Virus record (IMG/VR): IMGVR_UViG_3300017779_003527
Coordinates: 1 to 53,778 of that record
Strand: one strand, 5' to 3'
Length of the DNA: 53,778 nt
Source: a virus
Part shown: piece by piece, positions 1 to 53,778 of the stretch
Position numbering within the stretch: position 1 is the stretch's first letter
How the letters are laid out: each line of letters begins with the position of its first letter
Notes under the pieces: model-generated
What the model saw: only the letters and a program-made list of their open reading frames with translations
The model's database searches: none
What the model was told of the DNA's origin: nothing
Program-made: the position numbers and the translations under genes

Positions 1-522
1 GAGACCACTCATACTAATATAGCTATACAAGCAATAAAAGACTTTGCAACTGTTGATGAGATAACAGAAATCAAAAACAACAATGCCGAAACATTAAGTT
101 TAATAACACAACAAGTACAAGAATGGAACAATAGCAATTGGGAATTTGATTGTGACTGGGACAATCCAACTATTGCTATAAAAAAAGAAGGCGAATTAGA
201 TAAAAGACAACTCAGAGCTGACTACTCTATTCATTGGGGCAACATGGATAAGACTGCAGCAAAGTGGACAGCACTTTTAGTGTGTAGTAATAGAGATGAT
301 GTACAAGGTGGAGAAATAGGATTTTCTGTATGGCCTGATCCAGCAAGATATGATAATTATGGCAATCTTATAAAGCCTGCAGGCAATGTACAGCCACAAT
401 GGATTAATGAACAAGGAACGTTAATTATATTCCCTAGTATTTTAGAATGGGGACACAGGGCAGTAATATCAGGTGAATTAGTTCTTTGTAGAATGATGTT
501 TTCAGGAGTGGGGTGGAAATGA
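1..522 (+). CDS. 2OG-Fe(II) oxygenase-like protein, 5' truncated by window edge
   Basis: The frame is open from the first base, so the start lies outside the window; an internal ATG at 244 is in frame but would remove part of the fold. The 173 visible codons resemble the double-stranded beta-helix of prolyl-hydroxylase-like Fe(II)/2-oxoglutarate oxygenases common in marine T4-like phages: a YSIHWG segment (H78 of the visible part), a GGE segment, then FPS and a distal EWGH followed by a G-x-L-x-L-C tail. The usual HxD is HxG here (H78-W-G80), so an iron ligand may be missing or supplied elsewhere. Substrate unknown. It overlaps the next start by ATGA. Confidence 0.55.
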   Translation, partial: ETTHTNIAIQAIKDFATVDEITEIKNNNAETLSLITQQVQEWNNSNWEFDCDWDNPTIAIKKEGELDKRQLRADYSIHWGNMDKTAAKWTALLVCSNRDDVQGGEIGFSVWPDPARYDNYGNLIKPAGNVQPQWINEQGTLIIFPSILEWGHRAVISGELVLCRMMFSGVGWK

Positions 523-791
523 GTGAATATGATGATGTGGTACAATACCAAAGAGATTTATTAAAAGCAGAAGAATGGGCTAAAGGCATTGCTTGCATAC
601 ATGCCCATGGTTTATCTTCAATGCATTATGACGATCGTCCACAAGATACCGCTGACGGAAAAAATGTTACAGACTATGAATACAATTCCGGTATTGTTAA
701 AAGATACCAACAAGGAGAGCTCATTCATATATTTGGTGAAGAGCTTGAAGGCGAACGACTAGTTCAAAAGTATGGATCACATAACCGATGA
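519..791 (+). CDS. hypothetical protein, 90 aa
   Basis: Not recognised. The ATG at 519 overlaps the stop of the oxygenase gene in an ATGA arrangement and has AGGAG at 504-508, so it is preferred to the in-frame GTG at 513. The product is acidic and soluble, with no signal peptide or membrane segment. It overlaps the start of denV by ATGA, so the three genes are almost certainly translated from one message. No function can be assigned. Confidence 0.6.
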   Translation: MSEYDDVVQYQRDLLKAEEWAKGIACIHAHGLSSMHYDDRPQDTADGKNVTDYEYNSGIVKRYQQGELIHIFGEELEGERLVQKYGSHNR

Positions 792-1198
792 CAAGAATTA
801 ACTTAGTATCAACTGCTGAGTTAGCCGATCAACATTTGGTAGCCGAGTATAGAGAAATCTTTATGGTGGGCTCGTCACTTCAACGATCTTTAAAATCTCC
901 TAACTGGGAAAAGAATAAAAAGACCTGGCCTAAAGTGTTCACTCTTAATGGTGGTCATGTTAAGTTTTTTTATAATAAGGGAAAGTACTTACACAAAAGA
1001 TACAACGAACTTGTAAACGAAATGAAAAGCAGGGGTATGAATCCAGATCCAAGTAGAGTCTTTAAAAGGGAACAATGGCCAGATGATCTATACCTAGATT
1101 GGTCTCCAACAGAGCAAGATCTGTTAATTGTTCGTCAAAGAATACAAGAAAGAATTGATATGAAACCAGAATGGTATCGATATTCTAAATCGTTATAG
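788..1198 (+). CDS. denV: Pyrimidine dimer DNA glycosylase / endonuclease V
   Basis: The 136-aa product matches T4 endonuclease V in length (138 aa) and layout. The N-terminus MTRINLVSTAELADQHLVAE is nearly that of T4; T2 is the catalytic nucleophile after Met removal, and E23 plus R3 and R22 are the known catalytic and DNA-contact residues. GGHVKFFYNKGKYL and the C-terminal PEWYRYSKSL (T4: PTWYKYYGKA) are also present. The family excises cyclobutane pyrimidine dimers with base flipping and AP-lyase cleavage, a UV-repair role sensible for a surface-ocean phage. The ATG overlaps the upstream stop. Confidence 0.95.
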   Translation: MTRINLVSTAELADQHLVAEYREIFMVGSSLQRSLKSPNWEKNKKTWPKVFTLNGGHVKFFYNKGKYLHKRYNELVNEMKSRGMNPDPSRVFKREQWPDDLYLDWSPTEQDLLIVRQRIQERIDMKPEWYRYSKSL

Positions 1199-1227
1199 CC
1201 CCCATAACCAAAAGTAATAAAAAACTG

Positions 1228-1256
1228 TTGTCTTTATAACAATAAAGGTGTATAGT
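1228..1256 (+). promoter_or_regulatory. sigma70-like early promoter
   Basis: TTGTCT (1228-1233), 17-bp spacer, TATAGT (1251-1256). It matches the early-promoter pattern repeated elsewhere in the window, each box with one mismatch. It lies in the 129-bp gap after denV and just upstream of a late promoter, so the small genes that follow could be read both early and late. Confidence 0.6.
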
Positions 1257-1258
1257 CT

Positions 1259-1266
1259 TATAAATA
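1259..1266 (+). promoter_or_regulatory. T4-type late promoter TATAAATA
   Basis: Perfect TATAAATA. With the T4 late geometry (box at -13 to -6) transcription would begin at about 1272, leaving a leader of about 56 nt before the 1328 start. Recognition by a gp55/gp33-programmed host polymerase is inferred; gp33 is present at 27924. Confidence 0.75.
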
Positions 1267-1270
1267 AATC

Positions 1271-1289
1271 GAATGATAAATTATCATTC
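1271..1289 (+). repeat. perfect inverted repeat at predicted late mRNA 5' end
   Basis: GAATGATA (1271-1278), 3-nt loop AAT, TATCATTC (1282-1289). The late TSS predicted from the TATAAATA box falls at its first base or the next, so the transcript would begin with an 8-bp hairpin. It could protect the mRNA 5' end or be an operator. An AT-rich chance palindrome is possible. Confidence 0.5.
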
Positions 1290-1327
1290 ATACTTATCAT
1301 TAATTATTTTAATTTTTAAGAGGAACT

Positions 1328-1510
1328 ATGACCACATCTGCGCTACGGGCAGTGAAGTTCATGGAGACCAGGATTGACAAGTTTAGAGATGATCACCAAC
1401 AGGTTTGTGAAATCTGTTCGACTATCGAAGAAGTGCTAAGATTCGCTTTGTGTCTACTAGGACCGATACTGTTACCAATAACTATTATGTACTTAGAAAC
1501 TAGATTCTAA
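1328..1510 (+). CDS. small membrane protein, 60 aa
   Basis: Starts at ATG 1328 behind AAGAGGA. The N-terminal 35 residues are charged and helical with two cysteines (CEIC); residues about 38-55 (FALCLLGPILLPITIMY) form one likely transmembrane helix. First gene of a run of tiny, tightly packed membrane proteins downstream of the early/late promoter pair. Family not recognised; a lysis or envelope role is possible but unproven. Confidence 0.55.
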   Translation: MTTSALRAVKFMETRIDKFRDDHQQVCEICSTIEEVLRFALCLLGPILLPITIMYLETRF

Positions 1511-1512
1511 GG

Positions 1513-1659
1513 ATGAAACTACTATGGCTGAACTTATTATTCCCGAGCCTACTGTACTCGATGTTGCTCCTAGGTCTGCATCAATACGATCCAAACCAAG
1601 GGGCACTTCGTGCAATCAGAGAAGCGGAACAATTTAAAGCAAGAATAAGAGAAATATAA
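1513..1659 (+). CDS. tiny membrane-anchored protein, 48 aa
   Basis: ATG at 1513 lies 3 nt after the preceding stop, with AAGG just before it. The product has an N-terminal hydrophobic helix (about residues 3-21, LLWLNLLFPSLLYSMLLLG) followed by a charged helical tail (LRAIREAEQFKARIREI), the topology of small inner-membrane phage proteins. A second ORF in another frame (1524-1637, 37 aa, starting MAELIIPEP) is nested inside it; without homologs I cannot tell which is used, or whether both are. Confidence 0.4.
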   Translation: MKLLWLNLLFPSLLYSMLLLGLHQYDPNQGALRAIREAEQFKARIREI

Positions 1660-1661
1660 TA

Positions 1662-1736
1662 ATGGAAAAATTAGAACTTGCCCTACTAATAACTATATTT
1701 TGTGGGTCGGTCTTTGCATTAACTCCAATAATATGA
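1662..1736 (+). CDS. very short hydrophobic peptide, 24 aa
   Basis: ATG 1662 to TGA 1736 encodes MEKLELALLITIFCGSVFAL plus four residues, essentially one hydrophobic helix resembling a bare signal peptide. The stop overlaps the next ATG (ATGA at 1733-1736), which argues for translational coupling. It may be only a leader that delivers ribosomes to the next gene. Too short for homology-based calling. Confidence 0.3.
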   Translation: MEKLELALLITIFCGSVFALTPII

Positions 1737-1936
1737 GTCAACAATTACAACTATTACTTAATAAACCAAGAGATGCTACACCAGAAGAAGTTGAGCAATG
1801 GCAAAATGGTGGTGACTATTTTATGACAGGCAACTTCGATCCAATGAAAATGTTTGTTGTAGTACCAGCAATAATACAAGCTCTTGTGTTTGGTATGATG
1901 TTGGCTGTAATGTTATACAACACTTTACTGTTTTGA
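1733..1936 (+). CDS. small membrane protein, 67 aa
   Basis: The start at 1733 (MSQQLQLLLNKPRD) overlaps the upstream stop. The first 35 residues are polar (KPRDATPEEVEQWQ); residues about 43-66 (MFVVVPAIIQALVFGMMLAVMLY) form a transmembrane helix. N-out or N-in topology cannot be decided. It sits in a string of co-directional mini-genes. No family recognised. Confidence 0.5.
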   Translation: MSQQLQLLLNKPRDATPEEVEQWQNGGDYFMTGNFDPMKMFVVVPAIIQALVFGMMLAVMLYNTLLF

Positions 1937-2085
1937 TTAAGCAAGCATTCAAAGCCGTCATGGGCGTTGGTAAAAAGGAAGACGTACAGGTGACGGAACT
2001 TAAAGTTATTTTCTTTGCATTCTTAGTTACACTTTTATTCCTAGGTTTTATTGCTTCAATGATGGTACTTGTTTCTGTATTATAA
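1933..2085 (+). CDS. small membrane protein, 50 aa (TTG start) or 41 aa (ATG 1960)
   Basis: A TTG at 1933 overlaps the preceding stop (TTGA) and gives an amphipathic basic N-terminus (MIKQAFKAV...). An ATG at 1960 gives MGVGKKEDVQV... Both share a C-terminal helix (KVIFFAFLVTLLFLGFIASM and on) that surely spans the membrane. No clear ribosome binding site favours either start. The stop codon lies inside the next late promoter (2081-2088). Confidence 0.4.
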   Translation: MIKQAFKAVMGVGKKEDVQVTELKVIFFAFLVTLLFLGFIASMMVLVSVL

Positions 2086-2088
2086 ATA
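2081..2088 (+). promoter_or_regulatory. late promoter TATAAATA placed for a leaderless mRNA
   Basis: Perfect TATAAATA with exactly 5 nt (AATGT) before the ATG at 2094. In T4 the late box covers -13 to -6, so +1 would be the A of the start codon. No Shine-Dalgarno sequence can exist on such a transcript. The same geometry recurs at 3298, 41115 and, on the minus strand, 35721. Confidence 0.8.
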
Positions 2089-2093
2089 AATGT

Positions 2094-2417
2094 ATGACAG
2101 AACTTACCCGACAATTTATTGTATCAGCATCACCATACTCAGCAGTTAATTCTAGCTGCTATGTTGCAAGCGTTAAATTTAACAAATCAGCTCAATCTGT
2201 TCTATTACTTGTGAACTATCCAGAAGATGCCACAGAGGCAGAAAGAGTACCGCCTACCAATGAAAAGACTATTACTGATCATCTTGAAAGAGTCTATGAT
2301 AATGTAACTGACATTTCAGGCACAATAGACGGAGCACTTGCTATACGTAATTTGCTGAAATCAAAAACCACAGACGATCCAAACATGCCAGTATCTTTGG
2401 CAACAGCGAGCGTATAA
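2094..2417 (+). CDS. hypothetical protein, 107 aa, late expressed
   Basis: Not recognised. Start fixed at 2094 by the late promoter spacing. The sequence is soluble, of mixed composition, and begins MTELTRQFIVSASPYSAVNS. Its stop overlaps the next ATG by one base (TAATG), so it is coupled to the 289-aa protein. Being driven by a late promoter suggests a virion or lysis-stage role, but there is no domain evidence. Confidence 0.55.
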   Translation: MTELTRQFIVSASPYSAVNSSCYVASVKFNKSAQSVLLLVNYPEDATEAERVPPTNEKTITDHLERVYDNVTDISGTIDGALAIRNLLKSKTTDDPNMPVSLATASV

Positions 2418-3286
2418 TGCCTATAACATATACAGCAAATAAAATGTGCTACGATGTAGTAATGTCAGAAATAAAAGTGGAAGGTAAAGGATCAATGCAA
2501 CTTCCACAACCAGTCCCAACACCACATTCGCGTATTGGTAAAACAATAAATGTTAAATCTCCTTGGAGATGTCAATTACAAAGTGGTGGATGGAGACGTC
2601 ATAGAATGGTATTTGGCAAAGCAAGATATCAAGAATATCAAAACTATGTAAATTCTAAAGCAGGCGACATTATTAGTTTAATTGGTGCAGAAACAACTGG
2701 TCATACAATATCAAAACATAATAAATTGTTTGCGTGGAACAAGGTTGATGGACAATATGGTTTAACCGATGATATGAATGACATGAAGATCGGCGATCTA
2801 TTTCACCACAATCCAGATGACTGTTCCGTAGTAATGGATTTTGATTTTTCTTTAGGGGCTGATGGCCGAAAAGAAAGAATAGAATCATTAAATATACTTG
2901 ATAAAAATGGATGTTTTAAAAATCCAATGACATCCGTAATACCATCAGTACCCATAATAACAGAATTCGACTCAGACAGAATGCCAGGTAATAATGATAA
3001 AGTATATTGTACTTCATTTTGGCCATCTAATCTTAACACGTATGATCAACTGTTTAAAGACTGGAGTCAAATTGGTTACATTAAATTTGCTGGCGACACA
3101 ATGGTCATTCCTAAAAGAGGAACAAAAGATATCCTCATAGTCAATAATAAAGTAAGATTCTTACCTCAAGCAGGTCATGAGCAGGGTAATTCTATGGATC
3201 CTAATAGACCATATGAGCTTAAATCAAATATCCGCACACTAGACAGCATTGGAAGTGCAATTATCATCCATTTGTGGAGAAGGTAA
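2417..3286 (+). CDS. hypothetical late protein, 289 aa
   Basis: No family recognised. The protein has no signal peptide or membrane segment. It is rich in aromatic and glycine residues with short polar loops (LQSGGWRRHRMVFG, FWPSNLNTYDQLFKDW), a composition that fits a beta-rich virion protein such as a fibre or decoration component; this is only an impression. Translationally coupled to the preceding gene (TAATG) and followed after 11 nt by a new late promoter. Confidence 0.5.
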   Translation: MPITYTANKMCYDVVMSEIKVEGKGSMQLPQPVPTPHSRIGKTINVKSPWRCQLQSGGWRRHRMVFGKARYQEYQNYVNSKAGDIISLIGAETTGHTISKHNKLFAWNKVDGQYGLTDDMNDMKIGDLFHHNPDDCSVVMDFDFSLGADGRKERIESLNILDKNGCFKNPMTSVIPSVPIITEFDSDRMPGNNDKVYCTSFWPSNLNTYDQLFKDWSQIGYIKFAGDTMVIPKRGTKDILIVNNKVRFLPQAGHEQGNSMDPNRPYELKSNIRTLDSIGSAIIIHLWRR

Positions 3287-3297
3287 TACCTAAACTG

Positions 3298-3305
3298 TAT
3301 AAATA
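3298..3305 (+). promoter_or_regulatory. late promoter TATAAATA heading the curli-like block, leaderless geometry
   Basis: Perfect TATAAATA followed by exactly 5 nt (GTCGT) and the ATG at 3311. It is the only clear promoter I found upstream of the closely packed genes at 3311-8024, so the curli-like genes are predicted to be late genes. Confidence 0.8.
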
Positions 3306-3310
3306 GTCGT

Positions 3311-3604
3311 ATGACTATTACGCAATTTTTACTTGAGGTCGGTGTACCAATAGGAAGTGCCTTAATTATGGCCTTCTTTATTTTTCTAACATTAAAGTAT
3401 ATGCTAGACTCTGTTAAGGGTCAGGTAGGTACACTTACAGGTATTATTGGCGGACTTGAGAGTAGAGTAAGACAGATGAATAATGATATGATAAAAATTG
3501 ATCTATTAGTTTCATCAGCATTGGAATTAAAACCTGATATTGAAAGGATTGCAAGAGCTGAAAACTTTATGGAAGATGGCAACATAGACGCTAGACGAGA
3601 TTAG
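3311..3604 (+). CDS. small TM plus coiled-coil protein (YvrJ-like), first copy
   Basis: 97 aa. An N-terminal segment (residues about 7-30, LLEVGVPIGSALIMAFFIFLTLKY) is a transmembrane helix that includes a VGVPI-type motif reminiscent of the small YvrJ family. A helical tail (SVKGQVGTLTGIIGGLESRV...) probably forms a coiled coil. The next gene is a diverged paralog. One TM with a cytoplasmic or periplasmic coiled coil suits a holin-like or scaffold protein, but the role is unproven. Leaderless start predicted. Confidence 0.5.
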   Translation: MTITQFLLEVGVPIGSALIMAFFIFLTLKYMLDSVKGQVGTLTGIIGGLESRVRQMNNDMIKIDLLVSSALELKPDIERIARAENFMEDGNIDARRD

Positions 3605-3605
3605 T

Positions 3606-3902
3606 ATGGATAAAGTTGCGCTATTAGTTGCTGAGTTTGGTTTTCCAATGGTACTTGCATTGGGTATGGGATACTTTATGTGGTATCTGTGGAAGTTTCT
3701 AACATTGGAATTAAAACCAGCACTAGGAACCTCTCAAAAAGAGTTGATCAAATTGATTGATCAAATTAGAATGCTAGATAATGATTTAATTCGTCTACAA
3801 CAAAAGGTAGACACAGTATTAGAGTATAAACAGACTCAAGATATTATTAGAGATGCAGAAAAAGAGAATGCATTTCAGGAGTTAAAAGATAATGGTATAT
3901 AA
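3606..3902 (+). CDS. small TM plus coiled-coil protein (YvrJ-like), second copy
   Basis: 98 aa, start one base after the preceding stop. Same architecture as its neighbour: FGFPMVLALGMGYFMWYLWKF membrane helix (about residues 11-31), then a heptad-like helix (LIKLIDQIRMLDNDLIRLQQ). The tandem pair suggests duplication and perhaps hetero-oligomers. The 3' end overlaps csgF by 11 nt, tying the pair to the curli-like genes. Confidence 0.5.
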   Translation: MDKVALLVAEFGFPMVLALGMGYFMWYLWKFLTLELKPALGTSQKELIKLIDQIRMLDNDLIRLQQKVDTVLEYKQTQDIIRDAEKENAFQELKDNGI

Positions 3903-4392
3903 AATATTACTTAGTTTGGTTGGAGCGCTGGCATTAACAGCACAAGCAGACATAGTACACAAATTTAAAAATCCTTCATTCAGTGGACAAGGCACTGGTG
4001 CTCATTATTTAACAATTGAGAACCAGGAGCATTCAAGGAAGAAGGCAATCGAAGATGCTTTAGAGGCTGCAAGAAAAGCGGCAGAAAGGGAAGCAGAGAA
4101 TACTACATTGGCCAAATTCATGAGGAATCTTGAGTCAAGAATTTACGCACAGTTTGCAAAACAGTTAGTTGACAGTATGTTTTCTAACGACAGTCCAAAT
4201 ACGTTTGGTACATTTACATTAGAAGGTTCAGTCATTACTTGGGAACTTGTTCCCGGTGTTGATGGATCACCAGATGTTATTAGATTAACAGTTGTAGATG
4301 AGTTTGGATCTGAAACCGTTATAGAAATACCGGTTGGAACTGGATACTATTCACAAGACAGTGATGGTAATGGTTCAGATGGGGACGGATAA
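3892..4392 (+). CDS. csgF: CsgF-like curli assembly protein
   Basis: 166 aa; ATG 3892 has AGGAG about ten bases upstream. A signal peptide (MVYKILLSLVGALALTAQA) is followed directly by DIVHKFKNPSFSGQGTGAHY, the CsgF signature (E. coli mature N-terminus: TFQFRNPNFGGNPNNGAF). In E. coli this peptide plugs into the CsgG channel and forms a second constriction. The C-terminal half (FTLEGSVITWELVPG, then VIRLTVVDEFGSETVIEIPV) matches the CsgF beta region. An alanine/glutamate-rich helix (about residues 50-75) is longer than in E. coli, and the end is Asp/Gly-rich. It overlaps csgG by one base. Confidence 0.85.
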   Translation: MVYKILLSLVGALALTAQADIVHKFKNPSFSGQGTGAHYLTIENQEHSRKKAIEDALEAARKAAEREAENTTLAKFMRNLESRIYAQFAKQLVDSMFSNDSPNTFGTFTLEGSVITWELVPGVDGSPDVIRLTVVDEFGSETVIEIPVGTGYYSQDSDGNGSDGDG

Positions 4393-5330
4393 TGGAAGCT
4401 CTACTTGGTTTAATGCTTATCTTAGGAGTCTTACAGGAGTCTGATACTCCAATATGGACTGATGAGCCAATAAAATGTGATCAAGTAGAAATAGTTGATA
4501 TGATAACTGCAGTTGAAAAAGCAGTTAACAGAACCTATCTTTGTGTTGAAGAAGCAGAAGTAATTAACTTACCATCTTACTTAGAACTATTACAACTACC
4601 GGCACCAGACCAAAAACCAGTTGTAGCTGTTTATGATTTTTTAGATAAATCAGGACAAAGAAAAGATTCCGCCTCAGGTCAGTCATTTAGTACTGCTGTA
4701 ACTCAAGGTGGTGTAGAATTATTAATAGATGCTCTAAAAACTGCAGGTGGAGGAACCTGGTTTAGAGTAGTTGAGAGACAAGGGATTGATCATCTAGTTA
4801 GAGAAAGACAGATTATTAGATCCGGAAGAGATGAAGCGGCAAAAGCGCTTAATATAGAGCCGCAAAATATTGGACCACTCTTATTCGCAGGAATGATTAT
4901 TGAGGGTGGCGTTATAGGTTATGACACTAATATAAAATCCGGAGGTCGTGGCGCGCGTATCTTTGGTATAGGCAAAACAAAACAGTATAAACAAGATCAA
5001 GTTACTGTTTCTGTTAGAGCTGTTAGTGTTCTAACTGGTGAAGTATTATTAAACGTCCAAACAAGAAAGTCTATCCTTTCTTATGGTGGCGGTGGAGATG
5101 TTTTTAAGTTTATTGAAAACGGAACCACCTTATTAGAATATGAAGACGGTGTGGGAAATAATGAGAATGTGACTTATGCGGTACGAACAGCTGTTGAAGC
5201 TGCAGTACTGGAATTAATATACCAAGGACATGATAGAGGTTTTTGGACAATCAAGGATGGACATAGGCACCCGCATAATGCGGACGGAACTCAGCTTTTA
5301 CATCCTTTAGAGGGAGAAGGAAATGAATAG
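4392..5330 (+). CDS. csgG: CsgG-like curli secretion channel
   Basis: 312 aa against 277 in E. coli. Core motifs align clearly: PVVAVYDFLDKSGQ, SFSTAVTQGG, WFRVVERQGIDHL, RERQIIR, GGVIGYDTNIKSGGRGAR, FGIGKTKQYKQDQVTVSVR, TGEVLLNVQTRKSILSY and DRGFW. In E. coli CsgG forms a nonameric outer-membrane beta-barrel exporting curlin. Oddities: no lipobox cysteine near the N-terminus (first Cys is residue 29) and an extra N-terminal segment of about 45 residues with C29 and C51. At the constriction loop F56 is kept (F99 here), but N55 is Ser and Y51 has no aromatic equivalent. Confidence 0.92.
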   Translation: MEALLGLMLILGVLQESDTPIWTDEPIKCDQVEIVDMITAVEKAVNRTYLCVEEAEVINLPSYLELLQLPAPDQKPVVAVYDFLDKSGQRKDSASGQSFSTAVTQGGVELLIDALKTAGGGTWFRVVERQGIDHLVRERQIIRSGRDEAAKALNIEPQNIGPLLFAGMIIEGGVIGYDTNIKSGGRGARIFGIGKTKQYKQDQVTVSVRAVSVLTGEVLLNVQTRKSILSYGGGGDVFKFIENGTTLLEYEDGVGNNENVTYAVRTAVEAAVLELIYQGHDRGFWTIKDGHRHPHNADGTQLLHPLEGEGNE

Positions 5331-6051
5331 AATATTATTAGGCCTAACTTTACTATTCTCTACATCTTTCATTTATGCAGCAGCCACTGACGATAACGAA
5401 ATTAACATCAATCAAGAGGGTGATACTTTAACACTTTTAATTGATCAAATTGGTTACGGTAACAAAATTGGATTGAACGACTTTTCATCAAGCTCGTCCC
5501 CAATGGTAATTACTGGTACCACATTAAATTTTAATATAGATCAGCAAGGTAATGAAAACTTATTATACGGACCGTTCATCGCTGATACGTCGACCGTTGT
5601 TTTAAGTTGGATTGGCGACAGCAATGTATGGGACTGGAACATTGGTTCTACTGGATCAGCAGATGATATGAACATCGCTTCGGACATCACTGGTGACTCC
5701 AATACAATGGACCTTGACATAGGTGCTAACGCTAGTGCAGAAAGATTAGATTTTGACTTGACAGTAATTGGAAGTTCAAACGTATTTGATGTTGATATAG
5801 ACGTCGATGATGCAGTTTGGAACTTTGATATTACAGGTGGATCAAACAACATTAATACTATGCAAAAAGATGGTGGTGAGCAAGAGATCAATTTGACTCA
5901 TGTTGGCTCCGGTGCTGATATTGATATCAACCAAATGAGTGGATCATGCCCCCAGGGTATTTCTACTTGTAATGGTATCATAACATTGGACATAGATTCT
6001 GAGAATGCAACAATTCAAATTAATCAGAAAGACGCTACTAACGACAGCTAG
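5323..6051 (+). CDS. curlin-repeat (CsgA/CsgB-like) secreted protein 1
   Basis: 242 aa. Signal peptide (MNRILLGLTLLFSTSFIYAA), then about eight imperfect 20-25-residue repeats with alternating hydrophobic/Asn residues and a G-x-x-N turn: NINQEGD, LIDQIGYGN, NIDQQGNEN, GDSN, GDSN, GSSN, INQMSG, INQKD. The first and last units carry the curlin-type I-x-Q-x-G pattern; the middle ones are Asp-rich and have lost Gln. A Cys pair lies near the end (SCPQGISTCNG). Position directly after csgG with an 8-nt overlap and a strong AGGGAGAAGG site argues it is a CsgG substrate. It may form amyloid or a beta-solenoid fibre. Confidence 0.75.
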   Translation: MNRILLGLTLLFSTSFIYAAATDDNEININQEGDTLTLLIDQIGYGNKIGLNDFSSSSSPMVITGTTLNFNIDQQGNENLLYGPFIADTSTVVLSWIGDSNVWDWNIGSTGSADDMNIASDITGDSNTMDLDIGANASAERLDFDLTVIGSSNVFDVDIDVDDAVWNFDITGGSNNINTMQKDGGEQEINLTHVGSGADIDINQMSGSCPQGISTCNGIITLDIDSENATIQINQKDATNDS

Positions 6052-7153
6052 TATAGGCTTCTTCATGGGTTCGGTTTTAGCTGAACCCATTGGAGATATT
6101 AAAGAGTATAAAGGAAGCGCAAAGCTAACTAGAGAGGCTGGAGAAGAGCTCGTAGTCTCAGGTTCGTTCGTACCAGAAGTAAACATGAACGACACTGCCG
6201 AAACAAACAACGGCAGAATGCTTATCGAATTCAAAGATAAAGCAGAATTAACATTAACAGAAAACACAAGAGTATACATTGATAACGTATACTATGACCC
6301 CGATCCAAGTAAAAGTAAAATGACCATGCGTATGGCAATGGGCACTGCTAGATTTGCTAGTGGACGACTTGGAATGGTTAATAAGAACAATATAGATATA
6401 TCAACTCCAACAGCTACTATTGCTGTTAGAGGGACAGACTTTACGACAACTATAGATGAGCTAGGGAGAAGTTTAGTTATATTATTGCCAGACGACTTTG
6501 GTAATCCATCTGGACAAATAGACGTGTTTAATGATGGAGGAAAAGTCACACTTACAGAAGCATATGCAGCTACAATGGTAACAGCATATGATAGCCCTCC
6601 AACACCAACAGTTGTTATTAATAACATAACACCCAATATGATTGACAATATGTTTATTGTAGCACCACCTCCTGATGTAAGACGGAACTTAGAAGCTACA
6701 GCAAGGGACGAAGAAAATCAAGATCAAGGATTATTAGATGTAGACTTTTTAGAGTTTAATGAGCTTGAAGGAGATGCAGGACTATCTACAGACGAATTAG
6801 AATTTTCAGAATTAGATATAGACTTCTTGGATGTTGACTTCTTAACCGATTTGCTTGATATAGTAGAAGCATTAGTTCGAACTACAGCATCCCTCTCTGA
6901 CGTACAGAAACAGGGTTCTGGAGGCGCATTTACAATAAAAGGTGCTTCAGTTGGGTTTAACAAAGATTCACAATACAACGTGTTTGAACAAGATGGCGAC
7001 GTAGTATTTTTAAGGGACGTAAACGGAGCCATTAGATTGCAACTAGACATAGGTGCAGCTGCATCAATAGTATCATATGTAGAAGGATACGAAGGAGAGA
7101 TATGTTTAAATGGGTGCGATGATATTTTTATTGTCATAACTCAACAGAACTAA
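6005..7153 (+). CDS. FecR-domain secreted protein
   Basis: 382 aa. Start at 6005 lies 47 nt inside the curlin gene but yields a textbook signal peptide (QQFKLIRKTLL...FFMGSVLA|EP). Residues about 30-170 form the FecR beta-domain: IGDIKEYKGSAKLTREAGEE, LTLTENTRVYIDN, and STPTATIAVRGTDF, which is the family hallmark. The C-terminal half contains an acidic repetitive stretch (LLDVDFLEFNELEGD, LEFSELDIDFLDVDFL). FecR domains occur in periplasmic sensors and in proteins next to CsgG and CHASE2 proteins in bacteria (my recollection). Role here unknown: chaperone, cell-wall contact or sensor. Confidence 0.75.
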   Translation: MQQFKLIRKTLLTTASIGFFMGSVLAEPIGDIKEYKGSAKLTREAGEELVVSGSFVPEVNMNDTAETNNGRMLIEFKDKAELTLTENTRVYIDNVYYDPDPSKSKMTMRMAMGTARFASGRLGMVNKNNIDISTPTATIAVRGTDFTTTIDELGRSLVILLPDDFGNPSGQIDVFNDGGKVTLTEAYAATMVTAYDSPPTPTVVINNITPNMIDNMFIVAPPPDVRRNLEATARDEENQDQGLLDVDFLEFNELEGDAGLSTDELEFSELDIDFLDVDFLTDLLDIVEALVRTTASLSDVQKQGSGGAFTIKGASVGFNKDSQYNVFEQDGDVVFLRDVNGAIRLQLDIGAAASIVSYVEGYEGEICLNGCDDIFIVITQQN

Positions 7154-7174
7154 ATATTAATAGAGGTACAAAAA

Positions 7175-7384
7175 ATGATAGAAAAAATATTAGCTAACAG
7201 ACTAAACATTAAAGAAGATTCAATTTATGATTCGTCTGATATAGTTGAGGATCTGGGTGCAGACTCATTATCAGTAGTTGAAATAATTATGGATGTAGAA
7301 AGCGAATACAACATTTCAATTCCCGACGAAGATGCAGAACTCTTACATACTGTAGGAGAACTTAAGGCGTATATAAGTGATTAG
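7175..7384 (+). CDS. acyl carrier protein
   Basis: 69 aa, typical ACP size. EDLGADSLSVVEIIMDVE contains the DSL motif, with S31 the expected 4'-phosphopantetheine attachment site. The acidic composition and final helix (HTVGELKAYI) fit. No ketosynthase, thioesterase or acyltransferase lies in the window, so it would depend on host fatty-acid enzymes or serve a non-canonical acylation. RBS: AGAGG at 7162-7166. It overlaps the second curlin gene by 8 nt, so it belongs to the curli-like operon. Confidence 0.88.
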   Translation: MIEKILANRLNIKEDSIYDSSDIVEDLGADSLSVVEIIMDVESEYNISIPDEDAELLHTVGELKAYISD

Positions 7385-8024
7385 ATTTTTAGCAATATTA
7401 TTTTTAACAATGCCAGCATTCGCTGGAGATAATCACGTACACATAGAACAAGTTAGTAGTGGGGATAATGTTAATATTGATATTGACCAGATAGGGTATG
7501 GCAACTTAATTAGATTTAGTACAGCACATAATAACAACACATTTAACTTAACTCAAAAAAATGATAACAATACAGTATCATGGGTACCCTGGTGGGGATC
7601 TGGAGCTAGTTGGGGTGGTGATGTTGATGGTGTTTCAAATGTAATTAATATAGACCAACGTGGTGGAGCTGTTTATGGAGCCCATGTACTTGGTGATTAT
7701 AATGCAGTTGACGTATACCAAGATGGTGACGGAGATCATGAGACTTACTTAGATATTCATTCTAACAATACTAATACAGATATATGGCAAGAGGGTGCTG
7801 GCGACAAGTATGCTAGACTTTATTATTACGGTACAGCTAATAATTCTGACGTAGATTTGATGCAAAAAGGATCGGGTGCACATACTGCATTAATTACATT
7901 AAAAGGATCCCAAGCAACTAATCTAGATTTATTACAACAAGGTGTAACCGATCAATCATATTCTTTAACTCAAACTTGTGTAACAGCTGGTGGTTGTACT
8001 ATCAATGTTACTCAAGGCGATTAG
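7377..8024 (+). CDS. curlin-repeat secreted protein 2
   Basis: 215 aa. Signal peptide MIRFLAILFLTMPAFAG. Repeats with the curlin core I/V/L-x-Q-x-G: DIDQIGYGN (shared with curlin 1), NIDQRGG, DVYQDGDGD, DIWQEGAGD, DLMQKGSG, DLLQQGVTD and NVTQGD, spaced roughly 22-25 residues. It is closer to classical curlin than protein 1. A Cys pair sits near the C-terminus (TCVTAGGCTINV), paralleling protein 1. Likely exported through the CsgG/CsgF pore; nucleator versus main subunit cannot be assigned. Confidence 0.8.
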   Translation: MIRFLAILFLTMPAFAGDNHVHIEQVSSGDNVNIDIDQIGYGNLIRFSTAHNNNTFNLTQKNDNNTVSWVPWWGSGASWGGDVDGVSNVINIDQRGGAVYGAHVLGDYNAVDVYQDGDGDHETYLDIHSNNTNTDIWQEGAGDKYARLYYYGTANNSDVDLMQKGSGAHTALITLKGSQATNLDLLQQGVTDQSYSLTQTCVTAGGCTINVTQGD

Positions 8025-8041
8025 TTGAACTACATTATATT

Positions 8042-9319
8042 ATGAAAAGACTTTTTAATTTTAGTGTAAAGTGGGAGCCACTGTTAAAACTTGCCGGCGA
8101 GCCTACTAATGATATGTGTGCTGGTAGTGCAAATCAAAAACCAGAAAAAGTTGCTGATGATTATGATGTGTTTATATATAGAACACCATGGCATCAAAAA
8201 GTCATGAGATACTGCAGACACCACAAAGCAACTCTTATGAAAAATTGTGTGTGTGGTTGTAGAGCTGGGTTGGGAGATAAGGGTCTACTTAAACTAATAA
8301 GAAATAAAGACTGGTTCCCTCCAACATATTTTGAACATGAAGAGTGTGGTGATATATTAAACGACAAAGAACTATACTTTCAAAAACATTACAAATTAGA
8401 AGCTGGAACAGGAATAAGTATACTTCCAGGAAACCGTTTACACAACCGTTTATCTAAAACCAATAATCTTGTGCCACCCAGAAAGCTGCTTCAACGAAAC
8501 ATAGATCCGCATTTATTTGATATTGATTATAATGGATCACATCCAGACTTTATTGATAAAGATTTCTTTAAAGATAAAAAATATTCAATAAGAATATGGG
8601 CGCTTGTTAGTGATCAGGGTGACGTAGCAGTAATGAAAGATTATCATTATAAGTTTGCTCTGTTTAAGCATAAAACAAGAGATGAAATAATGGATACATC
8701 TAGCAGACTTGGTCATTGGATAAAGCCTGGTTGGTTTCATTTAACAAACTCTACTCACACAAGAGATATTAAAATGAGGTACAAATCTTATGATGATCTG
8801 GACCCTAGTGAAAAATTTGAAGAAATAGAAGAGTGGTGGCACGATCCTTTAGCCAATTTAAAGGCTCAACATAGCTTTATGAGATTAAATGATGATCCAA
8901 AATTCTTTGAAAATTATAATGAAATATATCCTAAAATGTGTCAATATATAAAAGAATACCTAGACGAAATAATACCTTATCAAAAAGTGCCAAAATGTCT
9001 TGAGGGTAGAACGTGGACAACATTTGGTATGGATTTTATGTTTGATAAGAATAAAAAAATGTATTTTTTAGAGGCAAATTTATGCCCAGGATATAAATTG
9101 TTTAAGCCAAGCGATACTTTATATATAGAATGGTGGAACAATGTGTCTGATTTAATTAGAAAAGATGATAGTTCTATGTGGACAATGATGAAAAGTAAAA
9201 GTAAAATGACAATAACTAAACAGGTCGATAACAAATACGAATATGAAGACGATGCAAGAACTTCTGACTTTGAACTCTTGAGAAGCGAGTGTTGTTATCC
9301 AGGATCAAAACCCTATTAG
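8042..9319 (+). CDS. tubulin-tyrosine-ligase-like ATP-grasp enzyme
   Basis: 425 aa from ATG 8042; an in-frame ATG at 7976 overlaps the curlin gene and adds an implausible N-terminus. ATP-grasp/TTL-type motifs appear in order: YFQKHYKLEAGTGISIL (phosphate-binding loop analogue), KKYSIRIWALV with R184, HLTNST (H233-N236) and FGMDFMFD...MYFLEANLCPG, with D331, E344 and N346 as the Mg-ATP ligands. The TTL family ligates amino acids to protein carboxylates. The N-terminal region is Cys-rich (CVCGC). The target may be a phage protein such as an acidic curlin or FecR tail, or a host protein; this is speculation. Confidence 0.72.
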   Translation: MKRLFNFSVKWEPLLKLAGEPTNDMCAGSANQKPEKVADDYDVFIYRTPWHQKVMRYCRHHKATLMKNCVCGCRAGLGDKGLLKLIRNKDWFPPTYFEHEECGDILNDKELYFQKHYKLEAGTGISILPGNRLHNRLSKTNNLVPPRKLLQRNIDPHLFDIDYNGSHPDFIDKDFFKDKKYSIRIWALVSDQGDVAVMKDYHYKFALFKHKTRDEIMDTSSRLGHWIKPGWFHLTNSTHTRDIKMRYKSYDDLDPSEKFEEIEEWWHDPLANLKAQHSFMRLNDDPKFFENYNEIYPKMCQYIKEYLDEIIPYQKVPKCLEGRTWTTFGMDFMFDKNKKMYFLEANLCPGYKLFKPSDTLYIEWWNNVSDLIRKDDSSMWTMMKSKSKMTITKQVDNKYEYEDDARTSDFELLRSECCYPGSKPY

Positions 9320-9327
9320 GAAAAATT

Positions 9328-9489
9328 ATGACAAATTGGTTATACAATAAACTAGTGCCACATGCTTTAAGGTTTAGAGAGTGGTCTAAAGATAAACTAT
9401 GGGTTAAAATACCACTAGGACTCTTAATCCTATGGATGATGGGGATATTTAATCCCTATTGGTGTGTTTATCCGGTATGTTGGATATAA
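9328..9489 (+). CDS. small membrane protein, 53 aa
   Basis: Starts at ATG 9328 with AGGAAAAATT upstream; an in-frame upstream ATG at 9289 overlaps the ligase gene and is less likely. Basic, aromatic N-terminal half (NKLVPHALRFREWSKDKLWV), then one transmembrane helix (IPLGLLILWMMGIFNPYW) and a short tail with two Cys. It lies 3 nt before the cyclase gene. Function unknown; it could partner the cyclase. Confidence 0.5.
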   Translation: MTNWLYNKLVPHALRFREWSKDKLWVKIPLGLLILWMMGIFNPYWCVYPVCWI

Positions 9490-9492
9490 ATT

Positions 9493-11298
9493 ATGACTAA
9501 GTGGTGGAGTGTATTAATAACTATAATGCTATTGGCATCTGTCAAAGTATGGAATCCTGATCCAATAAAATCTTTAAGGTTTATCCAATACGATTACTTC
9601 CAACAGACGCAAGAACAAGTACAATCAGAAGACATAGTACTTATTAACATAGACGAAAAAGCAATTCAAAAAGAAGGACAGTATCCTTGGCCCAGAGAAA
9701 TAATGGCAAAGTATATGAACGAAGGACCTGGCAATTCTTTATATGTTCTAAACATGATATATTCAGAGCCAGATAGATTTGGTGGTGATCATGAATTCAT
9801 GCAAGCGATTGCAAACAAAGCAACAGTATTAACATCAGCACCAACCAATCAATTATCAGATGGAGTTGGAGCTCATGTTGGTGTAGGTACATTTGGAAAA
9901 GATCCTAAAGGATGGTTATATGAATATCCAGGATTATTATATCCTATTGATATACTCGGTAACTGGGCAATGGGAGTTGGAGCTGCAGCAAGTATTCCAG
10001 ACCAGCCAACAGGCGTTGTGCGAAGAGCTCCTCTTATCATTAGAGCAAATGATACTCAGTACCCTGGACTTGCGCTCGATACACTTAGAGTATTTACTGG
10101 AGAACCAAGCTATAATGTTAAAGTTGGAGACAATGGAGTAGAGTGGGTTAGGATTGGAAAACTAGATCCAATAACCACAGACAGCTTTGGCCAAATCCCA
10201 ATTGCATTTTGGAATAAATTTCAATCACAATCTATACTAGATGATATACCTCAAGGCAAAGTATTAGTATTTGGAATTACAGCTGAAGGATATTCTAATC
10301 CAGTTGCAACATCAATGGGACCAATGTATCCCCACGAAGTTCAAGCACATCTAATTCAGACCGCCCTTTCAGGTATTCAAATAGTCGAACCCGACTGGAG
10401 TGCAATAGCCGAGCTCGCTCTTCTGGTGAGCATATGTTTAGGAATTCTTCTAGCGGTCTATACTCTTCCCACAGTTGCTGCGGGGTTAGTGTCTGTTGGT
10501 ATGATTGGCGCCTCGATTGGAGTGTCGTGGTACTTATGGACGACCTTAATCTTCTTAGATGCATCCTTCGCTTTGCTTTGTTCAATAGTGGTATTTGCGC
10601 AGAGCTCGTTTAACAAATATTATACTACCTACAAGTTAAAAGAGCAGATTAAAAAACAATTTCAAACGTATTTATCACCCGACATGGTTAGGATGTTACA
10701 AGACGATCCAACACTATTAAAGCTGGGTGGTGAGAGAAGAGAGATGAGTTTTATGTTCATGGACATATGTGGATTCACACCCATATCGGAGCATTATAAA
10801 AACAATGATGACCCTGAGGGACTTGTAGAGTTAGTTAATAAATTCTTAGATTTGCAGACGAAGATAATTCTAAATAATAATGGAACAGTTGACAAGTACA
10901 TGGGCGATTGTATTATGGCATTCTGGAATGCACCATTGCCTTGTGACAACCATGCTGATATGGCTGTCAAGACTTCAATTGAAATAATAGAAGCAACCAA
11001 GAAACTTAATGAAGAACTTAAACCACTCAATCTCCCTCCTATTAATGTTGGCATTGGTGTCAATACCGGGGACTGCATTGTCGGAAACATGGGGTCAGAA
11101 GTTAGATTTGACTATTCCGTCATTGGAGATGCAGTCAACCTCGCAGCTAGACTTGAAAGCCAAACAAGGAATTATGAAGGGGTGGATCTGTTGCTATCAT
11201 CCTTCACTCGTGACGCAAGTACAGAAAGAACATTCACAGAAGTTGATTGCATTACAGTTAAAGGAAAAACAGAACCGGTTACAATTTATACATACTGA
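9493..11298 (+). CDS. CHASE2-domain class III adenylate/guanylate cyclase
   Basis: 601 aa. N-terminal TM (residues 5-17), an extracytoplasmic CHASE2 sensor (about 30-300, with the typical DIVLINIDEKAIQKEGQYPW and WPREIMA segments), three TM helices (about 303-370) and a class III cyclase domain (about 390-600). Catalytic residues are present: metal Asp D424 (FMDICGFT) and D472 (KYMGD), adenine-selecting K468, S542 at the Thr/Asp position, and N549 and R553 for the transition state. Adenylate cyclase is therefore more likely than guanylate. A complete membrane cyclase is rare in phages. It would sense a periplasmic signal and raise cAMP in the infected host. Confidence 0.88.
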   Translation: MTKWWSVLITIMLLASVKVWNPDPIKSLRFIQYDYFQQTQEQVQSEDIVLINIDEKAIQKEGQYPWPREIMAKYMNEGPGNSLYVLNMIYSEPDRFGGDHEFMQAIANKATVLTSAPTNQLSDGVGAHVGVGTFGKDPKGWLYEYPGLLYPIDILGNWAMGVGAAASIPDQPTGVVRRAPLIIRANDTQYPGLALDTLRVFTGEPSYNVKVGDNGVEWVRIGKLDPITTDSFGQIPIAFWNKFQSQSILDDIPQGKVLVFGITAEGYSNPVATSMGPMYPHEVQAHLIQTALSGIQIVEPDWSAIAELALLVSICLGILLAVYTLPTVAAGLVSVGMIGASIGVSWYLWTTLIFLDASFALLCSIVVFAQSSFNKYYTTYKLKEQIKKQFQTYLSPDMVRMLQDDPTLLKLGGERREMSFMFMDICGFTPISEHYKNNDDPEGLVELVNKFLDLQTKIILNNNGTVDKYMGDCIMAFWNAPLPCDNHADMAVKTSIEIIEATKKLNEELKPLNLPPINVGIGVNTGDCIVGNMGSEVRFDYSVIGDAVNLAARLESQTRNYEGVDLLLSSFTRDASTERTFTEVDCITVKGKTEPVTIYTY

Positions 11299-11602
11299 AC
11301 CAATAACAAACTATCAAGTAGCAACACTTATTGCTCTTCAAACATTAGATGTGTATACGACATACCGAGGTCTTAAATATGATTGTGTCAGAGAAATCAA
11401 TCCCCTAATGGGTGAAAGTCCATCAGTAGGAAAAATGTTATTTACAAAGGCAGCAATCCTTACACCAGCGCTGCAATATGATTATAATAATGGATCTCTG
11501 TCCCCAAAAATAATGAATGATATGAATTTTTTAATGTCTATAGTAGTTGCAAATAATTATCATGTCTTGCAAGATGCTAAAAGATATTGTGTAAAAAAAT
11601 AA
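11243..11602 (+). CDS. small membrane protein resembling DUF5658; start uncertain
   Basis: The convincing part begins after the cyclase stop: ITNYQVATLIALQTLDVYTT, then YDCVREINPLMGE and further hydrophobic helices. This resembles small bacterial DUF5658-type proteins with a D-x-x-T-T helix and an E-x-NPL motif. No ATG is well placed; a TTG at 11243 (56-nt overlap with the cyclase gene) is my best guess, and ATGs at 11176 or 11009 lie deep in the cyclase. Function unknown. It appears to close the accessory operon. Confidence 0.4.
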   Translation: MIALQLKEKQNRLQFIHTEPITNYQVATLIALQTLDVYTTYRGLKYDCVREINPLMGESPSVGKMLFTKAAILTPALQYDYNNGSLSPKIMNDMNFLMSIVVANNYHVLQDAKRYCVKK

Positions 11603-11617
11603 CTAGGAGTTTAAATA

Positions 11618-12259
11618 ATGAAATTAAGATTGAGTAAAAACAGACTTAACCCTCATAAAAATTGGAAAAAGGCAATACCAGACAGTGAACTATCTAAGTT
11701 TACTGCAGGAGAGCTAGCATTGTTTGATCAAAACGGTTATGACTTAACTGTAGTAGAAAGAGCATTTGCAGCTGCTAATGGTTATGTTGTTCAAGCTCAT
11801 AGAGACAAATTTACATGCAAGACCCCATGGTTTAGAGATCTTGATGCTAAAACATATGGACCTCATTTAAACCATGCAGATTTATATTTTAGACATGGGT
11901 TTGCAGGAGCAGCACTTAAACAGCTAGAAGAAAGATCCAAAGTGCATCCTATTTTTCATAAGTTTACTCAAATGAGACCAAAATGGGGTATTGATATTAG
12001 TGTCGATTATGCTGACTTTGATGGTAATGTATTTGAATTGTTACACTTTGAATGGGACGGGTTTGATCTTATACAAGTTACTGAACAAAAATTAAAAGTT
12101 GAAAAAATAGTTAAAGGAATAGACTTTGATGCAAAGGCTCAAGAGATGCTTGACAGGAAAGAAGAGTGGCATCATTTAGACTTCTTTGGTCAGTCAGATT
12201 GGAAGCAAGCGTTCTGGGGATTACCAAAAGAGAATTTTAAAGAAGTAATTTGGCGTTGA
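11618..12259 (+). CDS. hypothetical protein, 213 aa
   Basis: Not recognised. Starts 15 nt after the previous stop with AGGAG at 11605-11609. Soluble and rich in aromatics and His (KTPWFRDLDAKTYGPHLNHADLYFRHG, HLDFFGQSDWKQAFWG). No catalytic motif I can name. Its last codons overlap the early promoter for the HAD gene. Composition suggests a conserved cytoplasmic phage protein. Confidence 0.6.
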   Translation: MKLRLSKNRLNPHKNWKKAIPDSELSKFTAGELALFDQNGYDLTVVERAFAAANGYVVQAHRDKFTCKTPWFRDLDAKTYGPHLNHADLYFRHGFAGAALKQLEERSKVHPIFHKFTQMRPKWGIDISVDYADFDGNVFELLHFEWDGFDLIQVTEQKLKVEKIVKGIDFDAKAQEMLDRKEEWHHLDFFGQSDWKQAFWGLPKENFKEVIWR

Positions 12260-12284
12260 CTTTTAACCGAAACTTTAGTATAAT
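12256..12284 (+). promoter_or_regulatory. sigma70-like early promoter
   Basis: TTGACT (12256-12261), 17 bp, TATAAT (12279-12284): consensus in the -10 and 5/6 in the -35. It lies at the junction before the HAD gene, leaving a short leader with AAGGAG. Confidence 0.85.
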
Positions 12285-12306
12285 GTCCCATGTAAGGAGA
12301 TAAATT

Positions 12307-12900
12307 ATGATAAAGAAAAAAGTTATAGTCACAGATGTCGATGGCGTACTACTCAATTGGGAAGACGCGTTTCAGATATGGATGGAACATCAAGGCTTTG
12401 AAAAAGTAAAAAAACATAAGTTCATTTATAATGCAGCAGAGCAATTTGGTCTTGATAAAGCAGAGGGTAAAAAGTGGGTTAGGTTATTTAACCAGTCAGC
12501 CGCTATTGGTTTCTTACCACCTTTAAGAGATGCACAAGAAATTGTATCACTACTAGCTAATAATTATGGATACAGATTTGTAGTATGTACGAGTCTATCT
12601 AAAGACAAAGCAGCACAGGATTTGAGAACCAGAAACCTCAAAAAATACTTTGGTGATGTTTTTGATGATTTTGTATATCTTGATACAGGAGCAGATAAAG
12701 ATGAGGCTCTATATAAGTTAGGTAAAAAATACAGAGGCTGTTTGTGGGTAGAAGATAAAGTAGAAAATGCTATTGCAGGAGCTAAGGTAGACTTTGAACC
12801 TGTAGTAATGGAACATGGCTACAATATGAATGAAGAGCACGATTGCTTCGTAGCTAGAAATTGGGAAGATATTTACTTACATATTATTAAAAGGAAATAA
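12307..12900 (+). CDS. HAD-superfamily phosphatase
   Basis: 197 aa. Motif I is VTDVDGVLLNW with D10 (nucleophile) and D12 (general acid). VVCTS is the motif II Ser/Thr region, and the motif IV acidic pair is LWVEDKVENA. The cap insertion after motif I fits 5'-nucleotidase or polynucleotide-phosphatase-like HADs. In phages these act in nucleotide salvage or nucleic-acid end repair; the substrate cannot be told from sequence. Strong early promoter and RBS (AAGGAGATAAATT) suggest an early, well-translated gene. Confidence 0.8.
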   Translation: MIKKKVIVTDVDGVLLNWEDAFQIWMEHQGFEKVKKHKFIYNAAEQFGLDKAEGKKWVRLFNQSAAIGFLPPLRDAQEIVSLLANNYGYRFVVCTSLSKDKAAQDLRTRNLKKYFGDVFDDFVYLDTGADKDEALYKLGKKYRGCLWVEDKVENAIAGAKVDFEPVVMEHGYNMNEEHDCFVARNWEDIYLHIIKRK

Positions 12901-12903
12901 ATT

Positions 12904-13362
12904 ATGTTTTGTTATGTTACTGGAACAAAGGGTGGACCTGTTGGTAAAAAATTAGAGCTATCTCTGGAAAGTATATTCCAAGTTTGCGTTAATGAGCTAG
13001 ATATTGGAAGATTTAAGGGGATGGTTCATATAAAATACCCTAAAAAGAAAGGTCTAATAGAAAACAGTTATCATGGTCTTTGTGTAATGGATATAGTTGA
13101 TACAGAAGAACATGGTAAGGTTTGGTGGTCTACAATTGATCTAGCAAATACAAAAAGTTTTAAGGAAGTCGTTTCTACATTATGCCATGAGATGGTTCAT
13201 GTAAAACAATTTCTTAGAAAAGAGCTATCATTAGATGGCATGCATTGGAAAGGCGAGGAGATGAAGAAGTTAGATGATCCTTTTGAACCGCCTTCTGAAA
13301 TAGAGGCATATGCACGAGAGAAAGTATTATTTCAAAAGTGTGTTGACCTTAAATTAGTATAG
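12904..13362 (+). CDS. SprT-like zinc metalloprotease
   Basis: 152 aa. The zinc site is LCHEMVHVKQF (HEMVH, residues 95-99), with a downstream DGMHWKGEEM segment giving the third His as in SprT/Spartan proteins. The C-terminal zinc ribbon of bacterial SprT is missing, so this is the catalytic core only. Spartan proteases cut DNA-protein crosslinks; related small SprT-like proteins are frequent in T4-like phages. It follows the HAD gene by 3 nt, so it shares its early promoter. Confidence 0.78.
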   Translation: MFCYVTGTKGGPVGKKLELSLESIFQVCVNELDIGRFKGMVHIKYPKKKGLIENSYHGLCVMDIVDTEEHGKVWWSTIDLANTKSFKEVVSTLCHEMVHVKQFLRKELSLDGMHWKGEEMKKLDDPFEPPSEIEAYAREKVLFQKCVDLKLV

Positions 13363-13371
13363 TGGTATAAT
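13343..13371 (+). promoter_or_regulatory. sigma70-like early promoter
   Basis: TTGACC (13343-13348), 17 bp, TATAAT (13366-13371). The -35 lies within the last codons of the SprT-like gene. It serves the 13402 gene, which has AGGAGAAAG as ribosome binding site. Confidence 0.85.
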
Positions 13372-13401
13372 ATCGCTACTTTTATATTATAGGAGAAAGA
13401 A

Positions 13402-13638
13402 ATGGCAGATAAAGAATTTGCAAATATAGATAAACAAGTCTTTGCTATTGCTGGACTGTTAGATGCTCAATTGAGACTAGCTGGTTTATCAGCAGGAGAG
13501 TTTTCAGAATTAGAAACTGACTACTTAAAGAATTGGTTAAACAAAGAAAAAGATCCTTTGCTTGGCACTATCGTTGCTCAACTTGTAGGACTCAGAGAAG
13601 TTAGCTCTGGAGAAACTGGTGCACCGGATGATAGCTAA
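13402..13638 (+). CDS. hypothetical protein, 78 aa
   Basis: Not recognised. A small helical acidic protein (KQVFAIAGLLDAQLRLAGLS, then LSAGEFSELETDYLKNWLNK). No membrane segment despite the Leu-rich helix. Own early promoter and a good RBS point to early, strong expression. Overlaps the peroxiredoxin start by 11 nt. Confidence 0.6.
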   Translation: MADKEFANIDKQVFAIAGLLDAQLRLAGLSAGEFSELETDYLKNWLNKEKDPLLGTIVAQLVGLREVSSGETGAPDDS

Positions 13639-14161
13639 AGGAGATAAATTTCCATTATTTAACTATGCTGACAGGAAAGCTGGTGAATGGATTAAGATAG
13701 ATTTTAACAAAGAAATACAAGGACAAAAAGTTCTTATCTTTGGTCTACCTGGTGCATTTACTCCAACATGCTCTTCTAAGCAATTACCAGGATTTGAAAA
13801 ACTTTTTAGTAAGTTTAAAGAACTAGGAGTTGATAACATCTATTGTACTACGGTAAATGATCCCTTTGTAATGAATGCTTGGTTTGATAAGCATGATATT
13901 GAAAATGTAAGATCACTGCCTGATGGAAATGGAGACTTATGTCAGAAATTTGGAATGAATTGTCAGAAGAGAAACGTAAACTTTGGTATGCGTTCTTGGA
14001 GATATGCAATGCTCGTTGATGGAGACACGCAAACAGTTATTAATGTATTTGCAGAACCTGAAATGAGAGATAATGCAGATGACGATTCATATATTGCTTC
14101 AACACCTGAAGCAGTTTTAAAATGGATGCAACAGAATCCTGAATGGTACTTTCAGAAGTAA
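13628..14161 (+). CDS. peroxiredoxin, Prx5-like
   Basis: 177 aa from ATG 13628; an in-frame GTG at 13619 is possible. The active site is LPGAFTPTCSSKQLPGFE with peroxidatic C48, its Thr and Pro partners, and the downstream Arg in RSWRYAML. Further Cys at 74, 106 and 113 could resolve the sulfenate. The Prx5/AhpE-type family reduces peroxides using glutaredoxin or thioredoxin; a glutaredoxin is encoded 3 kb downstream. Phage-encoded peroxiredoxin is an auxiliary function, plausibly limiting oxidative damage late in infection. Confidence 0.85.
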   Translation: MIAKGDKFPLFNYADRKAGEWIKIDFNKEIQGQKVLIFGLPGAFTPTCSSKQLPGFEKLFSKFKELGVDNIYCTTVNDPFVMNAWFDKHDIENVRSLPDGNGDLCQKFGMNCQKRNVNFGMRSWRYAMLVDGDTQTVINVFAEPEMRDNADDDSYIASTPEAVLKWMQQNPEWYFQK

Positions 14162-14592
14162 GTAGACGAGAAGTCAGCTGGGAAGAATATGATGAGATGG
14201 TTCAATCAATCATCTCTCAACTCGGCAAATGGAAACCAGATGCAATAATAGGATTGACAAGAGGAGGATTAATTCCTGCTGTCAATCTTTCGCATTATTA
14301 CGATTGTAAACTTTATACACTAAACATCTCTCTCAGAGATGGTAAAGCCCCTAAGTCTAAATTTAAGTGGCAAGATGTTTACAAATACAACAATTTACTT
14401 ATAGTTGATGATATAAACGATTCTGGTCGCACATTGCGTGAAGTCCACAATCAATTTTATTTAAGGGATATGAAAAACCCTAAATTTGCTACATTATTAA
14501 GTAAGCCTTCATCTCAAATGAAGGTCAACGTGTGTGGAGAGACTATAAATAAAGATAGGGAAGACGATTGGATCGTATTTCCCTGGGAATAA
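14143..14592 (+). CDS. phosphoribosyltransferase (type I fold)
   Basis: 149 aa. The PRPP-binding signature LLIVDDINDSGRTL covers residues 85-98 with D89 and D90; the PRPP loop is GLTRGGLIPAV. Size and motifs fit small purine (xanthine-guanine/hypoxanthine-like) phosphoribosyltransferases, making nucleotides from salvaged bases. Substrate class inferred only. Overlaps the peroxiredoxin gene by 19 nt. Confidence 0.8.
   Translation: MVLSEVSRREVSWEEYDEMVQSIISQLGKWKPDAIIGLTRGGLIPAVNLSHYYDCKLYTLNISLRDGKAPKSKFKWQDVYKYNNLLIVDDINDSGRTLREVHNQFYLRDMKNPKFATLLSKPSSQMKVNVCGETINKDREDDWIVFPWE
14544..14551 (+). promoter_or_regulatory. possible internal late promoter TATAAATA
   Basis: Perfect TATAAATA inside the 3' end of the phosphoribosyltransferase gene, about 59 nt upstream of the small membrane gene at 14610. 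It could drive late expression of 14610 onward. Chance occurrence inside coding sequence is possible. Confidence 0.4.
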
Positions 14593-14609
14593 TAAAAAAC
14601 GGAGATTGT

Positions 14610-14786
14610 ATGTTAGATACAGCAAAAAATTGGATTATGGCCCGTTGGGCAGAAAGAACTACCTGGGATGGTGGTGTAATTATAGGGTTATCCCTATGTT
14701 GGATATTATTAGGTGGACTTATAGACTGGTTAGCTTACGTAGCGCTAGCTTATGGTGTGTATACATTTATTGTATCAGAGAAATAA
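14610..14786 (+). CDS. small membrane protein, 58 aa
   Basis: ATG 14610 with ACGGAG upstream; in-frame upstream codons overlap the previous gene and lack an RBS. Polar N-terminus (MLDTAKNWIMARWAERTTW) then GGVIIGLSLCWILLGGLIDW and LAYVALAYGVYTFIV, two closely spaced membrane helices. Possible holin-sized protein; no family recognised. Confidence 0.55.
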   Translation: MLDTAKNWIMARWAERTTWDGGVIIGLSLCWILLGGLIDWLAYVALAYGVYTFIVSEK

Positions 14787-14804
14787 ACCAAAGGGGAAAG
14801 GAAG

Positions 14805-15656
14805 ATGTGGAATCCATTTAAAATTTACAAATATACAATGTCAGTGTTTAATTCAGATAGCGAAGAAAAAAAGGCTGAATTAATTAAAGATGATCATGGG
14901 GAAGCTCGTTTATCAGAAGTACAAGGACTGTACAGAGAGATGATGTTTCCAACCAACTTTACACTTCATAGAAAACTCACATCCAGCCATGCTGGAAGAC
15001 AAGTCCTTTGGGGCTTCGGTTTCAATGATAAAGAGAGAGTTGAACAAAATGTGATTCCAAAACTAGCCGATAGAGATTGGCTGCAAAGTCTTCCTTCCAA
15101 TACTTGGGGAGCTCATTTAGGAAACCTATTTAAAAACTGGGACTTGAATGACCTTTATGACAAAAGATTTTTAGACACTGAAAAAAAAGAAGGGATGATG
15201 GGGTCTACTGATGAGATGAGAGCTAACCTATCAAGACATGGCTTTTTATGGCATGATCTACTTCACGTATTAATGAGATATGATACATCACCTATGGGTG
15301 AAGCATGTATACAAGCTGTAACACATAAGGTAGTCAAACACTTTGCACCAAAGTACGTCGGATTCGTTGTCACATGTAGAATAGCATATAGAACAAAGTC
15401 ATGGACACCTTTTAAAGTTTATAGAGAAGCATTAAGACTCGGAGAAAGAGCAGCTAATAAAGGTTTAATGTTACATGGACATTTAGATTATATTGAATCA
15501 GACATCGCAGAAGTTAGAAAAATGTTTGATGTTGGTGTTCCTGTTGAATATAAAAAGTTTGCAGAAGCACACGCAGAAGATTTTAGACATGACGTTCTAC
15601 ATCCAGAATATAAAGACGTTGCATGGGATACAGCTGTAGAAGAAATATCAGTCTAA
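14805..15656 (+). CDS. COQ4-like ubiquinone-biosynthesis protein
   Basis: 283 aa. The COQ4 hallmark HDxxH-x11-E is present exactly: H150 D151 L L H154 ... E166 in FLWHDLLHVLMRYDTSPMGE. Surrounding segments (NLSRHGF, ALRLGERAANKG, then HDVLHPEYKDV near the end) fit the helical COQ4 fold. In bacteria and mitochondria COQ4 binds a metal and acts on the ring C1 of ubiquinone precursors. Such a gene in a phage suggests quinone-pool maintenance during infection; this is an inference. AAGGGGAAAGGAAG is the RBS. Confidence 0.75.
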   Translation: MWNPFKIYKYTMSVFNSDSEEKKAELIKDDHGEARLSEVQGLYREMMFPTNFTLHRKLTSSHAGRQVLWGFGFNDKERVEQNVIPKLADRDWLQSLPSNTWGAHLGNLFKNWDLNDLYDKRFLDTEKKEGMMGSTDEMRANLSRHGFLWHDLLHVLMRYDTSPMGEACIQAVTHKVVKHFAPKYVGFVVTCRIAYRTKSWTPFKVYREALRLGERAANKGLMLHGHLDYIESDIAEVRKMFDVGVPVEYKKFAEAHAEDFRHDVLHPEYKDVAWDTAVEEISV

Positions 15657-15854
15657 ATGAAAATTAGATTATGGTTTTGGAAGTTTCCATTATTAAACTT
15701 TATATTAAGTAAAGGTAAAAAAGCTGCTTGGACAATTTTTTGGATAGGGTTTTTTAAGGTTATGATTATTAATAATATTATAGTTTGGTGGACAGGAACA
15801 GGATATTACTTTCCAATATTCAGATCAATATTCAAATCAATAGGTCTTATATGA
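15657..15854 (+). CDS. small membrane protein, 65 aa
   Basis: Starts immediately after the COQ4 stop (TAAATG). Basic-aromatic N-terminus (MKIRLWFWKFPLLNFILSKG) and a helix AAWTIFWIGFFKVMIINNII spanning the membrane. Positive inside rule suggests N-in. It overlaps the next gene by ATGA. No family recognised; it could anchor or assist the neighbouring COQ4. Confidence 0.5.
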   Translation: MKIRLWFWKFPLLNFILSKGKKAAWTIFWIGFFKVMIINNIIVWWTGTGYYFPIFRSIFKSIGLI

Positions 15855-16021
15855 ATTGTTGGCACTGCGGTACAGAATTAATTTGGGGTGGTGATCACGA
15901 CCTCGAAAAAGATGATAATGAAACATATGACATGGTTACTAATCTAACATGTCCAAATTGTCAGGCATATGTAGAAGTATACATGCCTAGAATAATAGAA
16001 AATAACGAGCATTACAATTAA
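15851..16021 (+). CDS. zinc-ribbon mini-protein, 56 aa
   Basis: Begins MNCWHCGTELIWGG; C3, C6, C34 and C37 (CPNC) form a four-Cys zinc ribbon. ATG 15851 overlaps the preceding stop (ATGA). The one-base overlap with the IscU gene (TAATG) couples it to the Fe-S genes. Could bind nucleic acid or protein; no specific family. Confidence 0.65.
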   Translation: MNCWHCGTELIWGGDHDLEKDDNETYDMVTNLTCPNCQAYVEVYMPRIIENNEHYN

Positions 16022-16449
16022 TGGCATATTCAGCAAAAGTAGTAAAAAGATTTGAAGAGGTTTTAAACAACCCACCAGCACATGGTGTGGGTCGTTTTGA
16101 TCCTAAAGATCCTAATGTAGCAACCGGCATGGCTGGAGCTCCTGCTTGTGGCGATGTAATGAAACTCGATTTAAAAGTTAATCCAGATACTGATATCATT
16201 GAGGATGTCAAGTTTAAAACATATGGGTGTGGTTCTGCTATAGCAAGCTCTACTATGTTTGTTGAGATGCTTAAAGGTCTTACAATGACAGAAGCATTAG
16301 AGATTAAAGATAAGGACATAGCTGAATCATTAGAGCTACCTCCTATCAAATTACACTGTTCTGTTTTGGCAGAAGATTCTATTAAGAAGGCTCTGAGAGA
16401 TTGGGACGAAAAGAAAGCAAAAAGAAAACATAACAATCCACCAGCATGA
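16021..16449 (+). CDS. iscU: IscU/NifU-type Fe-S cluster scaffold
   Basis: 142 aa. The three scaffold cysteines and flanks are conserved: GAPACGDVMKL (C43, D45), YGCGSAIASS (C70) and IKLHCSVLAEDSI (H112, C113). In bacteria IscU assembles 2Fe-2S and 4Fe-4S clusters on sulfur from IscS. IscS, HscA/B and ferredoxin are not visible here, so host partners would be needed. The order IscU, IscA, glutaredoxin makes a compact Fe-S maturation cassette. Confidence 0.92.
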   Translation: MAYSAKVVKRFEEVLNNPPAHGVGRFDPKDPNVATGMAGAPACGDVMKLDLKVNPDTDIIEDVKFKTYGCGSAIASSTMFVEMLKGLTMTEALEIKDKDIAESLELPPIKLHCSVLAEDSIKKALRDWDEKKAKRKHNNPPA

Positions 16450-16763
16450 TTGATCTAACAGATAGAGCAATCACTCATGTTATGAAAAATTTGAGAGCAG
16501 AAGGTGAATATGTTAGAGTAGGTTTAACACCTGCTGGATGTACAGGATTTGAATACAAAATTGATTGGGACAATGATGTATCAGCTGACGATATTATAAT
16601 TGACTTTGGTAAGTTTGGAGTTGTTGTAGACGTAATGTCAGCACCAATGGTAGAGGGATCTACAATAGATGTTGTTACAGAAGGAATGAATACTACTGTA
16701 AAAATTATAAACCCAAAAGAAACTAATTCATGTGGTTGCGGAGCAAGTGTAAATTTCTCTTGA
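16446..16763 (+). CDS. iscA: A-type Fe-S carrier (IscA/ErpA)
   Basis: 105 aa. C32 (PAGCTGFEYKID) and the C-terminal NSCGCGASVNFS (C96, C98) are the three cluster-binding cysteines of A-type carriers, and the length matches E. coli IscA (107 aa). It delivers Fe-S clusters to apoproteins. It overlaps the scaffold gene by ATGA. The gene end overlaps the promoter for the glutaredoxin gene. Confidence 0.9.
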   Translation: MIDLTDRAITHVMKNLRAEGEYVRVGLTPAGCTGFEYKIDWDNDVSADDIIIDFGKFGVVVDVMSAPMVEGSTIDVVTEGMNTTVKIINPKETNSCGCGASVNFS

Positions 16764-16788
16764 CCTTTACAAATAAATAATATATAAT
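16760..16788 (+). promoter_or_regulatory. dual early/late promoter
   Basis: TTGACC (16760-16765), 17 bp, TATAAT (16783-16788) is a near-consensus sigma70 promoter. Its spacer contains AATAAATA (16772-16779), a NATAAATA late box. The two would give start sites only about 10 nt apart, allowing the glutaredoxin gene to stay on through infection. Confidence 0.7.
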
Positions 16789-16797
16789 GGAGTTATT

Positions 16798-17043
16798 ATG
16801 ACAAAGTGGTTAATATATTCAAAGAACAATTGTCCTTATTGCGAAAAGGCTAAGTTCGAGCTTCAACACGAAGCAGAAGTACAAGTAAAAAATATCAATG
16901 AGGATCCAGAATTCTTTACGGAATTAATGGAAAAAAATCCTAACGCAAGAACCATGCCTCAAATATACAAAGATGATCAACTCATCGGTGGGTATGATCA
17001 ACTTATTGCTCATAGAGCAATTGACGCTAAGTACGGACTATGA
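16798..17043 (+). CDS. glutaredoxin
   Basis: 81 aa thioredoxin-fold protein with dithiol active site CPYC (C12, C15), cis-Pro loop TMPQIY and GGYDQL glutathione-site motif. Reduces disulfides with glutathione, typically feeding ribonucleotide reductase; monothiol-like Fe-S roles are less likely given CPYC. It could also reduce the phage peroxiredoxin. GGAG precedes the start, and its end overlaps the glycosyltransferase start. Confidence 0.93.
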   Translation: MTKWLIYSKNNCPYCEKAKFELQHEAEVQVKNINEDPEFFTELMEKNPNARTMPQIYKDDQLIGGYDQLIAHRAIDAKYGL

Positions 17044-17498
17044 AGTTAAACGTAATCGGTGATCCTAAAGCAGCAAAGGACGCTAGAGTTAAAGCTGAAC
17101 AAAACGAAGTAGATCAGAATGCAATGGGTGGCACTGAGATAATGAAACATGCATTGTTTGATAAGTTAGATGATGCTACTCTTGATAAGTTTCAAATAAT
17201 CCCATCAAGGTTTAGAGGAACAAAGAAAGGCAAGAAACCAATCTACTGGGTACACGACTTAGCTGGTGATCCAGAAATGGCTCATCTTAAAGATGGTGGC
17301 CATAATAAGTTTGATGGTATTGTGTGCGTGTCACATTGGCAAAGACAACAAATAGAAAACTATCTGAATGTTCCAGCTGGTTCTTTGACTGTATTACAAA
17401 ACGCTATTGAGCCTATTCCGGAACATACAAAACCAGATTCTAAAGAATGTGTTAATTTAATTTATCATACTACTCCTCATAGAGGATTAGATTTATAG
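17040..17498 (+). CDS. glycosyltransferase family 4, N-terminal half, ending at an in-frame amber codon
   Basis: 152 aa. Contains NAMGGTEIMKHAL, KPIYWVHDLAGDPEM, IVCVSHWQRQQI and the interdomain start NLIYHTTPHRGLDL, all typical of GT4 N-domains. A TAG at 17496-17498 interrupts the protein at a point where GT-B enzymes continue without a break. Reading resumes in the same frame. Without the C-terminal half, which carries the sugar-nucleotide site, this piece should be inactive. Probably a pseudogene, a read-through product or a sequencing error. Confidence 0.7.
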   Translation: MKLNVIGDPKAAKDARVKAEQNEVDQNAMGGTEIMKHALFDKLDDATLDKFQIIPSRFRGTKKGKKPIYWVHDLAGDPEMAHLKDGGHNKFDGIVCVSHWQRQQIENYLNVPAGSLTVLQNAIEPIPEHTKPDSKECVNLIYHTTPHRGLDL

Positions 17499-17507
17499 TA
17501 TCCGGTC

Positions 17508-18029
17508 ATGGAATGGGTTGAGCAGACTCTACCTGACATTAACTGGCACTTAGATGTTTATAGTTCATTTGGGATATATGGTTGGGAAGAAAGAGATAAA
17601 GAATTCCAACCTCTGTTTGATAAAATTAAAAAGCATCCTAAAATGACTTATCACGGACACGTAGATAATAAAGAGATACACAAAGCATTACAGAAAGCTC
17701 ATATATTTGCTCTACCAAGCATATGGCCTGAGACTTCTTGTATTGCTCTTATAGAGGCTATGAGTGCTGGATGCATATGTGTACATAGTAGTCTTGCAGC
17801 ACTACCTGAGACAGCTGCTAATTGGACCCTAATGTATGATTATACACAGGACATGAATGAGCACGCTTCGAGGCATGCTTTAACTTTAGCTGATGCTATG
17901 AGATTAATTGAAGAACCATCTATGAAAGAAAGATTGCAAATGCAAAAGGCATATGCTGATGGTTTCTATTCATGGGATGTGAGATCAAAGCAATGGGAAG
18001 TTTTCTTAACATCATTACTAAGTAAATGA
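17508..18029 (+). CDS. glycosyltransferase family 4, C-terminal half, same frame after amber
   Basis: 173 aa from ATG 17508 (MEWVEQTLPDINWHLDVYSS). It carries the GT-B nucleotide-sugar site IWPETSCIALIEAMSAGC with the E-x7-E pattern. It is in the same frame as the N-terminal half, separated only by TAG and three sense codons, so the whole would be a 329-aa enzyme. No good RBS lies near this ATG (AGAGGA is about 20 nt upstream). Independent translation is therefore doubtful. Confidence 0.65.
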   Translation: MEWVEQTLPDINWHLDVYSSFGIYGWEERDKEFQPLFDKIKKHPKMTYHGHVDNKEIHKALQKAHIFALPSIWPETSCIALIEAMSAGCICVHSSLAALPETAANWTLMYDYTQDMNEHASRHALTLADAMRLIEEPSMKERLQMQKAYADGFYSWDVRSKQWEVFLTSLLSK

Positions 18030-18187
18030 CAAACAAACAAATAAATTTAGATACTTATTATAAGGGTACGGTAAAAGAACTACAAGAACAAGTCTATAAG
18101 CTCTATCAAAGAATTCAAATATTAGTAGACGAAAAAAAAGAGCTAGCCGATGAGGTCGAACGCCTCTCTAAGCTCAAGAAACTTTAA
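18026..18187 (+). CDS. small coiled-coil protein, 53 aa
   Basis: ATG overlaps the glycosyltransferase stop (ATGA). The sequence (NLDTYYKGTVKELQEQVYKL then RIQILVDEKKELADEVERL) is a continuous charged helix with heptad leucines. The last 45 nt overlap the 3' end of the minus-strand nuclease gene, so the two transcripts converge with antisense overlap. Likely a conserved small phage protein; function unknown. Confidence 0.55.
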   Translation: MTNKQINLDTYYKGTVKELQEQVYKLYQRIQILVDEKKELADEVERLSKLKKL

Positions 18188-18808
18188 TAAGTATTGATTT
18201 CTCTCTTTAGTATTCTTGATGAATACTTGAGGTTCGCTTTCACCATCAACTCCAATAATAGTTACTAGCTGAGGTATTTGTATACCTGTCATTTGTTCAA
18301 ACATAAAGCTATAAGCTGCTTCCTGAACAAAATAATTCTGACACCATGCTTCAGGTTTCTTTTTCTTAGATGTCTTAAAATCTATAACAGACATTACTCC
18401 ATTATATTCACCAACACAATCTACCTGTCCAGCTGATCGTAAGAAGTCAGAGAATAAAAATCCTTCTACACATTTAATTACTCCCAATGTATCACCAAGA
18501 TGTTTTGACATTGCATCAAACATCTCTTTGTTAGATGGCATCACCTTAACATCGTCCATTGTTCCAAGAACATAATGCTCACATAACTTGTGAATAGATG
18601 TTCCTCTTGAAGCTGCTTTAGTTGTTATTTCATTAGCAACTTTTTCTCCTACCCGGGCGCGCCATTCTGTAATAGCCTTCTTCGTCATCTGCCCTGTTAT
18701 AGTCGTTACTGACGGGTATAAAGTACCATCTGGTGTCTCATATAGTCTCTTACCGTTTACGTTCCTTCTAGGCAGTCTCTGAAGGTCTGAGAGCTGGAGA
18801 TCGATCAT
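18143..18808 (-). CDS. PD-(D/E)XK nuclease (RecB/Cas4-like exonuclease domain)
   Basis: 221 aa. Motifs: RGTSIHKLCEH (H73), AGQVDCVGEYNGVMSVIDFK (D130, D143, K145) and WCQNYFVQEAAYSFMF (Q162, Y166). These are the H-D-DxK-QxxxY residues of the PDDEXK_1 family. Single-stranded or double-stranded exonuclease in phage replication or recombination. No Cys cluster for the Fe-S site of Cas4. It is the last gene of a minus-strand replication block and overlaps the convergent coiled-coil gene. Confidence 0.8.
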   Translation of the reverse strand: MIDLQLSDLQRLPRRNVNGKRLYETPDGTLYPSVTTITGQMTKKAITEWRARVGEKVANEITTKAASRGTSIHKLCEHYVLGTMDDVKVMPSNKEMFDAMSKHLGDTLGVIKCVEGFLFSDFLRSAGQVDCVGEYNGVMSVIDFKTSKKKKPEAWCQNYFVQEAAYSFMFEQMTGIQIPQLVTIIGVDGESEPQVFIKNTKERNQYLLKFLELREAFDLIG

Positions 18809-18811
18809 GTT

Positions 18812-19090
18812 CTAGTCTCTCACTGCTTTAATAGCTTCTAAAGGCAAGATTACGCCCTGTCTATCATCATCAACATCAATAATCAATCCTTTAGACCAGT
18901 CTACATAAACTACATCATTTGGTTTGATGTATGTTACGTCTGGACCAACGGCAATTACCATTGCTGGTGCTGAGCCTGGTTTAGTATCATCGACGTCAGC
19001 TGAAAGAATAATACCGCCTTCGGTTTGTCTTTCTTTCTTTTCTTTTACTTTCATCTCTGCAACTAAAATGTTGTCTGTAGTCATCTTCAT
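18812..19090 (-). CDS. GroES-like co-chaperonin (T4 gp31 analogue)
   Basis: 92 aa. NILVAEMKVKEK, TEGGIILSADV, MVIAVGPDVTYIKPNDVVYV and a final helix/strand correspond to the GroES beta-barrel, with the GGIIL mobile-loop region that contacts GroEL. In T4, gp31 replaces GroES for folding of the large head protein; this is likely the counterpart. Overlaps the upstream gene by 4 nt. Confidence 0.78.
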   Translation of the reverse strand: MKMTTDNILVAEMKVKEKKERQTEGGIILSADVDDTKPGSAPAMVIAVGPDVTYIKPNDVVYVDWSKGLIIDVDDDRQGVILPLEAIKAVRD

Positions 19091-19431
19091 AAATTTTCTA
19101 TTCCTTTGGTGTCGTACACCTTTTTATCTTTTGCGGCTTTCGCCTTCCATTTATCAACAGCTCTATTAACCTGACCTTGTTTACCAGACTTAGCTGAATT
19201 CATTTCCCTACCAAAATTAGATTGAGGATTCTGCTCACCTATCTTTTGTAGTACTTCATTAAAGCCATCATCGACTTTACGTAAACCATCTACACCACCT
19301 ACGATCATAGGAGCACTGACCTTTTGTTTTACGTTTGGATTGTCCTTTAAGAACTCCTCACGTTCGGCTATTTTAAGCATTAGCTCAAATTCCTCACCGG
19401 TTTCAGTGTCTATGAAATCGTATAGTGGCAT
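19087..19431 (-). CDS. FmdB-like small protein without zinc cysteines
   Basis: 114 aa. Begins MPLYDFIDTETGEEFELMLK, like the start of FmdB zinc-ribbon proteins (MPLYDF...C..CG..FE), but the cysteine positions are replaced, so zinc is not expected. The rest (VGGVDGLRKVDDGFNEVLQK and a basic Lys-rich tail) resembles a conserved protein found near replication genes of marine T4-like phages. Role unknown. Confidence 0.6.
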   Translation of the reverse strand: MPLYDFIDTETGEEFELMLKIAEREEFLKDNPNVKQKVSAPMIVGGVDGLRKVDDGFNEVLQKIGEQNPQSNFGREMNSAKSGKQGQVNRAVDKWKAKAAKDKKVYDTKGIENL

Positions 19432-19904
19432 TATACGTCTTGGTTTTCTGCTTCGTTTAGAAAATCTGCAAAGGCCATCTTAACAGTCTTCTTACTACAG
19501 CCTTTGATCTTTCCATCTTTGACTTGTACTAAAAGAGCTGCATCATCAGGATCAATGGTCTCAAGTATCTGAACGAACATTTGTTCTCTTCTAGCTTGAG
19601 TGACATTTGCCTTACCTTCTAAGAACACATACATTCTTCTCATCTCTGTATGTAATGTTCCTTGAGCATCCATTGATTTGTCCAATGGTTTGTAAGGAGG
19701 GTTGCCTTCTGGAAGTGCCCACTTAATTCGATTGTCATATGCTAACTCAAAGATTCCTCTAAGCTCTCGACTATCGCATTGTTGTAGGATTTTTATTTTA
19801 GAAGCTACAGACTTTTCTTTCTTAACTTCAAGAATAATTTCACCCAGTCCATCTTTCTTTGCATTTGCTGCATTTGGATTTTGTAGTGCCATATTAAAAC
19901 TCAC
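19431..19904 (-). CDS. DUF6433-like conserved phage protein
   Basis: 157 aa. Features ELRGIFELAYDNRIKWALPE, GNPPYKPLDKSMDAQGTL, REQMFVQILETIDPDDAALL and KMAFADFLNEAE. I recognise the PEGNPPYKP block from a family of unknown function common beside RNase H and clamp-loader genes of T4-like phages (believed to be DUF6433). Helical and soluble. Probably a replication-associated factor; the exact role is not known. Confidence 0.6.
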   Translation of the reverse strand: MSFNMALQNPNAANAKKDGLGEIILEVKKEKSVASKIKILQQCDSRELRGIFELAYDNRIKWALPEGNPPYKPLDKSMDAQGTLHTEMRRMYVFLEGKANVTQARREQMFVQILETIDPDDAALLVQVKDGKIKGCSKKTVKMAFADFLNEAENQDV

Positions 19905-20766
19905 TTATGTTTTCGATAAGATTATTTAATCTCTTTTTAACAAAGTAATTAAACAACCCATCTCTTCCACCTGGATCTACATTGAACTGTTCTAAAACTT
20001 GTTCTCTAATATAATCAGGTGTGTTAATTAAATCAACCAATTTTTCATTTCTTATATAACCGGCTGCCCATTCATGGTGCCAATAGTCCGGAGCAATGTC
20101 TGCTTTTGCTACTGCCTCCATTATTTCTTGCAATCTTTTTGCTCGCATTGGCTTTTGACGGCCACCACTTACAAAAGTATCATCAGCTGATAAACAATTC
20201 GGAATTCCATCACCTCTATCTCCTTTAGCAATATGCTCTAAAAGATATTGTGCTGGATCTTTATGCTTTATCATTCTCTTTCTAACTGGATCATATTGAC
20301 TCACATTTACAAATTGTTGTAATTGTATAAAGTCTTTATCTCCACTTAAAACTAGTATTGGTTCTCCCTCTCCTAATTGTACACCGAACTCATGACACAA
20401 GACACCAATAATATCATCTGCCTCAGCTGTATGTACTCTTAGATGCTTATAAGGAAAAAATTCTTTGAGCTCATCTCTAACAACATTCAAAGTATCAAAT
20501 ATATTTGGCCAATCTAAAACTGACTCATCTCTGTTTTGTTTTCTATGAGCTTTGTAGTATGGATATTCTTTCTTACGCCAGTTATTAGTATCATCACAAC
20601 AGATAACTATTTCACCGTACTTGTCTTTGAATTTGTTTCTATACGATCGAATACCATTAAGCACCATATGTCTTAATAGCTCTTCATCAACAGTATTGGA
20701 TCTACTGCTGTGTAGTTGAGCCATCAGGTTTGATATCATCACCTGATTTAAGTCTAATAATATCAT
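19894..20766 (-). CDS. rnh: T4-type RNase H (5' nuclease, FEN family)
   Basis: 290 aa. Acidic metal-binding residues appear in order: MILLDLNQ (D5), VICCDDTNNWRKKEYPYYKA, AEADDIIGVL and VLSGDKDFIQLQ, as in the FEN-1/T4 RNase H family (T4: 305 aa). KGDRGDGIPNCLSADD is the helix-3-turn region that binds duplex DNA. Removes RNA primers and flaps during lagging-strand synthesis. First gene after a minus-strand consensus early promoter, heading the block 20766-18143. Confidence 0.9.
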   Translation of the reverse strand: MILLDLNQVMISNLMAQLHSSRSNTVDEELLRHMVLNGIRSYRNKFKDKYGEIVICCDDTNNWRKKEYPYYKAHRKQNRDESVLDWPNIFDTLNVVRDELKEFFPYKHLRVHTAEADDIIGVLCHEFGVQLGEGEPILVLSGDKDFIQLQQFVNVSQYDPVRKRMIKHKDPAQYLLEHIAKGDRGDGIPNCLSADDTFVSGGRQKPMRAKRLQEIMEAVAKADIAPDYWHHEWAAGYIRNEKLVDLINTPDYIREQVLEQFNVDPGGRDGLFNYFVKKRLNNLIENISEF

Positions 20767-20789
20767 AATTTATCCATATTAAAACTACC

Positions 20790-20818
20790 ATTATACATTA
20801 ATGGTATTATAAAGTCAA
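20790..20818 (-). promoter_or_regulatory. sigma70-like early promoter, minus strand
   Basis: On the minus strand: TTGACT (20818-20813), 17 bp, TATAAT (20795-20790). Predicted start about 20783, 17 nt before the RNase H ATG. Drives the replication block. Confidence 0.88.
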
Positions 20819-20821
20819 CTG

Positions 20822-21163
20822 CTATTGGTCGTTATATAAGTCCTGCCATGTGCTGGCAAAAATCTTGCTTTCTTCGGAATTAACAACCTGCTCTGTTATC
20901 TTTTGAAGTGGATGATCGTGACCACACGCTTTTAACAATGCAGATTTTAATGCCTCACATACCATTAACAAATCTTGGTCTAGCTCTTTATTGCGTAATT
21001 TAATTCCTCTTGCTTCGATCTCTTCGAATAATTGATACGTAAGCTCAATGGAAGTGTTTAAAGAAAGCTCCGCTTGATAGCGCTTAATGTTATTAAGTCT
21101 TTCCTCCTCACTTACAGGTACGTTGTGAGAACCCATTTTTGGGAATTGAATTACTTCGCCCAT
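20822..21163 (-). CDS. hypothetical protein, 113 aa
   Basis: Not recognised. The in-frame ATG at 21163 (MGEVIQFPKMGSHNVP) is preferred over 21196 because a late-box-like GCTAAATA sits exactly 5 nt upstream and the longer form overlaps the previous gene. A helical, acidic middle (NNIKRYQAELSLNTSIELTY, LFEEIEARGIKL) and a C-terminal SEESKIFASTWQDL. Related to short conserved T4-like phage proteins by general look only. Confidence 0.55.
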   Translation of the reverse strand: MGEVIQFPKMGSHNVPVSEEERLNNIKRYQAELSLNTSIELTYQLFEEIEARGIKLRNKELDQDLLMVCEALKSALLKACGHDHPLQKITEQVVNSEESKIFASTWQDLYNDQ

Positions 21164-21168
21164 GGAAG

Positions 21169-21176
21169 TATTTAGC
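21169..21176 (-). promoter_or_regulatory. degenerate late box, leaderless geometry
   Basis: Minus-strand GCTAAATA differs from NATAAATA at one position and lies exactly 5 nt before the ATG at 21163, immediately after the stop of the upstream gene. The spacing match is what makes it credible. Confidence 0.45.
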
Positions 21177-21797
21177 TCACTTTTGTTTGGCTTCACGCGC
21201 TTTCTTCATTCTCTCAACAAATGCTTGCTTTTGTAACAGTCCCATTGGTTTTCTTTTCTTTTTAGTCTTAGTAGTCTTCTTGGTACTAGATGTTGAAACG
21301 AGTATATGTCCGTCTTCTGTATACTCAAGTCTAGGCATACCATAACTTTCTCGTTCTTCGTTCTCTAACTCTGGTGTCCAGTCTTGCATATAGTCATGAT
21401 AGAATACACCAAATTCTCTTTTAGGCTTTCCGTTAGGATAGTAAGCCATTGCAATACATGCTCTCTTTACTTTTCTTTCCATATCACCTCCAGCAAATGG
21501 ACTAGTATAATCACCCGTTCTCAAATAGGCATCTAATTGAGATATGTAACCTTCCCATGTCACTCTTCTTGCAAGTGCAGATTTATCTCCACTAACATGG
21601 GATCTATGTTCAGAGGTTCTATGCATCTTAGCTTCTTTAATCCACTCACGTACATTTTTTAAACTAAAGTCGTGGTCATCATCTAATGCTACAACTGATG
21701 GTGCAAATTGGGTATACTTAGGAGGGTTCTTTTTGTACCTCTCCTCTCTAGCCTTTGCTAATCTTTCTGCTGCTGCTAATTTAGCTTCCTCTTTCAT
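21177..21797 (-). CDS. hypothetical basic protein, 206 aa
   Basis: Not recognised. Lys/Arg/Ala-rich helical N-terminus (KLAAAERLAKAREERYKK), central YISQLDAYLRTGDYTSPFAG and a strongly basic tail (STKKTTKTKKKRKPMG). A stretch ACIAMAYYPNGKPKREFGVF may be a small beta hairpin. The basic ends suggest nucleic-acid binding. Overlaps the upstream glycosyltransferase-like gene by 17 nt, so it is in the same operon. Confidence 0.55.
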   Translation of the reverse strand: MKEEAKLAAAERLAKAREERYKKNPPKYTQFAPSVVALDDDHDFSLKNVREWIKEAKMHRTSEHRSHVSGDKSALARRVTWEGYISQLDAYLRTGDYTSPFAGGDMERKVKRACIAMAYYPNGKPKREFGVFYHDYMQDWTPELENEERESYGMPRLEYTEDGHILVSTSSTKKTTKTKKKRKPMGLLQKQAFVERMKKAREAKQK

Positions 21798-22590
21798 ATA
21801 GTTTCTCCAGTATGTGTAATTGTCTGTATGTGGTTGGCTCGTAAATTGATCCTAGTTTCTTACTATGCTCTATTGTTGAATCTACTTTAGGATAAAAGCA
21901 TTGGGTGACTGGAGCATTTTGTAATCCCTTTCTACCATCCAGTGCTTCCTTCCATCTATTAGACATTCCTAATTTATTCTTTGAATGAATAGTAGGCCAT
22001 AACAATCTTGCTCTTTTGGCTTTGCTAGAAAGTTTCTTTACTTCAATTTTTTCTTTCTTGCCATCAAATCTATCAAGCATTGCAGTCCATTCTGTAAATG
22101 CTGTAAACAATTCTGCCATTGGTCCTGCATCAATCATTTCATTAACTGTCTGCCACTTACTCATACAATATCTTGCAAAGCTAGGTGACATTGATACGCA
22201 TTCCATTGCAATGCCAACACACCACAAATCTTTACCCTCTATCTCGTCAACTAGCGCCATCAGTTTTTTAGGGTTAGTGACATATGCATCATGTTCTAAT
22301 ATAATAACTTGCTCTCCTGTATCAGCTATATGCTTCCACCAATGAAACATTGAGGTAAGGCATGCCTTCTCTGTCGGAGTTATCTCATGTCTGTTTGTTT
22401 TATACTTACCAGCACTACTATACTTGCCCCAGTTGATTTTAAAAGGTGCATCGTTTATAGTAGCGGGCGTATAACATTGAAACCTTTCGACCTCAACATT
22501 CTTAACAGCTTCCCAAGTCTTGAGAGCTATCTTTGAATACGCAACAGAGATGGGATTATTGAAATCGCAAATCATTTTCGCTTTTATCAT
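21781..22590 (-). CDS. glycosyltransferase-like protein (GT25/LPS-type), 269 aa
   Basis: Start at 22590 (MIKAKMICDFNNP) is set by the promoter: upstream in-frame codons lie inside its -10/-35. The segment TEKACLTSMFHWWKHIADTG, then VIILEHDAYV, resembles GT25-type enzymes in which an E-D/H-D acidic motif follows a conserved A-C-x-x-S helix. A long Lys-rich insertion follows (KIEVKKLSSKAKRA). Probably transfers sugar to a surface or virion structure; call by motif only. The 5' leader would be about 4 nt. Confidence 0.55.
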   Translation of the reverse strand: MIKAKMICDFNNPISVAYSKIALKTWEAVKNVEVERFQCYTPATINDAPFKINWGKYSSAGKYKTNRHEITPTEKACLTSMFHWWKHIADTGEQVIILEHDAYVTNPKKLMALVDEIEGKDLWCVGIAMECVSMSPSFARYCMSKWQTVNEMIDAGPMAELFTAFTEWTAMLDRFDGKKEKIEVKKLSSKAKRARLLWPTIHSKNKLGMSNRWKEALDGRKGLQNAPVTQCFYPKVDSTIEHSKKLGSIYEPTTYRQLHILEKLYERGS

Positions 22591-22600
22591 AATAGAGTCC

Positions 22601-22629
22601 ATTATACTACAATTTAGATTAAAAGTCAA
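22601..22629 (-). promoter_or_regulatory. sigma70-like early promoter, minus strand
   Basis: Minus strand: TTGACT (22629-22624), 17 bp, TATAAT (22606-22601). Start predicted near 22594, only a few nt before ATG 22590. Divergent from the flavodoxin promoter. Confidence 0.88.
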
Positions 22630-22640
22630 TATCGACTTTT
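22621..22640. repeat. 7-bp inverted repeat overlapping a -35 box
   Basis: AAAAGTC (22621-22627), 6-nt spacer, GACTTTT (22634-22640). Lies across the minus-strand -35 between divergent promoters; possible operator or weak terminator. Simple A/T composition weakens the case. Confidence 0.35.
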
Positions 22641-22672
22641 TTAACTTTTTACTAAAATATATATATTAGCTG

Positions 22673-22701
22673 TTGACTTTTGATTCTTTTTAGTGGATCA
22701 T
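22673..22701 (+). promoter_or_regulatory. early promoter with weak -10
   Basis: TTGACT (22673-22678), 17 bp, GATCAT (22696-22701; 4/6 to TATAAT). Precedes a 39-nt leader with AAGGAAAA before the flavodoxin ATG. Confidence 0.6.
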
Positions 22702-22740
22702 CTCGTCTGTGAGTAGGTCAGGTATAGATAAGGAAAAATA

Positions 22741-23265
22741 ATGAATAAGGTAAAAATAGTAGTAGGAACCGATACTGGTAATACAGAGTACCATGCTAAG
22801 TATATTAAGAAGGAGCTCTTAAGGCATTATAATATAGAGTCAGAGATAGTAATGGTGCATGACATCCAACCAGAAGATTGGACGTCGCATGATTATTATA
22901 TACTAGGAGCGCCAACATGGTTTGATGGAGAGATGTCTCAAGATTGGAATTGGTATCTCCCTACTTTTAAAGATACCAACTTTACAGACAAAACTATATT
23001 CATATATGGGCTAGGCGATCAGGTTGGATATCCAACTTACTATTGTGATGCTGTAGGCCTATTAGGTAGAGCTGTGACAGAGGCTGGCGGATCAGTTGAA
23101 TGTTTAACTACTACTGATGGCCATGACTTTAAAGAGTCTCAAGCTGTAGTAACTGAAGGTGTATTCTGGGGCCTTTGCTTAGATGAAGAAAACCAACCAG
23201 AAATGTCAGACGACCGTATTAATGAATGGGTACAAAACGTAGCCAAAATAATTAATTCAAATTAA
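22741..23265 (+). CDS. flavodoxin, long-chain type
   Basis: 174 aa. FMN phosphate loop GTDTGNTE (residues 9-16), the APTWFDGEMSQDWNWYLPTF isoalloxazine-side loop and GLGDQVGYPTYYCDAVGLLG typical of FldA proteins. Electron carrier to reductive enzymes such as ribonucleotide reductase, desaturases or Fe-S assembly under iron limitation. It is one of several redox genes here (glutaredoxin, peroxiredoxin, IscU/IscA). Own promoter and monocistronic. Confidence 0.92.
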   Translation: MNKVKIVVGTDTGNTEYHAKYIKKELLRHYNIESEIVMVHDIQPEDWTSHDYYILGAPTWFDGEMSQDWNWYLPTFKDTNFTDKTIFIYGLGDQVGYPTYYCDAVGLLGRAVTEAGGSVECLTTTDGHDFKESQAVVTEGVFWGLCLDEENQPEMSDDRINEWVQNVAKIINSN

Positions 23266-23278
23266 TTTAAAATAACTG

Positions 23279-23307
23279 TTGACTTTAAATTAACTATTTT
23301 GTATAAT
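23279..23307 (+). promoter_or_regulatory. strong sigma70-like early promoter
   Basis: TTGACT (23279-23284), 17 bp, TATAAT (23302-23307), followed by AGGAGA before ATG 23343. With the terminator at 24337 it isolates a single-gene unit. Confidence 0.88.
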
Positions 23308-23342
23308 AGCTGTATAATTTAAACTAATAGGAGAAATAAATT

Positions 23343-24317
23343 ATGGCACATATGGTAGAAACAATGGCTTACGCAGGGGAACTTCCTTGGCATGGTCTTG
23401 GTACGAAAGTAGCAGATGGTATCGGCGTAGACGATATGATCAGAGAAGCTGGTTTAGATTGGCAAGTCGAAAAGATTCCTGCATTAGCAGATTTCAATGG
23501 CGAGAAAATCTATTCTGGTCACGATATGTTAGTGAGAAGTTCTGATGGAATGCCTCTTGACATGGTAAAGGAAAACTGGGTTCCTGTTCAAAACTCAGAT
23601 GCGTTTGAATTCTTTAGAGAGTTTTGTGATGCTGGTGATATGGAAATGCATACTGCTGGTTCTTTACAGGACGGTAAAAGAGTTTGGGCACTTGCTAAAG
23701 TAAAGGATGACTTTACAATTAACGGTGGAGATAAAGTAGATTCTTATTTGCTTCTAACTAATCCACATATGTATGGTAGAGCAGTAGATATTAGGTTTAC
23801 TCCTATAAGAGTTGTATGTAACAATACGCTTACTCTTTCTCTTGCTCAGAAAGGAGACTATCAAGTTTCTCTTAACCATAAGAAAGCGTTTGATGTTCAA
23901 GAAGCTAAAGAGCTACTTGGAGTTGCTAAAGGCAAAATGGAAACTTATAAAGATATGGCTCAGTTCTTATCTTCTAAGCGTTATACTCCTGAGTCTCTTA
24001 GAACTTATTTCACTACAGTGTTCGCTAATCAGAACCCTAAAGTGAAAGGCATTGGATTCGATCCAGCTAATACTGAGGACTTCCTTAAGTATGGATCTAA
24101 AAATGCAAAGAGAGCAATGGAAGTTGTTGGAACTCAACCTGGCGCGCAATACGCAGAAGGTTCATTCTGGCAAGCATTCAACGCTGTAACATATTTGACT
24201 GACCACGAGCTTGGTAGAGAAAATGATTCCAGAATCAACTCTGCTTGGTACGGTGTCAATAAAGTCAAGAAGGTTAAGGCGTTAGAGTCTGCTCTTGCTT
24301 TTGCAGAAGCTGCTTAA
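23343..24317 (+). CDS. DUF932 phage/plasmid-like protein
   Basis: 324 aa. Begins MAHMVETMAYAGELPWHGLG, the recognisable start of the DUF932 family, with LLTNPHMYGRAVDIRFTPIR and VVCNNTLTLSLAQ in the middle. DUF932 proteins are frequent in phages, plasmids and integrative elements; function unknown. Strong promoter, strong RBS, and a GC-rich terminator make it a stand-alone, probably abundantly expressed early gene. Confidence 0.85.
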   Translation: MAHMVETMAYAGELPWHGLGTKVADGIGVDDMIREAGLDWQVEKIPALADFNGEKIYSGHDMLVRSSDGMPLDMVKENWVPVQNSDAFEFFREFCDAGDMEMHTAGSLQDGKRVWALAKVKDDFTINGGDKVDSYLLLTNPHMYGRAVDIRFTPIRVVCNNTLTLSLAQKGDYQVSLNHKKAFDVQEAKELLGVAKGKMETYKDMAQFLSSKRYTPESLRTYFTTVFANQNPKVKGIGFDPANTEDFLKYGSKNAKRAMEVVGTQPGAQYAEGSFWQAFNAVTYLTDHELGRENDSRINSAWYGVNKVKKVKALESALAFAEAA

Positions 24318-24333
24318 TTAAGTAGCTACAAAG

Positions 24334-24356
24334 AAAGGGCCCTACAGGGCCCTTTT
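24334..24356 (+). terminator. Rho-independent terminator
   Basis: AAA-GGGCCC-TACA-GGGCCC-TTTT: 6-bp all-GC stem (24337-24342 with 24347-24352), tetraloop, T-tract; flanking A/T pairs extend it. It is the only strong intrinsic terminator I found in the window. Confidence 0.92.
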
Positions 24357-24389
24357 GGCGTTAAATATATATTATAGGGACCTTTTTTT

Positions 24390-24926
24390 ATGTATTACAA
24401 AATTGAAAACATTATAAGCGATACTCACAGAAAACAATTAATAGATGTGTACAATTCATTGCCATCAGAGCTAGCACATCAAGACTACAATTTATTTGAT
24501 GTAGATAAAAGGCATCCTGAAAAGTCGCAAGTTGAAATGGAATGCTTTGGAGCAATAGATCAATATGCATCTAACCATGAAAAAACATTTAGACATTACT
24601 TCCTAGACTATACAGAAGAATCGTTTACTAAATTTCATAGCGATAACGATGATGAAGTTGGATTAACTATCGTCACATTCTTAGATGCATCAGATGACTT
24701 AAAAGGTGGCCAAGCATTAGCCATGTTGCCATACGAAAAAAGAGGTAGACCTCAGAATAAATATAGAAAGGGTGATGCACCTCTTAACGAAAGATGCATT
24801 CCAAAAGTAATTGATATGCATGTAGGACAATCGTTGGTATACGATAAACATTTAATACATGGAGTAGGACAAGTTGAAAGGGGCAACCGTTTAGTGTTGA
24901 TAAGTTGGTATGGCCACGCAATTTGA
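24390..24926 (+). CDS. 2OG-Fe(II) oxygenase
   Basis: 178 aa. FHSDNDDEVGLTIVTFLD carries H83-x-D85; GGQALAML; the distal LIHGVGQVERGNRLVLISW supplies H157 and the 2-oxoglutarate-binding R167. A complete prolyl-4-hydroxylase-like iron site. Substrate unknown; such enzymes are numerous in marine T4-like phages and may hydroxylate proteins or modified bases. AGGGA lies upstream of the ATG, and the 3' end overlaps the next gene by 17 nt. Confidence 0.82.
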   Translation: MYYKIENIISDTHRKQLIDVYNSLPSELAHQDYNLFDVDKRHPEKSQVEMECFGAIDQYASNHEKTFRHYFLDYTEESFTKFHSDNDDEVGLTIVTFLDASDDLKGGQALAMLPYEKRGRPQNKYRKGDAPLNERCIPKVIDMHVGQSLVYDKHLIHGVGQVERGNRLVLISWYGHAI

Positions 24927-25443
24927 AGTACTAAAAGGTACAGACATTTATGATGATTTGTATGAGGGTTACACAGCAGGATTTAAGATCATGCGTAACC
25001 TGGTCGATGTTAATTTAACTGCATTAGATGTAGTAAAAGCATATCAACATGCCGACAAGAAAAAGTATCTACAACCTCTAAAAGAAATAAACTATAACAA
25101 TAGATGGTTACAATTTAAGGGAGAGTTCGAGCCTGAATCTGAAAAGGTTGCCAGGTATATGAAAAAAAGGTTTAAGTTCTCTCAACAACACATTTATGCC
25201 AATTGGATACCAGACGGATTTAGTTTTGGAAGACATAAAGATGGTATGGATGTTATTATATTGCAGTGTTGGAACACAGTTGCGTATACTGTAGAAAGCC
25301 CATATGGCGAAAAAGAAAATTCTTCTTTTGTTTTGTCGCCGGGTGATGCAATATATATACGTAGCGGGGTATATCATACCCCTATTATATTTGGCGAAAG
25401 AATGACAATGAGTTTCAGTTGGCCGTTGACTTCCAGTCAATAG
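24910..25443 (+). CDS. cupin/JmjC-like Fe(II) oxygenase-type protein
   Basis: 177 aa. SFGRHKDGMDVIILQCWNTV has H109-x-D111, followed by a beta strand, FVLSPGDAIYIRSGVYHTP with H156, and ERMTMSFSW. This is the double-stranded beta-helix layout of cupin_8/JmjC-type 2OG oxygenases, with the phrase PGDxxYIxxGxxH typical of that group. Probably hydroxylates a protein or small molecule. Overlaps the upstream oxygenase, so the two form a pair. Confidence 0.68.
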   Translation: MATQFEVLKGTDIYDDLYEGYTAGFKIMRNLVDVNLTALDVVKAYQHADKKKYLQPLKEINYNNRWLQFKGEFEPESEKVARYMKKRFKFSQQHIYANWIPDGFSFGRHKDGMDVIILQCWNTVAYTVESPYGEKENSSFVLSPGDAIYIRSGVYHTPIIFGERMTMSFSWPLTSSQ

Positions 25444-25454
25444 CACTGTATAAT
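25426..25454 (+). promoter_or_regulatory. sigma70-like early promoter of the glycosyltransferase cluster
   Basis: TTGACT (25426-25431), 17 bp, TATAAT (25449-25454). The -35 lies in the end of the oxygenase gene. Transcript start about 25461, which makes a leader of about 128 nt that is GC-rich and foldable. Confidence 0.88.
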
Positions 25455-25460
25455 AAACTC

Positions 25461-25588
25461 ATATTCGGTAGAGCATCTGGTAGCTCTACCCGCGGAAAGA
25501 CAATCAAGAGCGGGGGATTGTCGGATAAATGGGCGAGGGTACAAAACGAGGGGCCACATTATCACCTTTAATATTAACAGGACAGTGA
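25461..25588 (+). ncRNA. candidate structured leader RNA with pseudoknot potential
   Basis: The 5' leader is unusually GC-rich for this genome. P1: GGTAGAGC (25467-25474) pairs with GCTCTACC (25483-25490). P2: GACAATC (25499-25505) pairs with GATTGTC (25516-25522). The loop of P2 contains GCGGG (25510-25514), complementary to CCCGC (25489-25493) just before P2, so an H-type pseudoknot can form. A purine-rich stretch (GGGCGAGGGT, GAGGGGCC) follows. Marine phages carry cis-regulatory RNA motifs (manA, wcaG) ahead of sugar genes; whether this belongs to one I cannot tell. Confidence 0.6.
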
Positions 25589-26497
25589 ATGCCAAATAAT
25601 CCGGACACACCATTTAGATTAGATCATCCTCTCCAAGACTATAAAGAACATAGTATAAGAGATAACTTTGATCCTTTAATAATCAATTGGAAAGGTAAAA
25701 TAGGTTACGGTGATATCATATCACCAATTTCGTATGCATATAATATGGCAGAAAAGAACAGTTCAGATGTAGTTCTGAAATTCCATTGGCCAGATCCTGA
25801 ACCTAAATTATACAAAGAATCAGATACAGAAACTATCCAACAATGGATATCTATAACAAATAACATAATAAAGAAACCTCCTTTCTGGGATGTAGGAATA
25901 GAACACGTATATGATAGTCCTCTAGGATACAATCATGATAATTATGATGCACAGGATATGGAGCTTCATAACATGAGATTCTCTCAATATGGGATGAATG
26001 ATGGGGACAATGCTTTTAGTACATACAATAAAATTACTATGGTTACTAGCATTAAACACAAACAACAATTAGCTGACTACGACGCTGGCAAAGCATGGAA
26101 GGACCCGCTCGCAAACACACCTTCTGGAATGGCTTGGCCAAGAGTAGGAGACCTAATTAAGAAACGTGGATGGGATCCTAGACACGTACATTATGCAACA
26201 CCAATGAAAAAAGTTGTTGATTTAATGTTGCAAAGTAGGGGTGTTATAGGGTATCATGGAGCCCATATGTGGATTGCTAGATTATTAGGCATGCCAATGA
26301 TTATATTTTCAAAAGGCAACTTAACTAAAAAAGCATTCCCATGGGCAATAATATTTGAATACTGGAGTGATTATAACCCAGAACTTACTGAAGAATATTT
26401 TCAGCAAAGTATACAAAAGAGAGAGGAATGGATACATGAGTACAAATACTGGCTCACTGAACCGAATTTTCATAGGCTACGACAGCAGAGAACGTAG
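25589..26497 (+). CDS. glycosyltransferase-like protein, GT-B C-domain
   Basis: 302 aa. The N-terminal half has GKIGYGDIISPISYAYNMAE, like the G-x-G-D-x-I start of GT9-type enzymes. The C-terminal half contains SRGVIGYHGAHMWIARLLGM followed by PMIIFSKG, the acceptor/donor cleft motif of GT-B folds. ATG 25589 follows AGGACAGTG. First gene under the structured leader. Donor and acceptor unknown; probably modifies phage DNA, virion or host surface glycans. Confidence 0.6.
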   Translation: MPNNPDTPFRLDHPLQDYKEHSIRDNFDPLIINWKGKIGYGDIISPISYAYNMAEKNSSDVVLKFHWPDPEPKLYKESDTETIQQWISITNNIIKKPPFWDVGIEHVYDSPLGYNHDNYDAQDMELHNMRFSQYGMNDGDNAFSTYNKITMVTSIKHKQQLADYDAGKAWKDPLANTPSGMAWPRVGDLIKKRGWDPRHVHYATPMKKVVDLMLQSRGVIGYHGAHMWIARLLGMPMIIFSKGNLTKKAFPWAIIFEYWSDYNPELTEEYFQQSIQKREEWIHEYKYWLTEPNFHRLRQQRT

Positions 26498-27140
26498 AGC
26501 TTATGATGTCTGTAAGAGTAGTTTAAAATATACTACACTATCAGTACATAAACTTTTTAGTGAAGATATAGAAGAATATAGTAGGGATTGGGGTGAAGTC
26601 CAATCCACTGACTTTACGTTTACAAGATTCTTTGTACCATATCTATCTGGATTCAAAGGATGGTCATTCTTTGTTGACTGTGACTTTCTTTTCTTAGCAG
26701 ATCCTGCTATGCTAATAGATACTTTTGATAACGACAAAGCTGCTTATGTTTGTAAACATCCAGGATATATTCCTAACAGTCAAATAAAGATGGATGGCAT
26801 TCCACAACACAGAGCATTCAGAAAGAACTGGGCTAGCTTTATGGCATTTAATAATGAGCATCCAAGTAATGCAATACTAACACCAGAGTATTGTAATAAC
26901 CATAGACCAGGATTGGACTTCCATCAACTTAGATGGTTAAAGGATGGAGAGATTGGATCAATACCATTAGAGTGGAATTGTTTAGATGAGTATTATCATT
27001 TAGAGAATCCAAAAGCAATACACTATACAGATGGTGGTCCGTGGTTCCCTGATTACCAAGATACGTTCTATGGTGATCTATGGAAAGAAGCAGAACATAA
27101 TTTAATTATGCAAAGAGAATGGGAAAAAGATGAAGTCTAA
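26436..27140 (+). CDS. glycosyltransferase, GT-A fold (GT8-like)
   Basis: 234 aa. Start at 26436 (MSTNTGSLNRIFIGYDSRER) has AGAGAGGAAT upstream and overlaps the preceding gene by 62 nt; a longer in-frame start at 26355 is less likely. RIFIGYDSRE and WSFFVDCDFLFLAD give the DxD (D-C-D) motif of GT-A enzymes; HRPGLDFHQLRW and a terminal HYTDGGPWFPDY resemble GT8 or related families. Second of three adjacent glycosyltransferases. Confidence 0.75.
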   Translation: MSTNTGSLNRIFIGYDSRERRAYDVCKSSLKYTTLSVHKLFSEDIEEYSRDWGEVQSTDFTFTRFFVPYLSGFKGWSFFVDCDFLFLADPAMLIDTFDNDKAAYVCKHPGYIPNSQIKMDGIPQHRAFRKNWASFMAFNNEHPSNAILTPEYCNNHRPGLDFHQLRWLKDGEIGSIPLEWNCLDEYYHLENPKAIHYTDGGPWFPDYQDTFYGDLWKEAEHNLIMQREWEKDEV

Positions 27141-27927
27141 AACTTTAAATGATATAACTGTTATAATGACTTGGTATGGCCAAGAGAATCATTTGTTCAA
27201 TCAAATGCAATTCTATAATTCTATGGCACAGCAGTATCCTCATTTAACTCCTAGACTAATAGTAATAAATGATGGTCATGAAAAAGGCAGAGACTATTTT
27301 AGAGAAGTAATTAAAGTACACAGAGATAGATTTGATCTTACGGGTATTGATGTAATGAAAGATATGGGATTCAATTCTCATGCTTGTAGAAACATAGGCG
27401 TTAAGCAATGTAAGACTGACTGGATGTTATTAATGGACGTTGATTGCTTTGAGTCCATTGGAATGTACAAGTATTTAAGATTCTTTAAAGAATTAAAAGA
27501 TAGCATGTGGTATGCTCCTAAAGCAGATATGGAGATGCCGGAAGAAATGTCTTCATATGAATTGTTGGATCCCAAAGGAATAATTAAATATGTGACACAT
27601 CCTAATACATGGATAATGAGCAAAGAATGTTTTTGGTCCACAGGTGGATATGATTTAGAGTTTCAGGGTGTAAGGCATGGTGATGCAGAATTCTTTACTG
27701 GTATTGGAAGACCAGGTGTTAAAGAATGGGATTATGATTTGCTATCTGATTCTGATAACCATAGAATGATTGTTAAGGTTCCAAAGAGGGATCCATTTTA
27801 TATTAGACAGGAGTCAAGAAAGCAGAAACAAGCATCTCCAATAATAAACTTTGTAAGGGTTAAGAATCTAGATCCTTATAAAAAATATAGGAAAAGATTA
27901 TGGAACACTCCATGGGAGTTTGTGTGA
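27130..27927 (+). CDS. glycosyltransferase family 2-like (GT-A)
   Basis: 265 aa. DITVIMTWYGQEN start, LIVINDG, ACRNIGVKQCKTDWMLLMDVDCF with the D-V-D metal motif, and an NTWIMSKECFWSTGGYDLEF acceptor segment ending in HGDAEF, all typical GT2. Overlaps the GT8-like gene by 11 nt. It ends with TGA inside the gp33 GTG start, so the transferases lie upstream of a transcription factor in one operon. Confidence 0.82.
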   Translation: MKSKTLNDITVIMTWYGQENHLFNQMQFYNSMAQQYPHLTPRLIVINDGHEKGRDYFREVIKVHRDRFDLTGIDVMKDMGFNSHACRNIGVKQCKTDWMLLMDVDCFESIGMYKYLRFFKELKDSMWYAPKADMEMPEEMSSYELLDPKGIIKYVTHPNTWIMSKECFWSTGGYDLEFQGVRHGDAEFFTGIGRPGVKEWDYDLLSDSDNHRMIVKVPKRDPFYIRQESRKQKQASPIINFVRVKNLDPYKKYRKRLWNTPWEFV

Positions 27928-28187
27928 GCAAGAAACAAGTAGAGCTGAAAGTATTATCATCAGCTGAATTTGCTCGTGCTATTGAAGAAGCTGTAGTAGA
28001 TGCAAAAGGTAAGATAACTCACCTTGATGCAGTACAAGACTTTTTAGAAAGAAACGAAGAAGTAGAACCAGAAACACTGGCGTCTCTAATACAGAGAAAT
28101 CAAAAGCTAAAGGCAATCTTGTATGAGAACGCAGAAGGATTAAACCTCGTTCAAAAACAAAGTAGATTACCTTTAGATGAAGAATAA
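27924..28187 (+). CDS. 33: late transcription co-activator gp33-like
   Basis: 87 aa from GTG 27924, which overlaps the previous stop (GTGA) and has GGGAG at 27914-27918. SSAEFARAIEEAVVDAKGKI, HLDAVQDFLERN, ETLASLIQRNQKLKAILYEN, AEGLNLVQKQSRLPLDEE matches the gp33 family, where a terminal L-P motif contacts the clamp. In T4, gp33 bridges RNA polymerase to the gp45 clamp to activate late promoters. Consistent with the NATAAATA promoters in this window. Confidence 0.82.
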   Translation: MSKKQVELKVLSSAEFARAIEEAVVDAKGKITHLDAVQDFLERNEEVEPETLASLIQRNQKLKAILYENAEGLNLVQKQSRLPLDEE

Positions 28188-28959
28188 ACCGTACGATTTA
28201 AAAGATGTAGATTGCATACTAGCCATGTCTGGCGGTATGGATTGTGTTGCATTATTACATTGGCTTTTAAAGAATGGAAGAAAGCCATACATCTTTAGAT
28301 ACGAGTTTTCATCCAACAAAAAAACCAATGCATGGCATAGATCAGCAATAAAAAAAATAGAAGACTATTATAATGTTAAGGTAATTAATTGGAAATTAGA
28401 GCCAGAACACAATCTCAATGGCTTTGTAGACAGAGAAAGAACAAAAAAATACAATAAAGATAAACCTAGAACAAGAGGCATATCTAATACAATACCAATA
28501 TTATCTAAATGGCCTGCAATAGCATATATGATTAATTTTGCAAATCCATGGATTAAAGAAATACATTTTGGAATGTGCTATGGAGGATTGCTAAAGTTTA
28601 ATGATGGCCATAGTGATAATTTATATGATTATAACGACGATGGGGTATTAGAACGAATACCTGCAATGCCATTTGGACTAGACGCAACCAACTATGATGA
28701 TAGGCATAAAAAATTATTTGATGGATACATCAGCAATCTTAAAGACTACGGAATACATACAGAGTTTAAATCACCTATAGGTCATAGAACTAAACTACAT
28801 TTATGGAACACGTTACCAAGAGAAATGCAAAAAGCTGTTGTCACTTGTGGCGAACCAGTGTATAATAAAGATAATACAAAAGTAATTGGTGAATGCGGCA
28901 AGTGTATTAAGTGTCGCGAATTAAATGGAGTAAAGAACTTTGCTGCAAGGCAGGCTTAA
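28177..28959 (+). CDS. QueC-like PP-loop ATPase
   Basis: 260 aa. The N-terminal PP-loop is ILAMSGGMDCVALLHWL; C-terminal TCGEPV...GECGKCIKCREL supplies four Cys of a zinc site as in QueC (7-cyano-7-deazaguanine synthase). QueC uses ATP to convert 7-carboxy-deazaguanine to preQ0. QueD, QueE and FolE are not visible in this window. Phages use deazaguanine DNA modification to evade restriction, which is one possible role. Sequence in between is divergent, so another PP-loop activity is possible. Confidence 0.68.
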   Translation: MKNKPYDLKDVDCILAMSGGMDCVALLHWLLKNGRKPYIFRYEFSSNKKTNAWHRSAIKKIEDYYNVKVINWKLEPEHNLNGFVDRERTKKYNKDKPRTRGISNTIPILSKWPAIAYMINFANPWIKEIHFGMCYGGLLKFNDGHSDNLYDYNDDGVLERIPAMPFGLDATNYDDRHKKLFDGYISNLKDYGIHTEFKSPIGHRTKLHLWNTLPREMQKAVVTCGEPVYNKDNTKVIGECGKCIKCRELNGVKNFAARQA

Positions 28960-28963
28960 ACAA

Positions 28964-29545
28964 GTGGACCCATATGACGCATATGTAAAATACTTAGCAC
29001 TGAAGTCTCACTTTAGTGACAAGAACTACGACTATTTTAAATACAATGGTAAAGTCAAAGCCTGGCGTCAGACATTTGAAACAAGAAAAGACAAATACTT
29101 TTTCTATAAATTAAGCAAGAAGAAAGACCCAGTGGAGTTTCTTGTAGCTAACTTTATAGGTAGTAAAGATTTTTATATTGGCAGTATAAGAGAAGATAGT
29201 GCTGAAGACATCTACATGGAATATAAAAAGAGACATCAATCTCTAACTTATATTTTTAAAGGCGATATAGCTAAAATGAAAGATGACTTTAATGACAATA
29301 TCATTGTGCCTAAGAACGAGCATCCATATCTATTGAGATTATATATGCGTGGAGATATTTGTATTGAAACGTTGACTTTAATTAATAGATGTTGTAAAAT
29401 GTTCGCATATTGGGATAAAGAATTAAGTGATGATATTATGTGGCCTGACATTAAATTAAAAGCCATAAAGTACGAACCTTTTCTTAATGTTGATATAAAT
29501 AAGTATAGGGAGATAATACTCTCTAATTTTAATAAAACGCAATAA
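28964..29545 (+). CDS. 59: gp59-like helicase loader
   Basis: 193 aa from GTG 28964 (DPYDAYVKYLALKSHF follows); TTG 28940 would add eight residues. YDYFKYNGKVKAW, RRDKYFF-like RKDKYFFYKLSK, LVANFIGSKDFYIG and IYMEYKKRHQSLTYIFKGDI align with T4 gp59, which loads gp41 helicase at forks and binds gp32. Adjacent to gene 32 as in T4-like phages. It also carries two candidate promoters for gp32. Confidence 0.85.
   Translation: MDPYDAYVKYLALKSHFSDKNYDYFKYNGKVKAWRQTFETRKDKYFFYKLSKKKDPVEFLVANFIGSKDFYIGSIREDSAEDIYMEYKKRHQSLTYIFKGDIAKMKDDFNDNIIVPKNEHPYLLRLYMRGDICIETLTLINRCCKMFAYWDKELSDDIMWPDIKLKAIKYEPFLNVDINKYREIILSNFNKTQ
29372..29400 (+). promoter_or_regulatory. internal early promoter for gp32
   Basis: TTGACT (29372-29377), 17 bp, TAAAAT (29395-29400), within gene 59. 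One mismatch in the -10. Lies about 170 nt upstream of the gp32 ATG. Confidence 0.55.
29494..29501 (+). promoter_or_regulatory. internal late promoter for gp32
   Basis: TATAAATA within gene 59, start predicted about 29507, leader of about 67 nt to gp32. Early plus late promoters fit the demand for single-stranded binding protein through infection. Confidence 0.5.
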
Positions 29546-29573
29546 ATCGCATACAACGTATATAGGAGTAAAT

Positions 29574-30473
29574 ATGACTGATTCATTCGGCGCACTCAAG
29601 CGCAATAGAGCTGAAGGTTTTGATAAGCTGACAGCATCCCTTAATAAACTACAATCTAAGTCTAGCGGACCTGGACCTGATGAGCGTTTCTGGAAACCAG
29701 AAGTCGACAAAGCAGGTAATGGTTATGCTGTGATTAGATTCCTACCTGAGTCTGAAGGAGAGGATGTCCCGTTCGTAAGAATATGGGATCATGGCTTCCA
29801 AGGAACTGGTGGTTGGTATATTGAGAACTCTCTGACCACTCTTGGCCAAAAAGATCCAGTATCTGAGTATAACTCAATGTTATGGAACTCTGGTATTGAA
29901 ACCAATAAAGATAAAGCTAGAAAACAGAAAAGACGTTTGTCTTTCATTTCTAATATCTATGTTGTTAAAGATCCATCTAATCCAGAAAATGAAGGAAAAG
30001 TATTCCTTTACAAGTTTGGTAAAAAAATCTTTGACAAACTAAACGAATCTATGAACCCGCAGTTTGAAGATGAGTCGCCAATCAACCCATTTGATTTATG
30101 GGAAGGTGCTGACTTTAAACTAAAGATTAGAAACGTAGAAGGATTTAGAAACTATGACAAATCTGAGCTAGATGTTTCAGCTCCTTTATCTGACGATGAC
30201 GAGCAATTAGAGCAAGTATGGAAATCACAACATTCTCTACAAGAGTTTGTTAATCCTACTAACTTTAAAACTTATGAGGAACTTCAATCGAAGCTCAATA
30301 GAGTGTTAGGTCTTGATGGAGCAGCTCCATCTACAACAGCAGAATCTAGTTTTGGTTCTGAGCCAGCAGCTGAAATACCATCAGCTCCAGCAGCACCTGT
30401 TGCACCAGAAGTTATGTCATCAGAATCTGATGATGAGTCTTTAGATTTCTTTAAGAAATTAGCCGAAGACTAA
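29574..30473 (+). CDS. 32: single-stranded DNA-binding protein gp32
   Basis: 299 aa. N-terminal ALKRNRAEGFDKLTASLNKL is the B-domain for cooperativity. The OB core includes FWKPEVDKAGNGYAVIRFLP, NIYVVKDPSNPENEGKVFLY and PFDLWEGADFKLKI; an acidic tail (SESDDESLDFFKKLAED) is the protein-interaction end. The protein has no cysteine at all, so the Cys/His zinc site of T4 gp32 is absent. GGAG precedes the ATG. Its stop abuts the convergent tape-measure stop. Confidence 0.93.
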   Translation: MTDSFGALKRNRAEGFDKLTASLNKLQSKSSGPGPDERFWKPEVDKAGNGYAVIRFLPESEGEDVPFVRIWDHGFQGTGGWYIENSLTTLGQKDPVSEYNSMLWNSGIETNKDKARKQKRRLSFISNIYVVKDPSNPENEGKVFLYKFGKKIFDKLNESMNPQFEDESPINPFDLWEGADFKLKIRNVEGFRNYDKSELDVSAPLSDDDEQLEQVWKSQHSLQEFVNPTNFKTYEELQSKLNRVLGLDGAAPSTTAESSFGSEPAAEIPSAPAAPVAPEVMSSESDDESLDFFKKLAED

Positions 30474-32345
30474 TTACTGAGCACCAACATAGAAACCGCG
30501 TGAGGTAGTGGGCGAACCACCCTCATGCGTTATGTTAGTTGATTTGACACTAGAGTTTTGATTGTTATTAACTGACATTGCTGTATTGACATTCTGATCG
30601 CCACCTTTAGATGCAGCTGCATCAGCAGCTCTTTGTTCATCGGTAGCGTCACCTGTTTGGTCGCTAAGATCATTTCCTTTAATACCAGCAGTCTCACCAA
30701 AGAAATCTTGCATACTTGTTTCTGCAGCTTCTGAAGCTGCCATTTCATCTTTAGCTTTCTGAGCTCCAGCAAGGGTAGCTATAATATGAGGTGTAGCACC
30801 ACCTTTCTTAGAGTGTGATCTACCCACTAGCTGCATTGTTTCTGGATCATACATGTTGAAAGATCCATTGTCATTAGGAACTTTATCTACTAGATATTCG
30901 TCATCATGTCTCCACCCATCAATAGACTTGAAATTACTCATTAGAACCATTGGAGTACCATCTTGATCTTGTACTGTAACTTCTGAACTGCCTGCTTCTA
31001 TGTTTTGCTTTTCAGCCATTTCATATATTTTTTTAGCAGCTTCTAATTCATCATCTTCTTGCTTTTCTTTAAACTTGTCTTTGTTAGCCTTCATTTCTGC
31101 GGCTTCTGTTTTATTAAGGTTTCCTAGTTCGAGCTGAGCATCTATCTGTTTATCAATTTGTTCATCGGACATACTAAAATCAACAAATGCAGCCTTCTCG
31201 TCTGATTGATCCCTTTCTGCATAATCCACTTTAAGAGCTCTTACTTCATCACCTTTACCAAATAGGCTGGCCAACATTGCCACCCCTTCAATAATTCCAT
31301 TCCAGACTCCTATAAAGATATTAATAAATCCATATACTACATCAACCAAAGCATCAATAATTCCAGAATCTACTAGCCCTTGGAATACAGCTGCTATTAT
31401 ACTAAGGACTGCACTAATTGCATTTATAACAATTTCAAGAACAGGCATTAGCGCTTGAACAACTTCCATTATAACATCTATAATTATTGCAAGGACATCC
31501 ATTATTGGAGGTAGGAATGCAGAGATTGCATCAACAACTATCGTCAGTACTTCGGCAAATACTGGTAATACCTTTTCAACTACTATACCGACTATTTGTT
31601 TGAATACCTCAAACACTTTATTGAACAAATTCTTTATAGCAGAGAACATGCCCTCATTAGCAGTTAATAAAGTACCAACTAATAATCCAGCTATTAAGAA
31701 GCCCTTTGCCAGTCCTTTTAAGAAGTCTGTTATTACTTTAAATGTCTTACCTATGGCGCCTTTTTCTTTTTTGACTTCCTCACCTTTTTCATCATCACCT
31801 TTCTTAGTCTTCTTGCCATCATCACCTTTCTTAGTTCGCTTATCTTCATCTCCATCAAGCATTTTTTTGTAAATATCAGTTACTGCGTAATAGATTTCAG
31901 TTAATATTTCTTTTGTTGCATCATCAGCATCTCTTGTATCTTCTGCCTCTTCGTTGACGACTTCTGCCATTTCATCTTTAACTTCTTCTCCCTGCTGCTC
32001 GGCATCAGGGACTTGCTCAAGCTCTTCAACTTGTTCTGCGTTTTCTTCTGACTCCATAGCTGCAAGGATTGCATCCATTTCATCATGAAACTCTTTTTGA
32101 AATTGGTCGTTTTGTTTGTGTATTTGATCAGCTTTAAGTTTTATTGCTCTTGTATGAGCATCAATAAAACCTAACTTAGGAATGTAGTTTTTCATGATCT
32201 CTGTAAACTCCATTATCTTTTGGAGTTGCTCGACCATTGTATCTTCTACATCTTTTATGCCTTTAGCCATAGCCTCAGATTCAGGAGAAGCACTACTTGG
32301 TCTTCCCTTATTCGGATCTGTGTTTGGGGCTGCAGGCAGTGCCAT
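30474..32345 (-). CDS. 29: tail tape-measure / tail length determinator (gp29-like)
   Basis: 623 aa (T4 gp29 is 590). Pattern typical of tape measures: helical N-terminus, acidic/Lys-rich middle (GDEDKRTKKGDDGKKTKKGD), then a long hydrophobic stretch (about residues 205-370, repeated VVDAI, FLPPIMDV, VVQALMPVLEIVINAISAV) and a polar C-terminus. Position beside gp51 and gp26 supports this. Direct sequence match to T4 gp29 is weak, so the call rests on architecture and synteny. No lytic domain seen. Confidence 0.72.
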   Translation of the reverse strand: MALPAAPNTDPNKGRPSSASPESEAMAKGIKDVEDTMVEQLQKIMEFTEIMKNYIPKLGFIDAHTRAIKLKADQIHKQNDQFQKEFHDEMDAILAAMESEENAEQVEELEQVPDAEQQGEEVKDEMAEVVNEEAEDTRDADDATKEILTEIYYAVTDIYKKMLDGDEDKRTKKGDDGKKTKKGDDEKGEEVKKEKGAIGKTFKVITDFLKGLAKGFLIAGLLVGTLLTANEGMFSAIKNLFNKVFEVFKQIVGIVVEKVLPVFAEVLTIVVDAISAFLPPIMDVLAIIIDVIMEVVQALMPVLEIVINAISAVLSIIAAVFQGLVDSGIIDALVDVVYGFINIFIGVWNGIIEGVAMLASLFGKGDEVRALKVDYAERDQSDEKAAFVDFSMSDEQIDKQIDAQLELGNLNKTEAAEMKANKDKFKEKQEDDELEAAKKIYEMAEKQNIEAGSSEVTVQDQDGTPMVLMSNFKSIDGWRHDDEYLVDKVPNDNGSFNMYDPETMQLVGRSHSKKGGATPHIIATLAGAQKAKDEMAASEAAETSMQDFFGETAGIKGNDLSDQTGDATDEQRAADAAASKGGDQNVNTAMSVNNNQNSSVKSTNITHEGGSPTTSRGFYVGAQ

Positions 32346-32348
32346 TTA

Positions 32349-32726
32349 TTACTTTCCGCTTCCGTTGATTTTGTCTTTAGCTGTTCCAGCATATAGACCA
32401 AACCAAGCTGCACCAGCACCAACTACGATACTGATAAGTCCCGATTGTTCCATGGTAGGATCTGGCAATTCCATGAACCACATAGTACAGTAGTACAATA
32501 AGAATATGTAAACACTTAAAAATGCTCTTGGGAATATTCTCCAGGAATCAACCATGTTAGAAAGGAATATCCATCTTTGCCATGGATTATCAGGTTCTTT
32601 ATTAGCCTTTAAGTCTACAATCTCTGCTTTTAGATTAGAGTTTTCTGTTACAAGCTCCATGAATTTATTAAGATCAATCTCGACCTCATTACGACTCATG
32701 TCACCACTAAATTTTTCATCTGCCAT
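32349..32726 (-). CDS. holin-like membrane protein, 125 aa
   Basis: Charged coiled N-terminus (LNKFMELVTENSNLKAEIVD) followed by FPRAFLSVYIFLLYYCTMWF and GLISIVVGAGAAWFGLYAG, two membrane helices with a short loop. The second ends in a WFGLYAG motif seen in small holins of tailed phages and gene transfer agents. Placed between the tape measure and gp51 genes. Could be a holin, or a tail-associated membrane protein. Confidence 0.55.
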   Translation of the reverse strand: MADEKFSGDMSRNEVEIDLNKFMELVTENSNLKAEIVDLKANKEPDNPWQRWIFLSNMVDSWRIFPRAFLSVYIFLLYYCTMWFMELPDPTMEQSGLISIVVGAGAAWFGLYAGTAKDKINGSGK

Positions 32727-32743
32727 TTTGTTACCCTTATAGT

Positions 32744-32974
32744 TTATCTTTTACTAAATTGTTTAAAGTTGGTCCTACGAGGAGTGGGTTTCATCCCGTT
32801 TTTCCTCTGTTCATTCCTTTCCTTTTCCTGCTTTAAATGCTCGGATAACATAGCAACATATAATTCACGCTCATAAGGAATGAGATTTTCAACTTCCGTT
32901 ATACTATATTTATGATGCTGAACCAGTGCAAAGATTAATTCGTAGTAATTTGCCAAGGTATTATGGCTCAGCAT
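32744..32974 (-). CDS. 51: baseplate hub assembly factor gp51-like
   Basis: 76 aa from ATG 32974, 3 nt before which the gp26 stop ends (TGATAATG). YYELIFALVQHHKYSITEVE, LIPYERELYVAMLSEHLKQE and basic C-terminus fit gp51, a catalyst of hub assembly in T4 acting with gp26 and gp28. Small size and linkage to gp26 support the call. Confidence 0.65.
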   Translation of the reverse strand: MLSHNTLANYYELIFALVQHHKYSITEVENLIPYERELYVAMLSEHLKQEKERNEQRKNGMKPTPRRTNFKQFSKR

Positions 32975-32976
32975 TA

Positions 32977-33696
32977 TCAAAAAAAATCTGATATGCCTCT
33001 TAGTACTATACTTCTATCATTTCCTAAACTGTTTTTATACTCTAAAGTGTGTTCTAATTTTGGTGCGGTATTAAAGAAATTCTGTACTTGTTCGAAAGAC
33101 TTAATATCCATACCTCTTATGAACTCTTTAGCCTCCTCAATTGTAAAGTCATCATAGACTTCATTTGCATCCCATACCTTAACTAGACAATGAGCAAGAA
33201 GTCCAAATACTGTTTCTGCTTGGCTCTCATCATTAGCTTCAACAGTAGAATCTAAATTCATACCAGACTTCTCTAATGTTCCCATTGTAGGATCTTTAAG
33301 AAGCATTGTAAGATCACCAATAGAAAGCTCATAGCTTCTATTTGGATCTATTGTTGGTTCAATCTCATTGATGTCTAACTCAAAATCATAGAGTTGTTCA
33401 TCTTCTTTATCTTTATACTTTAACTTTACAATATTGTTAACAGACTTGCCTCTTAAGTGCATAAACAAATATTCTATATCTGTTACTGTCAGATCACTAG
33501 GATCAAAGTTTTTAGGACTAAGGACAACATTAGTCAAAACTTGCTTAATTGAATTAAGCTGATCGCCTGCTCCGCCTTCTTTACCGACGAGCAGTAGTTT
33601 CTCTTCTTTTACAAGAAAAGGTCTAAATTTTACTTTTTTCTTTATTACGGGTAGTGTAATTTCAAACTCTGGTTGAGTTATTTTTGGTAGCGCCAT
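32977..33696 (-). CDS. 26: baseplate hub protein gp26-like
   Basis: 239 aa. FRPFLVKEEKLLLVGKEGG is the K-F-R-x(3-4)-V-K-E-E-K block found in gp26, followed by an LTVTDIEYLFMHLRGKSVNN motif that is also typical. In T4, gp26 assembles the baseplate hub together with gp51. GGAGAAATATA provides the RBS. In this phage it lies on the minus strand with the tape measure. Confidence 0.82.
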   Translation of the reverse strand: MALPKITQPEFEITLPVIKKKVKFRPFLVKEEKLLLVGKEGGAGDQLNSIKQVLTNVVLSPKNFDPSDLTVTDIEYLFMHLRGKSVNNIVKLKYKDKEDEQLYDFELDINEIEPTIDPNRSYELSIGDLTMLLKDPTMGTLEKSGMNLDSTVEANDESQAETVFGLLAHCLVKVWDANEVYDDFTIEEAKEFIRGMDIKSFEQVQNFFNTAPKLEHTLEYKNSLGNDRSIVLRGISDFF

Positions 33697-33716
33697 TATA
33701 TTTCTCCATTATTATA

Positions 33717-34604
33717 TTATCTATTACCACCGAAAGATCCTAAGAAACTTTGTGCGTTAGATAAAACATTTATCACATCGCCAACATTATTAGGTTTCTT
33801 CCAACTTGCTTTCAAAGCTGTTCCAGTCTGTCCTATTCTTAACAATTGCTCCATTGGAGATAACGCTCTATTAGCTAAGAACGATTCGCCGTTGGTTCCT
33901 TCTGGTAGCTGATGGTTTTCAGATACCCAAGTTCTCAATTGCAAGTTAACAGTCAATCTTGCAACTTCATCATTTTGAGCCCAGCCTAATGTCACATCAC
34001 CTATTTGTGAAGGCCAGACTTCATATGCTGTTAAAGTATTTATATGGTTTGCAGCCATATCAAATGTCTTAATTCTTGCGGTAGTGATGTATGAATCTCT
34101 ATATGAAATTTCACCAAATGCAGCACCACTTTCGTTTACCGTGTTGTCTATTGCAGACTCAGGGGCTCCTAAGTGTACAATATTAGATGCCCATTTTTGA
34201 AAGAAGTCTAAATTCCTTCCTCTAGCATCTAACATAAAACTTGCTGATATCTCTGACGGAATAGCACTGACTGCCCTTCTATCAAAAGGTCCAATTGTAT
34301 TTCTTCTATGATCTACTGGTACAACATTAACACCTGGTATGTTAATATTATCACAAAAGAACTGTAACGACTGTGCTGTTTGTGCACTGGCCCAAGCTCC
34401 GCTAGGTACATCTATCTCAACAAGATATCTATTGGCACGTGCCATGCCATTGTTCTGTTCCATTGCACCCAGGAAAGAACCTATATTAAACGATCCGGCA
34501 GGACTGTCTTGTCCTACTGTTCCAGATCCTTTCTTTTCTTTCTTAAGGGCATTACCCTTAGTTAGATTAAATAAATCTTTTGCTATGTCTAGTGCTTTTG
34601 CCAT
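33717..34604 (-). CDS. 54: baseplate tail-tube initiator gp54-like
   Basis: 295 aa. After a helical N-terminus comes a tube-fold core: ANRYLVEIDVPSGAWASAQT, LQFFCDNINIPGVNVVPVDH, FMLDARGRNLDFFQKWASNI, FGEISYRDSYITTARIKTFD and YEVWPSQIGDVTLGWAQNDE. This resembles the gp19/gp54/gp48 tail-tube superfamily. Its size (T4 gp54 320 aa) and position near gp2/gp4 and gp48 favour gp54. It overlaps the gp2 stop by one base. Confidence 0.7.
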   Translation of the reverse strand: MAKALDIAKDLFNLTKGNALKKEKKGSGTVGQDSPAGSFNIGSFLGAMEQNNGMARANRYLVEIDVPSGAWASAQTAQSLQFFCDNINIPGVNVVPVDHRRNTIGPFDRRAVSAIPSEISASFMLDARGRNLDFFQKWASNIVHLGAPESAIDNTVNESGAAFGEISYRDSYITTARIKTFDMAANHINTLTAYEVWPSQIGDVTLGWAQNDEVARLTVNLQLRTWVSENHQLPEGTNGESFLANRALSPMEQLLRIGQTGTALKASWKKPNNVGDVINVLSNAQSFLGSFGGNR

Positions 34605-35290
34605 TACGTTTTAGCCTTGGTCCTGTCTATTTTCTTTCTTGCTCTCTTTTCCATTTGAGAATCCATCCATACTCTATTTATGCCACTCTTCCTAAATCTA
34701 TGCACAGGAAGCATCATAATAGTATCCCATCCTATAGGCGGAACATATAACATTTGTCCGACTATTCTTTTATAGTCATATCTTTTCCAACAAGGCAAGA
34801 AACCTCTCATGTCCATTCTTTTCTTCATGAACTTATAATCAACTCTCTGAGTATTAACTCTAGCCCTAATAGATGATCCAATTTCCTTAGCTTTAACTTC
34901 CGGAAAGATTGAAAACTTATATAACTCATTCATAAGAGTTGCTCTTTCAATGTAAGGTAGATAATGAAAGTTTAGCATTGTAAAATATCCCTTCTCTGGT
35001 TTTACATTCATTATAATACCAACTGGGAACATATCATAATAAGGAAGTTTGTTTGCCATCTTAGGCATATACTTCATCATATACATTCTACCTGGTAGAA
35101 TTCTTTTTGTTCTGTTTGCGCCTGATAATATAGTAGAAGGATTAGCCTCACGTTCCAACTCTGCTAGCTCTCTTAATCTAGTAACTGGATCACCGTTCTC
35201 TTTTGTATATAAATCTTTCATGGATTTGAATTCCATATCGAATTCATCTCCAACAAGGCTTACTAACTTATCAAAAAAATATGCTGGCAT
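34604..35290 (-). CDS. 2: probable DNA end-protector gp2-like virion protein
   Basis: 228 aa. RILPGRMYMMKYMPKMANKL, LPYYDMFPVGIIMNVKPEKG and FTMLNFHYLPYIERATLMNE follow the P-G-x-M/V-Y ... LPYYDxFP ... LNxHYLP pattern of a conserved T4-like virion protein annotated as gp2. The T4 order 2-4-53-5 is preserved here (2 and 4 on this strand, 53 and 5 opposite), which supports the assignment. In T4, gp2 protects packaged DNA ends from RecBCD. Confidence 0.65.
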   Translation of the reverse strand: MPAYFFDKLVSLVGDEFDMEFKSMKDLYTKENGDPVTRLRELAELEREANPSTILSGANRTKRILPGRMYMMKYMPKMANKLPYYDMFPVGIIMNVKPEKGYFTMLNFHYLPYIERATLMNELYKFSIFPEVKAKEIGSSIRARVNTQRVDYKFMKKRMDMRGFLPCWKRYDYKRIVGQMLYVPPIGWDTIMMLPVHRFRKSGINRVWMDSQMEKRARKKIDRTKAKT

Positions 35291-35715
35291 TATTTTATTC
35301 CTAACTCATCTTGAGTCATTATCATCCATTTCATACCTTTATTCTTACAATATTCAGCTGCAACTTCAAACTTTCTTTGATTAACTGCAAACGTTTTCAT
35401 CTCTCTTAGGTATTTTACTGTCTGTCTTTTAGGCTTTTTAGGTGGAAGTAAATGCTGTTTAGGTTTAACTTCTATTACCATTTGCTCTCCGTTTTCTTTT
35501 TGAACCCAAAAATCTGGGAAGTATCTATGCATCTTTCTATCAATTGGACTGCGATATGGTATGCAAAATTCCTCAGAAGACCACTTTTCTATCTGTTTGT
35601 GGTCATCTAAATACTTCATTAGCTTGAACTCCCACAAACTTCTATAAATAATATTAGTGGAGTCCCCTCTATATTTGTTGGGGTTCTTGGGAACGAATTT
35701 ACCAGAGTAAGCCAT
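35290..35715 (-). CDS. 4: head completion protein gp4-like
   Basis: 141 aa from ATG 35715. MAYSGKFVPKNPNKYRGDST matches the N-terminus of T4 gp4 closely; YRSLWEFKLMKYLDDHKQIE and HRYFPDFWVQKENGEQMVIE are equally conserved. A longer frame starting at 35748 is rejected because residue 12 is the homologous Met and a late box lies exactly 5 nt upstream of it. The FPDF...EVKPK pattern resembles a PD-(D/E)XK core. gp4 completes heads before tail joining. Confidence 0.93.
   Translation of the reverse strand: MAYSGKFVPKNPNKYRGDSTNIIYRSLWEFKLMKYLDDHKQIEKWSSEEFCIPYRSPIDRKMHRYFPDFWVQKENGEQMVIEVKPKQHLLPPKKPKRQTVKYLREMKTFAVNQRKFEVAAEYCKNKGMKWMIMTQDELGIK
35643..35650 (+). promoter_or_regulatory. late promoter TATAAATA for gp48 operon
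   Basis: Perfect TATAAATA on the plus strand inside gp4 (antisense to it). Predicted start about 35656, giving a leader of about 75 nt to gp48. Likely drives the plus-strand baseplate block from 35731. Confidence 0.6.
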
Positions 35716-35720
35716 ATAGG

Positions 35721-35728
35721 TATTTATT
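35721..35728 (-). promoter_or_regulatory. late promoter AATAAATA, leaderless geometry, minus strand
   Basis: Minus-strand AATAAATA followed by 5 nt (CCTAT) and the gp4 ATG at 35715. It lies in the 15-bp gap between two divergent start codons (35715 and 35731). Confidence 0.8.
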
Positions 35729-35730
35729 AA

Positions 35731-36618
35731 ATGTACATAGGAAGACAAAAAAAAGGTTTAGCAGGTGGGAATGCACCATCAGCTAAGATTAAATCTAAAT
35801 TAGATGCAGGAGGCTCGTTCTCGTTTCCAAACGATTTAGGTGTACATCAATTCTGTATGATATTCCATGAGTACAATTATAACATGGAGGCCTCACAAGT
35901 AAAAGAATCTGTAGTATTACCATTACCAATGACAATAGTAGACAAGTATGGAATGGAATACAACAGTGCTGATCTAAAAACTATGGGAGCAGCTGGTGCA
36001 AGTGCAGCCGATGATATTATTGATAGCTTTAAGAAAGCAGGTAGCGCAGCAGGAAAAGAAAAAGAAGCACAACGAGCGGGGTCAATAAACATTGATGGTC
36101 TAGCAGCTGATGTAGGAACGGGCGTTATGGCCATTGCAAGGGACTTAAATCCTTTTGCATCTCAAGTAGAACCAGCTTTAGCATTGTCTACGGGAACAAT
36201 TAGTAATCCTCATACAGCATTATTATTCTCGGCAGTTAAATTAAAAGTGTTTGATTTTACATGGAAACTATATCCTCAAACATTAGACGAATCAAATAAC
36301 CTTAAAAAAATAATTAAGTTAATAAAACAAAGATCACATCCTTCTTTTATGGGGCAAGGAACAAATAACTTTATAATGAAGTATCCGCATGAAGTAGACT
36401 TGTACTATCTTGGACAAGGCGATAGTATGCATAGATTCAAGAGAGCAGCTATTACTTCAATGCAAGTAAACTATACGCCAGAGGGACAACCAGCTTTCTT
36501 TGCAGGAACAGGTCAACCAGTATTTACAGAACTACAATTAGGATTTACAGAGACAACAGTTTGGACCTCAGAGGATTTTGAAGACGAGCCAGATGCAACA
36601 GGTAGTGGAGAATTATAA
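35731..36618 (+). CDS. 48: baseplate tail-tube cap gp48-like
   Basis: 295 aa. GSFSFPNDLGVHQFCMIFHE starts a tube-like fold; TALLFSAVKLKVFDFTWKLY with PQTLDESNNLKKIIKLIKQR and HRFKRAAITSMQVNYTPEGQ are typical of gp48-type proteins. Caps the baseplate dome and starts the tail tube in T4. A middle helical Ala-rich insertion (KKAGSAAGKEKEAQRAG) is flexible. First plus-strand gene after the divergent late promoters. Confidence 0.72.
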   Translation: MYIGRQKKGLAGGNAPSAKIKSKLDAGGSFSFPNDLGVHQFCMIFHEYNYNMEASQVKESVVLPLPMTIVDKYGMEYNSADLKTMGAAGASAADDIIDSFKKAGSAAGKEKEAQRAGSINIDGLAADVGTGVMAIARDLNPFASQVEPALALSTGTISNPHTALLFSAVKLKVFDFTWKLYPQTLDESNNLKKIIKLIKQRSHPSFMGQGTNNFIMKYPHEVDLYYLGQGDSMHRFKRAAITSMQVNYTPEGQPAFFAGTGQPVFTELQLGFTETTVWTSEDFEDEPDATGSGEL

Positions 36619-37154
36619 TGAGATTTAGTAAAGGATACTTTTCTGACTTTCCACAAGTAGAATATGGAACTAAGATTGCACGTAATCTGATGTCGCGTCC
36701 TAAAATTAAAGAATCACTATTAGGTAATCCAAATGCATTTTATGATTACGTAGTTGAAGATGGTATGAGACCAGATCAAATAGCTCATCTTTATTATGAG
36801 GATTCTCAATTAGTATGGTTAATATTTTTAGCAAATAACATTGTAGATCCATATTATGACTGGCCACTTCCACAAACTCAATTTGGAAATTTCTTAATTT
36901 CAAAGTATGGTTCTATAGCAGCTGCACAAGCATTAATTAAACATTACAAGCATAACACAAAGGGTACAATAATTACAAAAGAAACATACGATCTCAATGG
37001 CACATATAGTAATATTGTAGCAGGTCAATATACAGCAGTATATGCTTATGATTTTGAAAACGATTTAAACGAGAGTAAAAGACAAATAAAATTGATAGAT
37101 AGTAGATTAGCTAACAAAGCAAAAGCTATGTTACGCGAAATTATGATTGGATAA
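36618..37154 (+). CDS. 53: baseplate wedge protein gp53-like
   Basis: 178 aa (T4 gp53 196). DGMRPDQIAHLYYEDSQLVW and LIFLANNIVDPYYDWPL match the gp53 hallmark R-P-E-x-L-A...Y...YWVLL...NDPYYGW. Wedge component joining the ring around the hub. One-base overlap with gp48 (TAATG), with GGAG upstream. Confidence 0.9.
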   Translation: MRFSKGYFSDFPQVEYGTKIARNLMSRPKIKESLLGNPNAFYDYVVEDGMRPDQIAHLYYEDSQLVWLIFLANNIVDPYYDWPLPQTQFGNFLISKYGSIAAAQALIKHYKHNTKGTIITKETYDLNGTYSNIVAGQYTAVYAYDFENDLNESKRQIKLIDSRLANKAKAMLREIMIG

Positions 37155-37158
37155 TATT

Positions 37159-38520
37159 ATGGACAGATTCATAAATGTTCCAGCATCACAAAAAACAGAT
37201 ATAGGAACAACAACAGACAGAGGCATAACAGAACCTATAGATGGTAATGATCAATCTCTGTACAATCCAAGTAACGTCGTAATAGATTTTTTAGAAATCA
37301 ATCATCCTGCAGGCAGATTAGATTTACAGGGATCATATCATTCTATAGTAATAACAGAAAGCGTATTTGAAAAAGCATTGACATGTAAGGTAGTAGTACT
37401 TGATGCAACAGAGAAGCTAGCAGAATTAGATTTAGATGGATCCGAAGAATTAAAAATAGGATTCCATAGCGAGAAGAATAAAGAAATAGTAAACTCTTAT
37501 AAAGTCTATAGAGTAGAAACAACTAATGATGATGCATCTGGTTCAAAAGGAAAAGCATATCAACTGTTTGGTATATCAGAAGAATTTGTAAAACAATCTA
37601 CAATGGACATTAATAAAGCATTTACTGGTACGCTTAGTAAATTTGTTGAAATAATATACGACTTCATAGGTAGCAAAAAACAAATAGACATACATCGTAC
37701 AACTGGAAGAGTTACTACTATTATACCAGGAATGACACCATTTGAGTCTATTGAAATGATACAAAGAAGATCATACAATGCTAGATTCTCTTCATCTATA
37801 TTTCTTTTTTATGAAGACACAAGAGGCTTTAACTTTGTAAACATGGAGCAATTGATAGCTGAAGGACGAAACAGAGCAATAGAATATTCGTATAACCCTG
37901 GTGTGCAATTGGACGACATGAAGACGTTACAAGCTCAGCGCACAATAAGCGAGATTAATTTTCCAAGGGGAAGAAACTTAATAGATAAAATTAAGAGTGG
38001 AGCATATGCATCACAGGTAGCAGAAATTGATGTCATTAATCAAAGAATTGATAGAACAATATTAACTGTAAAAGAGAACTTCAATGACTTCTATCATTTA
38101 GACAAGCCGGCCATTACATTAGATAAGACAGATATAATCAACGATTCACTTAATGTAATTAACAGTACTACATGGATTAACAAGTATGTTGATGGCGTAA
38201 GGCATAGAGAAAATAACTTTGGTCCGGCTTTAACTAGAAGAAAATTCTATGCAGATAGCTTAGGACAGATACAAATGAATGCTGTTGTGCCCGGTAATTC
38301 CGATCTAAATGTAGGAATGGTAATGGATTTAGACATGATAGAGTCATCAGCAAACAAAGAAAATCCAGATCAAGAAAAGAAAATAAGTGGTAAATATTTA
38401 ATAACTGAAGTTAACCACCAAATAATTAAAGACAAATACAATTGTACAGTGGCTTGTAATAAAGAAAGCTATAGAGCTAATGTAGATGATATATCAAGAT
38501 ATGTGGTAGGTAAAAGATAA
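37159..38520 (+). CDS. 27: baseplate hub protein gp27-like
   Basis: 453 aa from ATG 37159 (MDRFINVPAS); an in-frame TTG at 37147 overlaps gp53. FLEINHPAGRLDLQGSYHSI, FIGSKKQIDIHRTTGRVTTI, GMTPFESIEMIQRRSYNARF and FLFYEDTRGFNFVNMEQLIA fit gp27, the trimeric hub that holds the gp5 spike and continues the tail tube. T4 gp27 is 391 aa. The C-terminus has GKYLITEVNHQIIKDKYNCT, typical for this fold. Overlaps gp5 by one base. Confidence 0.82.
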   Translation: MDRFINVPASQKTDIGTTTDRGITEPIDGNDQSLYNPSNVVIDFLEINHPAGRLDLQGSYHSIVITESVFEKALTCKVVVLDATEKLAELDLDGSEELKIGFHSEKNKEIVNSYKVYRVETTNDDASGSKGKAYQLFGISEEFVKQSTMDINKAFTGTLSKFVEIIYDFIGSKKQIDIHRTTGRVTTIIPGMTPFESIEMIQRRSYNARFSSSIFLFYEDTRGFNFVNMEQLIAEGRNRAIEYSYNPGVQLDDMKTLQAQRTISEINFPRGRNLIDKIKSGAYASQVAEIDVINQRIDRTILTVKENFNDFYHLDKPAITLDKTDIINDSLNVINSTTWINKYVDGVRHRENNFGPALTRRKFYADSLGQIQMNAVVPGNSDLNVGMVMDLDMIESSANKENPDQEKKISGKYLITEVNHQIIKDKYNCTVACNKESYRANVDDISRYVVGKR

Positions 38521-39959
38521 TGCAGAGTGGATCAGATAGTTTTGTAAATTTAAGACACTTCATTGGTGTGGTGGAAGATAGAAATGATCCATTACAACTT
38601 GGTAGAGTTAGAGTAAGAGTATATTCTATTCATACAGAAGATAAGAGTCTTATTAAAACTAAAGACTTGCCATGGGCTCTTGTATTACAACCTGGCAGCA
38701 ACCCAGCTACAAGTGGCATAGGTCAATCAGGAACAGGTATTGTCGAGGGTACTTGGGTATTTGGTTTATTTTTAGATCAAGGTGAATATCAAAATCCATT
38801 AATATTAGGTGCTATGCATGGTATGCCAGTGAGTAGTTCTGATCCTACAGAAGGGTTCAATGATCCAAGAGGAGTATATCCTAAGGATGATCCAGAAATA
38901 CATTCGCTTGGCGAGACATCTATATCAAGATTAGCAAGAGGCAGAAAGCATGCAGAGCAGCATACTGTCATGGTCAGTAAGAGAGAAGGAAAAGATAAGC
39001 TAGGTAAAGTAGACACAGCTAAAGCTCCAGCAATGGGATCAGTAATATCAAGAGGCGTGTTCTCAATATACAATAGAAGAAAGACTTGGGTAGAGCCACA
39101 TCCAAGAACTGGTGACATAGAATTAACTGATTGGTTTAATTCAGATAAAAATTATTCTACATATCCTTACTGTCACGTCTGGTATACAGAAAGCGGCCAT
39201 GCATTAGAAGTAGATGATACGCCAGGTGCAGAAAGATTGCATATGTATCATAAGTCAGGAACATTCCAAGAAATTCAAGCAGATGGTGACAAAATAGAAA
39301 AAATTATTGGCGATAACTATGAAATTGATTTAAAGAATAAACATCTTTATGTATCCGGCGATTATACGGTTACAGTAGATGGCGATATGAAAGAGCTTGT
39401 TCATGGTGATAAGTATACAGAAGTAGACGGAAATCATTTTGTAACAGTTAGAAAAGATTACGTTAAGAAAGTACAAGGTAATGAGCTAAAAGAAATACTA
39501 TCAGATAAGTCTACTCAAGTCAATGGAGACGAGAATAAAAGAACAAGTGGTAACTTTATATCAGCTATTGTTGGTGCAGCCACAGAAAGTATCAAAGGTA
39601 CATTTACAAAAACTACTGCTGGAGAAGAAAAGAGAACTAATCTATCTACAGCTACACACATACTATCTGACAACTACACATTGCTTGGTGCAAACAATTT
39701 AAACATAGCAGCAGGTGGAAACTTAAACATAGCGGCTCAAAAAGACATTATATTTAAAGCAGTAGCTAATATGGACATAGATGCAAACGCCATGACAATA
39801 GATGCTCCTACAATGTCTATAGATGGACCGGCTGGAAATATAACTTCTAATGAAGTAACACTACATACTCATACACATCAAACAACATCAATGGATACTG
39901 GTAATGGTGCAAATTCAGGTAGTAAGAATGCTTCAGATTCACCAAACAGTGGGACATAA
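38520..39959 (+). CDS. 5: central spike gp5-like (VgrG-like), no lysozyme domain
   Basis: 479 aa. N-terminal OB domain (FIGVVEDRNDPLQLGRVRVR, KDLPWALVLQPG, GTWVFGLFLDQGEYQNPLIL). Then, after a short linker and a conserved strand region (GHALEVDDTPGAERLHMYHK), a long beta-prism of 8-12-residue repeats (VSGDYTVTVDGDMKELVHGD..., NGDENKRTSGNF). The end THTHTHQTTSMDTG may bind a metal. T4 gp5 has an internal lysozyme between OB and prism; no E-x8-D-x5-T site is visible here, so the spike is non-lytic. Confidence 0.88.
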   Translation: MQSGSDSFVNLRHFIGVVEDRNDPLQLGRVRVRVYSIHTEDKSLIKTKDLPWALVLQPGSNPATSGIGQSGTGIVEGTWVFGLFLDQGEYQNPLILGAMHGMPVSSSDPTEGFNDPRGVYPKDDPEIHSLGETSISRLARGRKHAEQHTVMVSKREGKDKLGKVDTAKAPAMGSVISRGVFSIYNRRKTWVEPHPRTGDIELTDWFNSDKNYSTYPYCHVWYTESGHALEVDDTPGAERLHMYHKSGTFQEIQADGDKIEKIIGDNYEIDLKNKHLYVSGDYTVTVDGDMKELVHGDKYTEVDGNHFVTVRKDYVKKVQGNELKEILSDKSTQVNGDENKRTSGNFISAIVGAATESIKGTFTKTTAGEEKRTNLSTATHILSDNYTLLGANNLNIAAGGNLNIAAQKDIIFKAVANMDIDANAMTIDAPTMSIDGPAGNITSNEVTLHTHTHQTTSMDTGNGANSGSKNASDSPNSGT

Positions 39960-39961
39960 CG

Positions 39962-41119
39962 ATGAGTAAAGAATGCGGAATATCAGAAGCAGCTGCTGCA
40001 TTGAACAGTACGATAGACGGTGCAAAAGCAAAAGCAGATGAAATTGTAGGCGATATTACTTCAGGTATATCTTCATTAGCAGCTGATATAACATCACAAA
40101 CAAGTGGTATAAAAGCCGACTTAGAAAGTATGGCACCAGATATTCCAGTACCGGCTGCTAGCTTACAGAGCATGATGCAGAACTTAGTTGACAATCCTAA
40201 TCCAGCTACTATGGCTCAACAACTTGCAGAGATAGAAGAAAAGTTTGGACCTCATGTAGATGTTAGTGCAATGCTTGATGACTTTGGATTAGATTCAAAA
40301 GAACTAACTGATATGTCAAGCAAGTTTAAAGCAGCTGATCTTCTTAATGTTCCTGTAGACCTATCAGGTGTCGGATCATTAGTAGGCGGTGCAGTTGATA
40401 AAATATTTGGATCATTAAGTGCTACCGATGCTCAAGGTAAGGTATGTATAGGAATTCCTAAACTAGAAATTGATGCAAATGGCAATGTTACTGAAAAGGG
40501 AAAAGAATCAAAAGCAGCTACAGAAGATGCAGCTGCTGATCAAGACGTAGCAGAGAAGAAAGCTGATATTAAACCTGACACTAAAGACGTAAGTGCAGAT
40601 AATGTTTTAAAATTAATAGATCCGGAATCTAAAGTAGATGCAGAGAAGTTTGATTTTGGTACTCCTATTAATAATAAATTAGCAGAAGAACTTAAAAAAG
40701 AATTTGCTATAGACACAGCAAAGCTAGCTAATCATGAGAAGACCGCAAGAAAGATACGTTCAGATTATATTAAAACAAGATCGACCGCGAGTGGTCTTCC
40801 AATAGGATACACAACATCTGCTGGAAGAGACCCTGACACAGAACATTTTTTAAACTGCTATAGAGAATTTTTAAACTTATATAAAATACAAATTCAAAAG
40901 AAATATCAAAATTTAGAAACGGATGATAAGACATCAACATTTAAAGTTGGTGAATTAGAACTTAGTCAAACAACAACAGATGACCCTGGAAACTATAAGT
41001 ATAGTGAATTCAAATACTTCTTTATAGAAACGACACCAAAAAAATCTACCAATAGACATAAAGCATTAATAGTAGAATTAAAGACATTTGATAGAATAAC
41101 TATACTCGAGGGAGAATAA
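39962..41119 (+). CDS. virion-associated hypothetical protein, 385 aa
   Basis: Not recognised. Helical, Ala-rich N-terminal half (EAAAALNSTIDGAKAKADEI, then PVPAASLQSMMQNLVD) with no signal or membrane segment, an acidic linker (KADIKPDTKDVSADNVLKLI), and a C-terminal domain (HFLNCYREFLNLYKIQIQKK, EFKYFFIETTPKKSTNRHKA). Position between gp5 and gp25 makes it a baseplate or spike accessory; perhaps a spike tip or chaperone. Long for a tip protein. Confidence 0.6.
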   Translation: MSKECGISEAAAALNSTIDGAKAKADEIVGDITSGISSLAADITSQTSGIKADLESMAPDIPVPAASLQSMMQNLVDNPNPATMAQQLAEIEEKFGPHVDVSAMLDDFGLDSKELTDMSSKFKAADLLNVPVDLSGVGSLVGGAVDKIFGSLSATDAQGKVCIGIPKLEIDANGNVTEKGKESKAATEDAAADQDVAEKKADIKPDTKDVSADNVLKLIDPESKVDAEKFDFGTPINNKLAEELKKEFAIDTAKLANHEKTARKIRSDYIKTRSTASGLPIGYTTSAGRDPDTEHFLNCYREFLNLYKIQIQKKYQNLETDDKTSTFKVGELELSQTTTDDPGNYKYSEFKYFFIETTPKKSTNRHKALIVELKTFDRITILEGE

Positions 41120-41122
41120 ATA
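41115..41122 (+). promoter_or_regulatory. late promoter AATAAATA, leaderless geometry
   Basis: AATAAATA overlapping the preceding stop codon, then 5 nt (TACTT) and the gp25 ATG at 41128. Heads the wedge operon gp25-gp6-gp7-gp8-DUF4815. Confidence 0.78.
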
Positions 41123-41127
41123 TACTT

Positions 41128-41508
41128 ATGGCTATTTTTACAGACTTCAATACTTCATTAGCAGTGCATCCTGTTAAAAAAGACCTTTCGCTTAAAAGTG
41201 ATGTAGATGCTGTAAAGCAATCTATTAAGAGTTTAGTGCTCACTGATAAGATGGAAAGACCTTTTCAACCAGGAATAGGTTGTGATATTAGAAAAAGTTT
41301 ATTTGAAAACTTCTCTCCACAAACAGTAACAAAGGCAAAAGCACAGATAGTAGAGACAATAGAAACATATGAGCCAAGATGTAATTTAATTAACATAGTA
41401 GCATCACCAGATCCGGATAACAACACTTTAAATATAGCGATTGTTTTTAGTCTGATAAATAGTGATAGAGAAGAAAATCTTCAATTAGTATTAGAGAGAG
41501 TAAGATAA
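41128..41508 (+). CDS. 25: baseplate wedge protein gp25-like
   Basis: 126 aa (T4 gp25 132). DVDAVKQSIKSLVLTDKMER, PFQPGIGCDIRKSLFENFSP and YEPRCNLINI carry the gp25/T6SS TssE motifs, including the conserved E-P-R. Acts as the sheath-initiating wedge component. It lacks a ribosome binding site because the predicted transcript begins at the start codon. Confidence 0.93.
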   Translation: MAIFTDFNTSLAVHPVKKDLSLKSDVDAVKQSIKSLVLTDKMERPFQPGIGCDIRKSLFENFSPQTVTKAKAQIVETIETYEPRCNLINIVASPDPDNNTLNIAIVFSLINSDREENLQLVLERVR

Positions 41509-41509
41509 A

Positions 41510-43303
41510 ATGGCTAACAGTGCATTATCAGTAGCAAACACAAACTTCGCAGACATTAAGCAAAATTTAAAAAGCTATTTGTCTTCGCAAGGATTATTTA
41601 AAGATTATAATTTTGAAGGTTCAAATATGAATGTTCTATTGGACGTGTTATCATATAATACTTTCATACAAAATTTTTATCTAAACCAAGTAGCTTCAGA
41701 ATCATTTTTAGACAGCTCACAGTTAAGAGACAGTATTGTATCTCATGCAAAAACATTAAACTACTTACCTAAATCTCAGACAGCGGCAACATCAGTTGTT
41801 GATGTTGAAATATATCCAGCCAATACTCCAGCAGCTATTACAATGCCAAAGTATACTTCATTTACTACATCAGTAGAAAGCAACTCATTTAACTTTACAA
41901 CAGATGCAGGACTAACAATTACAGCCGATGCAAATGGAAAATATATTGCTAGTGGCGTAACTCTTAAAGAGGGTGAAATAGTAACAGAACTATTTACAGT
42001 TAATACAGCAAACACAGATCAAAGATATGTTTTAAGTAATCCAGAAATAGACACAGATAGTTTATCAGTTAAAATTAATGAATCAACAACAGACACTACT
42101 AACTCTATATGGACTAGTAGTTTATCAGCAGTAGGACTTTCTGGAACTTCCAATGTGTATTATATTGTTCCAGCTGAAGGAAAGAAATATGAATTGCAAT
42201 TTGGAGATGGAATACTAGGAGCTCCTGTATTAAACGGTAATGTTATTGAAGCCACATATAGAAAGGTAAGTGCAAACGCAGCAAATGAAGCATCAGTGTT
42301 TACATCAGCATCAGATATTCAAGGATATACAAATGTAGTAGTGACAACTGTATCTTCAGCATCGGGTGGAGGCTTTGAAGAGAGCAACACATCAATTAAA
42401 TTCAATGCACCAAAAGCATTATCAATACAAGATAGAACAGTAACAACAAACGATTATGAAACTATACTAAAGCAACAATTTAATGATATAGAAGCTATTA
42501 GTGTATTTGGTGGTGAAGAAGCTGATCCACCTCAATTTGGTAAAGTAATTATTTCAGTAGACTTAAAAAATGCAACTGGAATTCCAAACAGTAAAAAGAA
42601 ATTAATAGAAGACTTTACTAGGTTAAGATCCCCATTAGGAATATCACCAGAAGTTGTAGATCCAGTATTTTTATTTGTTGACGTTTCAACTAAAGTGTTG
42701 TATAATCCCAATGTAACAACTAAGAGTGATACAGAAATAGAAACATTAGTGTCGACAGCTATCAACGATCATGCAGCATCTAAGATAAACGACTTTAATG
42801 CTAAGCTGAGAGTATCTAAGTTATCAGCTGCTATTGATGCTGCTGATGCATCAATACTTAATAATGAGACTTCTATATTACTTCAAAAAACTATTATACC
42901 AACTTTAAACCAGGCAGGAAGCCATACTTTAGAGTTTGGAAATGAGATTTACAGGGAGATCGCGGACAGTTCGAATGAATTCGTAGACGGATCGTCACCT
43001 ATTACATCAACAACTTTTACATTTAATGGTCTTACTGGTTGTTCTTTAAGAGACAATGGCTCTGGAGTCATGCAAGTAGTACAACAACAAAATGCAGTGT
43101 TAACAATAGTGAATTCAAATATCGGAACAGTTGATTACATAACAGGAAAGGTTACAATATCTAATCTAAATGTATCAACATTTACTGGAGACTCTATAAG
43201 AGTGTCAGCTAACCCAACAGCGAAGACACTAAAATCAAATAAGAATATTATCTTATCATATAATCAGACACCGAGCATTACTATAGAACAAGAGAGGGTA
43301 TAA
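41510..43303 (+). CDS. 6: baseplate wedge protein gp6-like
   Basis: 597 aa (T4 gp6 660). NVLLDVLSYNTFIQNFYLNQ, FLDSSQLRDSIVSHAKTLNY and LPKSQTAA are the gp6/J-like N-terminal core; ALSIQDRTVTTNDYETILKQ is the typical central motif. The C-terminal TFTFNGLTGCSLRDNGSGVM is a beta extension. Forms the iris ring of the wedge with gp7 and gp53. AGAGAG site upstream, and its stop overlaps the gp7 start. Confidence 0.93.
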   Translation: MANSALSVANTNFADIKQNLKSYLSSQGLFKDYNFEGSNMNVLLDVLSYNTFIQNFYLNQVASESFLDSSQLRDSIVSHAKTLNYLPKSQTAATSVVDVEIYPANTPAAITMPKYTSFTTSVESNSFNFTTDAGLTITADANGKYIASGVTLKEGEIVTELFTVNTANTDQRYVLSNPEIDTDSLSVKINESTTDTTNSIWTSSLSAVGLSGTSNVYYIVPAEGKKYELQFGDGILGAPVLNGNVIEATYRKVSANAANEASVFTSASDIQGYTNVVVTTVSSASGGGFEESNTSIKFNAPKALSIQDRTVTTNDYETILKQQFNDIEAISVFGGEEADPPQFGKVIISVDLKNATGIPNSKKKLIEDFTRLRSPLGISPEVVDPVFLFVDVSTKVLYNPNVTTKSDTEIETLVSTAINDHAASKINDFNAKLRVSKLSAAIDAADASILNNETSILLQKTIIPTLNQAGSHTLEFGNEIYREIADSSNEFVDGSSPITSTTFTFNGLTGCSLRDNGSGVMQVVQQQNAVLTIVNSNIGTVDYITGKVTISNLNVSTFTGDSIRVSANPTAKTLKSNKNIILSYNQTPSITIEQERV

Positions 43304-46300
43304 TGCCTGCAGAGATTAATGATAAAATCTCTTTATTCGTAAAGGATCAGTTTCCGGCATTCTATGCAGAAGATGGAAATATGTTTCGACTTTTTGTTGA
43401 AGCATATTATGAATTCCTAGAACAATCTGGTCAATCATTAGACTACTCAAGAAACTTAATAGAATATCAAGACATTGATAATACAACAGCTGAGTTTTTA
43501 GATCAATTTAAAAAACTATATTTAAACCAACTACCTGGATTAATTAAGGCTGATGATAGATTAACCATTAAAAATATAATGGACTTCTATAGAGCTAAAG
43601 GTAGTGAAAGATCAATCCAATTATTGTTTAGAATAATATTTGATGAAGAAGCATTAGTTGAGAATCCAGGAGACGATGTACTTAAACCTTCGACTTCTGA
43701 CTTTAGATTGCCAAGATACGTTGAAGTATATGCACCCGATGAAGATAATTTAATTGGATTACAAGGTAAAGAAATAATAGGTGCAACTTCTGGTGCAAAG
43801 GCTTTTGTAGAAAGTATATCTACCAAGATGGCAAATGGAGTAACAACCAGTGTCATACAACTATCAAACTTAAAAGGAAATTTTTTACGTGGAGAAATCA
43901 TTGCATCATCGTCTGATGGAATACAAGACAACATGCCAGTTGTTACTGGTTCATTATCATCCATTAATGTTACATTGGGAGGCCAAGACTTTAATGTTGG
44001 TGATTCTTTTGATGTCATTGCAGACGTAGGTAAATCAGGTAAAGCCAGAGTAACAGCAATTGATGCGGCTACTGGATTAGTAGACTTTCAATTAGCAAAT
44101 GGCGGATTTGGTTTTACAACTAACACATCATTTACTTCTATAGATGTTAATGATCAAAACATATCTGTAAATAATGTAATAAACGCAGCACAAACATATT
44201 CCAATACATCTAAAATAGATAATGCACAGTATACCAGATTTGAGACTGTAGACCAAAAAGTAGAGAAAATTACTTTCTTGAGTGGCGCACAAATGGTATC
44301 AGACATTAATACTATGATTGCTGATGGTGGGCAACCTTACATTGTTGGATCAAAAGATGCTAACGTAACCCATATTAATACAGTTGTAGCAAATGGCTAC
44401 ATAATAGATACAGCAATTGATGGAGCAAATGGTACACTGACAATTGCACCATTTAGTGGCTCTTTTGGAAATCAATTAGCACTTGCAGCCAATCTTTCTG
44501 TTAATACTCACATCTTTCAAGCAGGTGAGGAGATAGAGGAAGAGAATTTAGTTTCCTTAGGTATTAGTGGAACAGCAGGTTCTTTCTCAGCAGGAGATGT
44601 AGTAAAAGGTGATGACAGTGCAGCTAATGGTGTTGTAGTAACAGTTAACTCATCAGTAATGACTATTAATGGATCTTTTGGTACTTGGACATCTAATGAC
44701 AATGTTCAAGATGTAACTTCTGGGATAGCCAACACAGCAAACGTAACTTCCGTCTCAGTAACAAATACAGGTGCCAATGCTATTCTAGGTTCATTTACAA
44801 ATACTAACGCCAAACAATACACATTAAACATACATGAAATAGCTGGACAGTTTAATACTACTAAAAAAATTAAAGGTAAAAGAACAAATTCAATAGCCAT
44901 ATTAAATGGCGCTCCAGCAGATACAGGCGCATCTGATATATTCATGCAAGCTAATTTAGCATCAAGAGCAGTAGTTGATACGTATGCAAACGTATCTGTG
45001 TCCGGACAAGTAATTGGATCCAACACAACTAATATTGGTTTTAAAAACACTAAATGGGCAAATGGAAATAGTGCTGCTGTAAAATTTTATGCAAACGCAG
45101 CTGCATTTATAGTAGGAAGAGATTCAAACACATACGCTAATGTAATAACCGTTGGAACAGGATCAGGTGCAGGATTTAAAATTGGTGGATTAGAAAACCA
45201 AGAAACAATAACAATATACACAGACTTTATAGGTGAGAACAATGTATCAAATGTATCTTATCTTGATTGTGTTATAGGCGGCCAAGATGCAACAGCAACT
45301 GGTGCTAATAGTGGAACAGGATTTTTAGATACGGTAACAATTAGAACTGCAGGATCAGGTTATGCAAATGGAGAGGTAATAACATTTGCTACAGGTGGAC
45401 CAGGAGACGGACCGCCAACGACTAATGCTACAGCAAATGTAACAACTAATGGTAGTGGTGCTATAATAAGTACACAAGTAATAACAGCTGGGGCTGGTTT
45501 CTTCAATCAAAATGTTATAGGAACAGTAGCCACTTCAGGTGGATCAAGTGGTGTATTAACCGCTAACATAGATTTTGGATATGGATTTCCAAAAGATCCA
45601 AATGGAGATATAGATACAATATTAGATAATGTCCTTACAAGATTCTCAGGTAATGTGGGAACTATTACATCCATAGCTGACATTAACCCTGGTAATAATT
45701 ATAACTTTGATCCATTCTTATCTGTATACACAGGTGGTATTGCCAAATTCGATAGAAGAGATATAGTAGTTAATTTAACAGGAATGAACTCTGGTAGTGG
45801 TGGTTTGATAAAAGACTTCACTATTGGTGAAGTAGTAAACCAAACAGTTACTAATGCTGGCCAGACATTAACACTTAATGCAGTAACGGTACAAAACACA
45901 TCAACATCAAGTAATACGACAACAGGCGGAACAACAAACTTCCCACTTGGAGCATCTGTTGTTCAATCAAAAAATAGTACAGTTAGTGCAATTGGAACTA
46001 TTTTCTCATCTGACAGTACCAAAATTAATATTATAAATGGTAATATTAAAACTACTTTTGCAAATGGTCTGGTTACAATACTAACAAACAATCAACCATT
46101 TACATCTAATTCAACTATTAATGCTGTATCAATTGCATCTCCAAATACAGCAAACAACGAAACAAACGTATTTAGTACAATATCTTCTACTGGTGTGACA
46201 TCATCATCAGCAGTTGCTAAAGGACAAGTATATAAATTTAATAATAATCAAGATGGTACAGGCGATGTTGGATTAAGAAGATTATCATTTAGTGTAGGAT

Positions 46301-46800
46301 TTAATGATACAGGCTCTCTTACTGGAGCAACATCTGGTGCAGGTGGAACGGTAGATAGTTTATATCAAGATGCTAATACAAAACCAATTGGAGACAATGC
46401 AATAGTTAATGCAGATGCAAAAGCTGCTAATGGTATTGTAACTGCTTTGGAGATTACAGATAGTGGATTTGGTTATCAACACAATTCAAATTTAACATTA
46501 AGATCATCAGGAAATTCTAATATTGTTGTCAGTGGTTTAGCTAATGTATCGACTACTGGTGTGGGTCCTGGCTTTTGGGCATCACAGGAGTCTCAATTGA
46601 ATACTAAATACATACACGACAACGATTTTTATCAATCTCACTCATATGTTATTGAAACAGGGTTGTCTTTAAATAAATATAGAGATATACTACTTAAGAC
46701 CGCACACATAGCGGGAACAAGATTATTTGGTAGAGTAGTAAAAGAAAGTTCAGTAAACAATGCTGTAACGGTAAGTAATAGCTCAATAGGAGCGGTATAG
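43303..46800 (+). CDS. 7: large baseplate wedge protein, gp7-like
   Basis: 1165 aa (T4 gp7 1032). N-terminal 160 residues (FVKDQFPAFYAEDGNMFRLF, VEAYYEFLEQSGQSLDYSRN, IMDFYRAKGSERSIQLLFRI) resemble wedge-initiator proteins of marine T4-like phages. The rest is Asn/Thr/Ser/Gly-rich beta sequence with recurring units such as IRTAGSGYANGEVITF, ITAGAGFFNQNVIG and TDSGFGYQHNSNLTL, and GATSGA turns. gp7 rather than gp10 is argued from position between gp6 and gp8. The last 60 residues (HSYVIETGLSLNKYRDILLK) are conserved. Confidence 0.75.
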   Translation: MPAEINDKISLFVKDQFPAFYAEDGNMFRLFVEAYYEFLEQSGQSLDYSRNLIEYQDIDNTTAEFLDQFKKLYLNQLPGLIKADDRLTIKNIMDFYRAKGSERSIQLLFRIIFDEEALVENPGDDVLKPSTSDFRLPRYVEVYAPDEDNLIGLQGKEIIGATSGAKAFVESISTKMANGVTTSVIQLSNLKGNFLRGEIIASSSDGIQDNMPVVTGSLSSINVTLGGQDFNVGDSFDVIADVGKSGKARVTAIDAATGLVDFQLANGGFGFTTNTSFTSIDVNDQNISVNNVINAAQTYSNTSKIDNAQYTRFETVDQKVEKITFLSGAQMVSDINTMIADGGQPYIVGSKDANVTHINTVVANGYIIDTAIDGANGTLTIAPFSGSFGNQLALAANLSVNTHIFQAGEEIEEENLVSLGISGTAGSFSAGDVVKGDDSAANGVVVTVNSSVMTINGSFGTWTSNDNVQDVTSGIANTANVTSVSVTNTGANAILGSFTNTNAKQYTLNIHEIAGQFNTTKKIKGKRTNSIAILNGAPADTGASDIFMQANLASRAVVDTYANVSVSGQVIGSNTTNIGFKNTKWANGNSAAVKFYANAAAFIVGRDSNTYANVITVGTGSGAGFKIGGLENQETITIYTDFIGENNVSNVSYLDCVIGGQDATATGANSGTGFLDTVTIRTAGSGYANGEVITFATGGPGDGPPTTNATANVTTNGSGAIISTQVITAGAGFFNQNVIGTVATSGGSSGVLTANIDFGYGFPKDPNGDIDTILDNVLTRFSGNVGTITSIADINPGNNYNFDPFLSVYTGGIAKFDRRDIVVNLTGMNSGSGGLIKDFTIGEVVNQTVTNAGQTLTLNAVTVQNTSTSSNTTTGGTTNFPLGASVVQSKNSTVSAIGTIFSSDSTKINIINGNIKTTFANGLVTILTNNQPFTSNSTINAVSIASPNTANNETNVFSTISSTGVTSSSAVAKGQVYKFNNNQDGTGDVGLRRLSFSVGFNDTGSLTGATSGAGGTVDSLYQDANTKPIGDNAIVNADAKAANGIVTALEITDSGFGYQHNSNLTLRSSGNSNIVVSGLANVSTTGVGPGFWASQESQLNTKYIHDNDFYQSHSYVIETGLSLNKYRDILLKTAHIAGTRLFGRVVKESSVNNAVTVSNSSIGAV

Positions 46801-46803
46801 TAA

Positions 46804-48957
46804 ATGGGTAAGTTAGTAAAATCAAATCTTAATACACACAATGCAAAACAATTTGTAGAGTCTATTACTGAAGCAGCAAATTCAATTTACTATATGTATG
46901 TTGGAAAGCATACTGGATTCCCAGACGACAATAATCCACCAACTGCTAATAACTCAGACGAAAGCTCTTTCTACGAACAATATAGAAATATGATTTATGG
47001 TAAGCATATTACTGATAGTGATATTAAGCATATGGTAAACAAAAATGCTTGGACAACCGGAACCGTATATACACAGTATGACAATAACAATGGATCATTA
47101 CAAACTTCTCCTTTCTTTGCATCAGTAGAAGAAGCAAATGGAAACTTTAGTGTATTCAAATGCCTTTATAATAATAAAGATTCTGCATCAACTGATTCAC
47201 CAACTAAAACAGAAACTGCCGCTAATGATGATATCTATATTACTACTGCTGACAAATATCAGTGGAAGTATATGTATGAGCTAACTGCTGCAGAACATAC
47301 TAAGTTTAGTACAACTGATAAAATACCTTTAGTGATTGATACAGCGGTTACCAGTAATGCTGTAGCAGGAGCTATTGATGTAGTCAATGTTAATAGCGGT
47401 GGCTCAAGATATAACTCTGTTGCAAACGGAGTAGTTAAAGATGCTGCAGTAGGCGGAAATAATTTAATTATAGAATTAGAATCATTAGTAAGTGCTAACG
47501 TCACTATAGATCAAACAGATGCAAACACAAGTGGAACATTTGCTGTAGAACGAGTAGACTTATTTGATAAGACAAGCAACATAACAGCTAACACAGCTAA
47601 CAACGTTGCAAATGGTATTATTGTTTCAGCTAATAGTACTGTAATTAAAGTTGTAGACATTGCAGGAAACTTCTTTGGTCAGACTGGAAATGTAGTAGTT
47701 AAAGGTCAAACATCAGGAGCTACAGCTTTAATATCAAGCGTTGCATCAGACACATCAACGCTATCATCGAACACAGATTTTTATAAGGGAAGTACTTTTT
47801 ATATCTCTAGTGGAGCAGGAGCAGGACAAGCTAAAACTATTAGTGAGTATATTGTTACAGGTTCAGCTAGAAGAGTATTAATAACCAATGCATTTGCAAC
47901 AAGCATAGACACAACATCATTATTTGAAATAACACCTAGAGTAGTTATAGCAGGTGATGGTTCTGGTGCAGAAGGTAGAGCATTAATTAATACAGCAAAC
48001 TTTTCAGTAGATACAATTCAAATGACCAATAGAGGGTCAGGATATACATTCGCAAGTGCTCAGGTATTGGGAAACACTGGTATAGTAGAAAATGGAACAA
48101 CAGCTCAAGCTAATAACGCAAACGTCGTACCAATTATAGGTCCTAAAGGTGGCCATGGTTCAGATGTTATTAATGAGCTTTATGCAGATACAGTTGGGGT
48201 ATCGGTAGACTTTGCAAACAGTGAAAACGGAACAATACCGGCACAGAATGATTTTAGAACAGTAGGCATATTAAAAGATCCTCTGTATAGTAATGTTGTA
48301 TTAACAATTGCAGACACTACACTTAACACTGATGGTACTACTGGATCCGGTACTTCTTTTACAGCAGGTAGTGTCGTTACTCAGGGATCTAATGATACTC
48401 ATGGTAGTGCAACTGGAGTGATAGCAGCGAGAGCAGCTGGTACAATTAACCTAACAAACGTGTATGGTCAATTTGTATCATCCGGAGGTGCAGCTGGAAT
48501 GAGGATAGTTAATAATGCAAATGTGTTAGCTAATACGGTTACCGCTAATGTAACAGCTATAAAGACTTCTGATAAAACAAACTCAAACTTTACAACATTT
48601 GACCAAAGATTAAGGCTAACTGGCTTTGCAAATGCATCACAAGTAGCTTTTTCCACGGATGAGACAATTAAACAGGACTCTACTGACGCCAATGGTGCTA
48701 TACACTTTATAAATACTTCTAGTGGATCGGTCATGAGTATTACTAATAAGAAAGGAAACTTCTTAGCATCTGATACTGTTTCTGGCACATACTATTATGT
48801 AAGAGGCCAAACTAGTGGTGGTGTAGGATACTTCACAGACACAGCGGGACCAGACATTGTACCTAACTCAGGTGAAGTTATGTACGTAGAAAACATCTCT
48901 CCTATCACAAGAAGTGATAGTCAAACTGAGAGAGTAAAAGTAATGATTAAATTTTAG
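46804..48957 (+). CDS. 8: baseplate wedge protein gp8-like, expanded
   Basis: 717 aa, about twice T4 gp8 (334). ESITEAANSIYYMYVGKHTG, FPDDNNPP, YRNMIYGKHITDSDIKHMVN, VYTQYDNNNG, FKCLYNN and DKYQWKYMYEL are the gp8 core. A large beta insertion (about residues 180-650) carries GSGYTFASAQVLG, GQTSGATALI and GQTSGGVGYF units like those of the gp7-like protein. The end VMYVENISPITRSDSQTERV, then a KVMIKF tail, is again the gp8 C-terminus. GGAGCGG is the RBS. Confidence 0.88.
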   Translation: MGKLVKSNLNTHNAKQFVESITEAANSIYYMYVGKHTGFPDDNNPPTANNSDESSFYEQYRNMIYGKHITDSDIKHMVNKNAWTTGTVYTQYDNNNGSLQTSPFFASVEEANGNFSVFKCLYNNKDSASTDSPTKTETAANDDIYITTADKYQWKYMYELTAAEHTKFSTTDKIPLVIDTAVTSNAVAGAIDVVNVNSGGSRYNSVANGVVKDAAVGGNNLIIELESLVSANVTIDQTDANTSGTFAVERVDLFDKTSNITANTANNVANGIIVSANSTVIKVVDIAGNFFGQTGNVVVKGQTSGATALISSVASDTSTLSSNTDFYKGSTFYISSGAGAGQAKTISEYIVTGSARRVLITNAFATSIDTTSLFEITPRVVIAGDGSGAEGRALINTANFSVDTIQMTNRGSGYTFASAQVLGNTGIVENGTTAQANNANVVPIIGPKGGHGSDVINELYADTVGVSVDFANSENGTIPAQNDFRTVGILKDPLYSNVVLTIADTTLNTDGTTGSGTSFTAGSVVTQGSNDTHGSATGVIAARAAGTINLTNVYGQFVSSGGAAGMRIVNNANVLANTVTANVTAIKTSDKTNSNFTTFDQRLRLTGFANASQVAFSTDETIKQDSTDANGAIHFINTSSGSVMSITNKKGNFLASDTVSGTYYYVRGQTSGGVGYFTDTAGPDIVPNSGEVMYVENISPITRSDSQTERVKVMIKF

Positions 48958-48967
48958 AGATTAAGAA

Positions 48968-51900
48968 ATGGGAATAGAAACAGATCTAAATGTAAGTCCT
49001 TATTATGATGACTTCGACGAAACGAAGAATTATCATAAGGTATTATTTAAACCAGCAGTAGCTCTACAAGCTAGGGAATTAACTCAGCTGCAGACTATTC
49101 TACAAAACCAAGTTGAAAGATTTGGCCAACATGTATTTAAAGAAGGATCAATAGTAAAAGGATGTACATTTAATTTCAATTCTTCTATTGACTATTTAAA
49201 AATATTAGATAAAACTATTGCAGGAACAGATGTAAATGTTGCATTAATTTCTGAAGGAGATTACTTAAGAGGTCAAACTGCTAACTTAGTCTCTCGTGTT
49301 GTTGATAGAGCAAGTGGATTAGAAACACAGAACCCAGATCTAAATACATTATTTTTTAATTACATTAGTTCAGATAATGCAGTAACAAAATATTCTAATG
49401 GTGAGATAATAGAAGTATATCCAGCAGCCACGGGACTTGCTAATATACAAGTTACTAACAATGGAACCAATGGATATTCAAACTCAGATACAGTTACAAT
49501 TACATCCAGCAATGGTGGAAATGCTACAGCTAATGTTATAACAAACAACATTGGAGCAGTTACATCAATTAACGTGACTGCAAATGGTACAGGATTTACT
49601 GCTGACGATTATCCTACAGCTACTATTACATCAGCTAATGCTAGTGCTAATGGAGCAACATTAAGAGTTAATCTTCAAGAGACAATGAGAATAACTGCAG
49701 CCAACTCGAGTTTCTTTGATGCAGGTGGAAACACACAATTTAATATAACCGGTAAGTCATACCAGATGTCTGTCGGTGATGGAGTAATATTCCAAAAAGG
49801 AATATTCCAAAGATTTGCAGAACAATCAATTATAGTATCTAAGTACACTAATAAGCCTCATGAATTGGCTGTAGGTGCAGAGACATTAGAAAGCACCGTT
49901 AATAACAGCGTTGATACTTCTCTATTAGACAATGCAGCAGGATTTAATAATGAAAATGCTCCTGGTGCTGATAGATTAAAACTAGAACCAACATTAGTTG
50001 TCAATACTGTATCTAATGCAACATCATCAAACAACTTTTTAAAATTAGTAGAATTTAATTTTGGTACTGTTATTGGTAAATCACAAGGCGCTCAATTAAA
50101 TAGTCTTGGCGATCAAATGGCCAGAAGAACCTATGAAGAAAGTGGGGACTATGTTGTAGAGCCGTTTGGTTTAACCACAGAAGAAAGAGTAGGTGATGCT
50201 AATAATATAACTGTAATGGTTGGAGCTGGTACAGGTTACGTTCAAGGAAAAAGATTTGAATTGTCTGGAGCTACTAGAATGAAGCTACCTAGAGCAAGAA
50301 CAACACAAACAGCAACATCACAATCAGTATCAATTAACTACGGTTCATATATTGAAGTTGATGAGTTAGTTGGAGAATTTGGTGAAGTAAACAATGACCT
50401 AGTCTTAATAATGGACAAGGCTTTTGATGCTATTAGTGGCACGACAAATGGAGCCAATAGTTCATTATCAGCAGCAAGTAATACAGCCGTGACTTATGAT
50501 GGCGTAACAAGTAGTGTTGTTGGTACAGCAAGAGTCAGATCCCTAGAACAACAAGGTGATCTTCCAGGTGGATCCAATAACAAATATAAATTATATCTTT
50601 ATGACATTAAAATGTCAACAGGTTTTTCATTCAATAAACATGCTAAATCAATTTGGCATTATAAAGGTGGTAGTGAATATACAGTAGCTGGTTATCAAAC
50701 AAATATTGCAGTATCAGGTGTAGCAGATATAGTTTTAGATGGTAACAGCCTAGCAGAAATTAAAGACGCATCATTTAATAAATTAGTATTTCCAATAGGA
50801 CAAAAAGGTGTATCTGCCGTTAATGCAAATGGTAATTATACATTTAGAAGAAAGCAAACATTAAGTTTTAGTACTGGTGGAACAGGATTTGTTGATCTTA
50901 GTGATGCTAACCAGACATTTGGTTATGGTAGTACGGGCGATCTAAATGAGACACAAGAAAAAGAATTAATACTTATTCCTCAAGAAGATGGAACAGGGTC
51001 AGCTGCAGAATCTACTAATGCTGATGTCAACGGAACAAGTACTCCAGTAGTTACAAGTTGCTCTACGACTAATCTAAGAGTCGGAGATCATGTTAAGATT
51101 GATACTAAAATTAGACAAATTACAGGCATCAACAGTGCCACATCATTTACAGTTAATCAAAACGTAGGTGTAGATCATAATTCAAATGGAACAGTTACTA
51201 GATTCTTCCCTAAGCATTATCCTTTATCGTTACATAATAGATCGGATGCAAAAGGCACAGTTAGTAATAGTGGTCAGAGATTAACTATTAACATAGACAG
51301 AGCATTAACGGCTCAGATGAATTGTTCTGTAACACATAATGTAGTAGATACAGCAGAAGCAGGTAAAACAAAATCTTTAAGCACTACAGAGATGTCTATA
51401 CTAACAGTAAACAATGCAGGGTTATATACTGGACCTTGGACATTAGGTGTTCCAGATGCATTAAGTTTAGTAGAAGTTTGTGTATCTAATTCAGGATCTA
51501 ACACTGTTGCAAACTCAACAGTATACAATACAGCTACAGGTTATGGTACTAATGTCACTGAGAACTTTGAAATTGTTACTGGACAGAAAGATGGTTTCTA
51601 TGGTTTATCTACATTAAAAATAAAACCAGATTCTGGATATTCATTATCTGCTGGTATGAACTTAGCAGTTAAATTTAAGCACTTTACAGAAAGTGGATCA
51701 GGATTCTTTAGTTACCAATCATATAATACTATGATATCTGGTGAAGATATTACTATTCAAGAGATTCCCGTATTTGCATCACCACAAGATGGAACAGAAA
51801 TTTCATTAAGAGATTCAATTGACTTTAGACCTCAAGTAGCTACAACAGCTAATGTAGGTGCAACATTTGCAGCTGGTGGTACTAACCATACATTAAACCC

Positions 51901-53778
51901 AGCAGCAACAGAAACATTTTCTAACGCAAGTTTGTTATCAACACCAAATAAAACATGGTCATCAAATGTAACATATTATCTACCTAGAAAAGACAGACTA
52001 GTAATAGAAAGCGGTGGTATAAGAGTAGTTCAAGGACAGCCTAGTGTTAATCCTCAACTTCCAGATATCCCACCTCAAGCAATGCAGCTAGGGACAATGG
52101 ATATTCCAGTGTTCCCAACTTTAAGTACACAAGGTGGCAAGTTTTACAAGAGACCAGATTTAGCAGTTAAGATAAGAGCTACTCAGTTAAAAAGATATAC
52201 AATGGGTGATATTAGAAAAATTGACGATAGAGTTAATAATCTCGAATATTATTCATCACTAAATTTATTAGAAACTAATACTAAAGACTCAGTATTGCCA
52301 GGTAAAACAAACGCAGCACTTAATAGATTTAAGAATGGATTTATTGTTGATAACTTTGCATCTCTAACTAATGGTAATATTCTTAATAATGAACACAAAG
52401 CAGGTATTGACGAAGCAAGAAAACTTCTAACATCAAAGTTTGAAAAGTATCACGTAGAATTAAAATACGAAAGTGGTGCTAATATTACTCAACACGGTGA
52501 TCATATAACACCAAGATATGAACAAAATTTATTAATACAACAAAATAAAGCTAGTGGAACAAGAAGATGTACTTCGCAATATTGGAAGTATAATGGAGCT
52601 GTAAAATTATTCCCAGATTACATATCAAGAGTAGATGAGACAATAGTACCAGAACAAGCAATGCAAATAGATGTAGACGTAGCGTCTGGAACATTAGCGT
52701 TATTAGATTCATTGAATAAAGCAATGCCATCTCAATTTACTTCTGATGAAGTTATTAGTGAGGAAGCTGATACCAGATTAACTTCTACCACAGAAACAGA
52801 TACAACAAGAACAGATACTTTTGAAACAATAGTAACTCAAAATGTTAGAAGAACAACAAGTACGGTATCTGGTTCAACAGCAACAACTAAAAAGAAAGTT
52901 GGTGAATTTATGACCAGCTTAGCATTCCAACCTTATATTCCTGGAACGTTAATTAGATTTGTCGCGACAGGATTAAGACCAGGTCTTAGACATTATATAT
53001 TCTTTGATGAAGTAAATGTAAACGAGCACGTAACGCCAAGTGAATTACGTAATTACTCTACCAGCGAAAAAGCATTGTCTACACTTTCTACTTCCAATGC
53101 AAAAGAAAGAATAATTAGAGAAAAAAGTTCAGGATCAGCATTAACTGCTAACTCTATGGGATCAATTGCAGGTGTACTAAGTATCCCTTCTAATACATTC
53201 TTTGCAGGCGAAAGAAAATTTGTAATTACAGATGTAGATAACTTAGCTCAAATTAAAGATTCTGTTTCTGCTGCAACTGCTAGATTTAATTGTTACAACT
53301 TCTCTGTTAATACATCAGAAATACATCAGACAACAAGATCACCAATACTAAGTTCAAGCCAATCTGGTGATGTGTTGAGAATAAGAAAGGATCCAACTAC
53401 ATCGCAAGTAGTAACTACGCTACCGCCACCACCACAAACTAATACAGTTGCTAATACTGTACCTGATATTGGCATATTTGACTTTAATGGTGATATAATA
53501 GTTTTACCTAATACAGCCATTGTAAATGCAGCTGCCAATACATTTGTACCAGCACGACCAATAATTGATGGAGATCTATGTATTGATATTGGTATTCCTA
53601 GATTTGATATGGGGTTCCGAAGTTTTTCAGAACCTCCTTTAATGGGGTTAGATTTCAATGATTGTGACGACGACGATCCATTATGTCAAACTTTTATGCT
53701 AAACGATGGTATGTTTGGTGGATCACCAACAGGCTTCTTATCATCTATAGATTTATATTTTGCAGAAAAAGATCCTAA
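48968..53778 (+). CDS. giant DUF4815 virion protein, 3' truncated by window edge
   Basis: Open from ATG 48968 to the last base (1603 full codons) with no stop found. LNVSPYYDDFDETKNYHKVL, FKPAVALQARELTQLQTILQ, NQVERFGQHVFKEGSIV is the start of the DUF4815 family of marine T4-like phages. Beta-rich and repetitive (VTNNGTNGYSNSDTVTITSS, VTANGTGFTADDYP), with central ISLRDSIDFRPQVATTANVG and KRYTMGDIRKIDDRVNNLEY typical of fibre-attachment baseplate proteins. Near the visible end a Pro/Asp-rich stretch (LPPPPQTN, FNDCDDDDP) precedes further sequence. Probably in the gp9/gp10 position, linking fibres. Confidence 0.88.
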   Translation, partial: MGIETDLNVSPYYDDFDETKNYHKVLFKPAVALQARELTQLQTILQNQVERFGQHVFKEGSIVKGCTFNFNSSIDYLKILDKTIAGTDVNVALISEGDYLRGQTANLVSRVVDRASGLETQNPDLNTLFFNYISSDNAVTKYSNGEIIEVYPAATGLANIQVTNNGTNGYSNSDTVTITSSNGGNATANVITNNIGAVTSINVTANGTGFTADDYPTATITSANASANGATLRVNLQETMRITAANSSFFDAGGNTQFNITGKSYQMSVGDGVIFQKGIFQRFAEQSIIVSKYTNKPHELAVGAETLESTVNNSVDTSLLDNAAGFNNENAPGADRLKLEPTLVVNTVSNATSSNNFLKLVEFNFGTVIGKSQGAQLNSLGDQMARRTYEESGDYVVEPFGLTTEERVGDANNITVMVGAGTGYVQGKRFELSGATRMKLPRARTTQTATSQSVSINYGSYIEVDELVGEFGEVNNDLVLIMDKAFDAISGTTNGANSSLSAASNTAVTYDGVTSSVVGTARVRSLEQQGDLPGGSNNKYKLYLYDIKMSTGFSFNKHAKSIWHYKGGSEYTVAGYQTNIAVSGVADIVLDGNSLAEIKDASFNKLVFPIGQKGVSAVNANGNYTFRRKQTLSFSTGGTGFVDLSDANQTFGYGSTGDLNETQEKELILIPQEDGTGSAAESTNADVNGTSTPVVTSCSTTNLRVGDHVKIDTKIRQITGINSATSFTVNQNVGVDHNSNGTVTRFFPKHYPLSLHNRSDAKGTVSNSGQRLTINIDRALTAQMNCSVTHNVVDTAEAGKTKSLSTTEMSILTVNNAGLYTGPWTLGVPDALSLVEVCVSNSGSNTVANSTVYNTATGYGTNVTENFEIVTGQKDGFYGLSTLKIKPDSGYSLSAGMNLAVKFKHFTESGSGFFSYQSYNTMISGEDITIQEIPVFASPQDGTEISLRDSIDFRPQVATTANVGATFAAGGTNHTLNPAATETFSNASLLSTPNKTWSSNVTYYLPRKDRLVIESGGIRVVQGQPSVNPQLPDIPPQAMQLGTMDIPVFPTLSTQGGKFYKRPDLAVKIRATQLKRYTMGDIRKIDDRVNNLEYYSSLNLLETNTKDSVLPGKTNAALNRFKNGFIVDNFASLTNGNILNNEHKAGIDEARKLLTSKFEKYHVELKYESGANITQHGDHITPRYEQNLLIQQNKASGTRRCTSQYWKYNGAVKLFPDYISRVDETIVPEQAMQIDVDVASGTLALLDSLNKAMPSQFTSDEVISEEADTRLTSTTETDTTRTDTFETIVTQNVRRTTSTVSGSTATTKKKVGEFMTSLAFQPYIPGTLIRFVATGLRPGLRHYIFFDEVNVNEHVTPSELRNYSTSEKALSTLSTSNAKERIIREKSSGSALTANSMGSIAGVLSIPSNTFFAGERKFVITDVDNLAQIKDSVSAATARFNCYNFSVNTSEIHQTTRSPILSSSQSGDVLRIRKDPTTSQVVTTLPPPPQTNTVANTVPDIGIFDFNGDIIVLPNTAIVNAAANTFVPARPIIDGDLCIDIGIPRFDMGFRSFSEPPLMGLDFNDCDDDDPLCQTFMLNDGMFGGSPTGFLSSIDLYFAEKDP

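Follow-up and report, generated by a model that had tools for sequence, protein, structure and literature searches.

manA and wcaG are orphan structured RNAs found in the 5' leaders of marine T4-like phages, some of them at sugar-metabolism genes (PMC2864571). The gene 32 operator of phage T4 is a pseudoknot of ~28 nt that lies ~67 nt before gene 32 and is accompanied by UUAAA repeats (PMC3014915, PMC535899). The glutamine riboswitches glnA (RF01739) and downstream-peptide are also cyanobacterial and marine leader RNAs.

In this study, a leader RNA encoded by an uncultured marine T4-like phage was analyzed within a 53,778-nucleotide stretch of viral DNA (the window). The RNA resembles manA (RF01745) and wcaG (RF01761) as an orphan structured 5' leader RNA of marine T4-like phages but differs from them in that it is restricted to one locus in one phage clade, and neither the window nor 16 homologous loci match either family. 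Like the T4/RB69 gene 32 translational operator it is a leader RNA of a T4-like phage, and gp59 and a gp32-like gene share its operon; however, it consists of three hairpins and lies 4 kb upstream. A T4-type gene 32 operator, defined as a pseudoknot no more than ~70 nt away from the start codon of gene 32, was rejected on this distance and because the pseudoknot proposed for the leader is unsupported. Searches against Rfam 15 returned 0 matches at the gathering threshold in the window and the 16 homologous loci, and at a relaxed threshold nothing was found on the leader up to an E value of 10.

A sequence-only reading of the window had proposed a riboswitch-like element of known or new class and had named manA, wcaG and glnA as families to search. 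None of these matches the leader, and the known-class option is dropped; a structured, probably cis-regulatory RNA of a new class is supported because the covariation is strong, the loops are invariant and the position between promoter and start codon is fixed. By these sequence comparisons the RNA forms a new family of orphan leader RNAs, belongs to a kind already known (orphan leaders like manA and wcaG) and is a member of no family tested. We consider it a cis-acting family that acts at translation initiation and is probably ligand-responsive, with a probability of roughly 0.6.

Promoter and anatomy of the leader RNA

Upstream of the leader a JmjC/cupin-like gene ends at 25443, and downstream of it the start codon is at 25589. 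The RNA core (25467-25563, three hairpins) lies directly 3' of a near-consensus sigma-70-type promoter, TTGACT-17-TATAAT (25426-25454, + strand), which agrees with the promoter claimed from sequence alone. The same type of promoter precedes the RNA in most homologues, where it is near-consensus, conserved and at a fixed distance from the RNA. The pattern TTGAC-N18-TATAAT occurs 9 times in the window against 0.14 expected (~60x above chance), so it represents a real promoter class of the phage, and these sites are probably its early promoters. Other copies are found, for example, at 12256, 13343, 16760, 20818(-), 22629(-), 23279, 42678 and 50618(-). Just upstream of the leader promoter, the 3'-terminal part of the JmjC-like gene also contains a terminator-like hairpin with perfect pairing, GGGGTATATCATACCCC, and a T-rich run behind it (25366-25382).

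The G+C excess noted earlier was borne out: the leader has a G+C content of 47.7% and the core 53.1%, compared with a window mean of 35.7%, and only 0.035% of the 98-nt stretches in the window reach the G+C content of the core. Single-sequence folding is mildly unusual (z of -1.58, with 9 of 200 shuffles folding equally well), and the case for a fold beyond chance comes instead from covariation across 31 distinct aligned sequences.

Two perfect stems had been described from the sequence, and both were recovered along with a third, P3, that had been missed. The P1 hairpin (25467-25490, +) has 8 bp (25467-25474 with 25483-25490) and the loop AUCUGGUA, which contains a conserved UCUGGU at 25476-25481; across homologues P1 has 7-11 bp, a 2-nt bulge in some sequences and the UCUGGU cap. 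The joining segment J12 (25491-25498, +) carries a conserved G-N-G-G-N-A-A at 25492-25498, with G-N-G-G-N-A-A-G as the consensus among homologues. The P2 hairpin (25499-25522, +) has 7 bp (25499-25505 with 25516-25522) and a conserved GAGCGGG at 25508-25514, its loop in homologues being NN-GAGCGGG-N, with one extra mismatched pair in a third of the sequences. The P3 hairpin (25524-25563, +) pairs 25524-25534 with 25553-25563 as GATAA-(A)-TG-GGC / GCC-(A)-CA-TTATC around the conserved loop GAGGGUAC(A)AAACGAGGG. P3 is built of 5+2+3 bp; every sequence has a one-base bulge in its 3' strand, most have one in the 5' strand as well, and the loop consensus is GAGGG-UAC-NAAC-GAGGG. The 3' tail ACCTTTAATATTAACAGGACAGTGA (25564-25588, +) contains a Shine-Dalgarno-like AGGA and places the start codon 25 nt after P3.

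The near-invariant loop sequences are UCUGGU, GNGG-NAAG, GAGCGGG and GAGGGUAC..AACGAGGGG. About 35 unpaired or loop-closing bases are invariant while the stems of P1-P3 vary, a figure that predates the direct parse, in which some of these bases served as search anchors.

Comparative evidence for the structure

A search with the first gene product identified 58 viral loci, and the RNA was present in 38 of the 38 loci that have a glycosyltransferase homologue of at least 52% identity and enough upstream sequence. Pattern searches added L077/L143, L090 and L134, and the homologues comprise 32 distinct sequences. In a structural alignment of 31 distinct sequences, 98.6% of the paired cells hold standard pairs compared with 70.8% in shuffles, and the covariation score is 0.681 compared with 0.171. 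Both sides have changed in 18 of the 24 pairs (178 double-changed cells), which is the covariation that had been suggested as a check in homologous phage leaders, and sliding the partners by 1-3 columns lowers the pairing to 23-51%. By stem, P1 is retained in each of the 32 distinct sequences and shows numerous compensatory changes, P2 has 100% of its cells paired with double changes in 4 of 7 pairs, and P3 has 99.4% paired with double changes in 7 of 10. This alignment was fitted to the structure; the stems and invariant loops were also seen in an unfitted MAFFT alignment of protein-anchored loci and by direct parsing. These comparisons show a functional structured RNA with compensatory changes that preserve its stems. 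A coding leader, the outcome named beforehand as refuting an RNA element, was rejected: no reading frame is open in all 32 sequences, and the length modulo 3 varies (14/11/7).

The pseudoknot proposed from the sequence did not hold up as a conserved feature. The complementarity between CCCGC (25489-25493) and GCGGG (25510-25514) is complete only in the window and near-identical relatives. As an H-type pseudoknot it has 69% of cells paired and no double change in any pair, with the third (middle) pair, 25491/25512, broken in 23 of 31 sequences and the first pair in 19. The pairs G25492-C25511 and Y25493-G25510 can form in nearly all sequences, without covariation.

Mutual information revealed no convincing tertiary pair among loop positions. 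In one sequence, L005/L261, the U and the C on either side of the middle of the P3 loop have exchanged places, which is a weak hint that these two bases may face each other. Four G-N-GG(G) tracts, one in J12, one in the P2 loop and one on each side of the P3 loop, are the best-conserved portions of the RNA; their Gs are invariant in all 32 sequences while the stems vary freely, and no C-rich partner for them is found anywhere in the molecule. It is conceivable, if very unlikely, that these tracts join as a G-quadruplex-like, ligand-binding core, which would make the RNA a new class of natural aptamer.

Operon context and distribution

The RNA is always found on the same strand as the operon and at its head. 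Where the sequence suffices, the gene order is DUF932, 2OG oxygenase, JmjC (absent in a few), the RNA, an optional gene, GT-B, phrog_28018 protein, GT2, gp33, PP-loop (in some), gp59 and gp32. The window was said to have three glycosyltransferases behind the leader, and these fared differently. The third gene (27130-27927, +) is a family 2 glycosyltransferase (Pfam PF10111, PF00535). The first (25589-26497, +) has no Pfam or PHROG match; it is a putative GT-B glycosyltransferase whose nearest solved fold is the heptosyltransferase TibC (GT9-like). The second (26433-27140, +) belongs to phrog_28018, of unknown function, and is at most a possible glycosyltransferase, since it has no family support for this role and its predicted structure is of poor quality.

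The rest of the block (27900-30473, +) encodes a gp33-like late coactivator, a PP-loop/QueC-like protein, the helicase loader gp59 and a gp32-like protein. The QueC-like gene (28177-28959), between gp33 and gp59, occurs in only a few relatives. The gp32-like single-strand binding protein ORF (29574-30473, +) was assigned by position and by reading its translation, and it begins only 28 bases after gp59. The T4-like genes of the region are gp33-like, gp59, RNase H-like and gp32-like, the last two recognized from their translations; gp59 has at most 41.5% identity to isolated phages, with cyanophages the best.

Five kinds of gene follow the RNA depending on the lineage (GT-B, methyltransferase, GroES-like Cpn10, BFD-like ferredoxin and DUF7230), the optional first gene being a methyltransferase, a GroES-like Cpn10, or a BFD-like/DUF7230 small ORF that precedes the methyltransferase. 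Whichever gene is first, its start codon is 10-38 nt from the end of P3. This constant position with a varying first gene indicates that genes were gained or lost behind the RNA and never between the promoter and the RNA. The GroES-like (Cpn10) co-chaperonin gene lies directly 3' of the RNA at L077:1753-2013 and L134:3927-4187, and at L003:4347-4460 and L004:1774-1885 the methyltransferase start is only 10 nt from P3, without a Shine-Dalgarno sequence.

There is one copy of the RNA per contig, always at this locus in a clade of uncultured marine T4-like phages. When 50,697 phage records were searched, blastn of two leaders gave chance matches only and tblastn of the first gene gave none; 11 DNA-pattern matches in GTDB genomes were all attributed to chance (they lack the remainder of the motif and the best model score is 23 bits). 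Further viral pattern searches found no member outside the orthologous locus among the matches listed. The RNA is absent from 19 loci with distant glycosyltransferase homologues (32-40% identity), from distant phages whose GT-B gene is related (26-40% identity) and in some cases lies beside gp59, and from 96 distant 2OG-oxygenase and gp59 neighbourhoods. The distant T4-like phages L376 (~3640-4670) and L398 (~1280-2210) lack the RNA and have a GT-B-like gene (26-31% identity) that starts just ahead of gp59 and after an apparent gp33-type gene. No description of the motif was noticed in the literature searched.

Probable control at translation initiation and the possible ligand

Structure, conservation, position and promoter were obtained by sequence comparison, and the mechanism proposed would build on them as follows. 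Transcription would start a few bases before P1 at the early-type promoter, and the first ~100 nt would fold into P1, P2 and P3, with the invariant loops and the J12 linker as a binding surface. The folded domain ends shortly ahead of the first start codon and would alter translation initiation at the head of the operon. Cis control at this level is considered most likely because the RNA always sits at a fixed place, with the promoter on one side and the start codon on the other, and lacks a terminator; no stem followed by a T run was found at the position of P3. It counts against this reading that neither a clear sequestration of the ribosome site nor an alternative fold was found, the mean unpaired probability ahead of the start codon being 0.56 with an inconsistent pattern. 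Since all examples of the RNA come from a single orthologous locus, cis action is argued from position and not from independent gene associations.

A trans-acting small RNA or sponge expressed from its own promoter, with the fusion to the genes incidental, would also account for the exposed invariant loops and for an RNA that stays constant despite changes in the neighbouring genes. The missing terminator after P3 and a start codon that is always so close downstream make this reading highly improbable.

The element could instead be constitutive and ligand-free, serving as an mRNA stabilizer or as a ribosome-loading aid (standby site). Two GAGG cores are present in the P3 loop, the RNA sits at the 5' end and is retained with unrelated first genes, and L003 and L004 have 10 nt and no Shine-Dalgarno sequence between P3 and the start codon. 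Simple stabilizers, however, need no invariant loops over such divergent stems, and most homologues have a Shine-Dalgarno-like sequence of their own, so that we regard this function as doubtful. We propose a ligand-responsive element because the stems vary while the unpaired and loop-closing bases remain constant, and a small molecule or an ion would be a somewhat likelier ligand than a protein.

A protein ligand would make the leader an operator through which gp32 or another product of the block represses its own operon. T4 gp32 acts in this manner, by translational repression via leader structure (PMC3014915), a gp32-like gene and replication genes are in the same operon, and the short gap between gp59 and the gp32-like gene leaves no room there for a T4-type operator. 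Against this, the RNA lies 4 kb from gene 32 and directly before other genes, it has neither a conserved pseudoknot nor UUAAA repeats, and an element of 97 nt with so many invariant loop bases is large for the operator of a single protein; we find an operator of this kind unlikely.

A riboswitch that responds to a sugar, or to a sugar nucleotide, which the glycosyltransferases use would have precedents in marine T4-like phages in manA and wcaG (PMC2864571). The size, the three hairpins and the many invariant loop bases resemble aptamers, and the glycosyltransferase block is 3' of the RNA in every case with enough downstream sequence. The link to the glycosyltransferases is real, but in the genomes compared it amounts to synteny at one and the same locus, which gives no independent gene associations and cannot identify the ligand. 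Additionally, the first genes of other lineages have no evident sugar role, gp33, gp59 and gp32 share the operon, and none of the genes in the block was recognized as acting in sugar biosynthesis. Because the first gene changes, a switch that serves a single enzyme is less likely, and a sugar riboswitch is judged quite unlikely.

The RNA keeps its place at the operon head across changes of the first gene and so behaves like a self-contained cassette for 5' control. This orphan RNA family of uncultured marine T4-like phages is well supported and has no entry in Rfam 15. Identifying what binds it, whether a ligand or a protein, would indicate how the phages adjust their glycosyltransferase and replication genes in the course of infection, and could add a class of riboswitch or operator.
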